Assembly (NCBI RefSeq): GCF_001483745.1
Contig: NZ_LQBL01000003.1
Span: 187,425-251,424, forward strand
From: Serinicoccus chungangensis
GTDB taxonomy: Bacteria > Actinomycetota > Actinomycetes > Actinomycetales > Dermatophilaceae
Length of the DNA: 64,000 nucleotides
Reading direction: 5' to 3'
The notes under the pieces were generated by a model that saw nothing but the letters and a program-made list of their open reading frames with translations, was not told the origin of the DNA and searched no databases. Made by a program: the position numbers and the translations under genes. Shown in pieces: positions 1 through 64,000 of this stretch; position 1 is the stretch's first letter; every line of letters starts with the position of its first letter.

Positions 1-374
1 GGGTGCAGCTCACCGAGATGCCCCGGCACGGGGAGAAGTCCTTCTGCTGCGGCGCCGGCGGCGCCAGGATGTGGATGGAGGAGAAGCTCGGCACCCGCAT
101 CAACCTCAACCGCACCGAGGAGGCGCTGGCCACCGGCGCCGACCGCATCGCGATCGGCTGCCCGTTCTGCCGGGTCATGCTCTCCGACGGCCTCACGCAG
201 AAGCAGGCCGAGGGCGCCCGCGAGGAGGTCGAGGTCGTCGACGTCGCCCAGATGCTGCTCGCCGCCGTCCGCCGCGCCGGGCAGGACGAGACCACCCCGG
301 ACCAGCCCGACTCAGACCAGCCCGACCCGAGCCAGGACGACGACGCCCCCGCCGCCGCACCGGACGCGCGTTAG
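1..374 (+). CDS. etfD: EtfD-like (Fe-S) oxidoreductase, C-terminal part (5' end outside window)
   Basis: This is the C-terminal end of an iron-sulfur oxidoreductase of the kind that passes electrons from electron transfer flavoprotein to the quinone pool in fatty acid oxidation (Rv0338c/EtfD type in mycobacteria). The gene starts before the window; the GTG at 3 is only the first visible start-like codon. Counting from there, a cysteine-rich CCG domain is seen: CCGAGG at residues 15-20 and GCPFC with cysteines at 53 and 56, which ligate an iron-sulfur cluster in this family. The last 30 residues are Asp/Gln/Pro-rich and look disordered, and the final codons (APDAR) are made by the first unit of a 22-bp repeat array. 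The fadE5-type dehydrogenase elsewhere in the window fits the role. The family call is firm; the EtfD role is inferred. Confidence 0.75.
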   Translation, partial: VQLTEMPRHGEKSFCCGAGGARMWMEEKLGTRINLNRTEEALATGADRIAIGCPFCRVMLSDGLTQKQAEGAREEVEVVDVAQMLLAAVRRAGQDETTPDQPDSDQPDPSQDDDAPAAAPDAR

Positions 375-470
375 GCTCGCACCGGACGCGCGGTGAGCCC
401 GCACCGGACGCGTGTCCGGCGCAGTCCGGACGCGTGTCCGGCGCAGTCCGGACGCGGCGGGCGCTCAGCG
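358..470. repeat. 22-bp tandem array (family A), 5 units
   Basis: Five units repeat with an exact 22-bp period; the CCGG of each unit falls at 360, 382, 404, 426 and 448. The shared core is CCGGACGCG; the first three units begin CACCGGACGCG and the last two AGTCCGGACGCG. The array fills the gap between two convergent genes, forms the last codons of the upstream gene and ends at the stop of dcd. Related arrays lie at 19438-19657 and, inverted, at 20283-20370. Confidence 0.9.
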
Positions 471-1046
471 GGCGACGTCGCTGCGGGAGAAGTTCGACCA
501 GGACCGGCTGGCGGTGGGCCCCCGCTGGCCCTGGTAGTGGCTCCCCTTCTCCGAGCTGCCGTAGGGGTGCTGCGAGGCCGAGCTCAGCCGGAAGAAGCAG
601 AGCTGACCGATCTTCATCCCCGGGTGCAGCACGATGGGCAGGGTGGCCACGTTGGACAGTTCCAGGGTCACGTGACCGGTGAAGCCCGGGTCGACGAACC
701 CGGCCGTCGCGTGCGTGAGCAGCCCCAGCCGCCCCAGCGAGGACTTGCCCTCGACGCGGGCAGCGATGTCGTCCGGGAGGCTCACCTGCTCGTAGGTGGA
801 CCCGAGCACGAACTCACCCGGGTGGAGCACGAAGCTCTCCTCCGGCTCGACCTCCACCAGGCGGGTCAGGTCGGGCTGCTCCTGCGCCGGGTCGATGACG
901 GGGTACTTGTGGTTGTCGAAGAGCCGGAAGTAGCGGTCCAGCCGGATGTCGACGCTGGAGGGCTGGACCATCGTCGGGTCCCACGGGTCCAGCCGGACCC
1001 GCCCGGAGTCGATCGAGGCGAGGATGTCGCGGTCGGAGAGCAGCAC
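465..1046 (-). CDS. dcd: dCTP deaminase (probably the bifunctional, dUMP-forming type)
   Basis: Dcd deaminates dCTP and so feeds dUMP to thymidylate synthesis. The 193-residue length is normal. Hallmarks seen are [12 protein letters not shown], the AGFVDPGF motif with the dUTPase-fold barrel, [10 protein letters not shown] and YQGQRGPT near the C-terminus. The protein closely resembles the mycobacterial enzyme, which also cleaves dUTP to dUMP; that second activity is inferred from family resemblance. The start is a GTG at 1046. A TAGGGT -10 box (complement of 1053-1058) sits 6 nt before it, so the mRNA is probably leaderless. It diverges from the tRNA-Gly gene, and its 3' end abuts the 22-bp repeat array. 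Confidence 0.95.
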
Positions 1047-1072
1047 GACGACACCCTAGCCGGGGGGTGACT

Positions 1073-1102
1073 TTGGTCGTGGACACCCGGGGTGGTTATC
1101 AT
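1073..1102 (+). promoter_or_regulatory. Sigma70-type promoter for tRNA-Gly
   Basis: A -35 box TTGGTC (1073-1078) and a -10 box TATCAT (1097-1102) are separated by 18 bp and lie 25 bp before the mature tRNA 5' end. This is one of the few clear two-box promoters in the window. Confidence 0.6.
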
Positions 1103-1127
1103 GACTGTCGCCTCGATCCGAGGCCGC

Positions 1128-1201
1128 GCGGGCGTAGTTCAATGGTAGAACATCAGCTTCCCAAGCTGAATACGCGAGTTCGATTCTCGTCGCCCGCTCC
1201 A
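1128..1201 (+). tRNA. tRNA-Gly, anticodon CCC
   Basis: A full cloverleaf folds by eye. The acceptor stem GCGGGCG/CGCCCGC has 7 bp, the D stem is GTTC/GAAC, the anticodon stem is TCAGC/GCTGA with loop TTCCCAA, and the T arm is GCGAG-TTCGATT-CTCGT. The discriminator base is T1198 and CCA is encoded at 1199-1201. Loop positions 34-36 read CCC, so it decodes GGG glycine codons. Confidence 0.95.
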
Positions 1202-1211
1202 CGCGCCGGAC

Positions 1212-1574
1212 TCAGTAGCCTGGCCCCCGGGGCTGCTCGGCCCCCGACCCCCGCAGGTGGTGGGTCACCCACGCGGCATACCTGTCGAGGGCGTCGACGA
1301 CGGGCACGGCCATGATCTCGGGCACCTCGTAGGGATGCAGCGACCGCACGGTCTCGCAGAGCCGGCCGAAGGCCTCCCTGGAGGTCTTGGCCAGCAGCAA
1401 CCACTCCTTGCTCTCGTGCACCTCCCCGCTCCAGCTGTAGATCGAGGTCATCGGCCCCAGAACCTGCACGCAGGCGGCCGCCCGCCGGGCGACGAGCTCC
1501 TCACCGATGTGCCGGGCGGACTCCATCGAGGGCACGCTGACGCGGACCTCCACCAGATGGGACGGGTCGGTCAT
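1212..1574 (-). CDS. cutA: CutA1 divalent-cation tolerance protein
   Basis: CutA1 is a small trimeric ferredoxin-fold protein linked to copper tolerance; its biochemical role is unsettled. The 120-residue length fits the family. Visible family features are the N-terminal beta strand with VRVSVPSMESARHIGEELV, the central RRAAACVQVLGPMTSIYSW, the EWLLLAKTS strand and the HPYEVPEIMAVPV motif near the C-terminus. It lies 24 bp downstream of the aminotransferase gene on the same strand and is probably co-transcribed with it. The start ATG at 1574 is the only reasonable one for the conserved N-terminus. Confidence 0.93.
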   Translation of the reverse strand: MTDPSHLVEVRVSVPSMESARHIGEELVARRAAACVQVLGPMTSIYSWSGEVHESKEWLLLAKTSREAFGRLCETVRSLHPYEVPEIMAVPVVDALDRYAAWVTHHLRGSGAEQPRGPGY

Positions 1575-1598
1575 AGCCCCTGCTTCCTGCTCGAGCGG

Positions 1599-2921
1599 TC
1601 ACGGCGTCACGCCCGCCAGCACGTCGGCGAGGATCGCCACGCCACGGGAGGCGTCCTCGTCGGTGATCACGCACGGCGGCACCAGGTGCACGCGGTTGGC
1701 CACGATGAGGGGCCACATCCCCCGCTCCAGGCAACCGGCCTGCACCGCTTTCATCATGGCAGCAGAGGCGGGTTCGCGCGAGGCGTGGTCGGCCACGAGC
1801 TCGACGACCCAGAACACCCCGAGCCCGCGCACATCCCCCACCAGCGGGGTCGTGCCCAGGAGGGCCGTCGCCGCCGGCCCGAGGCTGTGCTTCCCCACCT
1901 GAGCGGCGTGCTCGACGACGCCCTCCTCGCGCATGATCGTGATCGCGGCGACGGCCGAGGCGGTGGCCAGGGCGTGCCCCGAGTAGGTCAGCCCGCCCGG
2001 GAACGGGCGCTCGTCGAAGGTCGCGGCAACCCGGTCGTCGATGACCACGCCGCCGAGCGGGACGTACCCGGAGTTGACCCCCTTGGCGAAGGTGATGAGG
2101 TCGGGCCGCACCCCGAAGTGGTCGAGGGCGAACCACGCTCCGGTACGCCCGAAGCCGGCCATCACCTCGTCGAGGATGAGCAGGATCCCGAACTCGTCGC
2201 ACAGCGCCCGCACCCCGGGCAGGTAGCCCGGTGGCGGCACGAGGATGCCGTTCGACCCGACGACCGTCTCGAGGATGATCGCGGCGACCTGGCCCGGTCC
2301 CTCGGCCTCGAGGGTGTGCCGCAGGTGCAGCAGGGCGCGCTCGCTCTCCTCCTCCTGCGTCGTGGCGTGGAACTCGCTGCGGTACAGGTGCGGGCCCCAG
2401 AAGTGCACGACCCCCGGGATGCCGGGCTCGCCACCCCACCGGCGGGCCTCGCCGGTCAGGGTGATGGCCCCGGCCGTGCCCCCGTGGTAGCTGCGGTAGG
2501 ACGCCAGGACCTTGTGCCGGCCGGTGTGCGCCCGGGCCATCCGCAGGGCGTTCTCGTTGGCCTCCGCCCCGCCGTTGGTGAAGAAGACCTTGCTCATGCC
2601 CTCCGGCGCCAGCCCCGAGATGAGGGCGGCCGCCTCGGCGCGGCTCTCCTCCGCGAACGCCGGGGCCACCGTGGTCAGCCGCCCGGCGGCCTCGGCGATC
2701 GCGGCCGACAGCCGCGGGTGCTGGTAGCCGATGTTGACATTGACCAGCTGGGAGGAGAAGTCGAGGAAGCGCCGGCCCTGGTGGTCCCAGAAGTAGGCGC
2801 CCTCGCCCCCGGCCAGCGGCACCGGGTCGATGGCCCGCTGAGCCGACCAGGAGGTCATGACATGGGCCCGGGAGAGCTCCCGGATCCGGACGTCGCGGGC
2901 GAGGTCGGGAGCGGTCGTCAT
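1599..2921 (-). CDS. Class III pyridoxal-phosphate aminotransferase
   Basis: A 440-residue fold-type I omega-aminotransferase, related to taurine-, beta-alanine- or 4-aminobutyrate-pyruvate aminotransferases. The substrate cannot be told from sequence. Motifs are FFTNGGAEANENALRMAR (PLP phosphate region), SYHGGTAGAITLTGE, ILDEVMAGFGRTG with the PLP-binding Asp, and FAKGVNSGYVPLGG with the Schiff-base Lys. Reading continues upstream in frame, but the conserved N-terminus and a TAGAGT -10 box (complement of 2929-2934), 7 nt before the ATG, place the start at 2921 on a probably leaderless mRNA. It diverges from the acyl-CoA synthetase gene, and cutA follows it. Confidence 0.9.
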   Translation of the reverse strand: MTTAPDLARDVRIRELSRAHVMTSWSAQRAIDPVPLAGGEGAYFWDHQGRRFLDFSSQLVNVNIGYQHPRLSAAIAEAAGRLTTVAPAFAEESRAEAAALISGLAPEGMSKVFFTNGGAEANENALRMARAHTGRHKVLASYRSYHGGTAGAITLTGEARRWGGEPGIPGVVHFWGPHLYRSEFHATTQEEESERALLHLRHTLEAEGPGQVAAIILETVVGSNGILVPPPGYLPGVRALCDEFGILLILDEVMAGFGRTGAWFALDHFGVRPDLITFAKGVNSGYVPLGGVVIDDRVAATFDERPFPGGLTYSGHALATASAVAAITIMREEGVVEHAAQVGKHSLGPAATALLGTTPLVGDVRGLGVFWVVELVADHASREPASAAMMKAVQAGCLERGMWPLIVANRVHLVPPCVITDEDASRGVAILADVLAGVTP

Positions 2922-2985
2922 GGGAGCGACTCTAGGCCAGCCGCACCCCTGGTGCCCGTCGCGGACGCACGGCAGGATGGGGGGC

Positions 2986-4617
2986 ATGGCACAGGCGCTG
3001 GCGCACACCATCGGGGTCGGCGAACCGCCGTTGCTCGAGCAGACCATCGGGGACAACCTGGACGAGACCGCCCACCAGCACCCCGACCGCGAGGCGCTGG
3101 TCGAGGTCGCCACCGGGCGCCGCTGGACGTATGCCGAGCTCGTCGGCGACGTCAACCTCGTCGCCCGCGCGCTGGTCGCCTCCGGGGTGCGCACCGGTGA
3201 CCGGGTGGGCATCTGGGCGCCGAACTGCGCCGAGTGGACCCTCGTGCAGCTGGCGACCGCCAAGGTCGGGGCCATCCTCGTCACCATCAACCCGGCCTAC
3301 AGCGAGCGTGAGCTGGCCTACGTGCTGCGGCAGTCGGGGACCCGCACGGTCGTCGTCGCGCAGGAGTTCCGGGGCCGCTCCTACCCCGAGATGGTCGAGC
3401 GGGTCCGGGACGGGTGCCCCGACCTCGCCCAGGTGCTCGTCATCGGTGACGAGGGGTGGGACGAGGCGCTGGCCGGGGCTCACCAGGTCAGCCCCGGACG
3501 CCTCGCCGAGCTGCAGGCGACGCTCACCCCGGACCAGCCCATCAACATCCAGTACACCTCCGGCACCACCGGCTTCCCCAAGGGCGCGACGCTGTCCCAC
3601 CGCAACATCCTCAACAACGGCTACTTCGTCGGGGAGGGGTGCCGTTACACCGAGCAGGACGTCATCTGCATACCCGTGCCGTTCTACCACTGCTTCGGCA
3701 TGGTCATGGGCACGCTCGCGGCGACCACGCACGGCGCATGCGCGGTCATCCCGGGGCCGGCGTTCGACCCGGGAGCGACCCTGCGCGCGGTGCGGGACGA
3801 GCAGTGCACCTCGCTCTACGGCGTACCGACGATGTTCATCGCCATGCTGGAGCTCCTCGACGCCGACGACGAGCTCACGACCGCGGACCTGGCCACGGTC
3901 CGCACCGGGATCATGGCCGGGTCGCCGTGCCCGGCGTCGGTCATGCGCTCGCTCATCGAGGCGGGTGTCGAGGAGATGACCATCTGCTACGGCATGACCG
4001 AGACCTCGCCGGTGTCCACGCAGACGGCCCCGGACGACCCCTTCGAGAAGAAGGTCGGCACCGTCGGCCGGGTGGGGCCGCACCTGCAGATCCAGATCGT
4101 CGACCCGACGACGCGCGAGGTGCTGCCCCGGGGTGCGGCCGGGGAGTTCTGCACCCAGGGCTACTCGGTCATGCTCGGCTACTGGGAGGACCCGGAGCGG
4201 ACCGCCGAGGTGCTGCGGGACGGGTGGATGTCGACCGGGGACCTCGGGGTGATGGACGACGAGGGGTACGTCGAGATCACCGGCCGCATCAAGGACCTGG
4301 TCATCCGCGGTGGGGAGAACATCTCCCCCCGGGAGGTCGAGGAGGTCCTGCACGCGCACCCGGACGTGCTCGACGCCCAGGTCGTGGGGGTGCCCGACGA
4401 GCGCTACGGCGAGGAGCTCATGGCCTTCCTGCGGCTGCGGGAGGGAGCCGCACCGCTCACCGCGGAGGCCGTCCGGGAGTTCTGCTCCGGCTCGCTGGCC
4501 CGCTACAAGATCCCGCGCCACGTGCAGGTCGTCGAGGAGTTCCCCATGACGGTCACCGGCAAGGTGCGCAAGGTCGAGCTGCGCGAGCGCGGCGCCGAGC
4601 TGCTGCAGGAGCCCTGA
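2986..4617 (+). CDS. Fatty acyl-CoA synthetase (AMP-binding, FadD/ACSF2-like)
   Basis: This enzyme activates a carboxylic acid, probably a medium- or long-chain fatty acid, to acyl-CoA through an acyl-adenylate. It has 543 residues, the normal size. The P-loop-like YTSGTTGFPKGA is near residue 189, CYGMTETSP near 334, the hinge GRIKDLVIRGGENISPREVE near 435, and the catalytic lysine in TGKVRKVEL near 525. ATG 2986 is chosen because a G-rich ribosome site precedes it and the family N-terminus follows; an in-frame ATG at 2977 is possible. The SDR gene follows on the same strand after a 32-bp repeat pair. Chain-length preference is unknown. Confidence 0.9.
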   Translation: MAQALAHTIGVGEPPLLEQTIGDNLDETAHQHPDREALVEVATGRRWTYAELVGDVNLVARALVASGVRTGDRVGIWAPNCAEWTLVQLATAKVGAILVTINPAYSERELAYVLRQSGTRTVVVAQEFRGRSYPEMVERVRDGCPDLAQVLVIGDEGWDEALAGAHQVSPGRLAELQATLTPDQPINIQYTSGTTGFPKGATLSHRNILNNGYFVGEGCRYTEQDVICIPVPFYHCFGMVMGTLAATTHGACAVIPGPAFDPGATLRAVRDEQCTSLYGVPTMFIAMLELLDADDELTTADLATVRTGIMAGSPCPASVMRSLIEAGVEEMTICYGMTETSPVSTQTAPDDPFEKKVGTVGRVGPHLQIQIVDPTTREVLPRGAAGEFCTQGYSVMLGYWEDPERTAEVLRDGWMSTGDLGVMDDEGYVEITGRIKDLVIRGGENISPREVEEVLHAHPDVLDAQVVGVPDERYGEELMAFLRLREGAAPLTAEAVREFCSGSLARYKIPRHVQVVEEFPMTVTGKVRKVELRERGAELLQEP

Positions 4618-4625
4618 CCCCCCAG

Positions 4626-4685
4626 CCCCACCGAGCGCCGCCACTGGTTGCCCCCAGCCCCACCGAGCGCCGCGCATGGTTGCTG
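4626..4685. repeat. 32-bp tandem repeat (family B), 2 units
   Basis: Two copies beginning CCCCACCGAGCGCCGC start at 4626 and 4658, a 32-bp period. Each contains a (C/A)TGGTTGC core, and they fill the gap between the acyl-CoA synthetase and the SDR. The reverse complement matches the arrays at 11640-11735 and, in coding sequence, those at 27395-27490 and 34660-34720. Confidence 0.85.
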
Positions 4686-4698
4686 GCAAGATCGGCTC

Positions 4699-5469
4699 AT
4701 GAGCCTGGACTACGCACAGATGTTCCGCCTGGACGGCCGGCACGCCGCGGTGCTCGGGTGCGGCGGGATCGGCGCCGAGATCGTCGCCGGCCTGGCCGCC
4801 CAGGGCGCCCGGGTGAGCTGCCTCGACCAGGACCCGGGTGTCGCCCGGGCGGCGCTGGAGCGCGCGCCGGGAGGAGCGGCATACCCCGTCGACGTGCTGG
4901 ACACCGACGCCCTGGCGCGCTGTGCCGCGCAGCTCGGTGACGTCGACGTGCTGGTGCTCACCGCCGCGATGAACGTCCGCAAGCGGCTGCTGGACTACAC
5001 GGCCGAGGAGTTCGACCGCGTCGTGGACCTCAACCTGCGGGGCACCTTCCAGGCGGTGCGCGCCTTCGCGCCCGGCATGGTCGAGCGCGGGCGGGGGTCC
5101 GTCGTCGCGCTGACCTCGATCCGCGCGGTCACCGTCGAGCCGGGGCAAGGGGTGTATGCCGCGACCAAGGCCGGGGTGACGCAGCTGGTGCGCACGTGGG
5201 CGGCGGAGCTCGGACCGGCCGGGGTGCGCATCAACGCGGTCGCGCCGGGGGTCGTGGCGACGCCGCTGACGCAGCAGATCCGCGATGACGCGGACTGGGA
5301 CCGGGCGTATGCCGAGAAGTCGGCCCTGGGTCGGTGGGCGCGGCCTGAGGAGATGGTCGGGGCCGTGGCGTGGCTGGCCTCGGACGCGGCGAGCTTCGTC
5401 ACCGGCAGCCAGGTGATGGTCGACGGCGGCTGGACCGCGATCGACGGGCGGTTCACCCCGCCCGGGTGA
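4699..5469 (+). CDS. SDR family oxidoreductase
   Basis: A classical short-chain dehydrogenase of 256 residues, probably acting on a hydroxyacyl or sugar-like alcohol; the substrate is not recognisable. The nucleotide-binding glycine motif reads LGCGGIGAEI near residue 18, with Cys where the usual TGxxxGxG has Thr/Gly, so cofactor binding may deviate slightly. The catalytic set is visible: Asn in DLNLRGTF, Ser in ALTSIRAV, and Tyr-Lys in GVYAATKAG near 151-155. The C-terminal FVTGSQVMVDGGW is typical. It follows the acyl-CoA synthetase gene after 81 bp containing a repeat pair and converges on purU. Confidence 0.88.
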   Translation: MSLDYAQMFRLDGRHAAVLGCGGIGAEIVAGLAAQGARVSCLDQDPGVARAALERAPGGAAYPVDVLDTDALARCAAQLGDVDVLVLTAAMNVRKRLLDYTAEEFDRVVDLNLRGTFQAVRAFAPGMVERGRGSVVALTSIRAVTVEPGQGVYAATKAGVTQLVRTWAAELGPAGVRINAVAPGVVATPLTQQIRDDADWDRAYAEKSALGRWARPEEMVGAVAWLASDAASFVTGSQVMVDGGWTAIDGRFTPPG

Positions 5470-5503
5470 CCTTCGTGTCGCCGCCAGGCGCGCGGCTGGG
5501 GTC

Positions 5504-5523
5504 GAGGGGGTGCCGATCCCCTC
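5504..5523. terminator. Short hairpin between convergent SDR and purU genes
   Basis: GAGGGG (5504-5509) and CCCCTC (5518-5523) pair around an 8-nt loop in the 94-bp convergent gap. There is no T-tract; a bidirectional terminator role is inferred from position only. Confidence 0.35.
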
Positions 5524-5563
5524 ACGTGGTCACCCTGGGACGGCCGGCCCGGCCGCGGTCGGC

Positions 5564-6430
5564 TCAGGAGAAGACGATGGTGCGACCCGAGCGCAGGACG
5601 ACCCGGTGCTCGGCGTGCCAGCGGATGGCCCGCGAGAAGGCGGCCGCCTCGACCTCCTGCCCCTGCTGCGCGAGCTGGGCCGGGGTCAGCCGGTGGTCCA
5701 CCCGCCGGAAGTCCTGCTCGATGATCGGGCCCTCGTCCAGGTCGGCGGTGACGTAGTGCGCGGTCGCACCGATGACCTTCACGCCACGGTCGTGCGCCTG
5801 GGTGTAGGGCTTGGCACCCTTGAAGCTGGGCAGCAGCGAGTGGTGGATGTTGATGATCCGCCCGGAGTAGTCGCGGCACAGCTCCGGCGAGAGGACCTGC
5901 ATGTAGCGGGCCAGGGCGATGGTGTCGACGCGGTGGTCGTCGACGATCGCCCGCAGCTGAGCCTCGGCCTCCGGCTTGGTCTCCGCGGTGATCGGCACGT
6001 GGTGGAAGGGGATCCCGTGCCACTCCGCCAGGCCGCGGAAGTCCTCGTGGTTGGACACGATGGCCGGGATGGTCACCGGCAGCTGCCCGGTGCGGGTGCG
6101 GAAGAGCAGGTCGTTGAGGCAGTGCCCCATCCGGCTCACCATGATGAGCAACCGCTGCGGTTCGGCCTGGTCGTGCACCTGCCACTGACCGCCGAGCTCG
6201 GCAGCCACCGGTGCCAGCGCGTCCCGCAGGTCCTCGACCCCGATGGGGTCACCGTCCGCGTGCGCCTCGATCCGGAGGTGGTACTCACCGCTGCTCGGGT
6301 CGGCGAACTGCTGACTGTCGGTGAAGGACAGGTCGTGCTCCAGCAGCGTGCGCGAGACCGCGTAGACGATGCCCTTGCGGTCGGGACACGACAGGGTCAG
6401 CACGAAGTCGCGGTTGGTCTCGGGGCTCAC
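5564..6430 (-). CDS. purU: Formyltetrahydrofolate deformylase
   Basis: PurU hydrolyses 10-formyl-THF to THF plus formate and so balances one-carbon pools. The 288 residues comprise an N-terminal ACT domain (about 1-80, LTLSCPDRKGIVYAVSRTLL) and a C-terminal formyltransferase-fold domain. The catalytic residues are visible in NIHHSLLPSFKGAKPY (His) and ATAHYVTADLDEGPII (Asp), with Asn in the same motif. The start is taken as GTG 6430: a TAGACT -10 box (complement of 6439-6444) lies 8 nt upstream, and the conserved N-terminus begins there although the frame is open further upstream. It is transcribed alone, convergent with the SDR gene. Confidence 0.95.
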   Translation of the reverse strand: MSPETNRDFVLTLSCPDRKGIVYAVSRTLLEHDLSFTDSQQFADPSSGEYHLRIEAHADGDPIGVEDLRDALAPVAAELGGQWQVHDQAEPQRLLIMVSRMGHCLNDLLFRTRTGQLPVTIPAIVSNHEDFRGLAEWHGIPFHHVPITAETKPEAEAQLRAIVDDHRVDTIALARYMQVLSPELCRDYSGRIINIHHSLLPSFKGAKPYTQAHDRGVKVIGATAHYVTADLDEGPIIEQDFRRVDHRLTPAQLAQQGQEVEAAAFSRAIRWHAEHRVVLRSGRTIVFS

Positions 6431-6490
6431 GGACGCCCAGTCTAGGACGTCCCGGGGGTCACCGGCGCGCCCCCAGAGCCACTCCGCCGG

Positions 6491-6521
6491 CCTGATCCCG
6501 CACCCAGGATGCGGGATCAGG
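6491..6521 (-). terminator. Intrinsic hairpin ending the P1 peptidase gene
   Basis: A perfect 12-bp stem, CCTGATCCCGCA (6491-6502) with TGCGGGATCAGG (6510-6521), encloses the 7-nt loop CCCAGGA. The stop codon of the P1 peptidase gene (complement of 6517-6519) lies inside the stem. There is no U-tract, as is common in actinobacterial terminators. Confidence 0.7.
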
Positions 6522-7641
6522 GACGGGCGGCGGAGGGGAAGGCGTCGAGGTAGCTGCGCCAGGTGCCGGCCGGGGTGGTGATGGTCGTTGCCGCGAGCAC
6601 GGCCCGGACCATGGCCCGGGTGACGACCTCGCCCGAGGTATGCAGCATCGCGTGGACGCCCGCCTGGTCCGGGGCGTCCCGGGCGCAGGTCGCGAGGCCG
6701 AAGAGGCTGTCGCCGTCGAACATCGTGTGGATCGGGTTGACGGCGCGGGCCATGCCGTCGTGCCCGCTGGTGGCGAGCCGGGCGCATTGCGCCGGGTCGA
6801 GCGTGGCGTCGGTCGCGACCACCCCGATGGTGGTGGCCAGCGACCGCGGCACCGAGCTGGTGGCGTTCGCCTCCTCGGCGGCCGCGCGCGCCGCCGCCAG
6901 CTCCTCGGGGCGCGGGCGCTGCGGCCACCGGCCGTCGGGCCACTCACCGAGGCCGGTGAGGTCCTCGGCCACCAGGTGCCGGGCGCCCCACAGCTCGCCG
7001 GTCGTGAGGTCGACCGCGGAGCCCACGGCGTTGACCACCACGAGCGCGGCGATCGTCGTGCCGTCGGGCAGCACGCCGCTGGCGGTGCCCACCCCGCCCC
7101 GCAGCCCGCCCACCTGGGCGCCTGTGCCCGCGCCGACGCTGCCCTGGGGCACGTGCCCCGCCCCCGCCCCCGCAGGCCCACCGCCCTGGTCCGCGGCACC
7201 TCCGTGCTCCTGCGCCGCCTGCAGTGCGGCGACCCCGAACCCGGCGTCGGGGAAGGCCCCGAAGTTCCCGCCCCGCCCCAGGTCGAAGCACACGGCGGCC
7301 GGCACGATGGGCACCACCTCGCCCGGTCCCCCCATGGGGAAGCCCCGGCCGTGGGCATACAGCTCGCGCATGACCCCGTCGGCGGCCGCGAGCCCGAAGG
7401 CCGACCCTCCCGAGAGCACGAGGGCGTGCACCCGCTCGACGAGGTTGCGCGGATCGAGCAGGTCGGTCTCCCGGGTGCCCGGGGCCCCACCGCGCACGTC
7501 CGCCCCGGCGACGGCACCCACGGCCGGGCAGCGGACGACCGTCGTGCCGGTGAGCCACCCGTCACCGACCCGCTGGTGGTGTCCGACCGCGAGGCCGGCC
7601 ACGTCCAGCAGGGAGTTCGTCGGGCCGGCGGTGGGCTGCAT
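6517..7641 (-). CDS. P1 family (S58, DmpA/NylC-like) N-terminal nucleophile peptidase
   Basis: A 374-residue member of the DmpA/NylC superfamily, which are self-processing aminopeptidases or amidohydrolases with an Ntn-like fold (Rv1333-type in mycobacteria). Seen are NSLLDVAGLAVGHHQR at the N-terminus, VLSGGSAFGLAAADGVM near 95, GAGTGAQVGGLRGGVGTAS near 170-190, and the ATTIGVVATDATLD region near 278 that normally carries the autocleavage site and nucleophile (a Thr here). Gly/Ala-rich linkers near 150-165 are low complexity. The natural substrate is unknown. It lies downstream of pntB on the same strand and ends in a strong hairpin that overlaps its stop codon. Confidence 0.85.
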   Translation of the reverse strand: MQPTAGPTNSLLDVAGLAVGHHQRVGDGWLTGTTVVRCPAVGAVAGADVRGGAPGTRETDLLDPRNLVERVHALVLSGGSAFGLAAADGVMRELYAHGRGFPMGGPGEVVPIVPAAVCFDLGRGGNFGAFPDAGFGVAALQAAQEHGGAADQGGGPAGAGAGHVPQGSVGAGTGAQVGGLRGGVGTASGVLPDGTTIAALVVVNAVGSAVDLTTGELWGARHLVAEDLTGLGEWPDGRWPQRPRPEELAAARAAAEEANATSSVPRSLATTIGVVATDATLDPAQCARLATSGHDGMARAVNPIHTMFDGDSLFGLATCARDAPDQAGVHAMLHTSGEVVTRAMVRAVLAATTITTPAGTWRSYLDAFPSAARP

Positions 7642-7653
7642 GCGCCTACCTTG

Positions 7654-9057
7654 TCACGGGCTCAGCGCGGCCAGGATCTCCTCGACCTTGGCCTTGGCGT
7701 CCCCGAAGATCATCTGCGTGTTGTCGCGGAAGAACAACGGGTTCTGGACCCCGGCGTAACCGGTCGCCATCGAGCGCTTGAACACCACGACGTCCCGGGC
7801 CTCCCATACCTGCAGCACGGGCATCCCTGCGATCGGGCTGCCCGGCTGCTCGATGGCGGCCGGGTTGACGGTGTCGTTGGCGCCGATGACGAGCACGACG
7901 TCGGTGGAGGCGAGGTCGCCGTTGATCTCGTCCATGCCGAGGACGACGTCGTAGGGCACCCGCGCCTCGGCCAGCAGGACGTTCATGTGGCCCGGCAGCC
8001 GCCCCGCCACGGGGTGGATGCCGAAGCGCACGTCGGCACCCAGCTCGCCCAGCCGCTCCACCAGGCGGGCGACCGGGTGCTGGGCGTGCGCGACCGCCAT
8101 GCCGTAGCCCGGGGTGATGACCACCGTGCGGGCCTGCCGCAGCATCTCCGCCACCCCCTCGGCCCCGACCTCACGGTGGGTGCCGACCTCGTCGTCGCCG
8201 CCGGCGCCCGGCACCGGGTCGGCCCCGAAGCCGCCGGCGATGACCGAGACGAACGAGCGGTTCATGGCCCGGCACATGATCCAGGACAGGATCGCCCCGG
8301 AGCTGCCGACGAGCGCGCCGGTGATGATGAGCAGGTCGTTGCCGAGCATGAACCCGGCCGCGGCGGCGGCCCACCCGCTGTAGGAGTTGAGCATCGAGAC
8401 GACGACCGGCATGTCGCCCCCGCCGATCGAGGCGACCAGGTGGGCGCCCAGGGCGAGCGCGAGCAGCGTGAGGACGAGCAACGGCGCCAGGCTGGGCGCC
8501 ACGACGAACCACACCGAGACCGCCAGGCTCGCGAGCACCACGACGAGGTTGATCAGGTGGCGCCGCGGCAGCACGAGCGGCGCGCTCCTCATCCGCGCGG
8601 AGAGCTTGGCCCACGCGACCACCGACCCGGTGAAGGTCACGGCCCCGATGAGGACGCCGGCCGCGATCTCGATCCGCTGGCTGACGCCGGCCGCGCCGGT
8701 CTGCCGCTCGCCGAGGAAGGTGTTGATGCCGACGAGCACCGCGGCGACCCCGACGAAGCTGTGCAGGATCGCGACCAGCTCCGGCATCCCGGTCATGGCC
8801 ACGACGCGGGCCCGCCAGACGCCGACGACCGCCCCCACCGACATGGCCGCGGCGATGAGCAGCAGGGTCGCCAGCGCACCCCGCTCCGCGGTGCTCACCG
8901 CGAGCACGACGCTCGCGAGGAGCGCGAGCGCCATCCCGGTGATGCCGAGCAGGTTGCCCCGGCGGGCGGACTCGTGCCGCGACAACCCGGCCAGGGCACC
9001 GAGGAAGAGCAGCGCGGCGACCAGGTAGGCGGCGTCCACCGCCGAGGTCAGTGTCAC
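7654..9057 (-). CDS. pntB: NAD(P) transhydrogenase subunit beta
   Basis: PntB is the membrane/NADP(H)-binding subunit of the proton-translocating transhydrogenase, which makes NADPH from NADH using the proton gradient. Its 467 residues comprise about nine hydrophobic helices (residues 5-280) and a C-terminal domain III that binds NADP(H), with [17 protein letters not shown] near 310 and [14 protein letters not shown] near 400. Its GTG start overlaps the pntA stop by 4 bp (GTGA), so translation is coupled. Gene order pntA-pntB is standard. The P1 peptidase gene follows after 12 bp and may be co-transcribed. Confidence 0.96.
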
Positions 9058-10652
9058 GAGTCCGCCCTCCGGAACATCCCCAGCATGCGATGGGTCACCG
9101 TGAACCCGCCGAAGATGTTGATCGACGCGACGGTGATGCCGACCAGAGCGAGCGCGGTGACCCAGGTGTTGTCGCTGCCGACCTGCAGGATCGCCCCCAC
9201 GCAGATGATGCCGCTGATGGCGTTGGTCACCGACATGAGCGGCGTGTGCAGCGCGTGGGTCACGTGCGAGATGACGTAATAGCCCGCGATGACGGCGAGC
9301 GCGAACACCGTGAGGTGCATCCGCAGCTCGTCCGGCGCGAACGCGGCACCCACCGCCGCGAGCACCGCCAGGGTGAGCACGACCGCCCGACGACGCCGCG
9401 GGTCCCGCACCACGTCGTCCGGGGTATGCCGTGCGCCTGGCTCCCCGGCTGCCTCGCCCCGGTCAGGGGCCGGGGCCGGCGCGGCGCTCACCGCGACCTG
9501 CGGCGGCGGCCAGAGGACCTCGCCGTCGTGGGCCACGGTCATGGCCCGCAGCACCTGGTCCTCCAGATCGAGCACGAGCGGGGGGCCGGCGGCGTCGTCG
9601 AGGGCGGTGTCGGCGGCGCGAGGGTCAGCGGCGAGCAGGGCCACCAGGTTGACCATGTTGGTGCCGTAGAGCTGACTCGCCTGCGCGGGCATCCGCCCGG
9701 CGAGGTCGGTCCAGCCGAGGAGCGTGACCCCGCCGTCGGTGACGACCCGTTGGTCGGCGATCGTGCCCTCGACGTTGCCGCCGTTGGCGGCGGCCAGGTC
9801 GACGACGACCGAGCCCGGGCGCATCGCCGCGACCGTGCCGGCGTCGATGAGCCTCGGCGCCGGCCGGCCGGGGATGAGCGCCGTGGTGACGACGATGTCG
9901 GCCGTCATCGCCTCCTGGGCGTAGAGCTCCTGGGTGGCGCGCTCGGCGTCCTCGGTGAGCTCACCGGCATACCCGTCGGAGCGGCCCCCGCCCACCTCGA
10001 CCTCGACCTCGAGGCTGACGAAGGTGGCGCCCATCGACTCGACCTGCTCGGCGACCTCCGGCCGCACGTCGAAGGCGCGCACCTGCGCGCCGAGGGACTG
10101 CGCGGCGCCGATCGCGGCCAGCCCGGCGACCCCCGCCCCGACGACGAAGACCGTGGCCGGTGGTGTGGTGCCGGCGGCGGTGACCTGCCCGGCCAGCATC
10201 CCGCCGTAGTCGTGCGCGGCCTCGATGACCGCGCGGTAGCCAGCGAGGTTGGCCATGGAGCTCAGGACGTCGAGGCTCTGGGCGCGTGAGATCCGCGGCA
10301 CGGCGTCCATCGCGAGACCGGTGACCCCGTGCGCGGCCAGCGCCGTGAGCAGCTCCGGCGCCCGGGCCGGGGCCATGAGCGAGGCCACGGCGCCACCGGG
10401 ACGCATCGCGTCGAGCTGCTCGGTCGTCGGGGCGTCCACCTGCAGCACGAGGTCGGCCGCGAGCACCTCCGCACGGTCGGCGAGCCGGGCCCCGGCCTCG
10501 GCGTAGGCCACGTCGGGACAGCTCGCCCGCTCCCCCGCGCCGCGCTCGACGAGCACCTCGTGACCCCGCTTGCGCAGCGCCGTCACCGTGGTGGGCGTGG
10601 CGGCGACGATCGCCTGAGCCTCACGGGGCTCGCGCGGTATGCCGATCAGCAC
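9054..10652 (-). CDS. pntA: NAD(P) transhydrogenase subunit alpha (full length)
   Basis: PntA holds the NAD(H)-binding domain I, related to alanine dehydrogenase (IPREPREAQ at the N-terminus, [18 protein letters not shown] near 170). It also carries four C-terminal membrane helices, ending in [15 protein letters not shown] and [18 protein letters not shown]. At 532 residues it is the fused PntAA-PntAB form rather than the split form. The start is GTG 10652: it gives the family N-terminus (VLIGIPREP), and a strong AGAGGGGGGAG ribosome site lies just upstream. The isoleucine in GIP uses the rare ATA codon inside a GGTATGCC motif. It forms an operon with pntB. Confidence 0.95.
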
Positions 10653-10758
10653 GCCGCTCCCCCCTCTCTGCGTCGAGTGTGGTCCAGCGCTGCTGACACT
10701 AGCGGGGGCGTCCGACACAGGGGCCGCGGACCCGCCGCGCGACACCGGCGACGACCTC

Positions 10759-11604
10759 TCAGGAGGTCGGTCCCACCCCACGGGCGAGGTCCTGGGCCGT
10801 GCGGCCGGCGAGGGCGGTGTGCAGGTCGGGGATGGCCGCGACGAGCGAGGCCGTGTAGTCGTGGCGCGGCTCGGCGAAGAGCCGCTCGGTCTCCCCGGTC
10901 TCCACGACCTCCCCGGCCCGCATCACCGCGACCCGGTCGCAGACGTGGCGCACCACGGACAGGTCGTGGCTGACGAAGACCAGCGTGAGGTCGAGCCCGT
11001 CGACGATCTCGTCGACGAGGTTGAGCACCTGCGCCCGCACCGACACGTCCAGCGCCGAGACCGGCTCGTCCATGACGAGGATGTCCGGGTCGGGGGCCAG
11101 CGCCCGGGCGACCGAGATCCGCTGCCGCTGCCCCCCGGAGAACTGGTGCGGGTAGCGCCGGGCCGCCTCCCGGTCCAGCCCGACCTGCTCCAGCAGCTCG
11201 CCGACCCGGTCCGCGTGGTCGCCGCCGATGCCCTGCGAGACCAGCGGCTCGGCGATGATGTCGTGGACCCGCAGGCGGGGGTCCAGGCTGCTCATCGGGT
11301 CCTGGAAGACCAGCTGCAGCCTCCTGCGCAGCCAGCCCAGGCGCCGGGCCGGCTGGTCGCCGATCGAGCGGCCCTCCACGAGGATCTCTCCCGAGGTCGG
11401 CCGGTCCAGCCCGCAGAGGAGTCGCAGCAGGGTGGACTTCCCCGATCCGGACTCGCCCACGATGCCGAAGCGCTCGCCCCGCCCGATCGTCAGCGACACG
11501 TCCCGGACCGCGCGCACCACCGGCGGCGCCTCCCGCAGGGACGTGCGCGGGCGCCGGAAGTCACGGCATACCTCCCGCAGCTCGATGGCTGGAGTGTCAG
11601 TCAC
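10759..11604 (-). CDS. Peptide/nickel-type ABC transporter ATP-binding protein (DppF-like)
   Basis: The second ATPase of a dipeptide/oligopeptide importer, 281 residues. Walker A is GESGSGKST near 48, the Q-loop [12 protein letters not shown] near 100, the signature SGGQRQR near 155, Walker B ILVMDEP near 176 and the switch His in FVSHDLSVV near 210. The start is GTG 11604. It is the last gene of the transporter and is separated from the partner ATPase gene by a 147-bp stretch filled with 32-bp repeats, so its transcription from the same promoter is likely but not certain. Whether the substrate is peptide, nickel or an opine cannot be read from sequence. Confidence 0.92.
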
Positions 11605-11639
11605 GTCAGCTCACCCCTCGCGAGGCTCGGTGGGTGGGA

Positions 11640-11735
11640 GGCAACCACACGCGACGCCCGGTGCGATGAGAGGCAACCACACGCGACGCCCGGTGCGGCG
11701 AGAGGCAACCACAGGCGGCGCTCGGTGGCAGGGCG
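11640..11735. repeat. 32-bp tandem repeat (family B), 3 units
   Basis: Units beginning GGCAACCAC start at 11640, 11672 and 11704, an exact 32-bp period. The common core is CAACCACACGCGACGCCCGG. They occupy nearly the whole gap between the two ATPase genes of the peptide transporter, on the opposite strand sense to the copy at 4626-4685. Confidence 0.9.
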
Positions 11736-11751
11736 GTGGGGGGCGGCACGA

Positions 11752-12792
11752 TCATGCGGCGTCCCCCGCGGGGTGGAAGCAGGCGTAGCCGGCAGCACGC
11801 CCGGCCTCGCCCGGCACAGACCCCTGCTGCTCCTCGGCCCCGGCCCGCGCCGTCCACCCCGGCAGCGTCGCGCACTCCTCCGTGGCATGCCCGCACCGGC
11901 TCCGGAAGACGCAGCCGTCCGGGAACCGCCCGGCCGGGGGCACCGTCCCCGGGATGGTGGGCAGCGCCCCCCGACCGCGCCGTCCCTGCTCCCCCGCGAG
12001 GTCGGAGGCGCCGACGAGGCCCTGGGTGTAGCGGTGGCGCGGGTCGGTGAAGACCTCGCCGACCGGACCGGCCTCGACGATGCGGCCGCCGTACATCACC
12101 AGCACCCGCTCGCAGACGGTCGCGACCACGGCCAGGTCGTGGGTGATGAAGAGCATCGCAGCGTCGCGCTCCTGCACGCCGCGCACGACGAGGTCGAGCA
12201 CGGTCGCCTGCACGGTGACGTCGAGGGCCGTCGTCGGCTCGTCGCAGATGAGCAGCGCCGGGTCGTTGGCCAGCGCGATCGCGAGCACGACGCGCTGCCG
12301 CTGCCCGCCGGACAGCTCGTGCGGGTAGGACCGGGCCAGGTGCGCCGGGTCGGGTAGCCCGACCTGGTCCAGCAGCTCGACCGCGCGAACCCGGGCACCG
12401 GCCTTGTCGCGGGTGCCGTGGATCCGCATCACCTCGGCGACCTGGGCCCCCACCCGCATGGTCGGGTTGAGCGCCGTCATCGGCTCCTGGAAGACCATCG
12501 ACACCGCGTCACCGCGCAGCCGCGCCATCTCCCGCTCGCCCACGTCGAGCAGGTTGCGGGTCGCCGGTGTCCGCCCGGAGAGCCGGACGTCGCCGCGCGC
12601 GTGCAGCCCCTCCCCGAGGAGGCCCATGACGGCGAGCGCGGTGAGCGACTTGCCCGACCCGGACTCCCCGATGAGCCCGACGCGCTCGCCGCGGCCGATC
12701 GCGAAGCTCACGTCGTGCAGCAGCGGGGTATGCCCCGTCCCCACGTCGAGGCCCTCCACCGCCAGCACGGCGCGGTCGCCGGCCCCGCTCAC
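11752..12792 (-). CDS. Peptide/nickel-type ABC transporter ATP-binding protein (DppD-like)
   Basis: The first ATPase of the importer, 346 residues. Walker [11 protein letters not shown] is near 43, the signature LSGGQRQRV near 160, Walker B ALLICDEP near 182 and the switch His in FITHDLAVV near 215. The C-terminal oligopeptide-transporter extension is present, with cysteines in CVFRSRCGHATEEC and a later YACFHP; in this subfamily the cysteines can bind an Fe-S cluster. Its start overlaps the dppC-like stop by 4 bp. The tail after the last cysteine motif is longer than usual and Gly/Ala/Glu-rich. Confidence 0.93.
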   Translation of the reverse strand: MSGAGDRAVLAVEGLDVGTGHTPLLHDVSFAIGRGERVGLIGESGSGKSLTALAVMGLLGEGLHARGDVRLSGRTPATRNLLDVGEREMARLRGDAVSMVFQEPMTALNPTMRVGAQVAEVMRIHGTRDKAGARVRAVELLDQVGLPDPAHLARSYPHELSGGQRQRVVLAIALANDPALLICDEPTTALDVTVQATVLDLVVRGVQERDAAMLFITHDLAVVATVCERVLVMYGGRIVEAGPVGEVFTDPRHRYTQGLVGASDLAGEQGRRGRGALPTIPGTVPPAGRFPDGCVFRSRCGHATEECATLPGWTARAGAEEQQGSVPGEAGRAAGYACFHPAGDAA

Positions 12793-13676
12793 CGGTCCTC
12801 CAGCCGGGGGTCCAGCCAGTCGCGCAGGCCGTCGCCGAAGAGGTTGAAGCCGAGGACCGACAGCGCGATGGCCGCGCCCGGGATCAGCGCGAGGTGGGGC
12901 GCGGAGCGCAGGGTGGTCTGCGCCTCGTAGAGCATGCGGCCCCAGCTGGCCTGGCCCGTGGGCGTCCCCAGCCCCAGGTAGGCGAGCGCCGCCTCGGCGA
13001 GGATGGCGATGGCGAAGGACACCGAGGCCTGGACGATGACGAGCCCCGCGACGTTGGGCATGACGTGGCGCACCGCGATCCCCAGCGGCGATCGACCGGC
13101 GGACCGGGCGGCCACGACATACTCCGTCCGCATCACCCCGAGCGCTCCCGAGCGCGTGATCCGCGCGAACGCCGGGATGGTGGCGATGCCGATGGCGATC
13201 ATCGCGACCCGGGTCGAGCCGCCGTAGAGCGCGGCGAACATGATCGCGAGCAGCAGCGCCGGGAAGGCCAGCAGCACGTCGTTGGAGCGCATGACCAGCT
13301 GCCCGAGCCAGCCCGGCGACATGGCCGCGAGGATCCCCAGCGGCACGCCGACCAGCGCCGCGACGCCGACGGCGACGAACCCGACGAAGAGGGTCGTGCG
13401 GGCGCCGACGAGGATCTGGGTGAGGACGTCGCGACGCAGGCGGTCGGTCCCGAGCCAGTGCTCGACGTTCGGGGTCTGGTAGGGCTCGACCGGCAGGACG
13501 CGCATGGGTGCGTAGGGGGTCCAGACGTAGGACAGCAGCGCGAGCCCGACCACGAGCGCCACGATCGCGCCCCCGACGAGCAGCGAGGGGTTGAGCCGGC
13601 GCCCCCGGGAGCCGCCCGCCGGTGCCTGCCCCGCGTCGGTCACCGCGTCGGCCGCCGCCCCCTGGACCTCGCTCAC
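12789..13676 (-). CDS. Peptide ABC transporter permease (DppC-like)
   Basis: A 295-residue inner-membrane permease of the BPD_transp_1 family with an N-terminal OppC_N segment. Membrane helices are at about 32-52, 95-120, 135-160, 200-225 and 255-275. The cytoplasmic EAA loop reads VVAARSAGRSPLGIAVRHVMPN, with the ALG-type motif shifted. The first 25 residues are hydrophilic and Ala/Gln/Gly-rich. It overlaps both neighbours by 4 bp (ATGA-type junctions), giving translational coupling in a B-C-D order. Substrate specificity is not set by this protein. Confidence 0.93.
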   Translation of the reverse strand: MSEVQGAAADAVTDAGQAPAGGSRGRRLNPSLLVGGAIVALVVGLALLSYVWTPYAPMRVLPVEPYQTPNVEHWLGTDRLRRDVLTQILVGARTTLFVGFVAVGVAALVGVPLGILAAMSPGWLGQLVMRSNDVLLAFPALLLAIMFAALYGGSTRVAMIAIGIATIPAFARITRSGALGVMRTEYVVAARSAGRSPLGIAVRHVMPNVAGLVIVQASVSFAIAILAEAALAYLGLGTPTGQASWGRMLYEAQTTLRSAPHLALIPGAAIALSVLGFNLFGDGLRDWLDPRLEDR

Positions 13677-14623
13677 CGCGAGCCCGTCCGCAGCCGCGGG
13701 TCGATGACGAGGTAGAGGGCGTCCACGAGGAAGGTGATGAGCAGCGTCGCGACGACGAGCACCATGACCACCGTCTGCACGGTGAGGATCTCGCGCTGGG
13801 CGACCGAGTCCAGGAGCAGCGACCCCAGGCCGGGGATGACGAACACCCGCTCGATCACCACGGCACCGACGAGCAGGGTCGCCAGCTGCAGCCCCAGGAC
13901 GGTGACGACCGGCACCGCCGCGTTGCGCAGCCCGTGCCGCCAGAGCGCCTGCACCGGCCGCAGCCCCTTGGCCCGCGCCGTGCGCAGGTAGTCCTCGCGG
14001 AGCACGTCGAGGACGGCCGAACGGACATACCTCGCGAGCACCGCCGCCTGCACCCCGGCGAGCGCGACCGAGGGCAGCACGAGCCGCTGCAGGAAGCCGA
14101 CCGGGTCCTGCGCCGGGACCGCCCAGCCCCCGCTGGGCACCCAGCCCAGCCGCACCGCGAAGACCGAGATGAGCACGATGCCGGCGAGGAAGGCCGGGAT
14201 CGCGACGCCGACCTGCGAGGCCGCCGACATGACGACCCCGTCCACGTGCCGGTGCCGCACGGCCATCCAGATGCCCACGGGGACCGCGACGAGCACCGCG
14301 AGGACCATCGACGTGGTCACGAGGATGAGGGTGACCTGCAGCCGGTCGGCGATCTGCGGGCCGATGGCGGCCTTCGAGATGAACTCGATGCCCGGGTCGA
14401 GGGTGAGCATGCCGCGCATCCAGTCGAGGTACTGCACCACCACCGGCCGGTCCAGCCCGAACTGCTCGCGCAGCGCCGCCACCGCGTCGTCCGACGCGTT
14501 GATGCCCAGCGCCACCCGGGCCGGGTCGCCGGGCAGGACCCGCATGAAGGCGAAGACCAGCACCGAGGCCGCGAGCACGCTGAGCACGAAGACCATCGCG
14601 CGGTGCAGCAGTCGCAGGACCAT
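13673..14623 (-). CDS. Peptide ABC transporter permease (DppB-like)
   Basis: A 316-residue permease with the OppB/DppB architecture: helix 1 at 7-29, a large periplasmic segment, then five helices with the EAA loop LREDYLRTARAKGLRPVQAL near 195. It begins its own transcription unit: a TAGAGT -10 box (complement of 14630-14635) stands 6 nt before the ATG, and an imperfect 21-bp palindrome separates it from the upstream solute-binding gene. The binding protein and the membrane/ATPase parts are therefore probably expressed at different levels. Downstream genes overlap by 4 bp. Confidence 0.93.
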   Translation of the reverse strand: MVLRLLHRAMVFVLSVLAASVLVFAFMRVLPGDPARVALGINASDDAVAALREQFGLDRPVVVQYLDWMRGMLTLDPGIEFISKAAIGPQIADRLQVTLILVTTSMVLAVLVAVPVGIWMAVRHRHVDGVVMSAASQVGVAIPAFLAGIVLISVFAVRLGWVPSGGWAVPAQDPVGFLQRLVLPSVALAGVQAAVLARYVRSAVLDVLREDYLRTARAKGLRPVQALWRHGLRNAAVPVVTVLGLQLATLLVGAVVIERVFVIPGLGSLLLDSVAQREILTVQTVVMVLVVATLLITFLVDALYLVIDPRLRTGSR

Positions 14624-14651
14624 GCGAGCACTCTAGAGCGATCGTCCCTGG

Positions 14652-14701
14652 TTCTGGACATACGATTCTGGGGAACGGGTCCCAGATTCCTAGGTCCAGA
14701 A
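14652..14701 (-). terminator. Palindromic element/terminator after the dppA-like gene
   Basis: Arms of 21 bp (14652-14672 and 14681-14701) pair imperfectly, with about 4 mismatches, around an 8-nt loop. The arm begins TTCTGGACATACGATTCTGG. A near twin with perfect arms lies at 26480-26527. It is just downstream of the solute-binding gene and upstream of the dppB-like promoter. Confidence 0.65.
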
Positions 14702-14708
14702 GTGCAGG

Positions 14709-16310
14709 TCAGCCCCGAGCGAGGTCGCCGAGGTCGAAGGACTCCTTGATGGCGTTGGTCGGCAGGCCGGTGATGTCCGGGTCGGCGACCATGAGGTTGG
14801 GCAGCAGGAAGAGGAAGTCCGCGGCGGCCTCCTCGCTGATGAGCGCGGCCGCCTCCTGCAGCTTCGTGACCTGCTCCTCCTCGGTCCCAGTGTCGGCCTC
14901 CTCGAAGAGGGTCTGGATCTCCTCGGTGCCGTAGGTCGTGTAGTAGTCCGGGCTGCCGAAGACGTTGGCCATGTCGCGCGGCTCGACGTGCGCCACGATC
15001 GACATGTCGAAGTCCTTGTTGGTGAAGACGGTCTCCAGCCAGGCGGCGGGGAACTCCAGCTCGTCGATGGTCACCTCCAGCCCGACGTCCTCGAGCATGG
15101 ACTCGACGACGGTGCCGCAGGACACGGCATACGGCAGCGTGGGTATGCGCAGCCGCAGCTCGGTGCCCTCCGCGCCGGCCTCGGCGATGAGCTCCTCGGC
15201 GCGGGCCGGGTCGAAGGGGAAGTCGCCGGTGCGGTCCTCGTACCACGGGTCGGTCGGCGGGACCATCGAGCCGATGAGCTCGCCGCGACCGGCCCAGCAG
15301 GTGTCCAGGAGCGACTGGTGGTCGATGGCGTGCCGGACCGCCTCGCGCAGGGCCGGGTCGGCGAGCGGGTTGCCCTCCTGCTGGTTCATCGACAGGACGA
15401 CCTCACCGTTGGTGGTGCCCTCGACGATCTGGAAGTCGCCCTCCTCGAACTCGGCCAACGACTCCGGCGCCTGGACCGTCCCCACCACGTCGATCGCGTC
15501 GGTGAGCATGGCGTTGTTGAGCGCGTTGGCGTCCTGGAAGTAGCGCATCTCGACGGTCGCGAAGTAGGGCGCGTCGCCGTGGTAGTCCGGGTTGCGCTCC
15601 AGGGTGACCATCGAGCCGCGGTCCCAGGACTCGAAGGTGTAGGGCCCGGTGCCGATGGCCTCGTCGGCGAGGTCGTCGACGCCCTCGGTGTCGAACATCG
15701 CGCCGACCCGGGTGGTGAGGGCGTAGAGGAAGGAGTTGGACGGCTGGGCCAGCGTGACCTCGAGGGTGGTGTCGTCGACCGCCTCGACGGACTCCACGAC
15801 GTCCAGCTGGGCGGCGAGGCTGATCGTCCAGGCGTCGGAGGACACCCGCTCGAGGGAGAAGGCGGCGTCCTCGGCGGTGAACTCGCTGCCGTCGGAGAAG
15901 GTGACCCCCTCCTCCAGGGTGAAGGTGTAGGTGAGGCGGTCCTCGCTGACCTCCCAGTCCGTCGCGAGCGCCGGGACGATCTCGCCGGTCTCGACGTCGA
16001 CCGTCACCAGCGTCTCGTAGACGTTGTCCAGCAGCAGCTGGGGGATCGCCGCCCCGTCCGTCGTGGTGAAGTCCAGGCTCGCCGGCTCGGCGACCAGGCC
16101 CACCCGCACGGTCTCGTCGGAGCCTCCGGAGGCCGAGCCACCGGTCTGCCCGGCGTCGCCGTCGCCCTCCTCCGAGCCCCCGCCCCCGGAGCCCTCCTCG
16201 GACCCGTCGCCCGCGGAGCCGCTGGTGCCCGCCCCGGCGTTGCAGCCGGCCAGCAGGGCGGTCGCGGCCACGGCGGCGACCAGGGAGCGGGTTGTCGTCG
16301 ACGTCCTCAT
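14709..16310 (-). CDS. Peptide ABC transporter substrate-binding lipoprotein (family 5)
   Basis: The solute receptor of the importer, about 533 residues. The signal peptide RSLVAAVAATALLAGC ends in a lipobox (LLAGC), so it is anchored to the outer face of the membrane. An acidic Gly/Ser-rich linker (about residues 25-60) precedes the SBP_bac_5 domain, which starts at VRVGLVAEPASLD and includes NSFLYALTTRVGAM and ARAEELIAEAGAEG. ATG 16310 is used because GGGG precedes it closely; ATGs at 16319 and 16322 are in frame. A hairpin follows its stop. It diverges from the glycerate kinase gene. The ligand is unknown. Confidence 0.92.
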   Translation of the reverse strand: MRTSTTTRSLVAAVAATALLAGCNAGAGTSGSAGDGSEEGSGGGGSEEGDGDAGQTGGSASGGSDETVRVGLVAEPASLDFTTTDGAAIPQLLLDNVYETLVTVDVETGEIVPALATDWEVSEDRLTYTFTLEEGVTFSDGSEFTAEDAAFSLERVSSDAWTISLAAQLDVVESVEAVDDTTLEVTLAQPSNSFLYALTTRVGAMFDTEGVDDLADEAIGTGPYTFESWDRGSMVTLERNPDYHGDAPYFATVEMRYFQDANALNNAMLTDAIDVVGTVQAPESLAEFEEGDFQIVEGTTNGEVVLSMNQQEGNPLADPALREAVRHAIDHQSLLDTCWAGRGELIGSMVPPTDPWYEDRTGDFPFDPARAEELIAEAGAEGTELRLRIPTLPYAVSCGTVVESMLEDVGLEVTIDELEFPAAWLETVFTNKDFDMSIVAHVEPRDMANVFGSPDYYTTYGTEEIQTLFEEADTGTEEEQVTKLQEAAALISEEAAADFLFLLPNLMVADPDITGLPTNAIKESFDLGDLARG

Positions 16311-16371
16311 GCGCCCCATCATCGGGTATGCGTGCGCGGACGCGCCACCGCGGCTCGTCTAGTCTCGTGAC

Positions 16372-17418
16372 GTGAGCACCGACGCCAGCCCCGCCCGCCC
16401 GGTCGTCCTCGTCGCGCCGGACAAGTTCCGGGGCTCGCTGTCCGCGCCGGAGGTCGTGCAGGCCGCCCGCGCCGGGGCGCAGGAGGCGGGGTGGGACGTC
16501 ATCGGGATGCCGATGGCCGACGGCGGCGAGGGCATGCTCGACGCCTTCGGCGGGGCCAACCGCACCTCCACCGTCACCGGTCCGCTCGGCGCACCGGTCG
16601 AGGCGCAGTGGCGGCTCGGCGACGACGGTCTCGCGATCATCGAGTCCGCGGCGGCGAGCGGGCTGGTCCTCGCCGGGGGCAAGGAAGGCAACGACCCCGT
16701 GCACGCCACCAGCGCCGGCACCGGCGAGCTCGTCGCGCAGGCCGTGCTCGCCGGCGCCCGCCGGGTGGTCGTGGGGCTGGGCGGCTCGGCCATGAGCGAC
16801 GGCGGTCACGGGGCGGTCGAGGCGGTCCTCGCCGCGCTGGACGGCGACCGGCCCGTCGACCGGGGCGTCGAGCTGCTCGCGGCGTGCGACGTGCAGACCC
16901 CGTTCGTCGACGCCGCACAGGTCTTCGGCCCGCAGAAGGGCGCGGACGCCGGGCAGGTCGTCGAGCTCACCGGCCGGCTCTTCGCGCTGCAGAGCGACTA
17001 CGTCGAGCGCTTCGGCGTCGACGTGTCGCAGACCGCCGGGGCGGGCGCCGCCGGTGGCCTGGGGGGCGGGGTGCTCGTCCTCGGCGGCGCGCTCGTGCCG
17101 GGGCTGCGGCTGGTGGCCGACCAGGTGGGCCTGGAGGAGGCCGTCGGCCGCGCGGACGCGATCGTCACCGGCGAGGGGGCGCTGGACGCCGAGTCGTTCA
17201 ACGGCAAGGTCGTCGGCGGCGTCGTGGACGCGGCCGAGCCCTACGGCATCCCCGTCGTCGTCGTCGCCGGCGTCCTGCGCGAGGACGCCCCGGCCGCCCG
17301 GCTGTCCGGCCTGCGCGTCGTCGACCTCTCCGCCACCTACGGCGCCGCGGCGTCCTGGAACGACACGGCCGCCTGCATCGGGCGCGCCGTCGCCGAGCAG
17401 CTGCGGGGGCTGGGCTGA
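16372..17418 (+). CDS. Glycerate kinase
   Basis: A 348-residue glycerate kinase of the GarK/GlxK family, which phosphorylates D-glycerate and so returns glyoxylate- or sugar-acid-derived carbon to glycolysis. Family motifs seen are VLVAPDKFRGSLSAPEV at the N-terminus, MPMADGGEGMLDAF near 43, GGSAMSDGGHGAVEA near 140, GPQKGADAGQV near 185, GAGAAGGLGGG near 224 and VTGEGALDAESFNGK near 264. The GTG start at 16372 has a TAGTCT -10 box (16360-16365) 6 nt upstream, which implies a leaderless mRNA. No other glycerate-pathway gene is adjacent. Confidence 0.93.
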   Translation: MSTDASPARPVVLVAPDKFRGSLSAPEVVQAARAGAQEAGWDVIGMPMADGGEGMLDAFGGANRTSTVTGPLGAPVEAQWRLGDDGLAIIESAAASGLVLAGGKEGNDPVHATSAGTGELVAQAVLAGARRVVVGLGGSAMSDGGHGAVEAVLAALDGDRPVDRGVELLAACDVQTPFVDAAQVFGPQKGADAGQVVELTGRLFALQSDYVERFGVDVSQTAGAGAAGGLGGGVLVLGGALVPGLRLVADQVGLEEAVGRADAIVTGEGALDAESFNGKVVGGVVDAAEPYGIPVVVVAGVLREDAPAARLSGLRVVDLSATYGAAASWNDTAACIGRAVAEQLRGLG

Positions 17419-17456
17419 CGGCGCCGGCCGGTCCAGCCGAGGAGCAGCCACGCGGT

Positions 17457-17502
17457 TACCGACCGGTATAGACTGGCCCCAGGATCCAAGTACCGCCGGT
17501 AC
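17457..17502 (+). promoter_or_regulatory. Two palindromic operator-like sites upstream of fadE5
   Basis: TACCGACCGGTA (17457-17468) overlaps a TATAGA -10-like box (17467-17472), and GTACCGCCGGTAC (17490-17502) lies in the leader; the centres are about 33 bp apart, near three helical turns. Both are inverted repeats built on TACCG/CGGTA. TetR-family fatty-acid regulators bind palindromes of this general look, so repression by a FadR-type regulator is inferred. No regulator gene is nearby. Confidence 0.5.
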
Positions 17503-17523
17503 CGCATACTTCAGGAGGCCACC

Positions 17524-19425
17524 GTGGGCCACTACCGCAGCAACATCCGCGACATCGAGTTCATGCTCCTCGACGTGCTGGGGCGCCAGGAGGTGCTAGG
17601 ACGAGAGCCCTACGCCGAGGTCGACGTGGAGGTGGCCCGCGAGGCGCTGCGCGCGGTCGCCGACCTCGCCGAGGGGCCGCTCGCCGCCTCCTTCACCGAG
17701 TCCGACCGCACCCCGCCGGTCCTCGACCCGGCCACCGGCGAGGTGAGCATGCCGGAGAGCTTCGTGGCGTCATACCGGACCTGGGTAGAGAACGAGTGGT
17801 GGCGGCTGGAGATCGAGGAGGGGCTGGGCGGCACCCCCGCTCCCCCGAGCCTGACCTGGGCGATGTCCGAGCTGGTGCTGGGCGCCAACCCGGCGGTGAA
17901 GATGTTCGCGGCCGGCTACACCTTCGCCAACGTGCTGCACCGCCTCGGCACCCCCGAGCAGCAGCAGCTCGCCCGGCTCATGGTCGACCACGCGTGGGGC
18001 GCGACGATGATGCTCACCGAGCCCGAGGCCGGCTCCGACGTCGGGGCCGGGCGCACCAAAGCGGTCAAGGCCGGCGACGGCACCTGGCACCTCACCGGCA
18101 CCAAGCGCTTCATCACCAGCGGGATCGCGCCGTTCTACGACAACGTCCTCCACTTCGTGCTCGCCCGCCCCGAGGGCGCCGGCCCCGGCACCAAGGGGCT
18201 GTCGCTCTTCGTCGTGCCAGACCGGCACGTCACCGACCTCGAGACCGGCGAGCTCGGGGAGCGCAACGGCGTCCAGGTCACCGCGATCGAGCACAAGATG
18301 GGGCTCAAGGTGTCGACGACCTGCGAGGTGGCCCTGGGCGAGGACGAGGAGCGCCCGGCCGTCGGCTACCTCCTCGGGGAGACGCACGACGGGATCGCGC
18401 AGATGTTCCGGGTCATCGAGTACGCCCGGATGCTCGTCGGGACCAAGGCGATCGCCACGCTGTCGGCCGGCTACCAGGCGGCGCTGGGGTATGCCCGTGA
18501 GCGGGTGCAGGGCGCCGACCTCACCCAGATGGCCGACAAGACCGCCCCGCGCGTGAGGATCACCGCGCACCCGGACGTGCGACGCTCGCTGCTGCTGCAG
18601 AAGTCCTACGCCGAGGGGCTGCGCGCGCTCATGCTGTGGACCGCGACCTTCCAGGACCAGGTGCACGCCCGGCAGGACCTCGCCGGGGACGACGCGCTGG
18701 AGGGGGCCGACGAGGTCGCGATGGCGGCCCGGGTCAACGACCTGCTGCTGCCGCTGGTCAAGGGCTGCGGCTCCGAGCGCGCGTTCATGCTGCTCGGGAC
18801 CGAGTCGCTGCAGACCCTCGGCGGGTCCGGCTTCCTCCAGGACTACCCGATCGAGCAGTACCTGCGGGACAGCAAGATCGACAGTCTCTACGAGGGCACC
18901 ACCGCCATCCAGGGCATGGACTTCTTCTTCCGCAAGATCCTGCGGGACCGCGGGCAGGCGCTGGGGTATGTCGCGGCGCAGGTCCGCCAGACCGCCGACA
19001 CGCAGGCGGACGACGGGCTCGGCGAGGTGCGCGGTGCGGTGCTGCGGGCGCTCGGCGAGGTCGACGCCATGGTGCAGTTCATGACGGCGCGGGCCGCCGA
19101 GTCGCGGGAGCGGCCGAGCGCGGTCTACGCCGTCGGCCTGGGGACCACCCGGCTGCTCCTCGCGGCCGGGGACCTGCTCGTCGGCTGGCTGCTGCTGCGC
19201 CAGGCCGAGGTGGCCCAGCGGCTGCTGGACTCCGGCGAGACCGGTGTCAGCGGGCTGCGGGCCGCCGACGAGGACGCGCGGGCGTACCTGCAGGGCAAGG
19301 TCGTCGCGGCGCGCTTCTTCGCGACCGAGGTGCTGCCGCGTCTGGGCGCCGACCGCCGCACCGTCACCTCCGCCGACGCCGACCACGTCGCCGCGGTCAT
19401 GGACCTCCCCGACGCCGCCTTCTGA
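17524..19425 (+). CDS. fadE5: Acyl-CoA dehydrogenase, FadE5 type
   Basis: A 633-residue flavoprotein that introduces the trans-2 double bond in acyl-CoA. It follows mycobacterial FadE5 along its length: the start GHYRSNIRDIEFMLLDVLG, MLTEPEAGSDVGAGRTKAV near 163, KRFITSG near 195, HKMGLKVSTTCE near 258, the catalytic Glu in IDSLYEGTTAIQ near 456, and the extra C-terminal domain of this clade. FadE5 accepts a broad chain-length range. The GTG start follows a strong AGGAGG ribosome site, unlike the many leaderless genes here. Two palindromic sites upstream suggest lipid-responsive control. Electrons would go through EtfAB to EtfD. Confidence 0.93.
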   Translation: MGHYRSNIRDIEFMLLDVLGRQEVLGREPYAEVDVEVAREALRAVADLAEGPLAASFTESDRTPPVLDPATGEVSMPESFVASYRTWVENEWWRLEIEEGLGGTPAPPSLTWAMSELVLGANPAVKMFAAGYTFANVLHRLGTPEQQQLARLMVDHAWGATMMLTEPEAGSDVGAGRTKAVKAGDGTWHLTGTKRFITSGIAPFYDNVLHFVLARPEGAGPGTKGLSLFVVPDRHVTDLETGELGERNGVQVTAIEHKMGLKVSTTCEVALGEDEERPAVGYLLGETHDGIAQMFRVIEYARMLVGTKAIATLSAGYQAALGYARERVQGADLTQMADKTAPRVRITAHPDVRRSLLLQKSYAEGLRALMLWTATFQDQVHARQDLAGDDALEGADEVAMAARVNDLLLPLVKGCGSERAFMLLGTESLQTLGGSGFLQDYPIEQYLRDSKIDSLYEGTTAIQGMDFFFRKILRDRGQALGYVAAQVRQTADTQADDGLGEVRGAVLRALGEVDAMVQFMTARAAESRERPSAVYAVGLGTTRLLLAAGDLLVGWLLLRQAEVAQRLLDSGETGVSGLRAADEDARAYLQGKVVAARFFATEVLPRLGADRRTVTSADADHVAAVMDLPDAAF

Positions 19426-19437
19426 CCCGCCCTCCCG

Positions 19438-19657
19438 CACCGGACGCGCCGTCCGACCACACCGGACGCGCGGTCAGGGCTCACCGGACGCGCCGTCCGA
19501 CCACACCGGACGCCCGGTCAGGGCTCACCGGACGCGCGGTCAGGGCTCACCGGACGCGCGGTCAGGGCTCACCGGACGCGCGGTCAGGGCTCACCGGACG
19601 CGCCGTCCGACCACACCGGACGCCCGGTCAGGGCTCACCGGACGCGCGGTCGTGCCG
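19438..19657. repeat. 22-bp tandem array (family A), 10 units
   Basis: Ten units start at 19438, 19460, 19482, 19504, 19526, 19548, 19570, 19592, 19614 and 19636, each exactly 22 bp. All begin CACCGGACGC. Two unit types alternate, one continuing GCGGTCAGGGCT (or CCGGTCAGGGCT) and the other GCCGTCCGACCA; the last unit is degenerate. The array fills most of the 273 bp between fadE5 and the GNAT gene. I see no gene in this gap. Confidence 0.95.
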
Positions 19658-19698
19658 AGCGACCGGCATACCTTCGCCCCGGGTGCCAGACTGGCCGG

Positions 19699-20283
19699 AT
19701 GGTGTTCGAGGTGCACCCCATGACTCCGGACCGGTTCGAGGACTTCGCCGACGTCGTCAACCCGAACCGGCGCGCGACGCACTGCTGGTGCGTCCCGCAC
19801 CGGCTCCGCAGCGCCGAGGTCGACGGGCTCGGCGGCGGGGACCGCGAACGAGCGATGCGCGCCCTGTGCGAGCGGGACCTGCCGCCCGGGGTCGTGGGCT
19901 ACGCCGACGGCACACCGGTGGCGTGGTGCAACATCGGCCCCCGCTCGGACATCCCCGCGCTCGTGCACTCCCGCAGGATCCGTCCGCTGGACGACGTCGC
20001 CGTCTGGAGCATCGTGTGCACGGTCGTGCGCGGTGGGCACCGGAAGCGCGGTCACACGTCGCGGGTCATCGAAGGCGCCGTCGGGTATGCCGCAGCACAC
20101 GACGCCCCGGCCGTGGAGGCATACCCGGTCGACCCGCCGGGGCGGATGGACACGACGATGGCGTTCGTGGGGACCCGGGTGATGTTCGAGAAGGTCGGCT
20201 TCGAGGTCGCCGGCCGGACGGAGGCGACCGCGAGCCGGCTCCCGCGGCTGGTGATGCGGCGAGACCTGTCGCCGCGTGCGTGA
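19699..20283 (+). CDS. GNAT family N-acetyltransferase
   Basis: A 194-residue single-domain acetyltransferase. The acetyl-CoA pyrophosphate-binding motif is VVRGGHRKRGHTSRVIEGAV, near residues 115-134, and the C-terminal MFEKVGFEVAGRT is typical. Substrate unknown; related actinobacterial proteins are only annotated generically. An N-terminal NRRATHCWCVPHR segment, rich in Cys/His/Trp, is conserved in this subgroup. It starts at ATG 19699 with no clear ribosome site. The gene stands between a 10-unit array on the left and a 4-unit array of the same repeat in inverse orientation on the right, the only gene in the window so framed. Confidence 0.85.
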   Translation: MVFEVHPMTPDRFEDFADVVNPNRRATHCWCVPHRLRSAEVDGLGGGDRERAMRALCERDLPPGVVGYADGTPVAWCNIGPRSDIPALVHSRRIRPLDDVAVWSIVCTVVRGGHRKRGHTSRVIEGAVGYAAAHDAPAVEAYPVDPPGRMDTTMAFVGTRVMFEKVGFEVAGRTEATASRLPRLVMRRDLSPRA

Positions 20284-20370
20284 CCACGCGTCCGGTGCCG
20301 CCTGACCACGCGTCCGGTGCCGCCTCACCACGCGTCCGGTGCCGCCTCACCACGCGTCCGGTGCAGGTCA
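20283..20370. repeat. 22-bp tandem array (family A), 4 inverted units
   Basis: CGCGTCCGGT recurs at 20287, 20309, 20331 and 20353 (22-bp period). This is the reverse complement of the core ACCGGACGCG in the arrays at 358-470 and 19438-19657. The array lies between the GNAT stop and the convergent GtrA stop. Confidence 0.92.
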
Positions 20371-20787
20371 GGGGTAGCGCTTGAGGCGGAAGACGAAGGT
20401 GCGCATCATGACGTACATGAAGACCGCCTCACAGGCCCCGGCGACGAGGCGGGCCGCGAGGTACTGGACGCCGAGCCACTCCAGCGTGGTCGACAGGGCC
20501 AGGATGAAGAGCACGTAGTTGGCGAGCACCGTGACGACGTAGCGCCCGGTCTGCCGGCCGAGCGGCCCGTGGCTCTGGAAGTTCAGCCACCGGTTGAGCA
20601 GGAACGCCAGCCCGAAGGCGACGACGTAGCCCGTCGTCACCGCCAGCGGGTAGGGCCAGCGGGCGACGTCGAAGAGGAGCGCGAGGAGGGTCAGGTCGAT
20701 CGCGTAGGTCGTGCCGCTGATGGCCGCGAAGCCGACCGCGGTCTCCGGGACGACCCTGGCGAGGGGCGCGGGGAGTAGGGAGTGCAC
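20368..20787 (-). CDS. GtrA family membrane protein
   Basis: A 139-residue protein with four membrane helices (about 15-37, 45-66, 83-103 and 108-130), typical of the GtrA/DPMS family. These move polyprenyl-linked sugars across the membrane or assist glycosyltransferases. Family features are FAAISGTTYAIDLTLL, the FLLNRWLNFQS motif after helix 2, and the C-terminal MRTFVFR. It sits alone rather than beside a glycosyltransferase, so its partner is unknown; the window holds several glycosyltransferases about 28 kb away. Its stop touches the inverted 22-bp repeat array. Confidence 0.9.
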   Translation of the reverse strand: MHSLLPAPLARVVPETAVGFAAISGTTYAIDLTLLALLFDVARWPYPLAVTTGYVVAFGLAFLLNRWLNFQSHGPLGRQTGRYVVTVLANYVLFILALSTTLEWLGVQYLAARLVAGACEAVFMYVMMRTFVFRLKRYP

Positions 20788-20822
20788 CCGGGCGCGGGCC
20801 CGGGCGAAGGCGTCGGCGGCGT

Positions 20823-21056
20823 TCAGTACTGGTCGCGGTGACGCACGTCGGCGTCGGTCCGGCGGTCGACGACCTCGCGGTGGGTGGTGTTGGTGCGCTG
20901 GGTGTTCATGACCAGGCTCAGCAGCAGCGAGAGTACGCCGGCGGCCATGAGGATGTAGCCGACCATCGTGAGGTTGACCCCCTGCACCACGCCTTCGACC
21001 GCGAAGGTGAGGATGGCGCCCACGACGAGCAGGAAAATTCCGAGACCGATGCCCAT
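20823..21056 (-). CDS. DUF6458 family small membrane protein
   Basis: A 77-residue protein with two hydrophobic helices ([18 protein letters not shown] and [18 protein letters not shown]) and a charged tail rich in Arg/Asp/Thr. This matches the DUF6458 actinobacterial family, whose function is unknown. A GAAAGGATC ribosome site precedes the ATG at 21056, so this gene has a leader. It lies 35 bp upstream of the GtrA gene on the same strand and may be co-transcribed. Confidence 0.85.
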
Positions 21057-21101
21057 GACAGATCCTTTCGGTTGGCTCGGTGACAGCCTAGCCGCAGGCC
21101 C

Positions 21102-21932
21102 TCACAGGCGGCGGTCCGACAGGACCGGGAAGCCGTCCCGCACCCGCTCCACCTCGTCCAGGTCGAGCTCGACCGAGAGCGTCTCCTCACCGCTGCCCGC
21201 CTCGGCCAGCACCACCCCCGACGGGTCGACGACGGCGCTGCGGCCGCCCATCTCGACCCCGGCGTGGGTGCCCGCGGTGTTGCCGGCGACGACGAAGCAC
21301 TGGTTCTCGACCGCCCGGGCCCGCAGCAGCAGCCGCCAGTGCTCGACGCGGGCCATGGGCCAGGCCGAGGGGATGAGGAAGAGCCCGGCGCCCTGGTCCA
21401 GCTGCAGCCGGTAGAGCTCGGGGAAGCGCAGGTCGTAGCAGGTGGACAGGGCGACCTGCACGCCGTCCGCCGGCGCCGGGAGCTCGGTCACGACGAGGTC
21501 GGTGCCGGCCTCCATGAGCTTCGGCTCGCCGCCACCGAAGCCGAACCGGTGGATCTTGCGGTAGGTCGCGCACACCGAGCCCTGAGGGTCGAGCACGACG
21601 GAGGTGTTCCACAGGTGCCGCCCCTCCTCCCCCGGTTCGGCGGTCCGCTCCACGTGGGAGCCGGTATGCACCACCGCACCGATCTCCCGCGTCGCCTCCG
21701 CGACGGGCACGAGGGCGGGGGGCAGGTGGCCGTCCGCCAGCCCGGAGAGGTCCTGGCTGCGCTCCTCCCACTCCCTCGACGCGAAGCCACCCGCGCTCCA
21801 CAGCTCGGGCAGCAGCACCAGGTCGTGGCCGGCTCCGGCGCGCCGCACCAGCGCCGCCGCCCGCTCGGCCCGCGCCTCGACGCCCTCCTCGCTGCCGTCG
21901 GCATACCCGAGCTGGATGATCGCGACCTTCAT
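21102..21932 (-). CDS. Carbon-nitrogen hydrolase (nitrilase superfamily, omega-amidase-like)
   Basis: A 276-residue amidase with the Glu-Lys-Cys catalytic triad visible: Glu in [11 protein letters not shown] near 43, Lys in [10 protein letters not shown] near 126 and Cys in [13 protein letters not shown] near 164. The sequence type is close to NIT2/omega-amidases, which hydrolyse 2-oxoglutaramate-like monoamides, but other small amides are possible. Its ATG overlaps the stop of the upstream CopD-CtaG fusion gene by 4 bp, so the two are translationally coupled even though no functional link is evident. Confidence 0.9.
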
Positions 21933-23941
21933 CGGCTGCTCCTCTGCGCCAGGCTCTGCAGGTGGGCGTTGTAGGCGGCGAGCTCGGCGTCGTCGTCACG
22001 CGCGGCCTGGCGGTCCGAGCGCGCGCTCTCCCGCTCGTCGCGGCGTATCCAGTCCACCATGACCATGAGCACGAGCACCACCGTGGGCAGCTCTCCGACC
22101 CCCCAGGCGATGGCCCCGCCCACCTGCTGGTCGGCGAGCAGGTCGGGCACCCAGGGCACCTCGATGGCCTTGTAGAAGCCGGGCGCGAGCAGCCAGGTGC
22201 CCTGCATGAGCGCGAGCCCGAAGAAGGCGTGCGTCGCGAGGGTGCCGAGCAGCACGATGATGCGCAGCGGTGCCGGCCACTTCTCCGGGCCGGGGTCCTG
22301 GCCGACGAGCGACCACACGAAGGCGTAGCCGGACAGCGAGAAGTGGACGACCATGAGCACGTGCCCGACGTGGGTCGTCATGGCGAGCTCCAGCAGCCCG
22401 GTCCAGTAGAAGGCGACGAGACTGCCGAAGAAGACCACGCCGGCGACCACCGGGTTCACGACGATCGTGGCCCACCGCGAGTGCACGACGGCCAGCAGGA
22501 GCTCGCGCGGGCCCAGCGTCTTGTCCCGGCGTGCGGGCAGCGTGCGGTAGGCGAGGGTGATCGCCTGCGCCGGCACGAGCAGGATGGGCACGCCCATCAT
22601 GAGCGCCATGTGCATCATCATGTGCTGCGAGAACATCACCCGGCCGTAGACCGCCGGCGCCCCGCTGGTGACGTAGACGAACAGCGCCCACCCGAGGACC
22701 CACACCAGCAGCCGCCACCACGGCCAGCGGTCGCCGCGGCGCCACAGCTTCACGCAGGCGGCGGCGTAGAGCCCGACCGCCACCAGCGCCACGAGCAGGA
22801 ACAGCCAGTTGACCTCCCACACGTCGAGCAGGCGGCCCGGGCTGTAGGGCGGCGGCATAGGGTAGCCGGTGAGGGCGAAGACCGCGGTGTCGAGGTCGGC
22901 GGAGGACTCCACCACCGGTGGCGGCGTGCGTGAGAGCACCGCGCCGAGCGCCACCGCGGCCCCCATGACGGCCAGCTCCCCGGCGGCCAGCGCCCCGAAC
23001 AGCCAGGGCCGGTCGGCGCCGCGGGCGATGATGGCCCGGCGCTGCACCAGGCCGAAGACGCCGAGCACGCCGAGCAGCAGGACCTTGGCCCAGATGAGCA
23101 CCCAGTAGACGCTGGACAGGTCGGCGAGGTCGTCGGCGGTGAGCAGGGCGAAGAGCAGGCCGGAGAGCGCGATGGCGGCGTAGCACCAGGTCGCGAGCAG
23201 CGAGTAGCGGCGCAGGGTGTCGGGCAGCGCCGGGCCGAGCAGGGGCAGCAGCAGCCCCAGCGCCATGAGGCCGCCCACCCAGACGCACATCCCGACCAGG
23301 TGCAGCGCGAGGGCGGTGACGGCCGTCTCGTGACCGTCGGTGCCGCTGGCGTGACCGCCGTAGGCCAGCGGCAGCAGCGCCACGAGCGCGAGCGCCGAGG
23401 CCCACGCCAGGGCACCGCGCGTCCTCGCCGAGGCCGCGAGCGGCACGAGGAGGGCCACCAGCACGGTCTCGATGAGGCGCAGGCGCATGACCTCCAGCCC
23501 CCAGAGGTTGGCCAGCAGGTCGGACAGGTAGCCGGGGGCGCCCAGCGGCAGGCCGGCCAGGTCACCGAACCCGACGACGAGGATGGCCGCCGACGCGACC
23601 GCCCACACCAGCGCGGACAGGGCCGCCACCCGCGCGGCCGCACCGCGCCGGTCGGTCCCCCGGCCCTCGCGCACCAGGAAGGCCGCCGCGACGAGCAGCC
23701 CGATAGTCAGCGCGGCCGCCAGGTGGTGGACGACCTTGAGCAGGACCATGCCCCAGCGCACGACCGGGCCGGCGTCGCCCAGCAGCAACGGGGCCACGGC
23801 GCCGCTGAGCAGGGCCGCCGGGACCGCCACGACGAGCGCGGTCACCAGGGTCGTCACCGGCACGGCCCAGCGCAGGGCCGGGGCGGGGCGCGCGCCGTGC
23901 ACCTCCGGGGCGACCGGAGGCGAGGGGGTGCGCAGCGACAT
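21929..23941 (-). CDS. CopD-CtaG fusion: copper transport / cytochrome oxidase assembly membrane protein
   Basis: A 670-residue polytopic protein. The N-terminal half (about 1-340, some nine helices) resembles the CopD copper-resistance family, with HLVGMCVWVGGLMALGLL near 215. The C-terminal half (about 390-630) is a caa3_CtaG domain, with FSQHMMMHMALMMGVPILL and a His/Met-rich face suited to Cu(I). The fusion is common in actinobacteria and is thought to deliver copper to cytochrome c oxidase; that role is inferred. The ATG at 23941 has a TAGCAT -10 box (complement of 23948-23953) 6 nt upstream. It is coupled to the downstream amidase gene. Confidence 0.9.
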   Translation of the reverse strand: MSLRTPSPPVAPEVHGARPAPALRWAVPVTTLVTALVVAVPAALLSGAVAPLLLGDAGPVVRWGMVLLKVVHHLAAALTIGLLVAAAFLVREGRGTDRRGAAARVAALSALVWAVASAAILVVGFGDLAGLPLGAPGYLSDLLANLWGLEVMRLRLIETVLVALLVPLAASARTRGALAWASALALVALLPLAYGGHASGTDGHETAVTALALHLVGMCVWVGGLMALGLLLPLLGPALPDTLRRYSLLATWCYAAIALSGLLFALLTADDLADLSSVYWVLIWAKVLLLGVLGVFGLVQRRAIIARGADRPWLFGALAAGELAVMGAAVALGAVLSRTPPPVVESSADLDTAVFALTGYPMPPPYSPGRLLDVWEVNWLFLLVALVAVGLYAAACVKLWRRGDRWPWWRLLVWVLGWALFVYVTSGAPAVYGRVMFSQHMMMHMALMMGVPILLVPAQAITLAYRTLPARRDKTLGPRELLLAVVHSRWATIVVNPVVAGVVFFGSLVAFYWTGLLELAMTTHVGHVLMVVHFSLSGYAFVWSLVGQDPGPEKWPAPLRIIVLLGTLATHAFFGLALMQGTWLLAPGFYKAIEVPWVPDLLADQQVGGAIAWGVGELPTVVLVLMVMVDWIRRDERESARSDRQAARDDDAELAAYNAHLQSLAQRSSR

Positions 23942-24007
23942 ACCCCCATGCTACGGAGCCCCACCGACACCCGGCACCGCGCACCGGTGGTCGTTAGGGT
24001 GGCGGGC

Positions 24008-24901
24008 ATGGTCGTTCATCCCTCCCCGCCCGCCGACGTGCCCGGCTACGTCGAGGCCTACCGCCAGGTGCTGCTCTCGATGGTCAACACCTGTGACGGG
24101 CTGCGCGAGGCGGAGTGGGACCTGCCGACCGACTGCCCCGGTTGGAGGGTCCGCGACCACGTGGCCCACACGGTGCACATCGAGGACTACCTCTCCGGCT
24201 CCGAGCACCCCGTGGTCGAGGAGAGGATCGAGGTCGGCTCCCCCGAGCACGTGCGCAACGAGGGGGGCGTCTGGATGGAGCAGGGGGTCCGCTCGCGGGC
24301 AGCCCTCACCCCCGACCAGCTGCTGGCCGAGCTGCGCGGCCTGGTCGAGATCCGCAGCGCCGACCTGTATGCCCGCGACCTCGCCCTGGACTCGACGGTC
24401 CGCTCCATCCGCGACAAGGAGACGAGCTTCGAGCGGCTCGTCCGGCTGCGCCTGTGCGACGTCTGGACCCACGAGCAGGACATCCGGGAGGCGGTCGGCC
24501 GGCCCGGGTCGCTGGACGGCGACGGCGCGGCGACCTGGACCGCCACGGTCCTCGAGGCCCTCCCCCAGGTCGTCCTGCGCCAGGTGCAGCCGGAGCCGGG
24601 CACCGTCGTCATCCTCGAGAGCACCGGCCCGGCGACCGGGCGCGCCGGGGTCCGGATCGACGTCGACGAGGACGGCGAACCGGTCGCCCACGAGCTGTTC
24701 ACCGGCCACTCCGCCGAGGAGGGCGACGACGTGCCGGTCACCGACAGCGGCGAGGAGGCGGTGACCACGATCTCCCTGTCCACCCACGCCCTCGCCCGCC
24801 GCACCGCCGGGCGCGCGAGCACCGAGGACACGGCCTACCACGTGCAGGGCGACGAGGAGCTCGCCCGGGCCGTGCTCGACGCCCTGACGCTGACGCGCTG
24901 A
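24008..24901 (+). CDS. Maleylpyruvate isomerase family mycothiol-dependent enzyme
   Basis: A 297-residue DinB-fold protein of the MDMPI family, which uses mycothiol, the actinobacterial thiol. Metal-ligand histidines are visible in RVRDHVAHTVHIEDYL near residues 53-62 and CDVWTHEQDIREAV near 153. A C-terminal SCP2-like region follows. The reaction is not known: the founding member isomerises maleylpyruvate, but most paralogues are unassigned thiol transferases. The start is ATG 24008, although the frame is open for 700 bp upstream over the CopD gene; a TAGGGT -10 box (23995-24000) sits 7 nt before it. Confidence 0.88.
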   Translation: MVVHPSPPADVPGYVEAYRQVLLSMVNTCDGLREAEWDLPTDCPGWRVRDHVAHTVHIEDYLSGSEHPVVEERIEVGSPEHVRNEGGVWMEQGVRSRAALTPDQLLAELRGLVEIRSADLYARDLALDSTVRSIRDKETSFERLVRLRLCDVWTHEQDIREAVGRPGSLDGDGAATWTATVLEALPQVVLRQVQPEPGTVVILESTGPATGRAGVRIDVDEDGEPVAHELFTGHSAEEGDDVPVTDSGEEAVTTISLSTHALARRTAGRASTEDTAYHVQGDEELARAVLDALTLTR

Positions 24902-24913
24902 CGCGCGCGTCCA

Positions 24914-24973
24914 GGCTCGGCGCCCCCCGGCTCGGCGCCCCCCGGCTCAGCGCCCCCCGGCTCGGCGCCCGCG
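24914..24973. repeat. 15-bp tandem repeat, 4 units
   Basis: GGCTCGGCGCCCCCC-type units start at 24914, 24929, 24944 and 24959. They lie between convergent genes, and the third unit contains the stop codon of the minus-strand membrane protein (complement of 24947-24949). The inner GGCGCC is self-complementary. Confidence 0.8.
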
Positions 24974-25363
24974 CGCCCCGCGGCTGAACCACCACAGGCC
25001 GCCGACGAAGAGCGCGAGCACCGCCAGCACCGTCCCCGCCACCCACAGCCCGGGCGCCCACCCGAGGGTGACGTCGAGGATCACCGCGACGAGCGCGATG
25101 GCCAGCCCGCCCTGCGCGGCGAGCCGGGTGGCCCGGAACTGCGCCAGCGCCTCGGCACGGTCGGCCTCGCTCCCGGTCACCAGCCGGGCGGCCGGCTCCA
25201 GGCGCCGGCTCACGGACTGGAGCACGGCATACCCGAGGAAGAAGCCCGCCCCGAGCACCGCCACCCGGGTGTTGCCGCGGGACAGCCCGACGATGAGCAC
25301 GACCACCGCGGCGAGGGTGGTCAGCGCGGTGAAGATGCGGTCCTTGAGGCGGGGCCGGGGCAT
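24947..25363 (-). CDS. Small integral membrane protein, unknown function
   Basis: A 138-residue protein I do not recognise. Four hydrophobic stretches are visible (about 11-27, 31-50, 86-105 and 107-126), with a charged cytosolic segment RLEPAARLVTGSEADRAEAL between the second and third. The Arg/Gly C-terminus is encoded by the edge of the 15-bp repeat. The ATG at 25363 has a TACCAT -10 box (complement of 25370-25375) 6 nt upstream, itself part of a GGTATGCC motif, which supports the gene being real and leaderless. It diverges from the DUF368 gene. Confidence 0.75.
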   Translation of the reverse strand: MPRPRLKDRIFTALTTLAAVVVLIVGLSRGNTRVAVLGAGFFLGYAVLQSVSRRLEPAARLVTGSEADRAEALAQFRATRLAAQGGLAIALVAVILDVTLGWAPGLWVAGTVLAVLALFVGGLWWFSRGARGRRAGGR

Positions 25364-25461
25364 GGGCCGATGGTATGCCGTGCCCTCACCACCCCCTCGC
25401 GCGCGCCGCGCCCGCCCGGAACCGGTCCGGCGCCCCCGTGGCTCCCGTACGCTGGACGACT

Positions 25462-26430
25462 GTGACCGACACCTCCCGCGCCGCCTCGCAGCACGCCGCC
25501 CGCAGCCGGAAGCTGCTCCCGCTGGACCTCCTGCGCGGCTTCCTCATCGGCATAGCCGAGCTCATCCCCGGGGTCTCCGGGGGCACCGTCGCCCTCGTCA
25601 CCGGGCTCTACGAGCAGCTCATCGGCAGCGCCTCGCACGTCGTGTCCGCGGCCAAGGCGCTCGTCGTCGGTGACGAGCGCGGCCGGGTCCAGGGTGCGCT
25701 GACCGAGCTGCGCCGCACCAACTGGTGGCTGCTGGTCCCCGTCCTCGTCGGCATGGTGCTGGCCGTCCTCACCATGGCCGGGGTGATGAGCCGCTTCGTC
25801 ACCGAGGCCCCCGAGCACGCCCGCGGGCTCTTCCTCGGCATGGTCGCGACCAGCGTGGCGGTGCCGCTGCGGATGCTCACCGAGCGCCGCCGGCCCGTGT
25901 GGCTGGAGGTCGTGCTGGCCGTCGGTGCCGCGGTGCTGGCCTGGACGCTCATCGGGTTCGCCGGCGGCCAGGCGGTCGCCGACCCCCCGCTGATCCTCGT
26001 CTTCGGGGCGGCGGCCGTGGCCATCTGCGCGCTGGTGGTCCCCGGGGTGTCCGGGTCCTTCTTCCTGCTGGCCGTCGGCCTCTACACCACCACCCTCGAC
26101 GCCGTGGACTCGCGTGACCTGCTCTACATCGGCGTCTTCGCGCTGGGCGCGGCCACCGGCCTGGCGTCCTTCGTGCAGCTGCTCAGCTGGCTGCTGGAGC
26201 ACCACCGCCGCTCGACCCTCATCGTCATGGCCGGGCTCATGGTCGGCTCGCTGCGGGCGCTGTGGCCGTGGCAGGAGTCGGCCGGCGGCGAGGACCACGG
26301 GCCCGGCGCGCTCGTCGCGCCCTACGCCCCCGTGCTCGGACCGGTTCTCCTGGCCCTGCTGGGTGCCGCGGTGGTCGCCGTGCTCGTGGTCGTCGAGGCC
26401 CGCAGCAGCAGCGCCGACGAGCAGGACTGA
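25462..26430 (+). CDS. DUF368 (PopT-type) polyprenyl-phosphate transporter
   Basis: A 322-residue membrane protein of the DUF368 family. Members of this family were identified as flippases that return undecaprenyl/polyprenyl phosphate to the cytosolic face for reuse in cell-wall and glycan synthesis. The diagnostic repeat of the family is present: IAELIPGVSGGTVALVTGLY near 28-47 and LVVPGVSGSFFLLAVGLY near 195, in an inverted-topology arrangement with about eight helices. The GTG start has a TACGCT -10 box (25448-25453) 8 nt upstream. The gene ends 50 bp before a perfect 20-bp palindrome. Function assigned by family; not tested here. Confidence 0.85.
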   Translation: MTDTSRAASQHAARSRKLLPLDLLRGFLIGIAELIPGVSGGTVALVTGLYEQLIGSASHVVSAAKALVVGDERGRVQGALTELRRTNWWLLVPVLVGMVLAVLTMAGVMSRFVTEAPEHARGLFLGMVATSVAVPLRMLTERRRPVWLEVVLAVGAAVLAWTLIGFAGGQAVADPPLILVFGAAAVAICALVVPGVSGSFFLLAVGLYTTTLDAVDSRDLLYIGVFALGAATGLASFVQLLSWLLEHHRRSTLIVMAGLMVGSLRALWPWQESAGGEDHGPGALVAPYAPVLGPVLLALLGAAVVAVLVVVEARSSSADEQD

Positions 26431-26479
26431 CTCAGGCCCAGGCGACAGGAACCGGCGCCCGAGCGCCGCGGCATACCGA

Positions 26480-26527
26480 TCTGGACATAGGTTTCTGGGA
26501 CCCGTCGCCCAGAAACCTATGTCCAGA
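26480..26527. terminator. Perfect 20-bp palindrome between convergent genes
   Basis: Arms 26480-26499 and 26508-26527 are perfectly complementary around an 8-nt loop; the left arm is TCTGGACATAGGTTTCTGGG. It lies between the DUF368 and E2 stops and could terminate both. It is markedly AT-richer than its surroundings and is related to the palindrome at 14652-14701. Confidence 0.8.
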
Positions 26528-26590
26528 AGCTCAGGTCAGCAGGGGCCAGCCAGGGGCCAGCGCAGGGCAGCGCCGACGAGAAGGACCGGC

Positions 26591-28132
26591 TCAGGCCCAG
26601 GCGAGCGCCCGGGCCGGGTCCTCGAGCAGCGCGGCCAGGTCGGCGAGGAACATCGAGCCCAGCTCGCCGTCGATGAGGCGGTGGTCGAAGCTCACCGCGA
26701 GCTGGGTGACCCAGCGCGGCTCGATCCGCTCCTGCTCGCCCTCGCCGACGACCCACGGCATCCGCCGGACGGCGCCGAAGCAGACGATCGCGGACTCCCC
26801 CGGGTTGATGATCGGGGTGCCGGTGTCGATGCCGAAGACCCCGACGTTGGTGATGGTGATGGTGCCGCCGGACATGTCGGCCGGCTGGGTGCGCCCCGCC
26901 TTGGCGGTCGCCACCAGGTCGGTCATCGCCTCGGCCAGCTGCCGCAGGTCCATGAGGTCGGCGTCCTTGATGTTGGGCACGACCAGGCCCCGCGGCGTCG
27001 CGGCGGCGATGCCGAGGTTGACGTAGTTGCGCTGCACGATCTGCTGCGCGTCCTCGTCCCAGACGGCGTTCATCCCCGGGTTGCGCCGGACCGCGACGGT
27101 CATCGCCTTGGCGAGCACGAGCAGCGGGTTGATCCGCAGGTCCCGGAACGCCCGGTCCGCCTTGAGCCGGTCGATGAGCTCCATCGTCCGGGTGACGTCG
27201 ACGGTGACGAACTCGGTGACGTGCGGCGCGGTGAACGCCGAGCCCACCATCGCCTGCGCCGTCATCTTGCGCACGCCCTTGACGTCGGTGCGCTCCTCGC
27301 GCTCACCCGAGCGGTCGAACACCGGTCGCTGGTATGCCGACCGCCCGGTGACGCCGGCCGCCTCACCCGCACGACCGGTCGCCCCGGTCGAGGGGGAACC
27401 ATCCGCGGCGCCCGGTGGGGTCGAGGAGGAACCACCCGCGGCGCCCGGTGGGGTCGAGGAGGAACCACTCGCGGCGCCCGGTGGGGTCGGGCGGGGCGCG
27501 GGCGCGCCTGCGGGGGCCCCCTCCAGGAAGGCGTCGATGTCGGAGCGCCGGACGATGCCGGTGGGCCCGGCGGCGTCCACCTCGTTGATGTCGACGCCGC
27601 GGTCCTTGGCGTACTTGCGCACCGGGGGCGAGGCCTTGGCCTTGCGCTGGGGCGCGGACGCCGCCTCCGCCTCGGCGCCGGAGGCCCCCCGGCGCCGCTT
27701 GCGGCGGGTGGTCGACCCCTCGATGGCGCCGTAGCCGACGAGCATCGCCTCGCGGGTGCTCCCGGTGCTGCTCCCGCCGTCCTCGGGCGGGCTGGGGACC
27801 AGGTCGTCGGAGGCCGCGGCTGCCTCGTCGGTGACGTCCTCGACGTCGGTGCCGGCGCCCCCGCCCGCGGCAGCGGCACCCCCGCCGCCCTCGCCGGAGC
27901 CGTCGTCCACGACGACGATCGGGGTGCCGACCTCGACCTCGTCACCCTCGGCGGCCAGGATCTTGGTGACGGTGCCGGCCCACGGGATCGGCAGCTCCAC
28001 GAGCGACTTCGCGGTCTCCACCTCGACCACGATGTCGTTGGTCCTCACGGTGTCGCCCTCGGCGACCTTCCACTGGATGATCGTCGCCTCGACGAGGCCT
28101 TCGCCGGGGTCGGGGAGCTTGAACTCGGGCAC
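26591..28132 (-). CDS. bkdC: Branched-chain 2-oxoacid dehydrogenase E2 (dihydrolipoyl acyltransferase)
   Basis: The core acyltransferase of the complex, 513 residues. An N-terminal lipoyl domain (1-80) carries the lipoylated Lys42 in VEVETAKSLVEL. A peripheral-subunit-binding domain lies near 170-205 (VRKYAKDRGVDINEVDAAGP). The C-terminal catalytic domain has SFDHRLIDGE near 480. The linker between binding and catalytic domains contains three in-frame 11-residue repeats (STPPGAAGGSS type, 27395-27490) that derive from the family B intergenic repeat. The start is GTG 28132. It follows the E1 beta and alpha genes on the same strand. An E3 gene is not in the window. Confidence 0.94.
   Translation of the reverse strand: MPEFKLPDPGEGLVEATIIQWKVAEGDTVRTNDIVVEVETAKSLVELPIPWAGTVTKILAAEGDEVEVGTPIVVVDDGSGEGGGGAAAAGGGAGTDVEDVTDEAAAASDDLVPSPPEDGGSSTGSTREAMLVGYGAIEGSTTRRKRRRGASGAEAEAASAPQRKAKASPPVRKYAKDRGVDINEVDAAGPTGIVRRSDIDAFLEGAPAGAPAPRPTPPGAASGSSSTPPGAAGGSSSTPPGAADGSPSTGATGRAGEAAGVTGRSAYQRPVFDRSGEREERTDVKGVRKMTAQAMVGSAFTAPHVTEFVTVDVTRTMELIDRLKADRAFRDLRINPLLVLAKAMTVAVRRNPGMNAVWDEDAQQIVQRNYVNLGIAAATPRGLVVPNIKDADLMDLRQLAEAMTDLVATAKAGRTQPADMSGGTITITNVGVFGIDTGTPIINPGESAIVCFGAVRRMPWVVGEGEQERIEPRWVTQLAVSFDHRLIDGELGSMFLADLAALLEDPARALAWA
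27395..27490. repeat. Family B repeat inside the E2 gene, 3 units at 33-bp period
   Basis: Units beginning GGAACCA start at 27395, 27428 and 27461. The core AACCACCCGCGGCGCCCGG matches the intergenic unit at 11640-11735, but the period is 33 bp instead of 32, so the reading frame is kept and an 11-residue repeat is encoded. Confidence 0.9.
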
Positions 28133-28201
28133 GAGGGCCGCCTCCTGGGTGGGCTGGCTGAGCTGGTCTGGGCGTGGGTGGTCGGGACGGGCGGGCTGCG
28201 G

Positions 28202-29221
28202 TCAGTAGGCGAGCACGGTCTCGACGGCGTGCAGGACGCGGTCGAGGTCGGGGAGGAAGACCTCCTCGTGCCGGCTCGGCGGGTAGGGGATGTTGTAGCC
28301 GCCGACCCGCAGGACCGGCGCCTCGAGGTGGTAGAAGCAGTGCTCCTGCACGTGCGCGGCCAGCTCGGAGGTGATGCTGGCGAAGGTCTGCGCCTCGGAC
28401 AGCGCGACGCACCGCCCGGTCTTGCGCACCGACGCCTCGATGACGTCGACGTCCAGCGGCGACAGCGAGCGCAGGTCGACGACCTCGATCGAGGGGCCGT
28501 CCTCGAGCTCGGCGGCCTGCGCCGCGGCGTGCGCGACCTTGACCATCGGGCCGTAGGTGAGGACGGTGACGTCGCTGCCCTCCACCCGGACGACGGCGTC
28601 CTCCAGCGCGTGCGGCGCGTCCTCGAGCGAGCTGCCGCCCCCCTCGCCCAGGTCGAGGACCCCGCGCTCGTGGTAGCGGCGCTTGGGCTCGTAGAACACG
28701 ACGGGGTCGTCGCTGGCGATCGCCTGCTGCATCATCCAGTAGGCGTCCTCGGTGCCGGAGCAGGTGACCACCCGCAGCCCGGCCGTGTGCGCGAAGTAGG
28801 ACTCGTTGGACTCGCTGTGGTGCTCGACCGCGCCGATGCCGCCGCCGTAGGGGATGCGGATGACCATCGGCACCTTGAGCGCCCCCAGGCTGCGGTTGTG
28901 CATCTTGGCGACCTGGCTGACGATCTGGTCGAAGGCGGGGTAGACGAACCCGTCGAACTGGATCTCGACGACCGGGCGGTAGCCGCGCAACGCCATACCG
29001 ACCGCGGCCCCCATGATCCCGGACTCGGCCAGCGGGGTGTCGACGACCCGGTCCTCACCGAAGTCCTTCTGCAGGCCCTCGGTGATGCGGAACACCCCGC
29101 CCAGCTTGCCGACGTCCTCGCCCATGAGGACGACCTTGGGGTCGCGCTCCATCGCCGCGCGCATCCCGGCGTTGAGCGCCTTGGCGATCGTCATCCGGGT
29201 CGCCGTGCTCTGCGTGCTCAT
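28202..29221 (-). CDS. bkdB: Branched-chain 2-oxoacid dehydrogenase E1 beta subunit
   Basis: A 339-residue transketolase-fold subunit that pairs with E1 alpha in thiamin-diphosphate-dependent decarboxylation of branched-chain 2-oxoacids. Motifs seen are MGEDVGKLGGVFRITEGL near 32, VDTPLAESGIMGAAVGMALR near 58, VEIQFDGFVYPAFDQIVSQ near 85, IPYGGGIGAVEHHSES near 120 and a C-terminal VGGYNIPYP. It starts at ATG 29221, 9 bp after the E1 alpha stop, so the two are co-translated from one mRNA. E2 follows after 69 bp. Confidence 0.94.
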   Translation of the reverse strand: MSTQSTATRMTIAKALNAGMRAAMERDPKVVLMGEDVGKLGGVFRITEGLQKDFGEDRVVDTPLAESGIMGAAVGMALRGYRPVVEIQFDGFVYPAFDQIVSQVAKMHNRSLGALKVPMVIRIPYGGGIGAVEHHSESNESYFAHTAGLRVVTCSGTEDAYWMMQQAIASDDPVVFYEPKRRYHERGVLDLGEGGGSSLEDAPHALEDAVVRVEGSDVTVLTYGPMVKVAHAAAQAAELEDGPSIEVVDLRSLSPLDVDVIEASVRKTGRCVALSEAQTFASITSELAAHVQEHCFYHLEAPVLRVGGYNIPYPPSRHEEVFLPDLDRVLHAVETVLAY

Positions 29222-29230
29222 CGCTGCCCC

Positions 29231-30412
29231 TCAGTCCTCGAAGTCGGCCTGGTAGTCGGCGAAGGCCTGAGCCTCGCGCTCGATGAGTCGGTGCGGCTCG
29301 GCGTACACGTGCGCGAACATCTCCTCGTGCGGCGGGTCGGGCATCGTCTGGCAGGCCTTGCGGATCCGCGCGGCGAGCTCGTCGGCCTCCTCCTGCGTCC
29401 GCTCCAGCCAGGCGTCGTCGACGACGCCACGGCCCCGCAGGTATGCCGTCATCCGGTCGATCGGGTCCTTCGCCTTCCAGGCGTCGACCTCGGCGGAGAT
29501 GCGGTACTTGGTCGGGTCGTCGGAGGTCGTGTGCGCGCCCATCCGGTAGGTGAACGCCTCGATGAGCGTCGGCCCCTGGCCGTTGCGCGCGCGGTCGAGG
29601 GCGTAGCGGCTCACCGCGTAGCTCGCGAGCACGTCGTTGCCGTCGACCCGGACGCCGGGGAAGCCGAAGCCGTCGGCGCGGCGGTAGGGCGGGATGGTGA
29701 ACTGCCGGTCGTTGGGCTCGGAGATCGCCCAGTGGTTGTTCTGGACGTAGAACACGACCGGCGCGTTGGTCACCGCGGCGAAGACGAGCGACTCGTTGAA
29801 GTCGCCCTGCGCGGTGCCGCCGTCACCGGTGAACGCCATGACCGCGGTGTCGCGCTCGGGGTCCCCGGTGCCGACCGCCCCGTCGCGGTCCACGCCCATG
29901 GCGTAGCCGACGGCGTGCAGCATCTGGTTGCCGATGACGATGGTGTAGAGGTGGAAGTTGTTGTCGTTGGAGTCCCAGCCCCCGTGGTTGACCCCCCGGA
30001 ACATGCCGAGCAGGTTCTCCGGCGGCACCCCCTTGCACCAGGCCACGCCGTGCTCGCGGTAGCCCGGGAAGGCGTAGTCCTGCGGCCGCATCGCCCGCCC
30101 CGCCCCGACCTGGGCGGCCTCCTGGCCGAGCAGGCTGGGCCACAGCCCGAGCTCGCCCTGGCGCTGCAGCGCGAACCCCTCGGCGTCGACGCGGCGGACG
30201 AGGATGAGGTCGCGCAGCAGGCCGCGCAGGTCGTCCTCGTCGAGGTCCTCGAGGTATGCCGCGTAGGGCTCGGTCTGCGGCGTCACCTCCAGCCGGGTGC
30301 CGTCCGCGGCGAGGAACTGGACCATGTCCGGGCCGCCGTCGGTGATGTCCCGCTCGGGCGGCTCGTGGCTGGTGGGGGTGGCGCCCTCCGGCGCGACCTC
30401 GTCGTCGCTCAC
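29231..30412 (-). CDS. bkdA: Branched-chain 2-oxoacid dehydrogenase E1 alpha subunit
   Basis: A 393-residue subunit that binds thiamin diphosphate; the motif GDGGTAQGDFNESLVFAAVT near 195-214 runs to the Asn pair in VQNNHWAI. Other family features are SLLGQEAAQVGAGRAM near 93, PGYREHGVAWCKG, and the phosphorylation-loop-like YRMGAHTTSDDPTKYR near 295. It is the first gene of the bkdABC operon. A strong AGAAGGAG ribosome site precedes the GTG at 30412, and the leader holds an inverted GTTGAC/GTCAAC pair (about 30433 and 30466) that could bind a regulator. Products would be isobutyryl-, isovaleryl- and 2-methylbutyryl-CoA. Confidence 0.94.
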   Translation of the reverse strand: MSDDEVAPEGATPTSHEPPERDITDGGPDMVQFLAADGTRLEVTPQTEPYAAYLEDLDEDDLRGLLRDLILVRRVDAEGFALQRQGELGLWPSLLGQEAAQVGAGRAMRPQDYAFPGYREHGVAWCKGVPPENLLGMFRGVNHGGWDSNDNNFHLYTIVIGNQMLHAVGYAMGVDRDGAVGTGDPERDTAVMAFTGDGGTAQGDFNESLVFAAVTNAPVVFYVQNNHWAISEPNDRQFTIPPYRRADGFGFPGVRVDGNDVLASYAVSRYALDRARNGQGPTLIEAFTYRMGAHTTSDDPTKYRISAEVDAWKAKDPIDRMTAYLRGRGVVDDAWLERTQEEADELAARIRKACQTMPDPPHEEMFAHVYAEPHRLIEREAQAFADYQADFED

Positions 30413-30541
30413 CCAAAAACTCCTTCTGCCGTTGACCTGGCCGGAACGTTACCGCAGACGTCAACCTGACCTCGGAGCACGTCGCGGCAGCGGTGGTGGC
30501 GCGGGCAGCCGCGTCCGGCAGCGGCCACCGGGGCCCGCGGG

Positions 30542-30925
30542 TCAGGCGCGGTCGCGCCCGTCCGGGAGCAGCATGCTCACGAACAGCGAGACGATCGAGA
30601 TGATGATCGACCCGAGGATCGCGCTCCAGAAGAGGTCGTCGACGCTGAAGTTGAGACCGAGGACACCGGAGAGCCAGGACGTCAGCAGCAGCATGAGCGC
30701 GTTGATGACGATGAGGAAGAGCCCGAGGGTGAGCACGATGAGCGGCAGCGAGAGCAGCTGCACCAGGGGCCGGACGACGGCGTTGACGAGGCCGAAGACG
30801 AGCGCGACGCCGAGGATGGTGAGCAGCTGGCTCACCCCCTGGCCGCCGAACTCGATCCCGGAGACGAGGGCGGAGGCGACCCACAGGGCGACGCCGTTGG
30901 CGACGACGGAGGCGAGGAGCTTCAT
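30542..30925 (-). CDS. Phage_holin_4_2 (YvlD-type) family membrane protein
   Basis: A 127-residue chromosomal protein of the family misleadingly named phage holin family. Four hydrophobic segments are visible: [55 protein letters not shown] and [19 protein letters not shown]. The conserved [12 protein letters not shown] and [16 protein letters not shown] stretches identify it. Function is unknown; there is no phage context. The ATG at 30925 lies inside a CAGGTATGA sequence that supplies GG as a weak ribosome site. It diverges from the aminotransferase gene. Confidence 0.85.
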
Positions 30926-30966
30926 ACCTGCATGATCCCACGCACCGGCGTCGTTACGCTGACGAC

Positions 30967-32058
30967 ATGACCGAGCAGCCCAGCCCCGTCCGTCTGCGGT
31001 CCGCCCTGAGCGGCGTGCCCGCCTACGTCCCCGGGAAGCCGCCGGCGCCGGTCGAGGGGGTCACGGCCTACAAGATCTCCTCCAACGAGAACCCGCACCC
31101 GCCGCTGCCCTCGGTGCTCGACGCGATCTCGCAGGCCGCGCAGAGCGTCAACCGCTACCCCGACATGGGCGTGGTGGCGCTCACCGAGGCGCTGGCCGCG
31201 GACCTCGGGGTGCCGGTCGAGCAGGTGGCCACGGGCACCGGCAGCGTCGCCGTCCTCACCCAGCTCGTCGCGATCACCTGCGACCCCGGCGACGAGGTCG
31301 TCTACGCCTGGCGCAGCTTCGAGGCCTACCCGATCGTCGTGGCGCTCTCCGGCGCGGCCTCGGTGCAGGTCCCGCTGGACGAGCACGCCCGGCACGACCT
31401 GGACGCGATGGCCGACGCCATCACCGACCGGACCCGGCTCGTCCTCGTGTGCACCCCCAACAACCCCACGGGCCCGGCGGTGCGCGCCGACGAGCTGGAT
31501 GCCTTCCTCGACCGCGTGCCCGACGACGTGCTCGTCGTCATCGACGAGGCCTACCTCGAGTTCACCACCGAGGAGTCGGTGCCGGACGCGCTCGCGGTCG
31601 CCCGCGACCGGCCCAACGTCGTCGTGCTGCGCACCTTCTCCAAGGCCTACGGGCTGGCCGGGCTGCGGGTGGGGTATGCCGTGGCGCACCCCGAGATCGC
31701 GACCGCGCTGCGCAAGGCGGCGACCCCCTTCGGTGTGACCGACCTGGCGCAGCAGGCGGCGATCGCGAGCCTGGCGGCGCGCGACGAGCTGCTCGCGCGG
31801 GTGGAGGAGCTCGTCGCCGAGCGCGAGCGGGTGGTCGCCGCGCTGCGCGACCAGGGCTGGGACGTCCCCCAGGCGCAGGGCAACTTCTGCTGGCTGCCGC
31901 TCGGCGACGACGCGGTGGCCTTCGCCCAGGCGGCGCAGGCGCGCGGGCTCATGGTGCGGCCCTTCGCCGGCGACGGGGTGCGGTGCACCATCGGCGAGAC
32001 CGAGGCCAACGACCGGCTGGTCGACGTGGCGCGGGAGTGGCTCTCGACCCAGGGCTGA
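30967..32058 (+). CDS. HisC-like aminotransferase (histidinol-phosphate or aromatic amino acid)
   Basis: A 363-residue class I/II aminotransferase of the HisC/Pat subgroup. Seen are [18 protein letters not shown] near 37, the PLP region [12 protein letters not shown] near 160, IDEAYLEFT near 195, and the Schiff-base Lys in [18 protein letters not shown] near 225. Without histidine genes around it, the Pat/AroAT role (phenylpyruvate or 4-hydroxyphenylpyruvate transamination) is about as likely as histidinol-phosphate transamination. The TACGCT -10 box (30955-30960) lies 6 nt before the ATG, so the mRNA is probably leaderless. Confidence 0.9.
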
Positions 32059-32120
32059 GGGACGCTCCCTCGGGGACAAGGGACGCTCCCCTCGGGACAC
32101 CTGCCCCGGGGAGGTGGGCG

Positions 32121-32519
32121 TCAGGTGTGCCGGTTGCCGAGGGTGCGCCGCGTGAGCGTCGCCACGGCATACGTCATCGCCCAGCTCGTGACGGCCACGA
32201 CGAGCGTCGGCACGAGCACCCCCTGACCCTGCTGCGCGACGGCGAGGCCGAAGAACCACGGCACCGTCATCCCGACCGCCCCGGCCGTGGCCATCATCCA
32301 GCCGCGGCCCCGGGGCCCGGCGATGAGCTGGGCCGCGACCGCCATGACGGCGAGGTTGCCGTAGGCCATGAGGACCTGGAAGACCTCGCCGGACCCGCGC
32401 TGCACGCTCCAGGACTGGCCGGCCACCCACGCGAGGATCCCGCCGAGCAGCATGACCGGGACGCCCTTGCGCAGGGAGCCGGTGGCCACGGCGCTGGAGC
32501 CGTGGGGGGAGAGTGACAT
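32121..32519 (-). CDS. Small integral membrane protein, unknown function
   Basis: A 132-residue protein I do not recognise. Hydrophobic segments lie at about 19-34, 47-68, 74-93 and 97-117, and the C-terminus is Arg-rich (TLTRRTLGNRHT). It converges with the HisC-like gene; the 62-bp gap between their stops holds a short imperfect repeat (GGGACGCTCCC twice, near 32060 and 32083). A GGAGG-like site precedes the ATG at 32519. It could be an actinobacterial accessory membrane protein, but nothing in the context gives a role. Confidence 0.7.
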   Translation of the reverse strand: MSLSPHGSSAVATGSLRKGVPVMLLGGILAWVAGQSWSVQRGSGEVFQVLMAYGNLAVMAVAAQLIAGPRGRGWMMATAGAVGMTVPWFFGLAVAQQGQGVLVPTLVVAVTSWAMTYAVATLTRRTLGNRHT

Positions 32520-32625
32520 CGGGCCTCCTTCGGTCCCTCCACAGTAGTCGGCCCCCGGCCCGGCGGGGCCACGGCGGCGTTACGATCCAGGTGCCGTGTC
32601 CGTCACTCGAGGGAGAGCGCCACCG

Positions 32626-34608
32626 ATGGAGGAGACCATCCAGCCGGCCGAGGACGTCGTGGACGCGCTGCCCGAGGTGCTGGCGCTGGCCTCGTCCTTC
32701 CCCGCGGCCACCCGCGGGCAGTGGGAGGAGCAGGTCGTCCGGGTGCTCAACCGGCGACGCCCCGCGGACCGGCAGCTCTCCGCCGAGCAGTGCCTCGACG
32801 CGCTGCGCACCCGCACCGTCGACGGGCTGACGATCGAGCCGCTCTACCCCCCGGCCGGGAGCGACCTCGGCGAGCCCGGCGTCGCCCCGTTCCGTCGGGG
32901 CACCACGGTCCGCCGCGACGGCGCGTGGGACGTGCGCGCCCTGCACGACGACCCGGACACCGCGGCCGGCGCGGAGGCGGTGCTCACCGACCTCGAGCGC
33001 GGCGTCACCTCGCTGTGGGTGCGGGTCGGCGCCGGTGCGGTCGCCCCGGCCGACCTCGGCCGGCTGCTCTCCGGCGTGGAGCTGGGCCTGGCGCCGGTCG
33101 CCGTCTCCAGCGAGGACGACCAGGGCACCGCGGCCCGCGCGCTGCTGGCGGTCTCCGTCGAGCGAGGTATGCCGCTCGCCCCCGGCAGCAACCTCGGGCT
33201 CGACCCGGTGGCGCACGCCGCGGTGACCGGCACCCCCGTCGACGTCGCCGGGGTCGGCGAGCTCACCCGCCACGTGCTGGCCGACCATCCCGGGGTGCGC
33301 GCCGTCACGGTGGACGCGTGCGTCTACCACGACGCGGGCGGCTCCGACGTCGACGAGCTGGGGCTCGCGGTCGCCGCCGGCATCGCCCACCTGCGGGTCC
33401 TGGAGGCCGCCGGGGTGGGGCCGGAGCAGGCGGCCGGCCAGCTGGACTTCCGGGTGTCGGCGGGCGCCGACCAGTTCCTCACCATCGCCCGGCTCCGGGC
33501 GCTGCGCGTGCTGTGGTCCCGGGTCCTGCAGGAGTGCGGGGTGCCGGCCGCGCAGCGAGGAGCCCGCCAGCACGCGGTCACCTCGTGGCGGATGCTCACC
33601 CGCGACGACCCCTGGGTCAACATGCTGCGGGCCACGACCTCGACCTTCGCCGCGGCGGTCGGGGGCGCCGAGGCGGTCACCGTGCTGCCCTTCGACCACG
33701 TGCACGGCTACCCCGACGCCTTCTCCCGTCGGGTCGCCCGCAACGCCCAGGTCGTGCTGGCCGAGGAGGCGGGCATCGGGCGGGTCACCGACCCGGCCGG
33801 GGGCTCGGGCTACGTCGAGTCCCTCACCGACGACCTCGCGGCCCGGGCCTGGGAGCTCGTGCAGCGGGTCGAGGCGGAAGGGGGCCTGGTGCGGGCGCTG
33901 GACCACTCGTCGCTCGTGCAGGACCTGCTCGCCGCGAGCCGGGAGGAGCGGGCCCGGCGCGTCGCCGACCGCACCGCCCCCATCACCGGGGTCAGCAGCT
34001 TCCCCGCGACCGACGAGACCCCGCTGGCCCGGGTGCCGCGCCTGGCGCCGGTCACCGGCGGGCTGCCCAGGGTGCGGGACGCCGCGGTCTTCGAGGCGCT
34101 GCGCGACCGGTCGCGCGCCCATGAGCAGGAGCACGGCGAGCCCCCGCAGGTCCTGCTCGTCGGCATCGGCACCCGACGCGACTTCGGGCCGCGCGAGACC
34201 TTCACCGCCAGCCTGCTCGCGGCGGGCGGCATCCGCGGCGTGCTGGTCGAGGTCGCCGGGCTCCCCGACGGGGACGCCGACACGCAGACCGCTGACACCG
34301 CCGGCACGCAGACCGTTGACACCGCCGGCACCCAGACCGCTGACACCGCCGAGGTCCTGGCGACCGCCCTCCGCGAGACGGGGTCGCCGGTCGCCGTCCT
34401 CACCTCCAGCGCCGAGCGGTACGCCGAGCACGGCCCCGCCCTCGCCCGCGCGCTCAGGCGGGCCGGCGCGAGCACGGTGCTGCTCGCCGGCTCCGAGCGC
34501 GAGCTGGGCGACCCCGACGCGTCCCTCGTCGACGGCGCGGTACGGGCCGGCATGGACGTGGTCGCCTTCCTCGACGACCTGCTCGACACCCTGGGGGTGG
34601 CCCGGTGA
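32626..34608 (+). CDS. mutA: Methylmalonyl-CoA mutase small (alpha/MutA) subunit
   Basis: The non-catalytic partner of MutB in converting (R)-methylmalonyl-CoA to succinyl-CoA. Of its 660 residues the barrel domain shows [18 protein letters not shown] near 282 and [17 protein letters not shown] near 388; the B12-like C-terminal domain follows a linker with three in-frame 8-residue repeats (TADTAGTQ type, 34269-34345). ATG 32626 has GAGGGAG upstream; a GTG at 32596 sits 9 nt after a TACGAT -10-like box and could be a leaderless start. Its stop overlaps the mutB GTG (GTGA). Confidence 0.93.
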
Positions 34609-37025
34609 CGATCCCCGACTTCAGCCAGGTCCCGCTCTCCCCCGACCCCGACCCCCACCCCGACCGAGCGTCGCGAGTGGTTGCCCCCGACCCCCACCGA
34701 GCGCCGCCAGTGGTTGCTGGCGACGCCTCCGACCCGGGCGGCACGGCATACCCCGACCTGCCCGAGCCGTGGCACACCCCCGAGCACATCGACGTCGCCC
34801 CGGTCTACGGCCAGACCGACCTGGCGCCGCTGGACTTCCTCGACACCTGGCCGGGGCTGCCGCCGTTCCTGCGCGGGCCCTACCCGACGATGTACGTCAA
34901 CCAGCCGTGGACGATCCGGCAGTACGCCGGGTTCTCGACCGCGCAGGCGTCCAACGCGTTCTACCGCCGCAACCTGGCGGCCGGGCAGAAGGGCCTCTCG
35001 GTCGCCTTCGACCTGGCCACCCACCGCGGCTACGACTCCGACCACCCGCGGGTCGAGGGTGACGTCGGCATGGCCGGGGTGGCCATCGACTCCATCCTCG
35101 ACATGCGCCAGCTCTTCGACGGCATCCCGCTGGACCAGATGTCCGTCTCGATGACGATGAACGGTGCCGTGCTGCCGGTCCTGGCCCTGTATGTCGTGGC
35201 CGCCGAAGAGCAGGGGGTGGCGCCGGAGCAGCTCTCGGGGACGATCCAGAACGACATCCTCAAGGAGTTCATGGTCCGCAACACCTACATCTACCCGCCG
35301 GGCCCCTCGATGCGGATCATCTCCGACATCTTCGCCTTCACCAGCGCGCGGATGCCGCGGTTCAACTCGATCTCCATCTCGGGCTACCACATCCAGGAGG
35401 CGGGGGCCACGGCCGACCTCGAGCTCGCCTACACCCTGGCGGACGGGGTGGAGTACCTCCGCGCCGGACAGGCCGCCGGCCTCGACGTCGACGCCTTCGC
35501 CCCGCGGCTGTCCTTCTTCTGGGGCATCGGCATGAACTTCGCGATGGAGGTCGCCAAGCTGCGCGCGGCGCGGCTGCTGTGGGCGCGGCTCGTGCAGCGG
35601 TTCGGCGCCCAGGACCCGAAGTCGCTCTCGCTGCGCACGCACAGCCAGACCTCCGGCTGGTCGCTGACGGCGCAGGACGTCTACAACAACGTGACCCGCA
35701 CCTGCGTCGAGGCCATGGCCGCGACCCAGGGGCATACCCAGTCGTTGCACACCAACGCCCTCGACGAGGCGATCGCGCTCCCGACCGACTTCAGCGCGCG
35801 CATCGCCCGCAACACCCAGCTCTTCCTGCAGCAGGAGTCCGGCACGACCCGGGTCATCGACCCGTGGGGCGGCAGCGCCTACATCGAGCGCCTGACCCAC
35901 GACCTGGCGCGCGCCGCGTGGGCGCACATCGAGGAGGTCGAGGAGGCCGGGGGTATGGCGTCGGCCATCGAGGCGGGTATCCCCAAGATGCGGGTCGAGG
36001 AGGCGGCGGCGCGCACCCAGGCGCGGATCGACGGGGGGACGCAGCCGCTCGTCGGGGTCAACCGTTACCCGTTGGAGGAGCCGGAGAGCCTCGACGTGCT
36101 CAAGATCGACAACGCCCAGGTCCGCCGCGACCAGCTGGCGAAGCTGGAGCGGCTGCGGGCCGAGCGCGACGAGGACGCCTGCCGGGCCGCGTTGGCCGCG
36201 CTCACCGCGGGTGCCCGGGCGGCCGTGGAGGACGGCAGCGAGCCGGACCCGGGCGACCTCTCGCAGAACCTCCTGGCCCTCGCCATCGACGCCGCGCGGG
36301 CGCACGCCACCGTCGGGGAGATCTCGGACGCGATGGAGGAGGTCTTCGGGCGCTACACGGCGCAGGTCCGGACCATCAGCGGCGTCTACGCGAAGGAAGC
36401 CATGGGATCGAGCGGGACCGGGTCGTTGGAGCGCACGCTGGCGCTGGTCGAGGAGTTCGAGGCGGCCGAGGGCCGGCGGCCGCGGATCCTCGTGGCGAAG
36501 ATGGGCCAGGACGGGCACGACCGCGGTCAGAAGGTCATCGCCACCGCCTTCGCCGACCTGGGCTTCGACGTGGACGTCGGCCCGCTCTTCCAGACCCCGG
36601 CGGAGGCCGCGCGGCAGGCGGTCGAGGGCGACGTGCACGTCGTCGGGGTGTCGTCCTTGGCGGCCGGTCACCTCTACCTCGTGCCGGCCCTGCGGCGGGA
36701 GCTCGACGAGCTGGGCCGGGACGACATGATGATCGTCGTCGGCGGCGTCATCCCGGACGGCGACGTGGCGCAGCTGCACGAGCTGGGGGCCGACGCGATC
36801 TACCCTCCGGGCACGGTCATCCCCGTGGCGGCGGCGGAGCTGGTGCGCCAGCTGAGCCGGCGGCTGGGGCACGACGGGGCTGACGGCGCGCAGGCCGGTG
36901 GCGAGCTGAGTGACGGCGCGCAGGGTGACGCCGGCGCCCAGGGTGACGCATCGCACGGCGCCGCCGCGCAGGGTGACGCGGCGCGGGATGACGCCGGCGC
37001 GCAGGGCGGCCGCCCGGGTGCCTAG
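34605..37025 (+). CDS. mutB: Methylmalonyl-CoA mutase large (beta/MutB) subunit, catalytic
   Basis: An adenosylcobalamin-dependent mutase of 806 residues. The barrel begins near 95 ([19 protein letters not shown]), with [15 protein letters not shown] near 344. The cobalamin domain has the base-off ligand motif [10 protein letters not shown] near 636 and [12 protein letters not shown] near 685. Two unusual additions are seen. An N-terminal insert (about residues 14-42) is encoded by two family B repeats at 33-bp spacing. A C-terminal tail (about 758-806) of Gly/Ala/Gln/Asp repeats (GDAGAQGDA type) runs past the normal end. The start is GTG, coupled to mutA; meaB overlaps its 3' end. Confidence 0.94.
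34660..34720. repeat. Family B repeat inside mutB, 2 units at 33-bp period
   Basis: TGGTTGC recurs at 34678 and 34711, each preceded by a CCGAGCG(T/C)CGC core. The orientation is as at 4626-4685, but the spacing is 33 bp, so the mutB frame is preserved. The encoded segment, about residues 14-42, is Pro/Arg/Val-rich and not part of the mutase fold. Confidence 0.85.
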
Positions 37026-38133
37026 GCCGGTCGACGTCGACGACCTAGCCGGGGGCGTCACCTCCGGCTCGCGCGCGCACCTCGCGCGCGCCATCACCCT
37101 CGTGGAGTCGACCCACCCGTCCCACCGCGCCGCCGCCCGAGACCTGCTGCGCCGCCTCGCCCCCGCGACGGGCGAGACGGCATACCCGGAGGCCGCAGAC
37201 CCCACCGGGACGTCTGCCCACGACCCGGACGAAGGGGTCGGCGAGCGCGTGACGCCCCCGACCGCCTCCACCCCGTCGGTGCGCCTCGGCATCTCCGGCG
37301 TGCCGGGCGCGGGCAAGTCGACCTTCATCAACGCGCTGGGGCTGCGGCTCATCGACGAGGGGCACCGGGTCGCGGTGCTGGCCGTCGACCCCTCCTCCGC
37401 ACGCTCGGGCGGGTCGATCCTGGGCGACCGGACCCGGATGGGCGAGCTGACCGCCTCCCCCGACGCCTTCGTCCGGCCCTCTCCGACCGGCCTGCACCTG
37501 GGTGGCGTCGCCCGGGCCACGCGGGAGTCGATGATGGTGGTCGAGGCGGCCGGGTTCGACGTCGTCGTCGTCGAGACCGTCGGGGTCGGGCAGTCCGAGG
37601 TGGCGGTGGCCGAGATGGTCGACACCTTCCTGCTCCTCACGCTGGCCCGCGCCGGCGACCAGCTGCAGGGAATCAAGCGCGGCATCCTCGAGATCGCCGA
37701 CGTCATCGCGGTCAACAAGGCCGACGGCCCGCACGCCGCCGAGGCCCGCGGCACGGCCCGCGAGCTCTCCATCGCGATGCGGCTGCTGCGCGGCGGGGAG
37801 GGCGAGCGCCGGGTGCCCGTCCTCACCTGCAGCGCTCTCTCCACCGACGGCCTCGACGAGGTATGGCGCGAGGTCCTCGCCCATCGCGCCCACCTCGAGT
37901 CGTCGGTCGAGGGTGGTCTCGCGCGGCGACGCGGGGAGCAGCAGCTGCAGTGGCTGTGGGCCTTGCTGCAGACCGAGCTGTGGTCGGCGTTCCGCGCTGC
38001 CCCGGCCGTGCGTGAGGTGGCCGCCGAGGTCGAGCGGGAGATCCGCGGGCAGCGGCTGAGCGCGGTCGAAGGGGCGCAGCGGATACTCGAGGCCTTCGGC
38101 CGGTCCGCCGCCGACCTGCCCTGGTCGCGCTGA
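37018..38133 (+). CDS. meaB: MeaB/ArgK-type GTPase, mutase chaperone
   Basis: A G3E-family GTPase that protects and reloads methylmalonyl-CoA mutase with adenosylcobalamin. Of its 371 residues, Walker A is [10 protein letters not shown] near 97, [20 protein letters not shown] near 121 is the switch region, [11 protein letters not shown] near 184 is the Walker B/switch II, and VNKADG near 224 gives guanine specificity. Residues 45-85 are a poorly conserved acidic linker. The chosen start, GTG 37018, overlaps the mutB stop, as expected for a coupled mutA-mutB-meaB operon; the frame is open further upstream within mutB but without family similarity. Confidence 0.93.
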
Positions 38134-38192
38134 CCGTCGGCGCCGGGGTCACCCGTCTCCGCTTCACCCTCCCTCCTCGACTTCTCCCGTTC

Positions 38193-38304
38193 TCCCCCTC
38201 CTCGTCACCGTCTCCCGTTCGCCCTCTCCTCGTCACCGTCTCCCGTTCGCCCTCTCCTCGTCACCGTCTCCCGTTCGCCCTCTCCTCGTCGCCCTTCTCC
38301 TCCT
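38193..38304. repeat. 28-bp polypyrimidine tandem repeat, about 4 units
   Basis: GCCCTCTCCTCG recurs at 38221, 38249 and 38277, an exact 28-bp period, with a slightly diverged copy from about 38193. The unit contains GTCACCGTCTCCCGTTCGCC. The top strand is almost purine-free over more than 100 bp, a composition able to form triplex or slipped structures. Confidence 0.9.
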
Positions 38305-38606
38305 CGATCCGCGCCCTCGCCCCCTCCCCGTTCGTCCCCTCCTCGTCGCCCTCTCCTCGGTCCGCGCCTTCGACCCCTGCCATCCGCCCCCTCCGCACCT
38401 TTCCCCTTCGAACGCCGCTGGCTCCGCCCTGGTGCGCAGGGTCCGCCTCTTCGCCGCCGCTCGCACGTCCGCGTCCTGCCACGCGCCCCTCCTCCGCACC
38501 ACCGCCGACCGCAGCCGCTGCGCGTCAGCCGAGAAGTCCCGGGCTGTCCACAGCCGGCGCGCACCACTCTCAGCTGTCCACATATCGGCGTGTCGAAGGA
38601 TGTGAT

Positions 38607-38626
38607 TCGAACATGTGTTCTATGAT
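38607..38626 (+). promoter_or_regulatory. LexA (SOS) box overlapping the HNH gene promoter
   Basis: TCGAACATGTGTTCTA (38607-38622) contains a perfect GAAC-N4-GTTC, the actinobacterial LexA site. A TATGAT -10 box (38621-38626) overlaps its end, so bound LexA would block transcription. In mycobacteria, REP13E12 genes of the same family are known LexA targets. Confidence 0.8.
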
Positions 38627-38689
38627 GGCGGAAGATCGACATCACGGACGGCACAGGGGGTGGCGTCCACTCGGGAAGGGGGTGCGATC

Positions 38690-41005
38690 GTGACGACCGT
38701 CAGTCCAGCGGACCAGGCCAGGGCGCAGTCGCTCCTGCGACACGCCTTGCGCATGACCGGGATGAAGCCGGAGTCGGTCGACGCCATGGCCCGCGCAGCT
38801 CTCGCGGTGGGGGCGGTCGACTCAGGCTCCCCGCTCGAGTCCGCCGCTGTTCTCGGCACGTCTCCCTCCCCCTTTCCCCCTCCCTTCGCCGTCCCGCCAC
38901 CGGAGACTCACAGCCACACCGGCCCGACCGCCCCCACCACCGCCGAGACATCGACCGGCACGGTCACACCCCTCTCCTCCGTCGACGACCACCTCGCCCG
39001 CGCCCGCGCCCTGCTGTCGGTCATCGAAGGCGTGACGCAGACGGCAGCCCGCCTCGACGCCGCCCTGGTGCTGGCGGCTCGCCACCAGACCGCCGCCATC
39101 GGGAGGTCCCTGCTGGTCCAGCGCGACGTCGGCTCACCCGAGGACCTCAGCACCAACCAGCGCCTGCGCTGGCGGGCCCGGGCCAAGGCGCTGTCACGTC
39201 ACGAGATCGAGGCAGCCACGGGCTGGGGCTCGGGCGAGGTCGTCGACCTGGTCGGGCTGGCGACCGCACCACGCGAGGCGGCTCAGCCGGCGATCGAGGC
39301 GATGGCGACCGGCGTCGCCCCCTGGCGCCTGGCGCGCTCGTTCTGGCGAGACTGCGGCGCTCTCGGCGCCGACGAGGCCGCGCACGTGGCGGAGGTGCTC
39401 TTCGGGACGGACGCGGAGCAGTGCGCCCCCGAGCGCCTCGACCCGGACGGTGCGCTCAGCGAGGCCCCGTGGTTCCACCGTGAGTTCCGCGCGGCCCTGC
39501 GCCGGGAGGTGACCCGGGTGCGCAGCACCGATCCGGTCGCCGCCCGGGCGGAGCGGGAAGCAGCCCTGGCCAGCCGGAGCATGGGCGTCACGATCGACGA
39601 GAACGGCACCGGCACGGTGACGATGCTCGGGTCCGCCCTGCAGGTGACGGCGATCGCCGACCGCGTCGACCAGGCGGCACGTCGCGCGCGGGCCACCGGT
39701 GACGAACGCACCCTGGCCCAGCTCCGCACCGACATCGGCCTGTCCCTCATGCTGCACGGCACGGTGCTGCCGCCCGACGCGACGACGTCGCGGCCACCCC
39801 GGCCCGTCGCGACGTCAGCATCGGCATCGGCATCGGCATCGGCAACGGCATCGGAGCATGCGCCTGCGCCGGCGGACGACGCGACGACCACCACGGGGTT
39901 GCGATGGACCCCGGACCTCGTTCAGATCCTGTCCGGCATGCCCTCCGCCACCCTCCAGGTCGTCGTCCCCTACGCCGCGATCCACGGCGGTCCACCTCAG
40001 CCCGCGACCGCGTCGCACGAGCACGCTCCACCACAGCCCGGGCCGCTCGTCGCACCCGTCGACCCGCCCGTCACACCAGCCGATAGCACCTCCGCTGACG
40101 AGCTGCTGCTCGTGGGCCAGGTCCTCGGGGCCCACTCTGCCTCCATCTCCGCTGACCAGATCCACGACCTGGCCGTCCTCCCGGGCACCGTCCTGGAACG
40201 GATCCTCATCGACCCGGCCGACGGGCGGTGCGTCGAGCGGACCCTGGAGCGCTACCGCCCCGACGCGGCCATGCGCGACCAGATCCTCGCCGCCGACGTC
40301 ACCTGCCGGGCGCCCGGCTGCCAGGTGCACGCCGCAGCGTGCCAGCTCGACCACGTCATCGAGCACGGCACGGCTGGAGGGATCACGGCCGAGACCAACC
40401 TCGCCCCCCTGCACGTCGGGCACCACCACCCCAAGACCCTCAAGGCCTGGGACTGCTCGCTGGCCGAGAACCGTGACATGACGTGGACGAGCCTGCTCGG
40501 CCGCCTCTACCGCACGCGGTCCCACGACTACCGTCAGTACGCCCATCTCGTCACGGACGCCGTCGACCGCGTCCACGACGCAGCGACCTCGGATCCTGCC
40601 GATCGGCTGCCGCAGATCGACCGTGAGATCCTCCTGACCCTGGCGTTCAGAGCCGCGGGTGAGGGCCTGCAGGCGGGCGACGACACCGTCGAACCCGACG
40701 AGGCGCGCTTCGGCGGGTGGGGGTTCGTCTCCCTCACCCACACCGACGAGCGAGGTATGCGTCGCTCCGGCCCGAGCGGCGCGCTCCTCGCCGAGCGTGC
40801 TGCGGCGCAGGCTGTCTCGCAGGATCTCTCGAACAGCACCGCCGTTGAGGACCGGGCCCCCAGCTCCTCGCAGGGCCGGGCGGCAGACCCGTCACCGGGC
40901 CGGGCGGCAGACCCGTCACCGGACCGGGCGGCAGACCCGTCACCGGACCGGCGCAGGCGCTCCGCGGAGCGCCCGCGCCGGGACGAGGGTCCCCCGCCCT
41001 TCTGA
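38690..41005 (+). CDS. DUF222/HNH endonuclease domain protein (13E12 repeat family)
   Basis: A 771-residue protein with an N-terminal DUF222 region (about 60-330) and a C-terminal HNH nuclease module near 538-583: CRAPGCQVHAAACQLDHVIE, then NLAPL and HVGHHHPKTLKAW. Such 13E12-type proteins are multicopy in actinobacteria and of unsettled function. The middle has an Ala-Ser run (ASASASASAT, near 374), and the end has three 7-residue AADPSPG/D repeats (40866-40950). GTG 38690 is preferred over an upstream ATG at 38615 because the promoter lies at 38607-38626. G+C is slightly lower than in its neighbours. SOS control is likely. Confidence 0.88.
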   Translation: MTTVSPADQARAQSLLRHALRMTGMKPESVDAMARAALAVGAVDSGSPLESAAVLGTSPSPFPPPFAVPPPETHSHTGPTAPTTAETSTGTVTPLSSVDDHLARARALLSVIEGVTQTAARLDAALVLAARHQTAAIGRSLLVQRDVGSPEDLSTNQRLRWRARAKALSRHEIEAATGWGSGEVVDLVGLATAPREAAQPAIEAMATGVAPWRLARSFWRDCGALGADEAAHVAEVLFGTDAEQCAPERLDPDGALSEAPWFHREFRAALRREVTRVRSTDPVAARAEREAALASRSMGVTIDENGTGTVTMLGSALQVTAIADRVDQAARRARATGDERTLAQLRTDIGLSLMLHGTVLPPDATTSRPPRPVATSASASASASATASEHAPAPADDATTTTGLRWTPDLVQILSGMPSATLQVVVPYAAIHGGPPQPATASHEHAPPQPGPLVAPVDPPVTPADSTSADELLLVGQVLGAHSASISADQIHDLAVLPGTVLERILIDPADGRCVERTLERYRPDAAMRDQILAADVTCRAPGCQVHAAACQLDHVIEHGTAGGITAETNLAPLHVGHHHPKTLKAWDCSLAENRDMTWTSLLGRLYRTRSHDYRQYAHLVTDAVDRVHDAATSDPADRLPQIDREILLTLAFRAAGEGLQAGDDTVEPDEARFGGWGFVSLTHTDERGMRRSGPSGALLAERAAAQAVSQDLSNSTAVEDRAPSSSQGRAADPSPGRAADPSPDRAADPSPDRRRRSAERPRRDEGPPPF

Positions 41006-41128
41006 GGGGCACGCCCCCGTCCCTGCTGCGCAGAAGAGGAACCGTGGGGGACGCCCCTACCCACGTGCCGGGCACACCTCCCCCACGGGCGCCCTCGCCC
41101 CAGGAGGCGCCCCCGGGCCGGGACCGGC

Positions 41129-41638
41129 TCAGCCCTCGTGGACCGGCGAGACCCCTTCGCCCGCGTAGGTCACGACCTGACCCGGGCGGATCTGCGTACC
41201 CCGGCGCATCACGACCTCGCCGTCCACCTCGACCTCGCCGTTCTCGATGACCATGCGAGCCATCGCGCCGTCAGGGACGAGGCCGGCCAGCTTGAGCAGC
41301 TGCCCCAGGCGGATGCTCTGGTCGCGGATCGGCACCGTCGGGACGGCGTCACCTTCCGCCCCCTCGACGAGGTCCGCGTGCTCGGGGTGTCGCTCGAGGT
41401 AGTCCGGGACGAACGGGCAGGTGGGGCGCACGCGCAGGTGCTCGGCGCGCGCATACTGCAAGGCCTCCTCGACCAGGCGACCACCGAGCCCCTGGCCGCG
41501 GGCCGCGGGGTCGACCACGGTGTGCTGGAGGTCGATGACGTCGCCGTCGGTCAGCTCGTAGGACAGGTAGCCGATCGAGCGGCCATCCTCCTGGGCTTCC
41601 CAGCGGCTCCGGTCGGCGAGATGCACGATCTGCGTCAT
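41129..41638 (-). CDS. GNAT-S4 fusion: YjdJ-type acyltransferase domain plus RNA-binding S4 domain
   Basis: A 169-residue protein made of two small domains. Residues 1-95 are a compact GNAT (GCN5-like) domain of the YjdJ type: DVIDLQHTVVDPAARGQGLGG holds the acetyl-CoA motif, and VRPTCPFVPDYLERHPEH the typical C-terminal segment. Residues 98-169 are a YbcJ/YaaA-type S4 domain (IRLGQLLKLAGLVPDGAMARM, then GEVEVDGEVVMRRGTQIRPG). Each part is usually a separate small protein. The ATG at 41638 has a TACCCT -10 box (complement of 41645-41650) 6 nt upstream. Function is unknown; modification of an RNA-associated substrate is speculation. Confidence 0.85.
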   Translation of the reverse strand: MTQIVHLADRSRWEAQEDGRSIGYLSYELTDGDVIDLQHTVVDPAARGQGLGGRLVEEALQYARAEHLRVRPTCPFVPDYLERHPEHADLVEGAEGDAVPTVPIRDQSIRLGQLLKLAGLVPDGAMARMVIENGEVEVDGEVVMRRGTQIRPGQVVTYAGEGVSPVHEG

Positions 41639-41736
41639 GGGTCCAGGGTATGCCGCCCGGCCCGGTCCACCGCCCACAGCACGAGCGCCGTCCCCGCCGT
41701 CGGAGCCAGCGCCAGCCTCCCTGGACGAGGACGAGG

Positions 41737-42510
41737 TCAGAGCCACCCCACCCGGCCGGCGAGCGCGGCATACCCGACGAACGCGACGACGTCGAGCAGG
41801 GTGTGCGCCACGACGAGCGGCATGACCCGGCGGGTGCGGGTGTAGAACCACCCGAGGATGATGCCCATCGCGATGTTGCCGACGAACCCCCCGAAGCCCT
41901 GGTAGAGGTGGTAGGTGCCCCGCAGCACCGCCGACGTCAGGATGATCGTCCAGGTCGACCAGCCCGCCTGCGCCCACCGGGTGAAGAGGTAGCCGACGGC
42001 GATGACCTCCTCCACCACCGAGTTCTGGACCGCGGCGAGGACGAGCACCGGCACGGCCCACCACACGGAGGGCAGGTTGGCGGGGGCGACCGTGGTGTTG
42101 ACGCCGAGCTCGCGGGCCAGGAGGTAGAGGCCGAGTCCGGGTATGCCGATGACCGCCGCGAGCATCGTCCCCTGCGCGAGGTCGCGGACAGGTCGGGTTC
42201 GGTCGAGTCCGAGCAGGCGCCAGGGCCGGGCGACCTCTCGCCCGAGCAGGTGCAGGGCGAGCACGACCGGCACCAGCGCCAGCGCGATGCCGACGAGCTG
42301 GTAGGCGAGGTCGATCCACGGCTGGTCGGGGGCCGCGCTGGTGTTCATGCTGGTCGTCTGGGCCGCGAGGCCACCGGGCGCGGTCAGCTTGCGCGTGATG
42401 CTGAGCACCGACCACACCGCGGAGGCCCCGAGGCTCACCCCCAGGACGAGCAGCGTCTCGGTCAGCAGGCTGCGTCGGGCGAGGTCGGTCGGTGGAAGGC
42501 GGGGGTCCAC
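41737..42510 (-). CDS. CPBP family intramembrane metalloprotease
   Basis: A 257-residue multi-helix protein of the Abi/CPBP (Rce1-like) family. The first motif is EEVIAVGYLFTRWAQ near 165, with the paired Glu but without the usual FRG arginine position. The second is a His in GTYHLYQGFGGFVGNIAMG near 198, and the third is VVAHTLLDVVAFVGY near 235. The deviating first motif is common in an actinobacterial subgroup, so loss of activity is not implied. The start is GTG 42510, with a TAGCCT -10 box (complement of 42517-42522) 6 nt upstream. The substrate is unknown, and no bacteriocin genes are nearby. Confidence 0.88.
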   Translation of the reverse strand: MDPRLPPTDLARRSLLTETLLVLGVSLGASAVWSVLSITRKLTAPGGLAAQTTSMNTSAAPDQPWIDLAYQLVGIALALVPVVLALHLLGREVARPWRLLGLDRTRPVRDLAQGTMLAAVIGIPGLGLYLLARELGVNTTVAPANLPSVWWAVPVLVLAAVQNSVVEEVIAVGYLFTRWAQAGWSTWTIILTSAVLRGTYHLYQGFGGFVGNIAMGIILGWFYTRTRRVMPLVVAHTLLDVVAFVGYAALAGRVGWL

Positions 42511-42591
42511 CCCCTCAGGCTAGGTGCAGGGGCCCCGGTGCGAGGCCTCGGTATGCGGAAGCCTCACCTCCGCGATGCCGCGCGCCCCACC

Positions 42592-42607
42592 TCCGACGCA
42601 CGTCGGA
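42592..42607. other. Short perfect inverted repeat downstream of the acidic-tail gene
   Basis: TCCGACG (42592-42598) and CGTCGGA (42601-42607) form a perfect 7-bp palindrome around CA, in the 155-bp gap between the acidic-tail gene and the CPBP gene. The loop is too small for a classical terminator; it could be a protein-binding site. Nothing else stands out in this gap. Confidence 0.35.
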
Positions 42608-42665
42608 CTCCCTCATCTGCGTCATCAGGCGGGCCCCACCTCAAGCGGGTGCGGACGGACTCAGC

Positions 42666-43274
42666 TCAGTCGTCCCAGTCGTCGTCATCATCGTCGTCCC
42701 AGTCGTCGTCGTCCCAGTCGTCGTCGCACTCCTCCCACTCGTCGTCGTCCCAGCACATGACCGGTGAGGGCTGCACCGGCGCCGGCTGGGCGGGCGCGGG
42801 CTGAGCGGGCGCCGGCTGAGCAGGCGCGGGCTGAGCCGGAGCAGGCTGGGACTCCTGCGCCGCGCGGTCCGCCTCCTGCTGGGCCTTCTGGTCGGCCGCC
42901 GCCTGCTCCTCGGCCTTCTTCTCTGCCGCCTTCTTGTCTGCGGCCTTCTTCTCTGCGGCGGCCTCCTCCTCCGCGGCCTTCTCGGCTGCCGCCTCGTCCT
43001 CGGCCTGCTGTTCTGCGGCCTGGCGTGCCTGGGCGAACTCCGCGGACAACAGCGTCGTGCCTTGGTGGACCGCGCCCAGGAGGGCGACGCCTCGCACGTC
43101 CGGCCCAGCGGCCGACGGGGTCAGTGCGCCCGTGGTCGTCCCCTCGTCCGCCGCGAGCGCACCGGCGACGACGATGCCCTCGGTCTCCTGCGCGTCGGCA
43201 GCGGCGTCGATCCACAGCCAGCCGCCGGTGAGACCGATGAGGACGAGCGCGAGGGCAGAGGCGATCATCTTCAT
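42666..43274 (-). CDS. Anchored surface protein: Ala/Lys helix, Pro-Ala spacer, Trp-Asp-rich tail
   Basis: A 202-residue protein I cannot assign to a family. Residues 3-22 form a signal anchor (ALALVLIGLTGGWLWI). Residues 80-142 are an Ala/Glu/Lys-rich charged helix with KKAADKKAAEKKAEE. Residues 143-170 are PAPAQ repeats, a rigid extended spacer. The last 29 residues contain 22 Asp/Glu, 5 Trp and 2 Cys (174 and 183), with short WDDDD-type repeats. The layout reads as anchor, stalk and a strongly acidic aromatic tip outside the cell, which could bind cations or a basic or glycan partner; this is inference. AGGAAG precedes the ATG. The upstream operator matches the one before the glycosyltransferase operon. 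Confidence 0.75.
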   Translation of the reverse strand: MKMIASALALVLIGLTGGWLWIDAAADAQETEGIVVAGALAADEGTTTGALTPSAAGPDVRGVALLGAVHQGTTLLSAEFAQARQAAEQQAEDEAAAEKAAEEEAAAEKKAADKKAAEKKAEEQAAADQKAQQEADRAAQESQPAPAQPAPAQPAPAQPAPAQPAPVQPSPVMCWDDDEWEECDDDWDDDDWDDDDDDDWDD

Positions 43275-43308
43275 GCTCTGCAGTCTTCCTGCCAGGGAGG
43301 AGACAAGG

Positions 43309-43335
43309 GTGAGAGCATCATGAGAAGACTCTCAT
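43309..43335 (-). promoter_or_regulatory. Composite operator, copy 1 (before the acidic-tail gene)
   Basis: GTGAGA (43309-43314), ATGAGA (43320-43325) and TCTCAT (43330-43335): two direct half-sites 11 bp apart, plus an inverted half-site 10 bp on. The same set with identical spacing is at 51751-51777. It ends 35 bp before the start codon of the acidic-tail gene and overlaps the 3' end of the tandem-kinase gene. Eleven-bp direct repeats are typical of OmpR/PhoB-type regulators. Confidence 0.65.
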
Positions 43336-46184
43336 CCATGCCGAGCCTCGCTCTGCCACTGCTCCTCGGCCCAGGCGAGCACGACGTCCCGCCAGCGCGG
43401 CCGCAGGCAGTAGACCGCGACCAGGCGAGCCACCGTGGCCCGCCGGGCAAGAGCCAGACGACTCGCGGGCACGGACCCGGCCACCGCGACCTCTCCCACC
43501 GCCTCCCGCACCAGGTCGGCTGCCGACGCAGGCCAGAGGCCCTGGGCCTGCCGCAGTCCCGCGTGGACGTGCAGGTTGGCGAGGTCGAGGGCGGGTTCGG
43601 CACGGCATACCGTGTCCAGGTCGACGACCCCGACCCGCCGGCCGTCCCACAGCAGCTGGCCGTCGTGCAGGTCGCGGTGGGCGGCGACGAGGGTCACGTC
43701 CGGCGACCCGTCGAGCTGCGTCGCGACGCGGGCCAGCCGCTCGGGCCACGGCGTCCCGGTCAGCAGGTCGAGCGCACCCACCCGCTGCGCCCAGGTCCGC
43801 AGCACCTGCGCCTCGTCGGCAGGCGTGTGGGCCGCCAGCCCGGCCGGCGGCAGCTGCTGCCATCGCGTCCACCCGGCAGCCCAGGCGGCCCAGAGGTCCG
43901 ACCAGCTGCCGTCAGAGGCGAGGCGCTGCACCGGTATGCCGGGCAGCGTCCGGGTGAGCACCGTCTCGTCGGTGCTGCTGACGACGTCGGCGGCCACGAG
44001 GCCGGCGTCGCGGGCCACCGCCGCCCCTCGCGCCGAGGCGTCGACGAGCGCGGCCGCACGTCCGGGCCGCACGATCTTGAGGTAGCCGTCCGCCCGGTGC
44101 ACCACGGCCCGTCGCCCGGCCCGGTGCACCAGCAGACTGCCGGTGCGGGCCGCGGCCGCCAGCCCGGGCAGCCGCGGGTCCTCACCGTGCGGGAGGAGGG
44201 TGACCGCACCCCCGGGACTGATGGTGCCGGCCCGCAGCCGCCCACGCCCGTCGTCCCCCTCGATCGCCACGCGGGCCTGACCGTCACGCGCTCCCGCCGG
44301 CCAGGCCCGGCCGACAGTCACGGTGACCGCATCGTCGTCGCCGCTCTCGTCCTCGGCGCGCGCCCGGACCACCCGGGGCACCCGCCAGGACGGCCGGGAG
44401 GTGAGCGGCCCGGCGACGACAGCCGAGCCGCCCGGGTCAGCCTGCGCATGCTGGCCACCCGAGCCACCGGGGAGCAGCGTCCCCGCGAGGAGGTCGAGCG
44501 CCAGCTGCGCCACCTCCTCGGTCTGCTCGCGCCAGCCCGCGGCCTGCGAGCGCCAGGGCTCGGCGACCCGGGCGAGCAGGGCGGCGGACACCCACGCGCC
44601 AGGCAGGGGGGCCCGCCCGTAGCCGTCCACGAACGCCTCCCAGGCCGCCGCCCCGTGCCGGTGGTCGTGTCGGAGGGTGTGCCGGAGCTCGTCCCGCTGC
44701 TCGTGCCCGTACCGGTGGTCGTGCCGACGGGTGTGCCGGTGCTCGTCCCGCTGCTCGTGCCCGTGCCCGACAGCCGAGTCACCGACACCACCGGTCTCCG
44801 AGGACCGGCGAACCTCGTGCACGATCTGGGCGGCACGTACCGAGGCGAGGTCCAGCTCGACGGGCCCCCAGCAGGCCCGGTCCAGGTCGGTCAGCCGCAC
44901 CACGCCGTCGTCGCCGAGCAGGAACTGGTCCAGCGAGAGGTCGCCGTGGAGCAGGACGTGGCGCCCGTCCTCGGCGCCCGTCCGGCCCTCGTGGGAGAGC
45001 GGGTCGGGGGCCGGCTCCTGCTCCGGCAGCCCGGCGAGGGCGAGCCGCGCAGCGTGCGCCGCCTGCGGAGCGACGGCGTGCAGCAGCGCCACCGAGCGCC
45101 GGGCCGCGGCCAGGAGGTCGCCCCACCCACGCTCGGGCAGGTCCACCGCGACCGGCGGCGATGTCGCGTGCACCCGCGCCGCCAGCTCGCCGGCAGCCCG
45201 GACGGGCCCCAGGTCCGCCTGCGTCAGGTCGCTCCCCTCGACCCACGGCCACGCGCTCACCCGCCGCGACACCCGCACCCGAGGTGGCACAGAGCCCGGG
45301 TGGGGCTGCGGCCCGAGCTCACACGGCGCCACGACGGGCAGCCCCCGCTCGGCCAACGACCGGGCGACAGCCGACATCCGCTGGGCGTGCGGCTCCGCGG
45401 TGACGCGGACGACCTGCCCGCCCACCCGCACGACGAGCCGGCGCAGGGGGTTGTAGCGCAGCAGGACCAGGTCCGGCGAGGTGAGGTCGAGCCCGCTGCG
45501 GCGCAGTGGGCTGCCCAGCTCGGGGTCGGTCGCGATGCCACCCCAGACCAGCTCGGCGTCCCACTGCGGCAGGGGCAGGGAGCCGATGAGGGCGCCGTGC
45601 CCGTAGCGCTCGGCCCGGTCCCGCGCCTTGGCCGCCTTCGCCCGCGCCGGCCCGACCAGCGCCTGGACCCAGCCGAGGACCCGGCCGTCGGCCCCCAGGA
45701 GCGCGGCGGTGTGGCTCACCCCCGGCTTGGGCCGGACGCGCGTCACCCGCACCGGCGTGCGGAGCAGCCCGCTGAGGCGCTCGGGGTCGAGCAGCAGCTC
45801 GAGAACCGGGTCCGAGGAGACCGGGTCCGAAGAGACCGAGTTGGAAGGGACCGGGCCCGAAGAGACCGAGTTGGACATGACCGGGTCCGAGGAGACCGGG
45901 TCCGAGGTATGCCGCCCGCTCCCCCTGGTCTCCCCGTCCACCCGCGCGGGACCCCGGGGAGCCACCTCACCACGCCCCACCGACCCGTCCGCGTCCGCCC
46001 GACCATGACCCACCGACCCGTCCGCGTCCGCCCGACCAGGACCCACCGACCCGTCCGCGTCCGCCCGACCACGCCCCACCGACCCGTCCGCGTCCGCCCG
46101 ACCGCGCCCCACCGGCCGCGGGACGTCCCCGTCCTCGACGGCCGGCACGGGGCATCCACCGGCATACCACTGCCGCTCATCCAT
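43332..46184 (-). CDS. Tandem APH/choline-kinase-fold phosphotransferase with internal repeats
   Basis: A 950-residue protein with two aminoglycoside-phosphotransferase-like kinase domains. Domain 1 has the catalytic loop LLHGDLSLDQFLL near 408 and DLDRACWGP. Domain 2 has GYLKIVRPGR (ATP-binding Lys) near 690, AHRDLHDGQLLWD near 833 and VVDLDTVCRAEPALDLANL. Both catalytic Asp residues are kept. Three in-frame repeat tracts are present: GRADADGSVGR at 11 residues x4 (about 26-70), SSDPV-like pentamers x7 (about 93-127) and an 18-residue His-rich pair (about 471-511). Its ATG overlaps the ABC gene by 8 bp. It probably phosphorylates a sugar, polyol or lipid-linked glycan; antibiotic resistance is unlikely given the operon. 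Confidence 0.85.
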   Translation of the reverse strand: MDERQWYAGGCPVPAVEDGDVPRPVGRGRADADGSVGRGRADADGSVGPGRADADGSVGHGRADADGSVGRGEVAPRGPARVDGETRGSGRHTSDPVSSDPVMSNSVSSGPVPSNSVSSDPVSSDPVLELLLDPERLSGLLRTPVRVTRVRPKPGVSHTAALLGADGRVLGWVQALVGPARAKAAKARDRAERYGHGALIGSLPLPQWDAELVWGGIATDPELGSPLRRSGLDLTSPDLVLLRYNPLRRLVVRVGGQVVRVTAEPHAQRMSAVARSLAERGLPVVAPCELGPQPHPGSVPPRVRVSRRVSAWPWVEGSDLTQADLGPVRAAGELAARVHATSPPVAVDLPERGWGDLLAAARRSVALLHAVAPQAAHAARLALAGLPEQEPAPDPLSHEGRTGAEDGRHVLLHGDLSLDQFLLGDDGVVRLTDLDRACWGPVELDLASVRAAQIVHEVRRSSETGGVGDSAVGHGHEQRDEHRHTRRHDHRYGHEQRDELRHTLRHDHRHGAAAWEAFVDGYGRAPLPGAWVSAALLARVAEPWRSQAAGWREQTEEVAQLALDLLAGTLLPGGSGGQHAQADPGGSAVVAGPLTSRPSWRVPRVVRARAEDESGDDDAVTVTVGRAWPAGARDGQARVAIEGDDGRGRLRAGTISPGGAVTLLPHGEDPRLPGLAAAARTGSLLVHRAGRRAVVHRADGYLKIVRPGRAAALVDASARGAAVARDAGLVAADVVSSTDETVLTRTLPGIPVQRLASDGSWSDLWAAWAAGWTRWQQLPPAGLAAHTPADEAQVLRTWAQRVGALDLLTGTPWPERLARVATQLDGSPDVTLVAAHRDLHDGQLLWDGRRVGVVDLDTVCRAEPALDLANLHVHAGLRQAQGLWPASAADLVREAVGEVAVAGSVPASRLALARRATVARLVAVYCLRPRWRDVVLAWAEEQWQSEARHG

Positions 46185-47955
46185 GGCTCTCCTCCAGCAC
46201 TCCGTCGAGCGGCGCGTCCTGGGGCCTCCCGGTCCAGGTCACCCGTCCTTGCTCCAGCACCACGACCCGGTCGGCGCCGCGGGCGACGTCGAGGTCGTGG
46301 GTGATCATCACGCTCGTGCGTCCGCGGCTCAGCTCGGTGATGGCGTCGCCCACGAGGGTGACGTTGTCCGGGTCGAGCCCGGTGGTCGGCTCGTCGAGCA
46401 GCAGCACGGGGGCGTCCCGCAGGAACGCGCGCGCCAGGGAGATCCGCTGACGCTGCCCGCCGGAGAGGCTGCTGCCCCGCTCGCTGACCTCCGTCTGCAG
46501 ACCCTCGGGGAGCCCGTCGGTGAACTCGGTCACCCGGGCGAGCCGGGCCGCGCGCAGCACCTGGTGGTCGCTGGCCTCGGGCCGCCCCTGCCGGATGTTG
46601 TCCTCGATGGTCCCGGTGAAGAGCACGGCGTCCTGCTGCACGAGCGCGACCTGGCTGCGCAGGTCGCGCAGGTCCAGCTCGCGCAGGTCGACCCCGTCCA
46701 GCCGCACGCTGCCCGAGCCGGGGTCGAGCAGGCGCAGGAGCAGCGCGGCCACCGTCGACTTGCCCGAGCCCGAGGGCCCGACGATCGCGACCCGCTCGCC
46801 CGGCTCGATCCGCAGGTCCACCCCCCGCAGCACGGGGAGGCCGGGCACGAACTCGAGGTGCACGTCACGCAGCTCCACCGCGCCCCGCACGACCCCGAGC
46901 CGCACCGGGTCGGCCGGCGAGACGATGTCCGGCCGCTCGTCGAGCAGGTCCGCGACCCGCTCCCCCGAGGCGCTGGCGCGCGCGATGCGGCCGGTGTACT
47001 TCGCCAGGTCGCGCAGCGGCTTCATCGAGGTCTTGAGGTAGGTCAGGAAGATCACCATGTCCCCGGGCGTCATCGCGCCCTGCAGCACCCGCGCGCCGCC
47101 CAGCAGCAGCACGGCCGCGGTCGCGACGCCGACGAGGACGTCGGTGCGCCGCTCCAGCGCGGCCGCGAGCCGGCGCGCGACGACGCCGTCCTTGAGCGAG
47201 CGGTCGTTGGAGCCCTGGAAGGTGGTCGAGCGGTCGCGCTCCATCCCGTAGGCCTGGACGTGCGTCATCCCGGTCAGCGTCTCCTGGGCGACGTTGGCCA
47301 GCTCGCCCTCGCTGCGGCGCGTCTTGCGCGAGGCGTGGGTGATCTTGCCCGTCGACAGCCGGGAGAAGAGGGCGAAGACGAGGATCGCCACGAGCACGAT
47401 GAGCGCCAGCACCGGGTCCAGCCAGGTCATCACCCCGAGCATCGCGACCAGGGTGAAGACATTGACGACGAGCGGCATACCGGCGGTGACGGCGACCTCC
47501 TGCAGCCGGCCGACGTCCGCGACCAGCCGCTGGACGACGTCCCCGGAGCGCGCCCGGCCGTGGTAGCTGCGCGACAGGCTCTGGACGTGGTCGAAGACCG
47601 CCGCCCGCAGCCGCGTCGCGACCCGGCTGCCCCCCAGCGCGAAGGCCACCGTCGCCCCGTAGTTGCAGACCGCGCGCAGCCCGATGATGGCGATGGTGCC
47701 GAGCCCGCACGCCACGAGGAGCTGGACCGAGGCCTGCGGCCCCGGCTCGGCGAGGTCGGCACCCAGGCTGCGGGTGAGGGCGTCGATGACGAGCTTGGTC
47801 GGCCACGGCTCGAGGACCCGGAAGACCACCTCGAGCAGCAGCAGCACGCCGCCCCCCGCGAGCAGGGCCCGCTGCCCGTCGAGGTGCGGCAGCACGAGCC
47901 GCAGGGTGCGCCGCAGCGGCGAGGTCGCCGGGGCCGTCCCCGGGTCCGCCGCCAT
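46177..47955 (-). CDS. ABC exporter, fused permease-ATPase (MsbA/lipid-glycan type)
   Basis: A 592-residue half-transporter that works as a homodimer. Six helices (about 25-310) are followed by the ATPase: Walker A GPSGSGKSTV near 390, Q-loop VQQDAVLFTG, signature [16 protein letters not shown] near 495, Walker B VLLLDEPTTGLD and switch His in MITHDLDVA. It resembles exporters of lipids, lipid-linked sugars or peptides. ATG 47955 overlaps the upstream glycosyltransferase stop (TGATG), so the start further upstream in the open frame is rejected. It sits between glycosyltransferases and the tandem kinase, which suggests that it exports the product they build. Confidence 0.9.
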   Translation of the reverse strand: MAADPGTAPATSPLRRTLRLVLPHLDGQRALLAGGGVLLLLEVVFRVLEPWPTKLVIDALTRSLGADLAEPGPQASVQLLVACGLGTIAIIGLRAVCNYGATVAFALGGSRVATRLRAAVFDHVQSLSRSYHGRARSGDVVQRLVADVGRLQEVAVTAGMPLVVNVFTLVAMLGVMTWLDPVLALIVLVAILVFALFSRLSTGKITHASRKTRRSEGELANVAQETLTGMTHVQAYGMERDRSTTFQGSNDRSLKDGVVARRLAAALERRTDVLVGVATAAVLLLGGARVLQGAMTPGDMVIFLTYLKTSMKPLRDLAKYTGRIARASASGERVADLLDERPDIVSPADPVRLGVVRGAVELRDVHLEFVPGLPVLRGVDLRIEPGERVAIVGPSGSGKSTVAALLLRLLDPGSGSVRLDGVDLRELDLRDLRSQVALVQQDAVLFTGTIEDNIRQGRPEASDHQVLRAARLARVTEFTDGLPEGLQTEVSERGSSLSGGQRQRISLARAFLRDAPVLLLDEPTTGLDPDNVTLVGDAITELSRGRTSVMITHDLDVARGADRVVVLEQGRVTWTGRPQDAPLDGVLEESHG

Positions 47956-49199
47956 CACCGTCCTCCGGCGGCCGGGACGGAGGTATGCGGGGACGCCGGC
48001 GGCGCGGTCGACGTCACCGGCGCGAGGGTCGCGTCGAGGACGTGCTCCCACGAGTGCTCGCGCTCCATGAGGCGGCGGGCGGCGGCGCCCAGGGCCCGCG
48101 CGGCGTCCGGGTCGTCGACGAGCGCGTCGACGGCGGCGGCGAGCGCGACCGGGTCCGACGGCGGCACGAGCACCCCGGTGACACCGTCCTGCACCACCGC
48201 CGGGATCTGGCCGATGCGGGAGGCCACCACGGGCAGGGCGGCCGCGCCGTACTCGTAGACCTTGAGCGGGGAGAAGTAGTGGTCGTCGCTGGCCGGGTAG
48301 GGAGCGACCGCGACGAGGGCACCCTCCAGCGCGGCGGGGACCTCCTCGGGCGCCACGGCCCCGGTCAGCTCGACGGCCAGCCCGTGCCGGGCGGCGGCCT
48401 GCTCGACCGCCTCCCGCTGGGGCCCGTCGCCGACGATCCGTAGCCGCCAGGGACGCCGGGCCATCGCGGCCGCCTCGAGCAGGTCCTCGACGCCGTGCCA
48501 GGGCTTGAGCGTCCCGACGAAGACGACCACCGGGTCACCGTCCAGGTCGGGGGTGACCGCGCGGATGCGGCGAGTGTTCACCCCGTTGGGCACGACGACC
48601 ACCCGTGCGGCACCAGCACCCTGCACGGCACCACCCTCGTCGGCCCCGGTGCGCTCACGCACCCACGCGGCCACCCGCTCGCTCACGCAGGCGACGACGT
48701 CGGCGGCACCGACCTGGGCGCGCAGGGCGTCGACGCTGCCGGCCTCGTCGACGAGGACGCGGTGGCGCCGCTGCTCGTCGATGAGCGGGGCGTTGACCTC
48801 CAGGACGGTCCGGACCCCACCGCCCAGCCCGCGCCGGGCGAGGTGCAGCACGCCGGAGAAGAGCGAGTACCGCTCGTAGACGACGTCGGGGGCGGCGGCC
48901 ACCACCCGCCGGCCGATCTCCGCCGCGGCCTGGCGCTGGGCCACCTCGCGCCGGGCGGCGGCGCCCGGGTCGTCGCCACCCGGGCCCGAGCCGACGCGGC
49001 CGACCGGCACGTGGTGCACGACGAGGTCCGCGAGGTCGGCGGGGACGTGGTCGACGTCACCGAGGCGGACGGCATACACCTCGACCTCGGCGCCGCGCCG
49101 GCGCCAGGCGCGGACGATCTCCTGGATGTGGACGCTGGCGCCCTTGGTGCCGAAGACGGGGATGCCGGGGTCGGCGCAGACGTAGGCGACGCGGGTCAT
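47955..49199 (-). CDS. Glycosyltransferase family 4 (third enzyme of the cluster)
   Basis: A 414-residue GT-B glycosyltransferase. The N-terminal Rossmann part starts MTRVAYVCADPGIPVFGTKG, with the acceptor loop GASVHIQEIVRAWRRRGAEV. The C-terminal donor domain has VVFVGTLKPWHGVEDLLEAA near 228 and the EX7E-like region YFSPLKVYEYGAAALPVVAS near 320. The tail (about 395-414) is Pro/Ser/Thr-rich. The start ATG 49199 overlaps the stop of the previous glycosyltransferase gene by 4 bp (ATGA), and its own stop overlaps the ABC gene start. Donor and acceptor are unknown. Confidence 0.9.
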   Translation of the reverse strand: MTRVAYVCADPGIPVFGTKGASVHIQEIVRAWRRRGAEVEVYAVRLGDVDHVPADLADLVVHHVPVGRVGSGPGGDDPGAAARREVAQRQAAAEIGRRVVAAAPDVVYERYSLFSGVLHLARRGLGGGVRTVLEVNAPLIDEQRRHRVLVDEAGSVDALRAQVGAADVVACVSERVAAWVRERTGADEGGAVQGAGAARVVVVPNGVNTRRIRAVTPDLDGDPVVVFVGTLKPWHGVEDLLEAAAMARRPWRLRIVGDGPQREAVEQAAARHGLAVELTGAVAPEEVPAALEGALVAVAPYPASDDHYFSPLKVYEYGAAALPVVASRIGQIPAVVQDGVTGVLVPPSDPVALAAAVDALVDDPDAARALGAAARRLMEREHSWEHVLDATLAPVTSTAPPASPHTSVPAAGGR

Positions 49200-50437
49200 C
49201 GGGTGGCTCCTGCGGTCACGGCGGCGAGGCGCGCCGCCTGGGTGGTGGTGTCGTAGTCGCGCTCGACGAGCGCGCGGGCGGCCCGGGCGACCTCGACGCG
49301 TGGCCAGGAGGGGTCGGCCACCTGGCGCAGCGCGCCGGCGACCCGGTCGGCGAGGCCGGCGGGGTCGCTGGCCAGGAGGATCCCGGTGGCCGGGGTCGTG
49401 TCGTCGCCCGGGCGGACCGCCTCGGGGATGCCGGTGACGTCGGTCGCCACGCACGGCACCCCGCTGGCCATCGCCTCGAGCAGCACCGTGGGCAGCCCGT
49501 CGGCGTTGCCGTCGGCGCCGACCACGCACGGGGCGACGAGGACGTCGGCCCGGTCCAGCTCGGCGACGAGCTCGCTCTGGCTGCGCGACCCGAGGAGGGT
49601 GACGACGTCGTCGACCCCGGTGCGCTCGACCTGCGCCGCGAGCTCGGCGGCGCGCTCGCCCTCGCCGACGATCCGGACGTCGAGCGGCACCCCCTCGGCT
49701 CGGAGGGCGGCGACCGCGTCGACGAGGTGGTCGAAGCCCTTCTTCTCCACGATGCGCCCGACGGCCAGGACCCGCAGCGTGTCGCCGACCGGCCGCGGGT
49801 CGCGGTAGTCGAAGCGGCCCAGCTCCAGGCCGTTGCGCACGAGGGCGACCCGGTCGGCCAGCCCGGGGTCGACCTCCTCCACGATGAAGCGTCGGTTGTA
49901 GTCGCTGATGGCGATGACGGCGGACGCGCGGGCGAGCACCTCGCGCAGCACCACCCGGTCGACGTCCTCGTGGAAGAGGTCCTTGGCGTGCGTGGTGACG
50001 GTGAACGGTATGCCGGTGAGCGCGCTCGCGATCGCGGTGCACCACGACGCCATGCTGGCGAAGTGGACGTGCACCCGCGTGATGCCGTCGCGCCGCAGGC
50101 GCAGCGCCAGGTCGACGCCCTGGGCGACGTCGGAGGGGTCCAGGCGCACCAGCAGCGGCATGAGCGCGCCGAACCGGGCGCCGAAGTCGGGCAGCTCGGC
50201 GTGGGCCTGGGCGAAGACCTCCCACTCGGCCGACAGCTTGTGCGCCCGGGGCAGGTGGGTGACCGGCGCCTGCACCTGCGCCAGCTGGGGGTGGAAGCGC
50301 GAGTCGGTGGTCGGGCGCAGGGCGTAAATGGCCAGGTCGTCGCCGGCGGCCTCGCGGGCCAGGATCTCGGTGACGACGAAGGTCTCGGAGAAGCGCGGGT
50401 AGACCTTGAGGACGTAGGCGGTGCGGTCAGACGGCAA
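49196..50437 (-). CDS. Glycosyltransferase family 4 (second enzyme of the cluster), TTG start
   Basis: A 413-residue GT-B enzyme. The N-terminus reads AYVLKVYPRFSETFVVTEIL, a form seen in exopolysaccharide glycosyltransferases. VHFASMASWCTAIASALTG is near 130, and the donor-domain motifs are VGRIVEKKGFDHLVDAV near 235 and DGLPTVLLEAMASGVPCVAT near 315 (EX7E). No ATG or GTG fits the N-terminus. The proposed TTG at 50437 lies 6 nt after GGAAGGA and 11 bp before the stop of the upstream gene ends, consistent with translational coupling. Donor and acceptor are unknown. Confidence 0.88.
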   Translation of the reverse strand: MPSDRTAYVLKVYPRFSETFVVTEILAREAAGDDLAIYALRPTTDSRFHPQLAQVQAPVTHLPRAHKLSAEWEVFAQAHAELPDFGARFGALMPLLVRLDPSDVAQGVDLALRLRRDGITRVHVHFASMASWCTAIASALTGIPFTVTTHAKDLFHEDVDRVVLREVLARASAVIAISDYNRRFIVEEVDPGLADRVALVRNGLELGRFDYRDPRPVGDTLRVLAVGRIVEKKGFDHLVDAVAALRAEGVPLDVRIVGEGERAAELAAQVERTGVDDVVTLLGSRSQSELVAELDRADVLVAPCVVGADGNADGLPTVLLEAMASGVPCVATDVTGIPEAVRPGDDTTPATGILLASDPAGLADRVAGALRQVADPSWPRVEVARAARALVERDYDTTTQAARLAAVTAGATR

Positions 50438-51680
50438 CGGGGAGTCCTTCCACGCGGGCGGGGGCGAACGACGGGACCGGCGCGAGGGCCGGCGAGGTGC
50501 GGACCAGCTCGGCCGCGGAGGTGGCCACGGTGCGCAGGCCCCCCAGGTCGAGGGCGCCGCGGTCCACGCGACGGGCCACCGCGTCCGCCCACCAGCGGCT
50601 GATCGCGGTCTCGGTGAGGTCGCCCTCGCGCAGCAGGTCGGCGGCACCGACCCGGGCGAGCGCGGCGGCCCGGATGAGCTGCTCGGTGCGCGGCCGCTCC
50701 CTCGGCACGAGCAGGGCGGGGACGTCGGTGGCCAGCGTCTCGGCGACGGTGTTGTAGCCGGCCATGGACACCGAGGCCGCGGCCCGGCGGATGAGCCCGG
50801 CGGCGTCGTGCACGCTGCGGACGACCTGGGTGCCGCGGACGGCCTCGCGCTCGACCGACCGGTGGTCGGCGTCGCTCATCTGCGGGCCGGTGACGAGCAG
50901 GTGGCGGTGCCCGGCGGGCACCCGGGCGCGGGCCGCCGCGAGGCACAGCCGGGTGCCGTCGCTGCCCCCGCCGGCGGTGGTGACGAGGTAGGGCCGGTCC
51001 GGCTCGACGTCGGTCGGCTCCTCGGCCCGCCCGTGGGCGAGGAACCCCTGGTAGCGCACGAGCGGGGCGAGCTCGGGCGGCAGCTCGCCGGAGCGGCGCA
51101 GGTCGTGCACGGCCGGGTCGCCGTAGACCCAGATCTCGTCGTAGATCTGCGCCACCAGGTCGGCGGGGGTCTGCCGCCACTCCGACTCCACCGCCTCGGG
51201 GGCGTCGAGGACGTCGCGCAGGCCCAGGACGAAGCGCGTCTGCGGCAGCTCGCGGCGCATGGCCTGCAGGCCGGCGAGCAGCTCACCCCCGACGCCGAGG
51301 GCGTGCCGGTCGACGACGACGAGGTCGGGACGGAAGGCGAGCCCGGTGGCGCGGACGATCTCCCCGCGCACCGACAGCACGGCGTCCATGCCGAGATCGA
51401 GGTGACGTGGGCCGTAGCCGCGGCGCCCGGCCGTCTTGCCGATGGCCGGGAGCGTGACGACGTCGAAGCCGGCCGGCAGGCTGCGGGCGGCGGCCCCGGC
51501 GACCCCGTTGAGCAGCAGCCCGGTGACCGGGGAACCGGTGAGGACCGGCAGCCGCTGGGAGAGGGTGTGCGCGAGGGCGCGGTTGCGCCGGAAGTGACCC
51601 AGACCCTGGGAGTCGTGGGAGTAGAACAGGGCGCGCAGCGGGGTGCCGCTGCCGGGGACGTGACTGGTGCGGTGGTCCAT
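50427..51680 (-). CDS. Predicted glycosyltransferase, COG4671/GT28-like (first enzyme of the cluster)
   Basis: A 417-residue protein with the COG4671 signature at the N-terminus (FYSHDSQGLGHFRRNRALA, near 17-35) and a Glyco_tran_28_C-like second half: TTAGGGSDGTRLCLAA near 235 and SVSMAGYNTVAETLATDVPALLVPRER (shown in part) near 312. These proteins are related to MurG, but their substrates are unknown. GAGAGGA precedes the ATG at 51680. It is the first gene of the glycosyltransferase-exporter-kinase operon and has the composite operator at 51751-51777 in front. Confidence 0.87.
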   Translation of the reverse strand: MDHRTSHVPGSGTPLRALFYSHDSQGLGHFRRNRALAHTLSQRLPVLTGSPVTGLLLNGVAGAAARSLPAGFDVVTLPAIGKTAGRRGYGPRHLDLGMDAVLSVRGEIVRATGLAFRPDLVVVDRHALGVGGELLAGLQAMRRELPQTRFVLGLRDVLDAPEAVESEWRQTPADLVAQIYDEIWVYGDPAVHDLRRSGELPPELAPLVRYQGFLAHGRAEEPTDVEPDRPYLVTTAGGGSDGTRLCLAAARARVPAGHRHLLVTGPQMSDADHRSVEREAVRGTQVVRSVHDAAGLIRRAAASVSMAGYNTVAETLATDVPALLVPRERPRTEQLIRAAALARVGAADLLREGDLTETAISRWWADAVARRVDRGALDLGGLRTVATSAAELVRTSPALAPVPSFAPARVEGLPVAV

Positions 51681-51750
51681 GTCGTCCTCTCCCGCGCCGA
51701 CCGGGTGCCGGTGCGTGGAGACGAGTGAACACGGGTGGGATGAGGGGTGG

Positions 51751-51777
51751 ATGACACATCCATGAGATTGCTCTCAT
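51751..51777 (-). promoter_or_regulatory. Composite operator, copy 2 (before the glycosyltransferase operon)
   Basis: ATGACA (51751-51756), ATGAGA (51762-51767) and TCTCAT (51772-51777). Direct half-sites are 11 bp apart, and the last pair forms the inverted repeat ATGAGA-N4-TCTCAT, exactly as at 43309-43335. It lies 70 bp before the first glycosyltransferase start and 67 bp after the response-regulator stop. No good TANNNT box is visible just downstream, which would suit an activator-dependent promoter. Confidence 0.65.
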
Positions 51778-51843
51778 GCACGGTGACCAGCCCAGACGCC
51801 ACGCGACCAGCCCGGACGCCACGGACCGGCTCAGGCGCCGGCG

Positions 51844-52518
51844 TCAGCGCTCGAAGCGGTAGCCGACCCCCCGGACGGTGCTGATGCGCTCGGCGCCGAC
51901 CTTGGCGCGCAGGTAGCGGATGTAGACGTCGACGACGTTGGAGCTGCCGGTGACCTCGAAGCCCCACACCCGGTCGAGCAGCTGGTCCCGGCTGAGCACC
52001 TGGCCGGCATGGTCCATGAGCTCGCGGGCCAGGGTGAACTCCCGCGCGGACAGCTCGACCGGCTCGTCGTCCACGTGGACGGTCCGGGCCGGGATGTCCA
52101 GCCGCACGCCGCCCACCTCGAGGACGTCCTCCGTGCGCCCCCCGGCCATCGCCTCGGCGTGCTGGCGCAGCCGCAGCTTGACCCGGGCGCGCAGCTCCTC
52201 GACCCGGAAGGGCTTGGCGAGGTAGTCCTCGGCCCCGTTCTCCAGCCCGTGCACGGTGTCCTCGACCGAGTCGCGGGCGGTGCACATGATGACCGGCACC
52301 GGCTCGTCCATGGTCCGCAGCATGCGCAGGACGGTGAAGCCGTCCATCTTCGGCAGCCCCACGTCGAGCACCACGAGGTCGACCTGTCCCCCGCTGGCCG
52401 CCTCGAGGGCGGCGATGCCGTCGGTGACGACGGTGGTCCGGTGGCCGTCGGCCCGCAGCCCCCGGTCGACGACCCGGGCGATCCCCTCCTCGTCCTCCGC
52501 GATCAGGATGTGCGCCAT
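51844..52518 (-). CDS. OmpR/PhoB-family response regulator
   Basis: A 224-residue two-domain regulator. The receiver has acidic pocket residues Glu8/Asp9, the phospho-acceptor Asp52 in LVVLDVGLPKMDGF, Thr in MCTARD near 80 and Lys in YLAKPF near 103. The C-terminal winged helix has LSAREFTLARELMDHAGQVL and a recognition helix around SSNVVDVYIRYLRAKVG. The closest general type is MprA/TcrA of actinobacteria. The ATG at 52518 has a TAGCCT -10 box (complement of 52525-52530) 6 nt upstream, so it can be transcribed apart from the kinase gene 9 bp upstream. It is the likely binder of the two composite operators. Confidence 0.94.
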   Translation of the reverse strand: MAHILIAEDEEGIARVVDRGLRADGHRTTVVTDGIAALEAASGGQVDLVVLDVGLPKMDGFTVLRMLRTMDEPVPVIMCTARDSVEDTVHGLENGAEDYLAKPFRVEELRARVKLRLRQHAEAMAGGRTEDVLEVGGVRLDIPARTVHVDDEPVELSAREFTLARELMDHAGQVLSRDQLLDRVWGFEVTGSSNVVDVYIRYLRAKVGAERISTVRGVGYRFER

Positions 52519-52527
52519 GGGGGCAGG

Positions 52528-54063
52528 CTACCCGGCGGCGGTGCGGGCGGGCTCACCCTCGGCGGCCGCGGCGACGCGGTGCGCGGGCTGGTCGGCGGGG
52601 TCGACCGGGATCCACATGGTGAAGCGCGACCCCAGCCCCTCGACCGACTCCACCCCGACCGCGCCGCCGTGCGCCTCGGCGATCGCCTGGACGATGGCCA
52701 GGCCCAGGCCGCTGCCGTCGACCTGGGCGGCGGCCTCGGCCCGGCCGAAGCGCTCGAAGACCCGCTCCTGCTCGCTCTCGGGTATGCCGGTGCCGTGGTC
52801 GGAGACGCTCAGCGCCAGGTAGCGGGGCGCGGGTCGGGCGCCGAAGTCCCGGGCCCGCCGCACCTGGGGGTCCTCCCCCTCGACCCACGCCGTCGCCAGC
52901 TCCACCGGTGACCCCTCGTCGCTGAACTTCACCGCGTTGGCCGCCAGCTGGACCACGGCCTGGATGAGCCGCTGGCGGTCGAGGACGACCGGGCCCTCGG
53001 CGTGCGCGGCCAGCTGCCACTGGCGCTGACCCAGCGAGGTGATGCGCTCCATGCACTCGACGGCCAGCTCGGTGACATCGGTGGCGCCCGGCCGCAGGAA
53101 GTCCTGACGCTGCGCGCGCGCCAGCATGAGCAGGTCGTCGACCAGCCGCTGCATCCGGTCGACCTCGTCGAGCATGAGGGTGCGGGTTGCGCTGACGTCC
53201 GCGGGGTCCTCGGGCCGCAGCAGCTCGGCGTTGCCCCGCAGGATCGTCAGCGGCGTCCGCAGCTCGTGGGCCGCGTCGTCGAGGAACTGGCGCTGCATCC
53301 GGACGCCGTCCTCCAGCCGGTCCAGCATGGCGTTGAAGCGGTGGGCCAGGTCGACGATGTCGGTCTCGCCGGACACCTCGACCCGGCGGGAGAGGTCCTC
53401 CGCGCTGATCTGCGCGGTGGCGTCCTGGAGCTCGCGCAGCGGGCGCAGTAGGCGGCCGAGGACGACGTTGGCGAGCGCCCCGGCGACGAGCAGGGAGGCC
53501 AGGCCGACGCCGGCATACGTCCAGACCCGGCGCCAGATCTCACCGGCGAGCGTCCCGGAGTCGATGGCGACGACGAAGGTGCCCAGCCGCTCCTCGTCGG
53601 GCAGCCGGACGTCGGCCATGATGACCGAGAGCGTCGTCCCCTGCGTGCTCACGGTGTCGATGACCGCCCGACCGGGTTCGAGCGGGGTGCTCCGGATGAG
53701 CGCGAGGACGTCGGGGTGGTCGACCTGGAAGTCGCGCTCCCCAGGGCTCTGGAAACGCGGCTGTCCGTCCAGCAACGCCAGAAAGGCCTCGTTGGAGCTG
53801 GCGATCGAGGTCTCGATGAAGGAGAAGAAGAGCGCGTCGGTCTCGGTGAAGGGCTCCCCGTCCCGCAGCGGGCCGGACTGCGCGAGCGCCGAGACCTCCT
53901 GGATCTCCTGCTCGAGCTCCTCCCTGACCCGCTCGTCGAGGGAGCGGAACTGCACGGCGAAGGACAGCACCCCGGTGAGCGCGATGCCCAGCGCCATCAT
54001 GCTCACCATCATGACGAGCAGCCGGCGGTGGACGCTCCAGCCGCGGCGGACGGAGTCGTTCAC
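52528..54063 (-). CDS. Sensor histidine kinase (MprB-like)
   Basis: A 511-residue membrane kinase. Helix 1 (about 13-37) and helix 2 (about 178-200) frame an extracytoplasmic sensor of about 140 residues with no recognised fold. A HAMP linker follows (LLRPLRELQDATAQISAEDL). The H-box is DDAAHELRTPLTILRGN, the N-box AANAVKFS, the G1 box SDHGTGIP, F FERFGRAE and G2 GSGLGLAIV, so all catalytic parts are present. The GTG start at 54063 overlaps the DUF2891 stop (GTGA). It is paired with the downstream response regulator gene. The signal is unknown. Confidence 0.94.
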   Translation of the reverse strand: MNDSVRRGWSVHRRLLVMMVSMMALGIALTGVLSFAVQFRSLDERVREELEQEIQEVSALAQSGPLRDGEPFTETDALFFSFIETSIASSNEAFLALLDGQPRFQSPGERDFQVDHPDVLALIRSTPLEPGRAVIDTVSTQGTTLSVIMADVRLPDEERLGTFVVAIDSGTLAGEIWRRVWTYAGVGLASLLVAGALANVVLGRLLRPLRELQDATAQISAEDLSRRVEVSGETDIVDLAHRFNAMLDRLEDGVRMQRQFLDDAAHELRTPLTILRGNAELLRPEDPADVSATRTLMLDEVDRMQRLVDDLLMLARAQRQDFLRPGATDVTELAVECMERITSLGQRQWQLAAHAEGPVVLDRQRLIQAVVQLAANAVKFSDEGSPVELATAWVEGEDPQVRRARDFGARPAPRYLALSVSDHGTGIPESEQERVFERFGRAEAAAQVDGSGLGLAIVQAIAEAHGGAVGVESVEGLGSRFTMWIPVDPADQPAHRVAAAAEGEPARTAAG

Positions 54064-55166
54064 GGCCCCGCCCCGTCGGCGAGGAGCGCGAAGGACACCA
54101 GCCAGTGGGTGGCCATGAAGTCGCCGTCGGTGATCTGCTCCAGCACCGCGCCCTCCTGCTCGTCGGCGGCCTGCCGCACGCGGTCGGCGGCAGGCTCCGC
54201 CACCCAGGGTGCCAGAGTCCGCAGCGCCCACGCGCGCGACAGCGCGAGGCCGAGCAGGTGGGCGCCCTGGCCGTGGGTCGGGTCGAGCACGAGCGGCGGC
54301 TCGAGCAGGTGGGCGTGCGCCCCCTCGCCGAGCCCGGGCAGGGCGCGCGCGAGCCAGTCGGGGCCGTCGGCCCGCCCGAGCACCGCGGTCATGAGCAGGG
54401 CCTCGGTCAGCGCCGGGGAGAGGAAGTCCGAGCCACCTGGCTCGTCCTCGGTCGCCAGCGGGCCGTCGTCGCCGAACCAGCGGACGGCCGCCTCCTCGCA
54501 CGCCCGCACGACGTCCTCGCGCCCCAGGCGCCGGTAGGCGTCGCGCAGCAGGAGGAGGGCGAAGGCGTCGTTCTGGTGCTTGCCGTGGCGCACCGGGTAG
54601 GCCTGCCGCGGCAGGTGCTCCACCACCCGGTCGGCGAGCAGGTCGGCCAGCGGGGCCAGCGCCCGCGCCCACGTGCCCGCCTCGGGGGCGCTCGTCCCCT
54701 CGACCGCGGCGGACGCGTCGAACCGCTCGGATGGCGCGGCGAGGTTCGCGGCCGCGGCGGCCAGCTGCGCGGCCCACGCCCAGCCGTAGGGACGCTCGAA
54801 CCCGGGCCGGGCCCGCAGGTAGTCGACCTCGACCGCGAGGTGCTCCTCGGTGAGCCGCTGCGACAGCAGCGCCGTCGTGGCGGCGCGCTCCTGCGCCCCG
54901 AGCGCGTCGGCATACCTCGTGAGGAGGGTGACGAGGGACCACTGCATGTGCACGCAGGAGTGCCAGTCGAGCGCGCCGTGGAAGGCGGGGTGCAGGCTCT
55001 CCGGTGTCACGTCGGTGTCGTCCGGCCCGAGGACGACGTGGCCCGGGGCCCAGGGGTATGCCGTGCCGATCACCTCGCGCGCGATGCGGCTCCACGCGCG
55101 GGCGTGCGGGTGCGGGTGTGCCGTCGGGTCCGGGCGGCTGTCGCGGCGTGGTGCGTCGGGGGTCAC
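54060..55166 (-). CDS. DUF2891 family protein
   Basis: A 368-residue soluble protein of the DUF2891 family, function unknown. Conserved-looking parts are HPAFHGALDWHSCVHMQWSL near 60-80, FERPYGWAWAAQL near 120, VRHGKHQNDAFALLLLRDAY near 190, SDFLSPALTEALLM near 245 and GDFMATHWLVSFAL at the end; the Trp/His pattern and helical hairpins suggest an alpha/alpha-barrel like those of glycan-active enzymes (inference). GTG 55166 is preferred: an ATG at 55193 would overlap the start of the divergent gene, and TAGTAA lies 7 nt before the GTG. It heads the two-component operon, coupled to the kinase by a GTGA overlap. Confidence 0.82.
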   Translation of the reverse strand: MTPDAPRRDSRPDPTAHPHPHARAWSRIAREVIGTAYPWAPGHVVLGPDDTDVTPESLHPAFHGALDWHSCVHMQWSLVTLLTRYADALGAQERAATTALLSQRLTEEHLAVEVDYLRARPGFERPYGWAWAAQLAAAAANLAAPSERFDASAAVEGTSAPEAGTWARALAPLADLLADRVVEHLPRQAYPVRHGKHQNDAFALLLLRDAYRRLGREDVVRACEEAAVRWFGDDGPLATEDEPGGSDFLSPALTEALLMTAVLGRADGPDWLARALPGLGEGAHAHLLEPPLVLDPTHGQGAHLLGLALSRAWALRTLAPWVAEPAADRVRQAADEQEGAVLEQITDGDFMATHWLVSFALLADGAGP

Positions 55167-55191
55167 GCGACCATTACTACACTCGCGCCTC

Positions 55192-55983
55192 ATGACGGCT
55201 GACGGGCGGCACTACTTCACGGCGCTGGGCGAGGGCAGGTATGCGCCGACCGAGCACGTGCAGGGCGCCTGGTCGCCGGACGAGCAGCACGTCGCGCCGG
55301 TCATCGGCCTGCTGCTGCACGCGCTGGAGCACGAGCACCCGCGCGAGGACCTGCAGTGGGCGCGGCTGGGCGTGGACATCCTGGGCTTCATCCGGCGCGA
55401 GGAGATGCAGGTCACCACCCGGGTGCTGCGACCCGGGCGGACCATCGAGCTGCTCGAGGCCAGCGTGGAGATCGGGGGCCGGGACGCCGTGCGGCTCACC
55501 GCCTGGCGGCTCATGAGCAGCGACACCGCAGCCGTGGCCGGCCAGGAGCACGCGCAGATGCCCGCGCCGTCGGAGCTGGAGCCGTGGCACGGCATGGACC
55601 ACTGGGACGGCGGCTTCATCGCCAGCCTGGACTTCCGCTCGGTCCCCGGGTCGCGGGCCGGTCGCGGCCGGACCTGGGTGCGCACCGACGTGGCCCTCGT
55701 CGGCGGCCGCGACGACGAGCAGGCCTCGGCGCTGGCGTCGTGGGTGGGGCTGCTCGACACCGCCAACGGCACGGCCGGGCGGGAGGCGCCGCACGACTGG
55801 CTCTTCCCCAACGTCGACCTCACCCTGCACCTGCACCGCGTGCCGGAGGGCCCCTGGGTGGGGCTGGACACCCGGGTTTCGTGGGGCCCGACGGGCATCG
55901 GGCAGACCGCCTCGGTGGTGCACGACGAGCAGGGGCCGGTCGGCACCCTCGTGCAGGCCCTCACCCTGCGGCCGGCCGGCTGA
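55192..55983 (+). CDS. Acyl-CoA thioesterase family protein (double hotdog)
   Basis: A 263-residue TesB-like protein of the thioesterase family common in actinobacteria. Features are HYFTALGEGRYAPTEHVQGAW at the start, a first hotdog with LGVDILGFIRREEMQVTTRVLRPGR (shown in part) near 65, and a second with WLFPNVDLTLHLHRVPEGPWVG near 200 and TRVSWGPTGIGQT, where a catalytic-type Asp/Thr/Gln set is expected. Substrate chain length is unknown. TACACT (55178-55183) lies 8 nt before the ATG, so the transcript is probably leaderless. It shares a very short divergent promoter region with the DUF2891 gene. Confidence 0.87.
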   Translation: MTADGRHYFTALGEGRYAPTEHVQGAWSPDEQHVAPVIGLLLHALEHEHPREDLQWARLGVDILGFIRREEMQVTTRVLRPGRTIELLEASVEIGGRDAVRLTAWRLMSSDTAAVAGQEHAQMPAPSELEPWHGMDHWDGGFIASLDFRSVPGSRAGRGRTWVRTDVALVGGRDDEQASALASWVGLLDTANGTAGREAPHDWLFPNVDLTLHLHRVPEGPWVGLDTRVSWGPTGIGQTASVVHDEQGPVGTLVQALTLRPAG

Positions 55984-55990
55984 GCGACGC

Positions 55991-56584
55991 TCAGCGGTCG
56001 GTGACGGGCCCTCCGGAGGACTGCGAGGTGGCCGGGCCGACGGGCTGGGCGCAGTACGAGAACGCCTTGCCCTCGGCCGCGTGGTAGCTGGCGTAGGAGC
56101 CGTCGACCTCCAGGACGAGCTGGTGGCCGGGGACGAGCGCCTGGGTGTACATCATCCCGGGCGTCGGGCAGCCGATCGAGCCGTCGCTCCAGGTGACGTC
56201 GGCGTAGCCGGCGATGGTCACCGCCTCGGGCTCGACCCCCGCGCGCTCCGCCTCGGCCTCGACCGCCTCCTGCACGTCGGAGCGCTGGACGACCGCGTCG
56301 GGCACGGCGCCGAGGGGCAGCGAGACGTCACCGCCGCCCGGGGCGATCTGGGTCTGGGTGGGCCTGTCGCCGGCCCCGGGCTCGTCGGTGCTCATGCTGG
56401 GGTCCTCGCTCTCGTCGGCCTCGCCGTCCTCGCCACCGGAACCTTCCCCACCGGCGTCCTCGCTCTGCGTGGGGGTGGCCGCCTGCTCCCCGTCCGTGCC
56501 GCCGTCGGCGTCTCCGCAGGCGGAGAGCAGGGCGGCGAGGCTGAGGGTGGTGACGGCGAGGATGGGTCGGCGGTTGCGGGTCAT
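55991..56584 (-). CDS. Lipoprotein with C-terminal WSDGSxGCP domain
   Basis: A 197-residue secreted lipoprotein. The signal peptide ends in ALLSAC, with the lipidated Cys at 23. Residues 25-85 are a Gly/Glu/Asp/Ser-rich disordered linker. The folded C-terminal part (about 110-185) has VTWSDGSIGCPTPGMMYTQA and the later Cys in AFSYCAQP; the two Cys could form a disulfide. Proteins with this domain occur in actinobacteria and deinococci without assigned function. A clear GGAGGT ribosome site precedes ATG 56584, and TAGACT lies about 33 nt further upstream. It ends 7 bp from the convergent thioesterase stop. Confidence 0.82.
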   Translation of the reverse strand: MTRNRRPILAVTTLSLAALLSACGDADGGTDGEQAATPTQSEDAGGEGSGGEDGEADESEDPSMSTDEPGAGDRPTQTQIAPGGGDVSLPLGAVPDAVVQRSDVQEAVEAEAERAGVEPEAVTIAGYADVTWSDGSIGCPTPGMMYTQALVPGHQLVLEVDGSYASYHAAEGKAFSYCAQPVGPATSQSSGGPVTDR

Positions 56585-56661
56585 CGGGTGACACCTCCAG
56601 GTAGCGTCCCCGCCAGTCTAGGTCCGGAGGGCTGCCGTCACGCGTCGACGAGGGGTATGGA

Positions 56662-56695
56662 GGTGGGGCGCCGGTCCCTGAACCGGCGCCCCACC
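56662..56695. terminator. Strong GC hairpin
   Basis: GGTGGGGCGCCGG (56662-56674) pairs perfectly with CCGGCGCCCCACC (56683-56695) around an 8-nt loop. It is symmetric in sense and has no T-tract on either side. It lies about 215 bp past the metZ stop and 78 bp before the lipoprotein start. Confidence 0.7.
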
Positions 56696-56808
56696 GTCCG
56701 TCTCCCCACCGTCCCGCGTGACGCGGCCCCCACGACGGGGTTGCGTCGGCTGTCCCGAACCGACACTCCCTAGACGTCCCTCAGAGCGGGATCGTTGCAT
56801 CCAGATAC

Positions 56809-56824
56809 TGTGATGTGCATCACA
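56809..56824. promoter_or_regulatory. CRP/GlxR-type binding site
   Basis: TGTGATGTGCATCACA matches TGTGA-N6-TCACA exactly, with 7-bp arms TGTGATG/CATCACA. It stands about 225 bp upstream of the lipoprotein start, next to a minus-strand TATCTG -10-like box (complement of 56802-56807). The target gene is unclear. Confidence 0.6.
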
Positions 56825-56910
56825 TGTGCCTCAAGGGTCGGCGCGAACCCTCTCGCAGGCTCCTCATGGCAGCTCGCGATCCCCGGCACAGCGCTCGGCC
56901 AGACGCCGCC

Positions 56911-58101
56911 TCAGCCGAAGGCCGCGACGAGCCCCCGCTCGAGGTCCTCCCGCAGGTCCTCCACGTCCTCGAGCCCGACCGAGAGCCGGACGGTGCCGCC
57001 GGTGATGCCGGCCGCCACGCGCGCCGGCTCGGGCAGCCGCTTGTGCGTGGTGGTCGCCGGGTGGGTGGTGAGCGACTTGGCGTCGCCGAGGTTGTTGGAG
57101 ATGTCGACGACCTGCAGGGCGTTCATGAACGCGAAGGCCTCCTGCTGACCCCCGTCGAGGGTGAAGGTGACGACGGTGCCGCCCCCGGTCATCTGGCGTC
57201 GCGCCAGCTCCGCCTGCGGGTGGGACTCCAGCCAGGGGTGGAACACCCGGGCCACCCGCGGGTCGCCCTCGAGGTGGCGCGCCAGCTCCAGGGCGCTGGC
57301 CGCCTGGCGCTCCACACGCAGCGTGAGCGTCTCGAGCCCCTTGATGGTGACCCAGGCGTTGAACGGTGACATCGCCGGCCCGGTGTGCCGCAGCAGCGTC
57401 TGGATCGGCCCGCCGACGAGCGCGGTGGGGCCGAGGATCATCCCGCCCATGACGCGGCCCTGGCCGTCGATGTGCTTGGTGGTGGAGTAGACGACGATGT
57501 CGGCGCCGTGGTCCAGCGGGCGGGAGAAGACCGGGGTCCCGAAGACGTTGTCGACGACGACGACCGCCCCGGCGGCGTGCGCCAGCTCGCTCACCGCGGC
57601 GATGTCGACGAGCTCCTGCGTGGGGTTGCTCGGGGTCTCGAAGAAGACGGCCGCCGCCGGGGTCTGGAGCGCCCGCGCCCAGTCGTCGAGGTCGGTGCCG
57701 TCGACGAAGGTGCTCTCCACGCCCCAGCGGCGCAGCACCTCGTCGATGATGACGAAGCAGGAGCCGAAGAGCGAGCGGCTCGCGACGATGCGGTCACCCG
57801 CGGCGCAGAGGCCGCCGAGCGCGGTGAAGACGGCGGACATCCCGGAGGCCGTCGCCTGCGCCGCCTCGGCGCCGTGCAGCAGCCGCATCCGCTCCTCCAG
57901 CATCGCGACGGTGGGGTTGCCGTAGCGGCTGTAGACGAAGCGCTCGATCTCGTCGTTGAAGGCCGCCTGCGCCTCCTCGGCACTGCCGTAGACGTAGCCG
58001 GACGTCGGGTAGAGCGCCTCGGAGGTCTCGTCGAACGGGCTGCGCAGCAGACCGCCGCGCACCGCGAGCGTGTCCGGCCGCCAGCCGTCAGGGGTGTCCA
58101 T
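56911..58101 (-). CDS. metZ: O-succinylhomoserine sulfhydrylase
   Basis: A 396-residue PLP enzyme of the Cys/Met-metabolism family that makes homocysteine directly from an acylhomoserine and sulfide (MetZ/Rv0391 type). Seen are VYGSAEEAQAAF near 38, YSRYGNPTVAMLEERM near 57, ATASGMSAVFTAL near 83, the PLP-binding VVVDNVFGTPVFSRPL near 182, and the Schiff-base Lys in VYSTTKHIDGQGRVMGG near 205. The C-terminal TTHPATTTHKRL and GGTVRLSVGLED are typical. ATG 58101 has TAGATT (complement of 58110-58115) 8 nt upstream, so it is probably leaderless. No methionine riboswitch is recognisable in the short leader. Confidence 0.93.
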   Translation of the reverse strand: MDTPDGWRPDTLAVRGGLLRSPFDETSEALYPTSGYVYGSAEEAQAAFNDEIERFVYSRYGNPTVAMLEERMRLLHGAEAAQATASGMSAVFTALGGLCAAGDRIVASRSLFGSCFVIIDEVLRRWGVESTFVDGTDLDDWARALQTPAAAVFFETPSNPTQELVDIAAVSELAHAAGAVVVVDNVFGTPVFSRPLDHGADIVVYSTTKHIDGQGRVMGGMILGPTALVGGPIQTLLRHTGPAMSPFNAWVTIKGLETLTLRVERQAASALELARHLEGDPRVARVFHPWLESHPQAELARRQMTGGGTVVTFTLDGGQQEAFAFMNALQVVDISNNLGDAKSLTTHPATTTHKRLPEPARVAAGITGGTVRLSVGLEDVEDLREDLERGLVAAFG

Positions 58102-58239
58102 GGGGCACCAATCTAGGGCCCGGTGGTGCCCATGGCCGCATCGGCTCCGCCTCTCGAGGTATGCAGTTTCTTCCGGCCACGCGACACCTCGCCTCATCTT
58201 GCCGCAGGTCGTGCGTGAGAAGGCCCGGGTGTCGACAGA

Positions 58240-59262
58240 TCACTCGGGAAGGTGGGCGACGCCTCGCGGATCCACCGTGAGCCGCACGTCGTCGCCGACC
58301 TCTGGTCCCCGGTCCGCGGCGAGCGCCGGCATACGCCCGACGCCCTCGACGTCGACCTCGAGGTGCAGCGCGTCCGAGACGGTCACCACCCGCCGCACCA
58401 CCCCGCGCAGCTCCCCCTCGGGGTCGACGCGCAGGGCCGAGCGGCGCAGCGCCACCACCGACGACGCCGGGTCGGCCCCCGGCCCCCTGCCGGCGACGCC
58501 CGGGGAGGCCGTCGGCAACCACGAGCGACGCTCGGTCGAGGTGGGCTCGAGGATCGTGTCGTAGCCGACGAAGGAGGCCACCTCCCGGGAGACCGGCTGA
58601 CGCCATACCTCGACCGCGTCGCCCTCCTGCGCGATGCGCCCGTCGAGCATGACAGCCATCCGGTCGGCGACGGTGAAGGCCTCGTCGTGGTCGTGGGTGA
58701 CGAGCAGGGCCGTGGTGCCGGTCGTCGTGAGGATCTCGCGCAGGTCGCCGGCGAGGCGGTCGCGCAGCGACCGGTCCAGGGAGCTGAGCGGCTCGTCGAG
58801 CAGCAGCAGGGCCGGGTCCGCGGCCAGCGATCGGGCGAGCGCGACCCGCTGCTGCTCCCCGCCGGAGAGGGTGGCGGGGCGGCGGTCGGCATACCCCCCG
58901 AGCCCGACGAGCTCGAGCAGCTCGGCGACCCGCCCCGCCCGCTGCCGCCGACCCTGCCCGCGCAGCCGCAGCGGGTAGCCGATGTTGTCGGCGACGCTGG
59001 CCTGGGCGAAGAGCTGCCCGTCCTGGAACATCAGGGCGAAGCCGCGCTCGTGGGTCGCCACCCCGGCCAGGTCCCGGCCCCGCCAGCGGATCGAGCCGGA
59101 GGAGATCGGCTCCAGCCCGGCGACCGCGCGCAGCAGCGTCGACTTGCCGCAGCCGGAGGGCCCGAGCACGGCGAGCACGCTGCCCTCCTCGACGCGCAGG
59201 CCGACCCGGTCGACGGCGGTGGCGCCGGGGAAGGTGACGGTGACGTCGTCGAGCTCGAGCAT
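58240..59262 (-). CDS. thiQ: Thiamine ABC transporter ATP-binding protein
   Basis: The ATPase of the thiamine importer, 340 residues. Walker A is GPSGCGKST near 36, the Q-loop FQDGQLFAQ near 80, the signature LSGGEQQRVALARSLA near 134, Walker B LLLLDEPLSSLD near 155 and the switch His in LVTHDHDEAF. It is longer than ThiQ: a C-terminal TOBE-like domain (about 240-340) follows, and residues near 240-255 (STERRSWLPTASPG) are encoded by one stray family B repeat unit (58505-58545). ATG 59262 overlaps the permease stop. The thiamine role follows from the TPP riboswitch upstream of the operon. Confidence 0.87.
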   Translation of the reverse strand: MLELDDVTVTFPGATAVDRVGLRVEEGSVLAVLGPSGCGKSTLLRAVAGLEPISSGSIRWRGRDLAGVATHERGFALMFQDGQLFAQASVADNIGYPLRLRGQGRRQRAGRVAELLELVGLGGYADRRPATLSGGEQQRVALARSLAADPALLLLDEPLSSLDRSLRDRLAGDLREILTTTGTTALLVTHDHDEAFTVADRMAVMLDGRIAQEGDAVEVWRQPVSREVASFVGYDTILEPTSTERRSWLPTASPGVAGRGPGADPASSVVALRRSALRVDPEGELRGVVRRVVTVSDALHLEVDVEGVGRMPALAADRGPEVGDDVRLTVDPRGVAHLPE

Positions 59263-60908
59263 CAGAAGGCTCCTACCGAGCCGACCCGCAGCCGCTCGAC
59301 CACACCCATGACGACGACCGTCACGAGCGCGAGCAGCACGCTCGCGGCGAGCGCCATCCCCAGGTGGTCGGCACCAGGCCGGGAGATGAGCTGGTAGATG
59401 ACGACCGGCACGGTCGGCCGGTCCGGGCGGGCGAGGAAGCTCGTCGCGCCGAACTCCCCCAGCGAGACGGCGAAGGCGAAGCCGGTCGCGGCGAGCACCG
59501 GGCGGGCGAGCACCGGCGCCTCGGCGGTCCACGCCGCCCGCCACGGCCCCGCCCCGAGGGTGGCGGCCGCCTCCCGCTGGCGCGGGTCGACCGAGCGCAG
59601 CACCGGGGCTAGGGTCCGCACGACCAGCGGCAGCGCGACCATCGCCTGGGCGATGGGCACGAGGATCGGCGAGGTCCGCAGGTCCAGCGGCGGGCGGTCG
59701 AGGGTGATGAGGAAGCCGAAGCCGACGGTGACCGCGGAGATGCCCAGCGGCAGCATGAAGGCGCCGTCGAGGACCGACACCGTGCGCGCCCAGCGCGGCG
59801 AGCGCGGGCGCCGGGAGACGACGACGGCGACGATGAGCCCCAGCAGCATCGCGAGCACGGTGGCGTCGACGGCGGTGCGCAGCGAGTTGGCCATCGCCTC
59901 GGTGACGCTCACCCGCAGGGCGGCGGTCGCGTCGGGGTCGGTGAGGGCGCGGTAGTGCTCGAGACCCCACCCGGGTCCGACCCGCAGCGAGCGCACCACG
60001 AGGGTGCCGACGGGCAGCAGCACGAAGGCGACGGCGAGCGCGGTGGCGGCCAGCGCCGCTATGTCGCCGCGCCGGGGGCGGCGGGCCGCGGCCAGGGCGC
60101 CGACCCGGCGCAGAGTCTGCTCGCGCCGGGTGCGGGTGCGGGCCGCGAGGGCCAGCATGGCGACGACGGCCAGGAGCTGCAGGAGCGAGAGCACCGCGGC
60201 GCCCTGCAGGTCGAGGAACTGCACGGTGAGCAGGTAGATCTCGGTCTCGACGGTGCCGTAGCGCAGGCCGCCGAGGGTGAGCACCACCCCGAAGGCGGTG
60301 GAGCAGAAGAGGAAGACCAGCGTCGCCGCGGAGATGATGCCCGGCGCGAGAGCGGGGAGGGTGACCGTGCGCCATACCGTCCAGGGACCGGCGCCGAGGG
60401 TGGCGGCGGACTCCTCCGCGCGCCGGTCCAGCCCCTCCCACAGACCGCCGACGGTGCGCACGACGACGGCGAGGTTGAAGAAGACGAAGGCGAGCAGGAT
60501 CGGCACCCACGTGCCGTCGAGCCCGAGCCCGCCCAGCGGGCCGCCGGGGGCCAGCAACGAGCGGAACATCACGCCCACCACCACCGTCGGCAGGACGAAG
60601 GGCATGACGACGACCGCGCGCAGCACCCCGCGGCCCGGGAAGCGCAGGCGGTAGAGCACGAAGGCGACCGGCAGGCCCAGGAGCAGGGTCACGACCGTGC
60701 CGGCCAGCGAGCTGACCAGGGTGAAGGTGAGCACGCGCAGGGTGCGAGCCCGGCCGAGGACCTCGGGGACGCCGCTGAGGTCGAGGCGACCCTCGGGCCA
60801 CAGCCCGCGGGCCAGCATCCCGCTGACCGGGAGGACGAAGAAGACGGCGAGGAAGGCGAGCGGGACCAGCGCGGCGAGCCCGAGCGCCAGCCCGGGGGCG
60901 CGTCTCAT
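59262..60908 (-). CDS. thiP: Thiamine ABC transporter permease (duplicated domain)
   Basis: A 548-residue permease with two BPD_transp_1 halves, the ThiP arrangement. The first EAA loop is ESAATLGAGPWTVWRTVTLP near 200, the second REAAATLGAGPWRAAWTAEAP near 465, and about twelve helices are visible. The SLGEFGATSFLARPD stretch near 500 is typical of the second half. ATG 60908 overlaps the thiB stop by 4 bp, and its stop overlaps thiQ, so the three genes are translationally coupled. The frame is open further upstream but without hydrophobic or family sequence. Confidence 0.9.
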   Translation of the reverse strand: MRRAPGLALGLAALVPLAFLAVFFVLPVSGMLARGLWPEGRLDLSGVPEVLGRARTLRVLTFTLVSSLAGTVVTLLLGLPVAFVLYRLRFPGRGVLRAVVVMPFVLPTVVVGVMFRSLLAPGGPLGGLGLDGTWVPILLAFVFFNLAVVVRTVGGLWEGLDRRAEESAATLGAGPWTVWRTVTLPALAPGIISAATLVFLFCSTAFGVVLTLGGLRYGTVETEIYLLTVQFLDLQGAAVLSLLQLLAVVAMLALAARTRTRREQTLRRVGALAAARRPRRGDIAALAATALAVAFVLLPVGTLVVRSLRVGPGWGLEHYRALTDPDATAALRVSVTEAMANSLRTAVDATVLAMLLGLIVAVVVSRRPRSPRWARTVSVLDGAFMLPLGISAVTVGFGFLITLDRPPLDLRTSPILVPIAQAMVALPLVVRTLAPVLRSVDPRQREAAATLGAGPWRAAWTAEAPVLARPVLAATGFAFAVSLGEFGATSFLARPDRPTVPVVIYQLISRPGADHLGMALAASVLLALVTVVVMGVVERLRVGSVGAF

Positions 60909-62086
60909 CCGGTGGCGATGTCCGCCCACTCGCGCAGCCAGGCCTCCCGCTCGGCCTCGATCTGACGGGGGCTGACGACGATCGGGTCCTCGGCGACCTG
61001 CGCCCACTGGGCCCACAGGTCGGGCAGGACGACCTCGTCGTCGACCGGGAAGACGTACATGCTGTCCGGGATGGCGGCCTGGACGTCCGGGCTCAGCAGC
61101 CAGTCGACCACCGCCTGGGCGCCCTCGGGATTGTCGGTGCCGGCGAGGACGCCGGCGTACTCCACCTGCCGGAAGCAGGTGTCCAGCAGCGCCCGGGTGG
61201 TGGGCTCGAAGCCGCCGTCGGGGATGGTGAACGGCGGGCTGGAGGCGTAGGAGAGGACGATCGGGCGGTCCCCATCACCGCCGCCGGCGGTGAAGTCGAC
61301 GGTGTAGGCGTCGGTCCACCCGCTGGTGACCTTGGCGCCGTTGGCCATGAGGTCCTCCCAGTAGCCCTGCCACTCCCCCGGCCCGAACTCGCCGATCGTG
61401 GCGAGCAGGAAGGCCAGGCCCGGGCTGGACGTGCTCGCGCCCGGCGTGACGAAGAGGTCCTCGTAGGCGGGGTCGGTGAGGTCGGCCAGCGTCTGCGGCG
61501 GCTCGATGCCCTCGTTGGCGAACCACACGCTGTCGATGTTGACGCAGACATCGCCGTAGTCGACGGGGGTGAGGTAGGCCTCCGCCCCCTCGGCGAGGTC
61601 GTGCTCCTCCACCGACTCCGGCAGGTCGTCGGGGCGGTAGGCCTCCAGCGCCTCGGCCCCGACCACGCGCGTGGCGAAGGTGGTGTCGATGCCGAAGACG
61701 ACGTCGGCGGTCGGGTTGCCGGCCGTCAGCACGATCTGGTTGGCCATCTGCCCGGCGTCCCCGGAGAGCTGGACCTCGAGGTCGTAGCCGGTGTCGGCCT
61801 CGAAGGCCGCGAGCAGCTCGTCGGGGAGGGTGAAGGAGTCGTGCGCGGCGAGCACCACGGTGCCGGTGTCGGCGGGCGTGGGCGCCGGCGCCGTGTCGGT
61901 GGCGCCGTCGGTCGAGGCGTCGTCGTCGCCGCCCTCAGCGTCCGGTGACTCCGTGGAGGCGGGGGCGCCCTGGTCCTCGCCGGGCTCGTCGCCGCCACCG
62001 GTCAGGGTGCAGGAGGTGAGGACGAGGCCGGTGGTGAGGGCCAGGGTCAGGGCGGTGGTGGTCCGTCGAGGACGGGTATGGGTCAT
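60905..62086 (-). CDS. thiB: Thiamine-binding lipoprotein of the ABC transporter
   Basis: A family 1 solute-binding protein of about 393 residues. The signal peptide TALTLALTTGLVLTSC carries the lipobox (LTSC). An acidic linker (about 30-75) is followed by the binding domain: LAAHDSFTLPDELLAAFEAD near 84, DVVFGIDTTFATRVV, PVDYGDVCVNIDSVWF near 180, and SPGLAFLLATIGEFG near 222, all close to thiamine-binding ThiB/TbpA. ATG 62086 has AGGAG 10 nt upstream; an ATG at 62104 has GAAGGA at better spacing, but that sequence is the riboswitch 3' end. First gene of thiBPQ under TPP control. Confidence 0.9.
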   Translation of the reverse strand: MTHTRPRRTTTALTLALTTGLVLTSCTLTGGGDEPGEDQGAPASTESPDAEGGDDDASTDGATDTAPAPTPADTGTVVLAAHDSFTLPDELLAAFEADTGYDLEVQLSGDAGQMANQIVLTAGNPTADVVFGIDTTFATRVVGAEALEAYRPDDLPESVEEHDLAEGAEAYLTPVDYGDVCVNIDSVWFANEGIEPPQTLADLTDPAYEDLFVTPGASTSSPGLAFLLATIGEFGPGEWQGYWEDLMANGAKVTSGWTDAYTVDFTAGGGDGDRPIVLSYASSPPFTIPDGGFEPTTRALLDTCFRQVEYAGVLAGTDNPEGAQAVVDWLLSPDVQAAIPDSMYVFPVDDEVVLPDLWAQWAQVAEDPIVVSPRQIEAEREAWLREWADIATG

Positions 62087-62108
62087 GGTGCAGCGTCTCC
62101 TCATCGAC

Positions 62109-62192
62109 TTCCTTCGCCGGTGCTAGCCGGTGCAGGTTCGAGGGTCTGCGGCGGGTGCCGCACTCTCAGCGCTCGGGCGCTCCCCTGTCGTG
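62109..62192 (-). promoter_or_regulatory. TPP riboswitch (THI element) of the thiBPQ operon
   Basis: On the minus strand the element runs ACAGGGGAGC, GCTGAGAGTGCGGC, ACCCGCCGCAGACCCTCGA, ACCTGCACCGGCTAGCACCGG and CGAAGGA. The CTGAGAG and ACCCTCGAACCTG blocks are the conserved pyrimidine- and diphosphate-sensing parts. It ends about 23 nt before ATG 62086, so control could be at translation or by early termination. Confidence 0.93.
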
Positions 62193-62405
62193 GTCGTCCT
62201 CGACACTACCACCGCCATCGGGGCGCCACCCCTCCCCCCGCAGGCGGTCCTTCCCCCGCTGGTCCTCCTCGCCCCCCGGGGGGCCGAGCACCATGTCCAT
62301 GCCCTTCAGCGTGTTGCGCGTCGACGCCCAGACGATGGCGAGGCCGGCGATCCCGAGCAGGACCCAGAGCACGACGACGATCCATCCGGGGAAGTCCGGC
62401 ACCAT
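62166..62405 (-). CDS. Small membrane protein, 79 residues, overlapping the riboswitch
   Basis: A possible gene. One hydrophobic helix (WIVVVLWVLLGIAGLAIVWA, residues 8-27) is followed by a polar tail rich in Gly/Asp/Arg. The tail and the stop codon (complement of 62166-62168) fall within the 5' half of the TPP riboswitch, so the last 8 codons double as aptamer sequence. No family is recognised. The start is ATG 62405. It could be a real leader-located gene co-transcribed with thiBPQ, or a chance reading frame; the hydrophobic N-terminus favours a real gene only moderately. Confidence 0.45.
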   Translation of the reverse strand: MVPDFPGWIVVVLWVLLGIAGLAIVWASTRNTLKGMDMVLGPPGGEEDQRGKDRLRGEGWRPDGGGSVEDDHDRGAPER

Positions 62406-62599
62406 GAGGGATGCGGCTGCCTTTCTGGATCTGGGGAGGCGGTCCACCGCCGTTGGCTGGCCCGCCGCTGCCGGAGCGACGAGGGCCAGACCGTATCAAA
62501 CAGGCCCCGCCGCGCAGACCGTTGCGGAAGCGCTCTCACCCCAAAGGGTGGAATGCCGCCACGGGCTCGCCGCGGGGAGCGCTGTGGCACTATCGGGGT

Positions 62600-62881
62600 A
62601 TGGGAAATCTCGTCGCCAAGGCCGTGACCGTCGCCGCAGTCCTCGCGGCCAGCAGCATCGCCCGCAAGGCCACCGACGGCACCTGGAAGTTCGTCACCGG
62701 CAGCGACTCCCCGGCCAACCCCGAGGACCCCGACATCGACCTCAAGGAGGCCGTGGCCTTCGCCGTCCTCTCCGGTGCCCTGGTGGGCCTGGCCCGGATG
62801 CTGGCGAACCGCGAGTCGAGCCGCGTCATCGCCCGGGCGAGCCGCAAGAGCTCGGAACAGGTCGCCGACGAGACGAACTGA
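62600..62881 (+). CDS. DUF4235 family membrane protein
   Basis: A 93-residue protein of the DUF4235 family, found across actinobacteria, function unknown. It has a hydrophobic N-terminal stretch (LVAKAVTVAAVLAASSIARK), the conserved ATDGTWKFVTG near 28, and a second helix VAFAVLSGALVGLARMLANR near 52, consistent with two membrane passes. ATG 62600 lies within a GGGGTATGG sequence, and CACTAT stands 6 nt before it, so it may be leaderless. It is a single-gene unit. Confidence 0.88.
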   Translation: MGNLVAKAVTVAAVLAASSIARKATDGTWKFVTGSDSPANPEDPDIDLKEAVAFAVLSGALVGLARMLANRESSRVIARASRKSSEQVADETN

Positions 62882-63071
62882 ACGGCAAGAAGTAAAGGGA
62901 AGGTAAAGAATTCACCGCCCTTCCTGACGCCACCTTCTCTTTCTCCCCACATTGCGGTTCCCACCGCCATAGCGACCCTGTGACCTGCACTCTTGCCTTT
63001 CTGCGGGTGAGCGGTCATTCTTGGGACTGGCCTTTTGTCATGCCCCGCACCATTTCCCCCCAAGGATGCTC
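62882..63071. other. 190-bp promoter region of the sugar-dehydratase gene
   Basis: The G+C content drops clearly here against the window average. Homopolymer-like patches (AAGTAAAGGGAAGG and TTCTCTTTCTCC) and a GGAAGG/CCTTCC pair around 62900-62925 are seen. A long leader with its own promoter for the following gene is likely, but no confident -35/-10 pair is found. Confidence 0.4.
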
Positions 63072-64000
63072 GTGAGCCCACGCCCCCGTCGTGTCCCGGA
63101 TGCGCTCAAACGCGTGCTCTGGGCCCTCGGCGACGGGACGGTGTGGGCGGTGGCGATCCTCGGCATGACCTGGATCAGGTTCCAGTACGACGCCGGTCGC
63201 GCCTTCGTCACGGACACCTGGGTGGTCGCCGGGACCGCGGCCGCGATCCACCTGATCCTGGGCATGCTGCTCGGGCCCTACCTCATCAAGCACATCCGGG
63301 GGTCCTTCGAGGAGGTCACGGCGGTCTGCCGGGCCGCCCTCCTCACGGCGCTGATCGTCAGCGTGTGGGCCATCTGGCTCCAGCCCTACATCGTGCCGCG
63401 CTCGGTCCCCAGCGTGGGCGCCGCGGTGGCGATCTCGCTCATGCTGGCCGCGCGCTTCGTCGTGCGGTCCTACCGCGCCCGGGCCGCGGTCCGGCGCGAG
63501 GTCGACCACACCGCCATCATTTACGGCGCCGGGGTGCTGGGGCGGCGGCTCGTGGCCAACATGCTGCAGGACGACACCTCACCCTTCCGGCCGGTGGCCC
63601 TGCTCGACGACGACCGCAGCAAGCGCAAGCTGCGGATCGACGGCATACGGGTGCGCGGCGACCGGACGGCCATGGGACGCGTGGCGAGGCGCTACGAGGC
63701 CACCCACCTCATCGTGGCGATCCCGAGGGCCGACTCGGCGCTGATGAGAGAGGTCAACGACCTCGCGGGCGAGGCCGGGCTCACGGTCAAGGTGCTGCCC
63801 AACCTCGACCGGCTGCTGGACGCCGACCCGCACGCGGACGACCTGCGCGACATCGACCTCGAGGACCTGCTGGGTCGTCGTCGCACCGAGCTCGACCAGG
63901 GCGCCATCACCGACCACCTGACCGGCAAGGTCGTGCTGGTCACCGGTGCGGGCGGCTCGATCGGCTCCGAGCTCTGCCGGCAGATCGCACGCTTCCACCC
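63072..64000 (+). CDS. CapD/FlaA1-type nucleoside-diphosphate-sugar 4,6-dehydratase, N-terminal part (cut by window end)
   Basis: A membrane-anchored polysaccharide biosynthesis protein (WbpM/PglF/CapD type); 309 residues are visible. Four helices (about 15-35, 50-75, 87-105 and 110-130) lead into a first Rossmann-like CoA-binding domain with AIIYGAGVLGRRLVANML near 143 and LIVAIPRADSALMREV near 215. The linker DIDLEDLLGRR near 258 precedes the SDR domain, which starts LTGKVVLVTGAGGSIGSELC (NAD-binding TGxxGxIG) near 285. It makes a 4-keto-6-deoxy sugar nucleotide for a surface glycan. GTG 63072 has AAGGA 6 nt upstream; ATG 63066 is also in frame. The catalytic part lies beyond the window. 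Confidence 0.9.
   Translation, partial: MSPRPRRVPDALKRVLWALGDGTVWAVAILGMTWIRFQYDAGRAFVTDTWVVAGTAAAIHLILGMLLGPYLIKHIRGSFEEVTAVCRAALLTALIVSVWAIWLQPYIVPRSVPSVGAAVAISLMLAARFVVRSYRARAAVRREVDHTAIIYGAGVLGRRLVANMLQDDTSPFRPVALLDDDRSKRKLRIDGIRVRGDRTAMGRVARRYEATHLIVAIPRADSALMREVNDLAGEAGLTVKVLPNLDRLLDADPHADDLRDIDLEDLLGRRRTELDQGAITDHLTGKVVLVTGAGGSIGSELCRQIARFH

Follow-up and report, generated by a model that had tools for sequence, protein, structure and literature searches.

A conserved glycosyltransferase, exporter, and kinase cassette linked to a two-component system and a poly-Asp/Trp-tailed membrane protein in Actinobacteria

Nine neighboring genes of Serinicoccus chungangensis constitute two modules and a bystander. 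The first module is a cassette specifying, in order, a GT28-like glycosyltransferase, two GT4 glycosyltransferases, an ABC exporter, and one or two APH-fold kinase domains. The second module consists of a sensor histidine kinase (HK), a response regulator (RR), and a membrane-anchored protein bearing a poly-Asp/Trp tail, here called the acid-tail protein. The bystander encodes a DUF2891 protein. Comparison across genomes shows that the three glycosyltransferases, the exporter, and the kinase domains form an inherited unit; that in Actinobacteria one orthologous two-component system (TCS) co-occurs with this unit, in many genomes together with the acid-tail protein; and that one conserved motif precedes the cassette and also stands before the acid-tail gene of many genomes, even where a long distance separates that gene from the cassette. 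Given the synteny, RR clade, and motif results, the association is far beyond chance. We judge it moderately likely that the two modules constitute a dedicated envelope-stress regulon whose output is an exported phosphorylated oligosaccharide or glycolipid and in which the acid-tail protein serves as a co-sensor or feedback partner.

All nine genes reside on the minus strand of the window (the whole 64,000-nucleotide stretch of DNA that was analyzed), at about the place and in the shared direction reported in the initial annotation. The gene encoding the DUF2891 protein (54060..55193; PF11199, 303.7 bits; PDB relative 8ieu) is followed by the HK gene (52528..54063; HAMP, HisKA, and HATPase_c domains) and the OmpR-family RR gene (51844..52518). 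The cassette genes specify a GT28/GT1-like GT-B glycosyltransferase (50427..51680; motif YSHDSQGLGHxRRN), glycosyltransferases GT4b (49196..50437) and GT4c (47955..49199), an ABC half-transporter of the MsbA/Sav1866/ABCB type (46177..47955), and a tandem APH-fold kinase (43332..46184). The acid-tail gene (42666..43274) comes last. Probable start codons, deduced from the reading frames, are GTG at 54063 for the HK, where neighboring frames overlap, TTG at 50437 for GT4b, and ATG at 47955 for the exporter. Coupled junctions had been proposed for the block; coupling holds at six of the eight junctions, where genes overlap or lie 9 nt apart, and fails at two true gaps, one of 163 nt between the RR and GT28 genes and one of 57 nt between the kinase and acid-tail genes. 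Each gap carries one copy of a predicted RR-binding site, at 51752..51777 (ATGAGAGCAATCTCATGGATGTGTCA) and at 43310..43335 (ATGAGAGTCTTCTCATGATGCTCTCA), both on the minus strand, and the second copy overlaps the 3′ end of the kinase gene. Because of these two motif-bearing gaps, the notion of a single nine-gene operon was rejected, and the block probably comprises three or more transcription units. A consensus scan of positions 42300-55500 returned no sigma-70 promoters or intrinsic terminators.

Nor does DUF2891 behave as the system component that it had been taken to be. Within the stretches examined, only 11 (L031-L041) of the 26 loci from the same genus or order, plus the copies L066 and L067, have it next to the block; it is retained (L174) in genome G022, which has no cassette match; and no DUF2891 match occurs beside the detached TCS loci. 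On these three grounds it was rejected as a component, and it is probably a neighbor. Of 80 loci, 19 have a UDP-glucose dehydrogenase gene close to the cassette, and in one of these (L084) the gene possesses its own motif site. Among the matches listed for the first 25 families, it is the only family besides TCS genes that recurs strongly in the flanks (13-14 of 60 downstream and 2-3 of 52 upstream genes, with 7 of 67 downstream and 16 of 68 upstream genes left out as HK or RR by position).

A concrete link between the two modules is the motif ATGAGA-N4-TCTCAY-N7-TCA. The window's 3.56 Mb genome contains only two perfect sites, one 5′ of the GT28-like gene and one 5′ of the acid-tail gene; the reversed-pattern control gave 0 sites in 31 genomes and 0 in a second set of 18 genomes. 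In the six genomes of the genus in which the modules lie apart, the motif marks both the cassette and the TCS/acid-tail module, and searching with it revealed two previously unseen acid-tail genes. Four further genera have acid-tail genes adjacent to HK genes at motif sites. A PWM made 96 matches in 2.0 Mb, whereas three Markov controls and the reversed PWM gave 0 each. Since 55 of the GT28 sites recovered by the PWM had served to train it, the GT28 count lacks independence, unlike the acid-tail, Ugd, and ABC matches. Scored sites are absent from 28 of 104 GT28 upstream regions, including those of all loci outside Actinobacteria in the set (L134, L140, L142, L144, L145, L162), L135, the same-order genomes L052 and L053, Rothia, and several Microbacterium and Arthrobacter. 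The predicted motif-based regulation is therefore lineage-restricted. Of the acid-tail genes, 17 of 31 lack a scored site of their own, and two perfect sites in the genus (L195, L196) have no acid-tail gene. Finally, 7 of 30 motif-site loci in other families hold no known part, and one-mismatch sites in the genus (L197, L198, L202, L203) have no recognized target.

The HK (HisKA/HATPase) and the RR (receiver-Trans_reg_C) compose an OmpR/PhoB-type TCS. They fall outside the PhoQ/PhoP family: the best NCBIfam model for the RR is CseB, at 185.6 versus a cut-off of 350, the PhoP model scores 121.2 versus 336, and the HK reaches no NCBIfam cut-off among the matches listed (the best 25 of 78 families). 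The 49 cassette-linked or co-travelling RRs form one clade, with support of 97/96, in a tree that has paralogs from one genome only and leaves out the RRs of loci L184-L191. An ortholog of the TCS is present in 27 of 28 cassette genomes versus 3 of 30 others (Fisher 4e-12, a value that ignores phylogeny). Two-component control of the cassette, which the initial annotation had put forward, is strongly indicated. The TCSs near the cassette in Paracoccus (L162) and Xenococcaceae (L142) were considered as orthologs of the window's TCS and rejected, being 37% and 34% identical, respectively, and outside the clade.

The acid-tail protein is built of a transmembrane anchor, a Pro/Ala linker, and a WDDDDWDDDD-type tail. 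Architecture and tail composition are conserved and sequence hardly is, and ordinary homology searches would miss the protein. A scan whose limits had been tuned over earlier scans found the architecture in 33 of 107 loci, in one copy each, always no more than about 4 kb from the cassette or the TCS. Near-copies (L066/L031, L067/L034, L068/L043, L069/L055, L104/L050) are the same genomes met twice, so that these 33 loci hold 31 distinct ones; L069 is the same contig as genome G005 of the window's genus, and locus L123 is additional, found only by other scans. When the TCS lies apart from the cassette, the acid-tail gene adjoins it in all four loci fetched via the tail codon pattern and in four of eight fetched via the TCS (at one of the other four, L188, the sequence ends close to the RR gene). 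Linkage to the cassette or TCS, together with the shared motif, supports the earlier assignment of this protein to the system. In the stretches examined, the gene was not found beside Actinomyces-type TCSs or the Arthrobacter RR-HK type, and a relaxed scan of 28 TCS loci without the protein revealed none, its three matches (L042, L075, L141) lacking the architecture. The loose scan also returned one unrelated long protein (L107, 4577). DDWDD codons occur in some genus genomes without an acid-tail gene at those places (L173, L175, L176, L180, L181, L183).

The HK itself has an acidic extracytoplasmic domain, with a net charge of about -14 by hydropathy-defined borders. In a post hoc comparison, for which 27 of 33 HKs were parsable, an acid-tail partner went with a more acidic sensor domain (mean -13.8, n=12, versus -5.7, n=13, without such a partner; p 1.2e-4), and the genus means differed likewise (6 versus 6, p 0.004). 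None of 32 HKs has an acidic stretch fused to it. The acid-tail protein could, alternatively, be an effector and not a sensor partner: it would then bind cations, cationic peptides, or the glycan as a polyanion on the surface, or be the acceptor of the glycan, and would share the regulation only through a common stress response. We consider this role quite possible, with the balance leaning against it. Such a role suits a gene that, in the window and at most of the same-genus loci where it occurs, possesses a motif site of its own, that in several lineages lies downstream of the cassette in the same orientation, and whose product conserves tail composition, not sequence. It sits less well with a gene that accompanies the TCS even where the cassette is elsewhere, and that in genome G043, in which no APH match was found, lies directly upstream of the HK gene (L186).

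The cassette, for its part, is present in several phyla. All 69 loci whose downstream sequence extends for 8 kb or more keep the window's order of GT28, GT4b, GT4c, ABC, and APH functions on one strand (12 loci with less sequence were excluded); they include loci from alphaproteobacteria as well as from an archaeon, a cyanobacterium, and a planctomycete. Methanoperedens, Xenococcaceae, Sphingorhabdus, Paracoccus, and Pirellulaceae harbor one-to-one matches of the glycosyltransferases and exporter at 35-46% identity (Pirellulaceae GT4c left out); their APH matches are weak (25-35% identity, mostly partial). The initial annotation had asked whether the set is kept outside close relatives or its genes turn up in unrelated contexts; the core is conserved in order far beyond close relatives, and the proposal withstood that check. 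Related layouts exist in the free-living genera Arthrobacter, Kocuria, Microbacterium, and Brevibacterium. Alphaproteobacterial plasmid clusters (L163, L164, L165) share the order of a GT28-like gene and then two glycosyltransferases, and differ in that the cassette tail is replaced by histidine phosphatase, glycosyltransferase, and polysaccharide deacetylase genes beside ABC importer genes, or by another ABC protein. Literature searches on combined terms found no description of the gene set in titles and abstract openings, a search on COG4671 yielded no paper, and one on DUF2891 listed three.

Pfam places the GT28-like protein in the GT28 (MurG) family (Glyco_tran_28_C, 34.8 bits versus a cut-off of 22); the murG equivalog of NCBIfam scores 32 versus 250 bits. 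Among the best 50 VIA rows listed, its structure model is closest to CalG1, OleD, and GtfD; MurG is absent from those rows, an absence that excludes nothing. Because the model resembles natural-product glycosyltransferases and MurG is not among the best 50, structure gives no preference for a lipid acceptor. Pfam likewise bears out the annotation of the next two genes as GT4 enzymes and of the third as an ABC exporter with membrane and ATPase domains, which scores 383.8 versus 602 bits against the MsbA lipid A exporter family TIGR02203. The tandem kinase, of 950 aa, has no Pfam match at E 0.1, and its NCBIfam matches are all below cut-off (LxmK 4.3e-5); relatives in other phyla match APH. Its second half, APHb, is predicted to adopt an APH-type kinase fold (AF2 mean pLDDT 95.3), and the nearest Foldseek matches are sugar and antibiotic kinases. 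The two APH-like domains proposed earlier both keep active sites (HGDLSLDQ..DLD and HRDLHDGQ..DLD), with the catalytic HxD and DxD of APH-fold small-molecule kinases, the fold being modeled for the second half only. APHa residues H, G, D, Q, and D are invariant in an alignment of 38 rows, and APHb residues H, D, Q, D, and D in one of 43 rows.

What the cassette makes can be read in other ways. It could yield an exported exopolysaccharide or oligosaccharide without a lipid anchor, its APH-fold enzymes being metabolic sugar kinases that feed precursors and do not decorate, an option that we find doubtful. A precedent by analogy is the S. meliloti msbA2 operon, described as encoding an acyltransferase, two glycosyltransferases, and MsbA2, activated through ExoS/ChvI, and proposed to make and export a polysaccharide (PMC3687685, PMC12239276). 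By description, it resembles the present set in placing glycosyltransferases and an MsbA-type exporter under a TCS; it differs in its putative acyltransferase at the start, its two glycosyltransferases only, and in that no APH kinase is named in those accounts. The best Foldseek match of APHb is a glucosamine kinase (6hwj, E 2.9e-9), with maltokinase lower down, and since one member is archaeal, a glycerolipid acceptor of bacterial type would be unlikely. However, no polymerase or initiating transferase appears to recur in the core or scanned flanks, and the fusion of the two kinase domains to each other, in one relative also to a sulfotransferase, suggests decoration. It is highly improbable that the product is a glycosylated small molecule of antibiotic type, for which APH would confer self-resistance and the ABC protein efflux: by VIA Z, an antibiotic kinase is the nearest match of the APH fold, tied with many other rows, and the GT28 model has the natural-product neighbors named above, but no scaffold-building genes recur among the scanned flanking genes, and the same set exists in an archaeon, a cyanobacterium, and alphaproteobacteria. 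That the nine genes are chance neighbors with no common function is barely conceivable, for although DUF2891 behaves as a bystander, the invariant synteny, the single RR clade, and the motif common to distant loci already contradict this for the core, the TCS, and the acid-tail gene.

Under the envelope-stress regulon that we favor, the phosphorylated RR would bind the motif and switch on the cassette and the acid-tail gene. The GT28-like and two GT4 enzymes would assemble a short oligosaccharide that may be carried on a lipid, the two kinases would add phosphate to sugar hydroxyls, and the MsbA/ABCB-type exporter would carry the product across the membrane. Outside the cytoplasm, the acid-tail protein would sense together with the HK or feed back on it. 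Because the acid tail and the HK sensor domain are both strongly acidic, the signal may be cationic, either divalent cations or cationic peptides. A bolder version, which we offer tentatively and think unlikely, is that Actinobacteria possess an undescribed class of co-sensor, a single-pass protein whose extracytoplasmic poly-Asp/Trp tail senses cations or cationic peptides with an acidic HK and controls an ancient, horizontally shared phospho-oligosaccharide-lipid export cassette, the counterpart of LPS-core decoration outside Gram-negatives. LPS core assembly employs glycosyltransferases, an MsbA-type flippase, and heptose kinases, which are sugar kinases with a kinase-like fold. The cassette has the same kinds of parts, whereas its kinases are an APH-fold tandem and it exists in Gram-positives and an archaeon.

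The proposed logic is like that of PhoQ/PhoP with MgrB controlling surface-glycan modification, with unrelated parts. PhoQ/PhoP has an acidic sensor surface and a surface-modification output. In enterobacteria, the small membrane protein MgrB, a regulon member, is described as acting back on the sensor (PMC2789325). Analogously, the present system pairs a TCS with a small membrane protein whose gene carries an RR-type motif site, and feedback may operate here too. MgrB is described as 47 aa long, whereas the acid-tail protein spans about 140-250 aa and carries a poly-Asp/Trp tail; unlike PhoQ/PhoP, the envelope is Gram-positive and the main target is one glycosyltransferase/ABC/kinase cassette. 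GraS of S. aureus, of a TCS for cationic-peptide resistance, is reported to depend on an extracellular acidic residue (PMC10581149); as described there, it differs in being an intramembrane-sensing HK with the acidic residue in the HK itself.

These findings turn a gene block into a testable regulon with a DNA site, a likely regulator, a likely sensor pair, and one target pathway. Because the cassette order is unchanged in an archaeon and a cyanobacterium, the product may be a widely useful surface or exported glycan.

On the minus strand of the window lie the nine genes that the initial annotation described, and all of the families it named were found there. Six of the eight gene junctions are overlaps or 9-nt spacings. 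The response regulator (RR) gene is separated from the GT28-like glycosyltransferase gene (GT28) by 163 nt, and 57 nt lie between the APH-fold kinase gene and the gene for a membrane-anchored protein with a poly-Asp/Trp tail (the acid-tail gene, 42666..43274, minus strand). The tandem kinase carries a series of RADADGSVG repeats in its N-terminal part (window about 45970-46110) and, further inside, a His-rich stretch (about 44650-44770); at both places five aligned relatives show gaps or much shorter sequence.

The core of the block is a cassette of fixed order: GT28, GT4b, GT4c, ABC exporter, APH. This order recurs in 25 of 26 stretches fetched around APH matches in relatives, the sole exception (L056) being a short contig that starts within the block. 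A GT28 match is present in 27 of the 31 genus genomes, and in 25 it is strong (E 1e-116 or better). Scanning the GTDB species collection returned at least 577 relatives, and the 80 with the most similar GT28 were taken; adding one plasmid locus gave 81 loci, which, being selected in this way, are a non-random sample. All 69 loci with 8 kb or more of downstream sequence carry GT28, GT4b, GT4c, ABC, and one or two APH domains in order on a single strand, and the remaining 12, which are shorter, hold as many cassette genes as space allows, order kept. Among the matches listed, the closest named relatives by locus are Serinicoccus (L066, L067). Outside Actinobacteria, the cassette occurs in, among others, Candidatus Methanoperedens (L144), a cyanobacterium of the Xenococcaceae (L142, with a single APH), Sphingorhabdus (L145), Paracoccus aestuarii (L162), and a MAG from the Pirellulaceae (L140, with a sulfotransferase-APH fusion and two APH stretches). 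Each glycosyltransferase or ABC gene tested in these distant members resembles its own window counterpart far more closely than it does the window's other GT4 or a different window ABC; the kinase matches are weak. In a sample spread evenly over the phylum, GT28 is found at E 1e-20 in 18 of 396 genomes, a patchy distribution.

Alphaproteobacterial plasmids (L163, L164, L165) reuse the GT28-GT4-GT4 trio with a different tail: either genes for histidine phosphatase, polysaccharide deacetylase, and an ABC importer accompany it, or a gene for a different ABC protein does. In the Xenococcaceae locus, an aquaporin-family gene (L142, 9129-9851) overlaps the GT28 gene start, a possible osmotic link.

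The acid-tail sequence aligns hardly at all beyond the genus. What recurs is its architecture: a single N-terminal TM segment, a Pro/Ala/Ser-rich linker, and an acidic tail, as in Kocuria (L072, WDDDDWDDDDWDDDDWDDD), Microbacterium (L123, VDDDDWDDDDDWDDDD), and Brevibacterium (L128, EDDDDEDQEDDDEDDD). A scan of all six frames in 107 loci (2.04 Mb), which overlooked the L123 gene, found exactly one acid-tail gene in each of 33, never more than about 4 kb from the cassette or the cassette's two-component system (TCS). In the window's own genome, the DDWDD codon pattern is confined to the acid-tail gene; in several genus genomes it turns up at other places too. In G022 (L174), a relative without a cassette or TCS match, about 0.3 kb separates DUF2891 from a short acid-tail match, the arrangement that loss of the intervening block would leave.

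Of the 69 loci, 34 have histidine kinase (HK) or RR matches close to the cassette, in several layouts; in L142 and L162, at least, these TCS genes come from another family. In the RR tree, 49 RRs, drawn from cassette loci plus four detached TCS loci, fall on one side of a branch (support 97/96, 98% of 200 bootstrap trees), with eight own-genome paralogs opposite. Among 58 relatives, 28 have an APH match, and 27 of these also carry an RR ortholog (E 1e-60), versus 3 of the 30 others; the single APH-match genome lacking one, G020, has a completeness of 75%. The survey of detached TCSs covered twelve loci. The TCS adjoins the acid-tail gene in all four reached via the tail codon pattern (L170, L171, L172, L177). 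Of the eight reached via the TCS, four have the gene alongside (L186, L187, L190, L191), and none was seen in L184, L185, L188, or L189. Several kilobases separate RR from HK in L041 and GT28 from RR in L037; the block is therefore undergoing rearrangement within the genus.

A predicted RR-binding motif connects these parts. Specifically, the sequence upstream of GT28 reads ATGAGA-N4-TCTCAY-N7-YTCAY-N7-CTCAY, with TCA repeats at 11-bp steps, the repeat spacing of OmpR-type sites. Of the 68 occurrences of this triple TCA-11 across the scanned loci, 60 fall inside 360-nt GT28 upstream windows. The own genome (3,556,988 bases, 33 contigs) contains two perfect copies of the 26-bp core ATGAGA-N4-TCTCAY-N7-TCA, at window 51752-51777 and 43310-43335, and one further one-mismatch site (L197) without a recognised target. 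If one mismatch is allowed, sites are present in 26 of 31 genus genomes; the reversed pattern, our control, gave none in all 31. In six genus genomes (G006, G008, G010, G015, G019, G024), the cassette lies apart from the TCS and acid-tail gene; one site precedes the cassette and another the acid-tail gene, that of the G015 acid-tail gene with one mismatch. Five perfect genus sites were initially unexplained. Directly downstream of those in G014 (L193) and G001 (L194) is a previously unseen acid-tail gene, the G023 site (L204) is at an acid-tail gene already hinted at by the DDWDD codon pattern, the G027 site (L196) accompanies a secreted repeat protein, and the G019 site (L195) has no recognised target. 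The motif also precedes a secreted ~170-aa protein with VxGNxx repeats in L199 (G008), L200 (G013), L201 (G010), and L196 (G027); this protein is probably a further regulon member.

A slightly altered pattern, at up to one mismatch, finds a site in 18 of 18 genomes of other families (L084 left out), with zero control matches in the same genomes. Thirty site loci were read in these families. Unlinked sites in Nostocoides (L210) and Janibacter (L211) lead to an HK gene and an acid-tail gene, those in Brachybacterium (L226) and Zhihengliuella (L234) to HK, RR, and acid-tail genes, and one in an Arthrobacter (L231) to a TCS without an acid-tail gene; seven of the 30 (L205, L206, L208, L217, L229, L232, L233) have no known part at the site. 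A PWM built from 55 sites yields 96 matches at a 20-bit threshold in 2.0 Mb. Eighty are at GT28 upstream regions (76 of 104 such regions), a count that is not independent because the training sites were GT28 sites later recovered. The other matches are independent: 14 of the 31 acid-tail genes have one, and single matches precede the UDP-glucose dehydrogenase gene of L084 and a second ABC exporter gene in L119. None of the three Markov controls produced a match, nor did the reversed PWM. The second exporter gene of L119 (6346-9123), the one with this motif site, lies upstream of the cassette and encodes a protein whose N-terminal part is long and acidic; L077 and L085 likewise have an additional ABC exporter gene, directly upstream of GT28.

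Our search of open-licence papers found no description of the gene set. Its parts are of known kinds; their combination, together with the motif and the acid-tail partner, is new to us.
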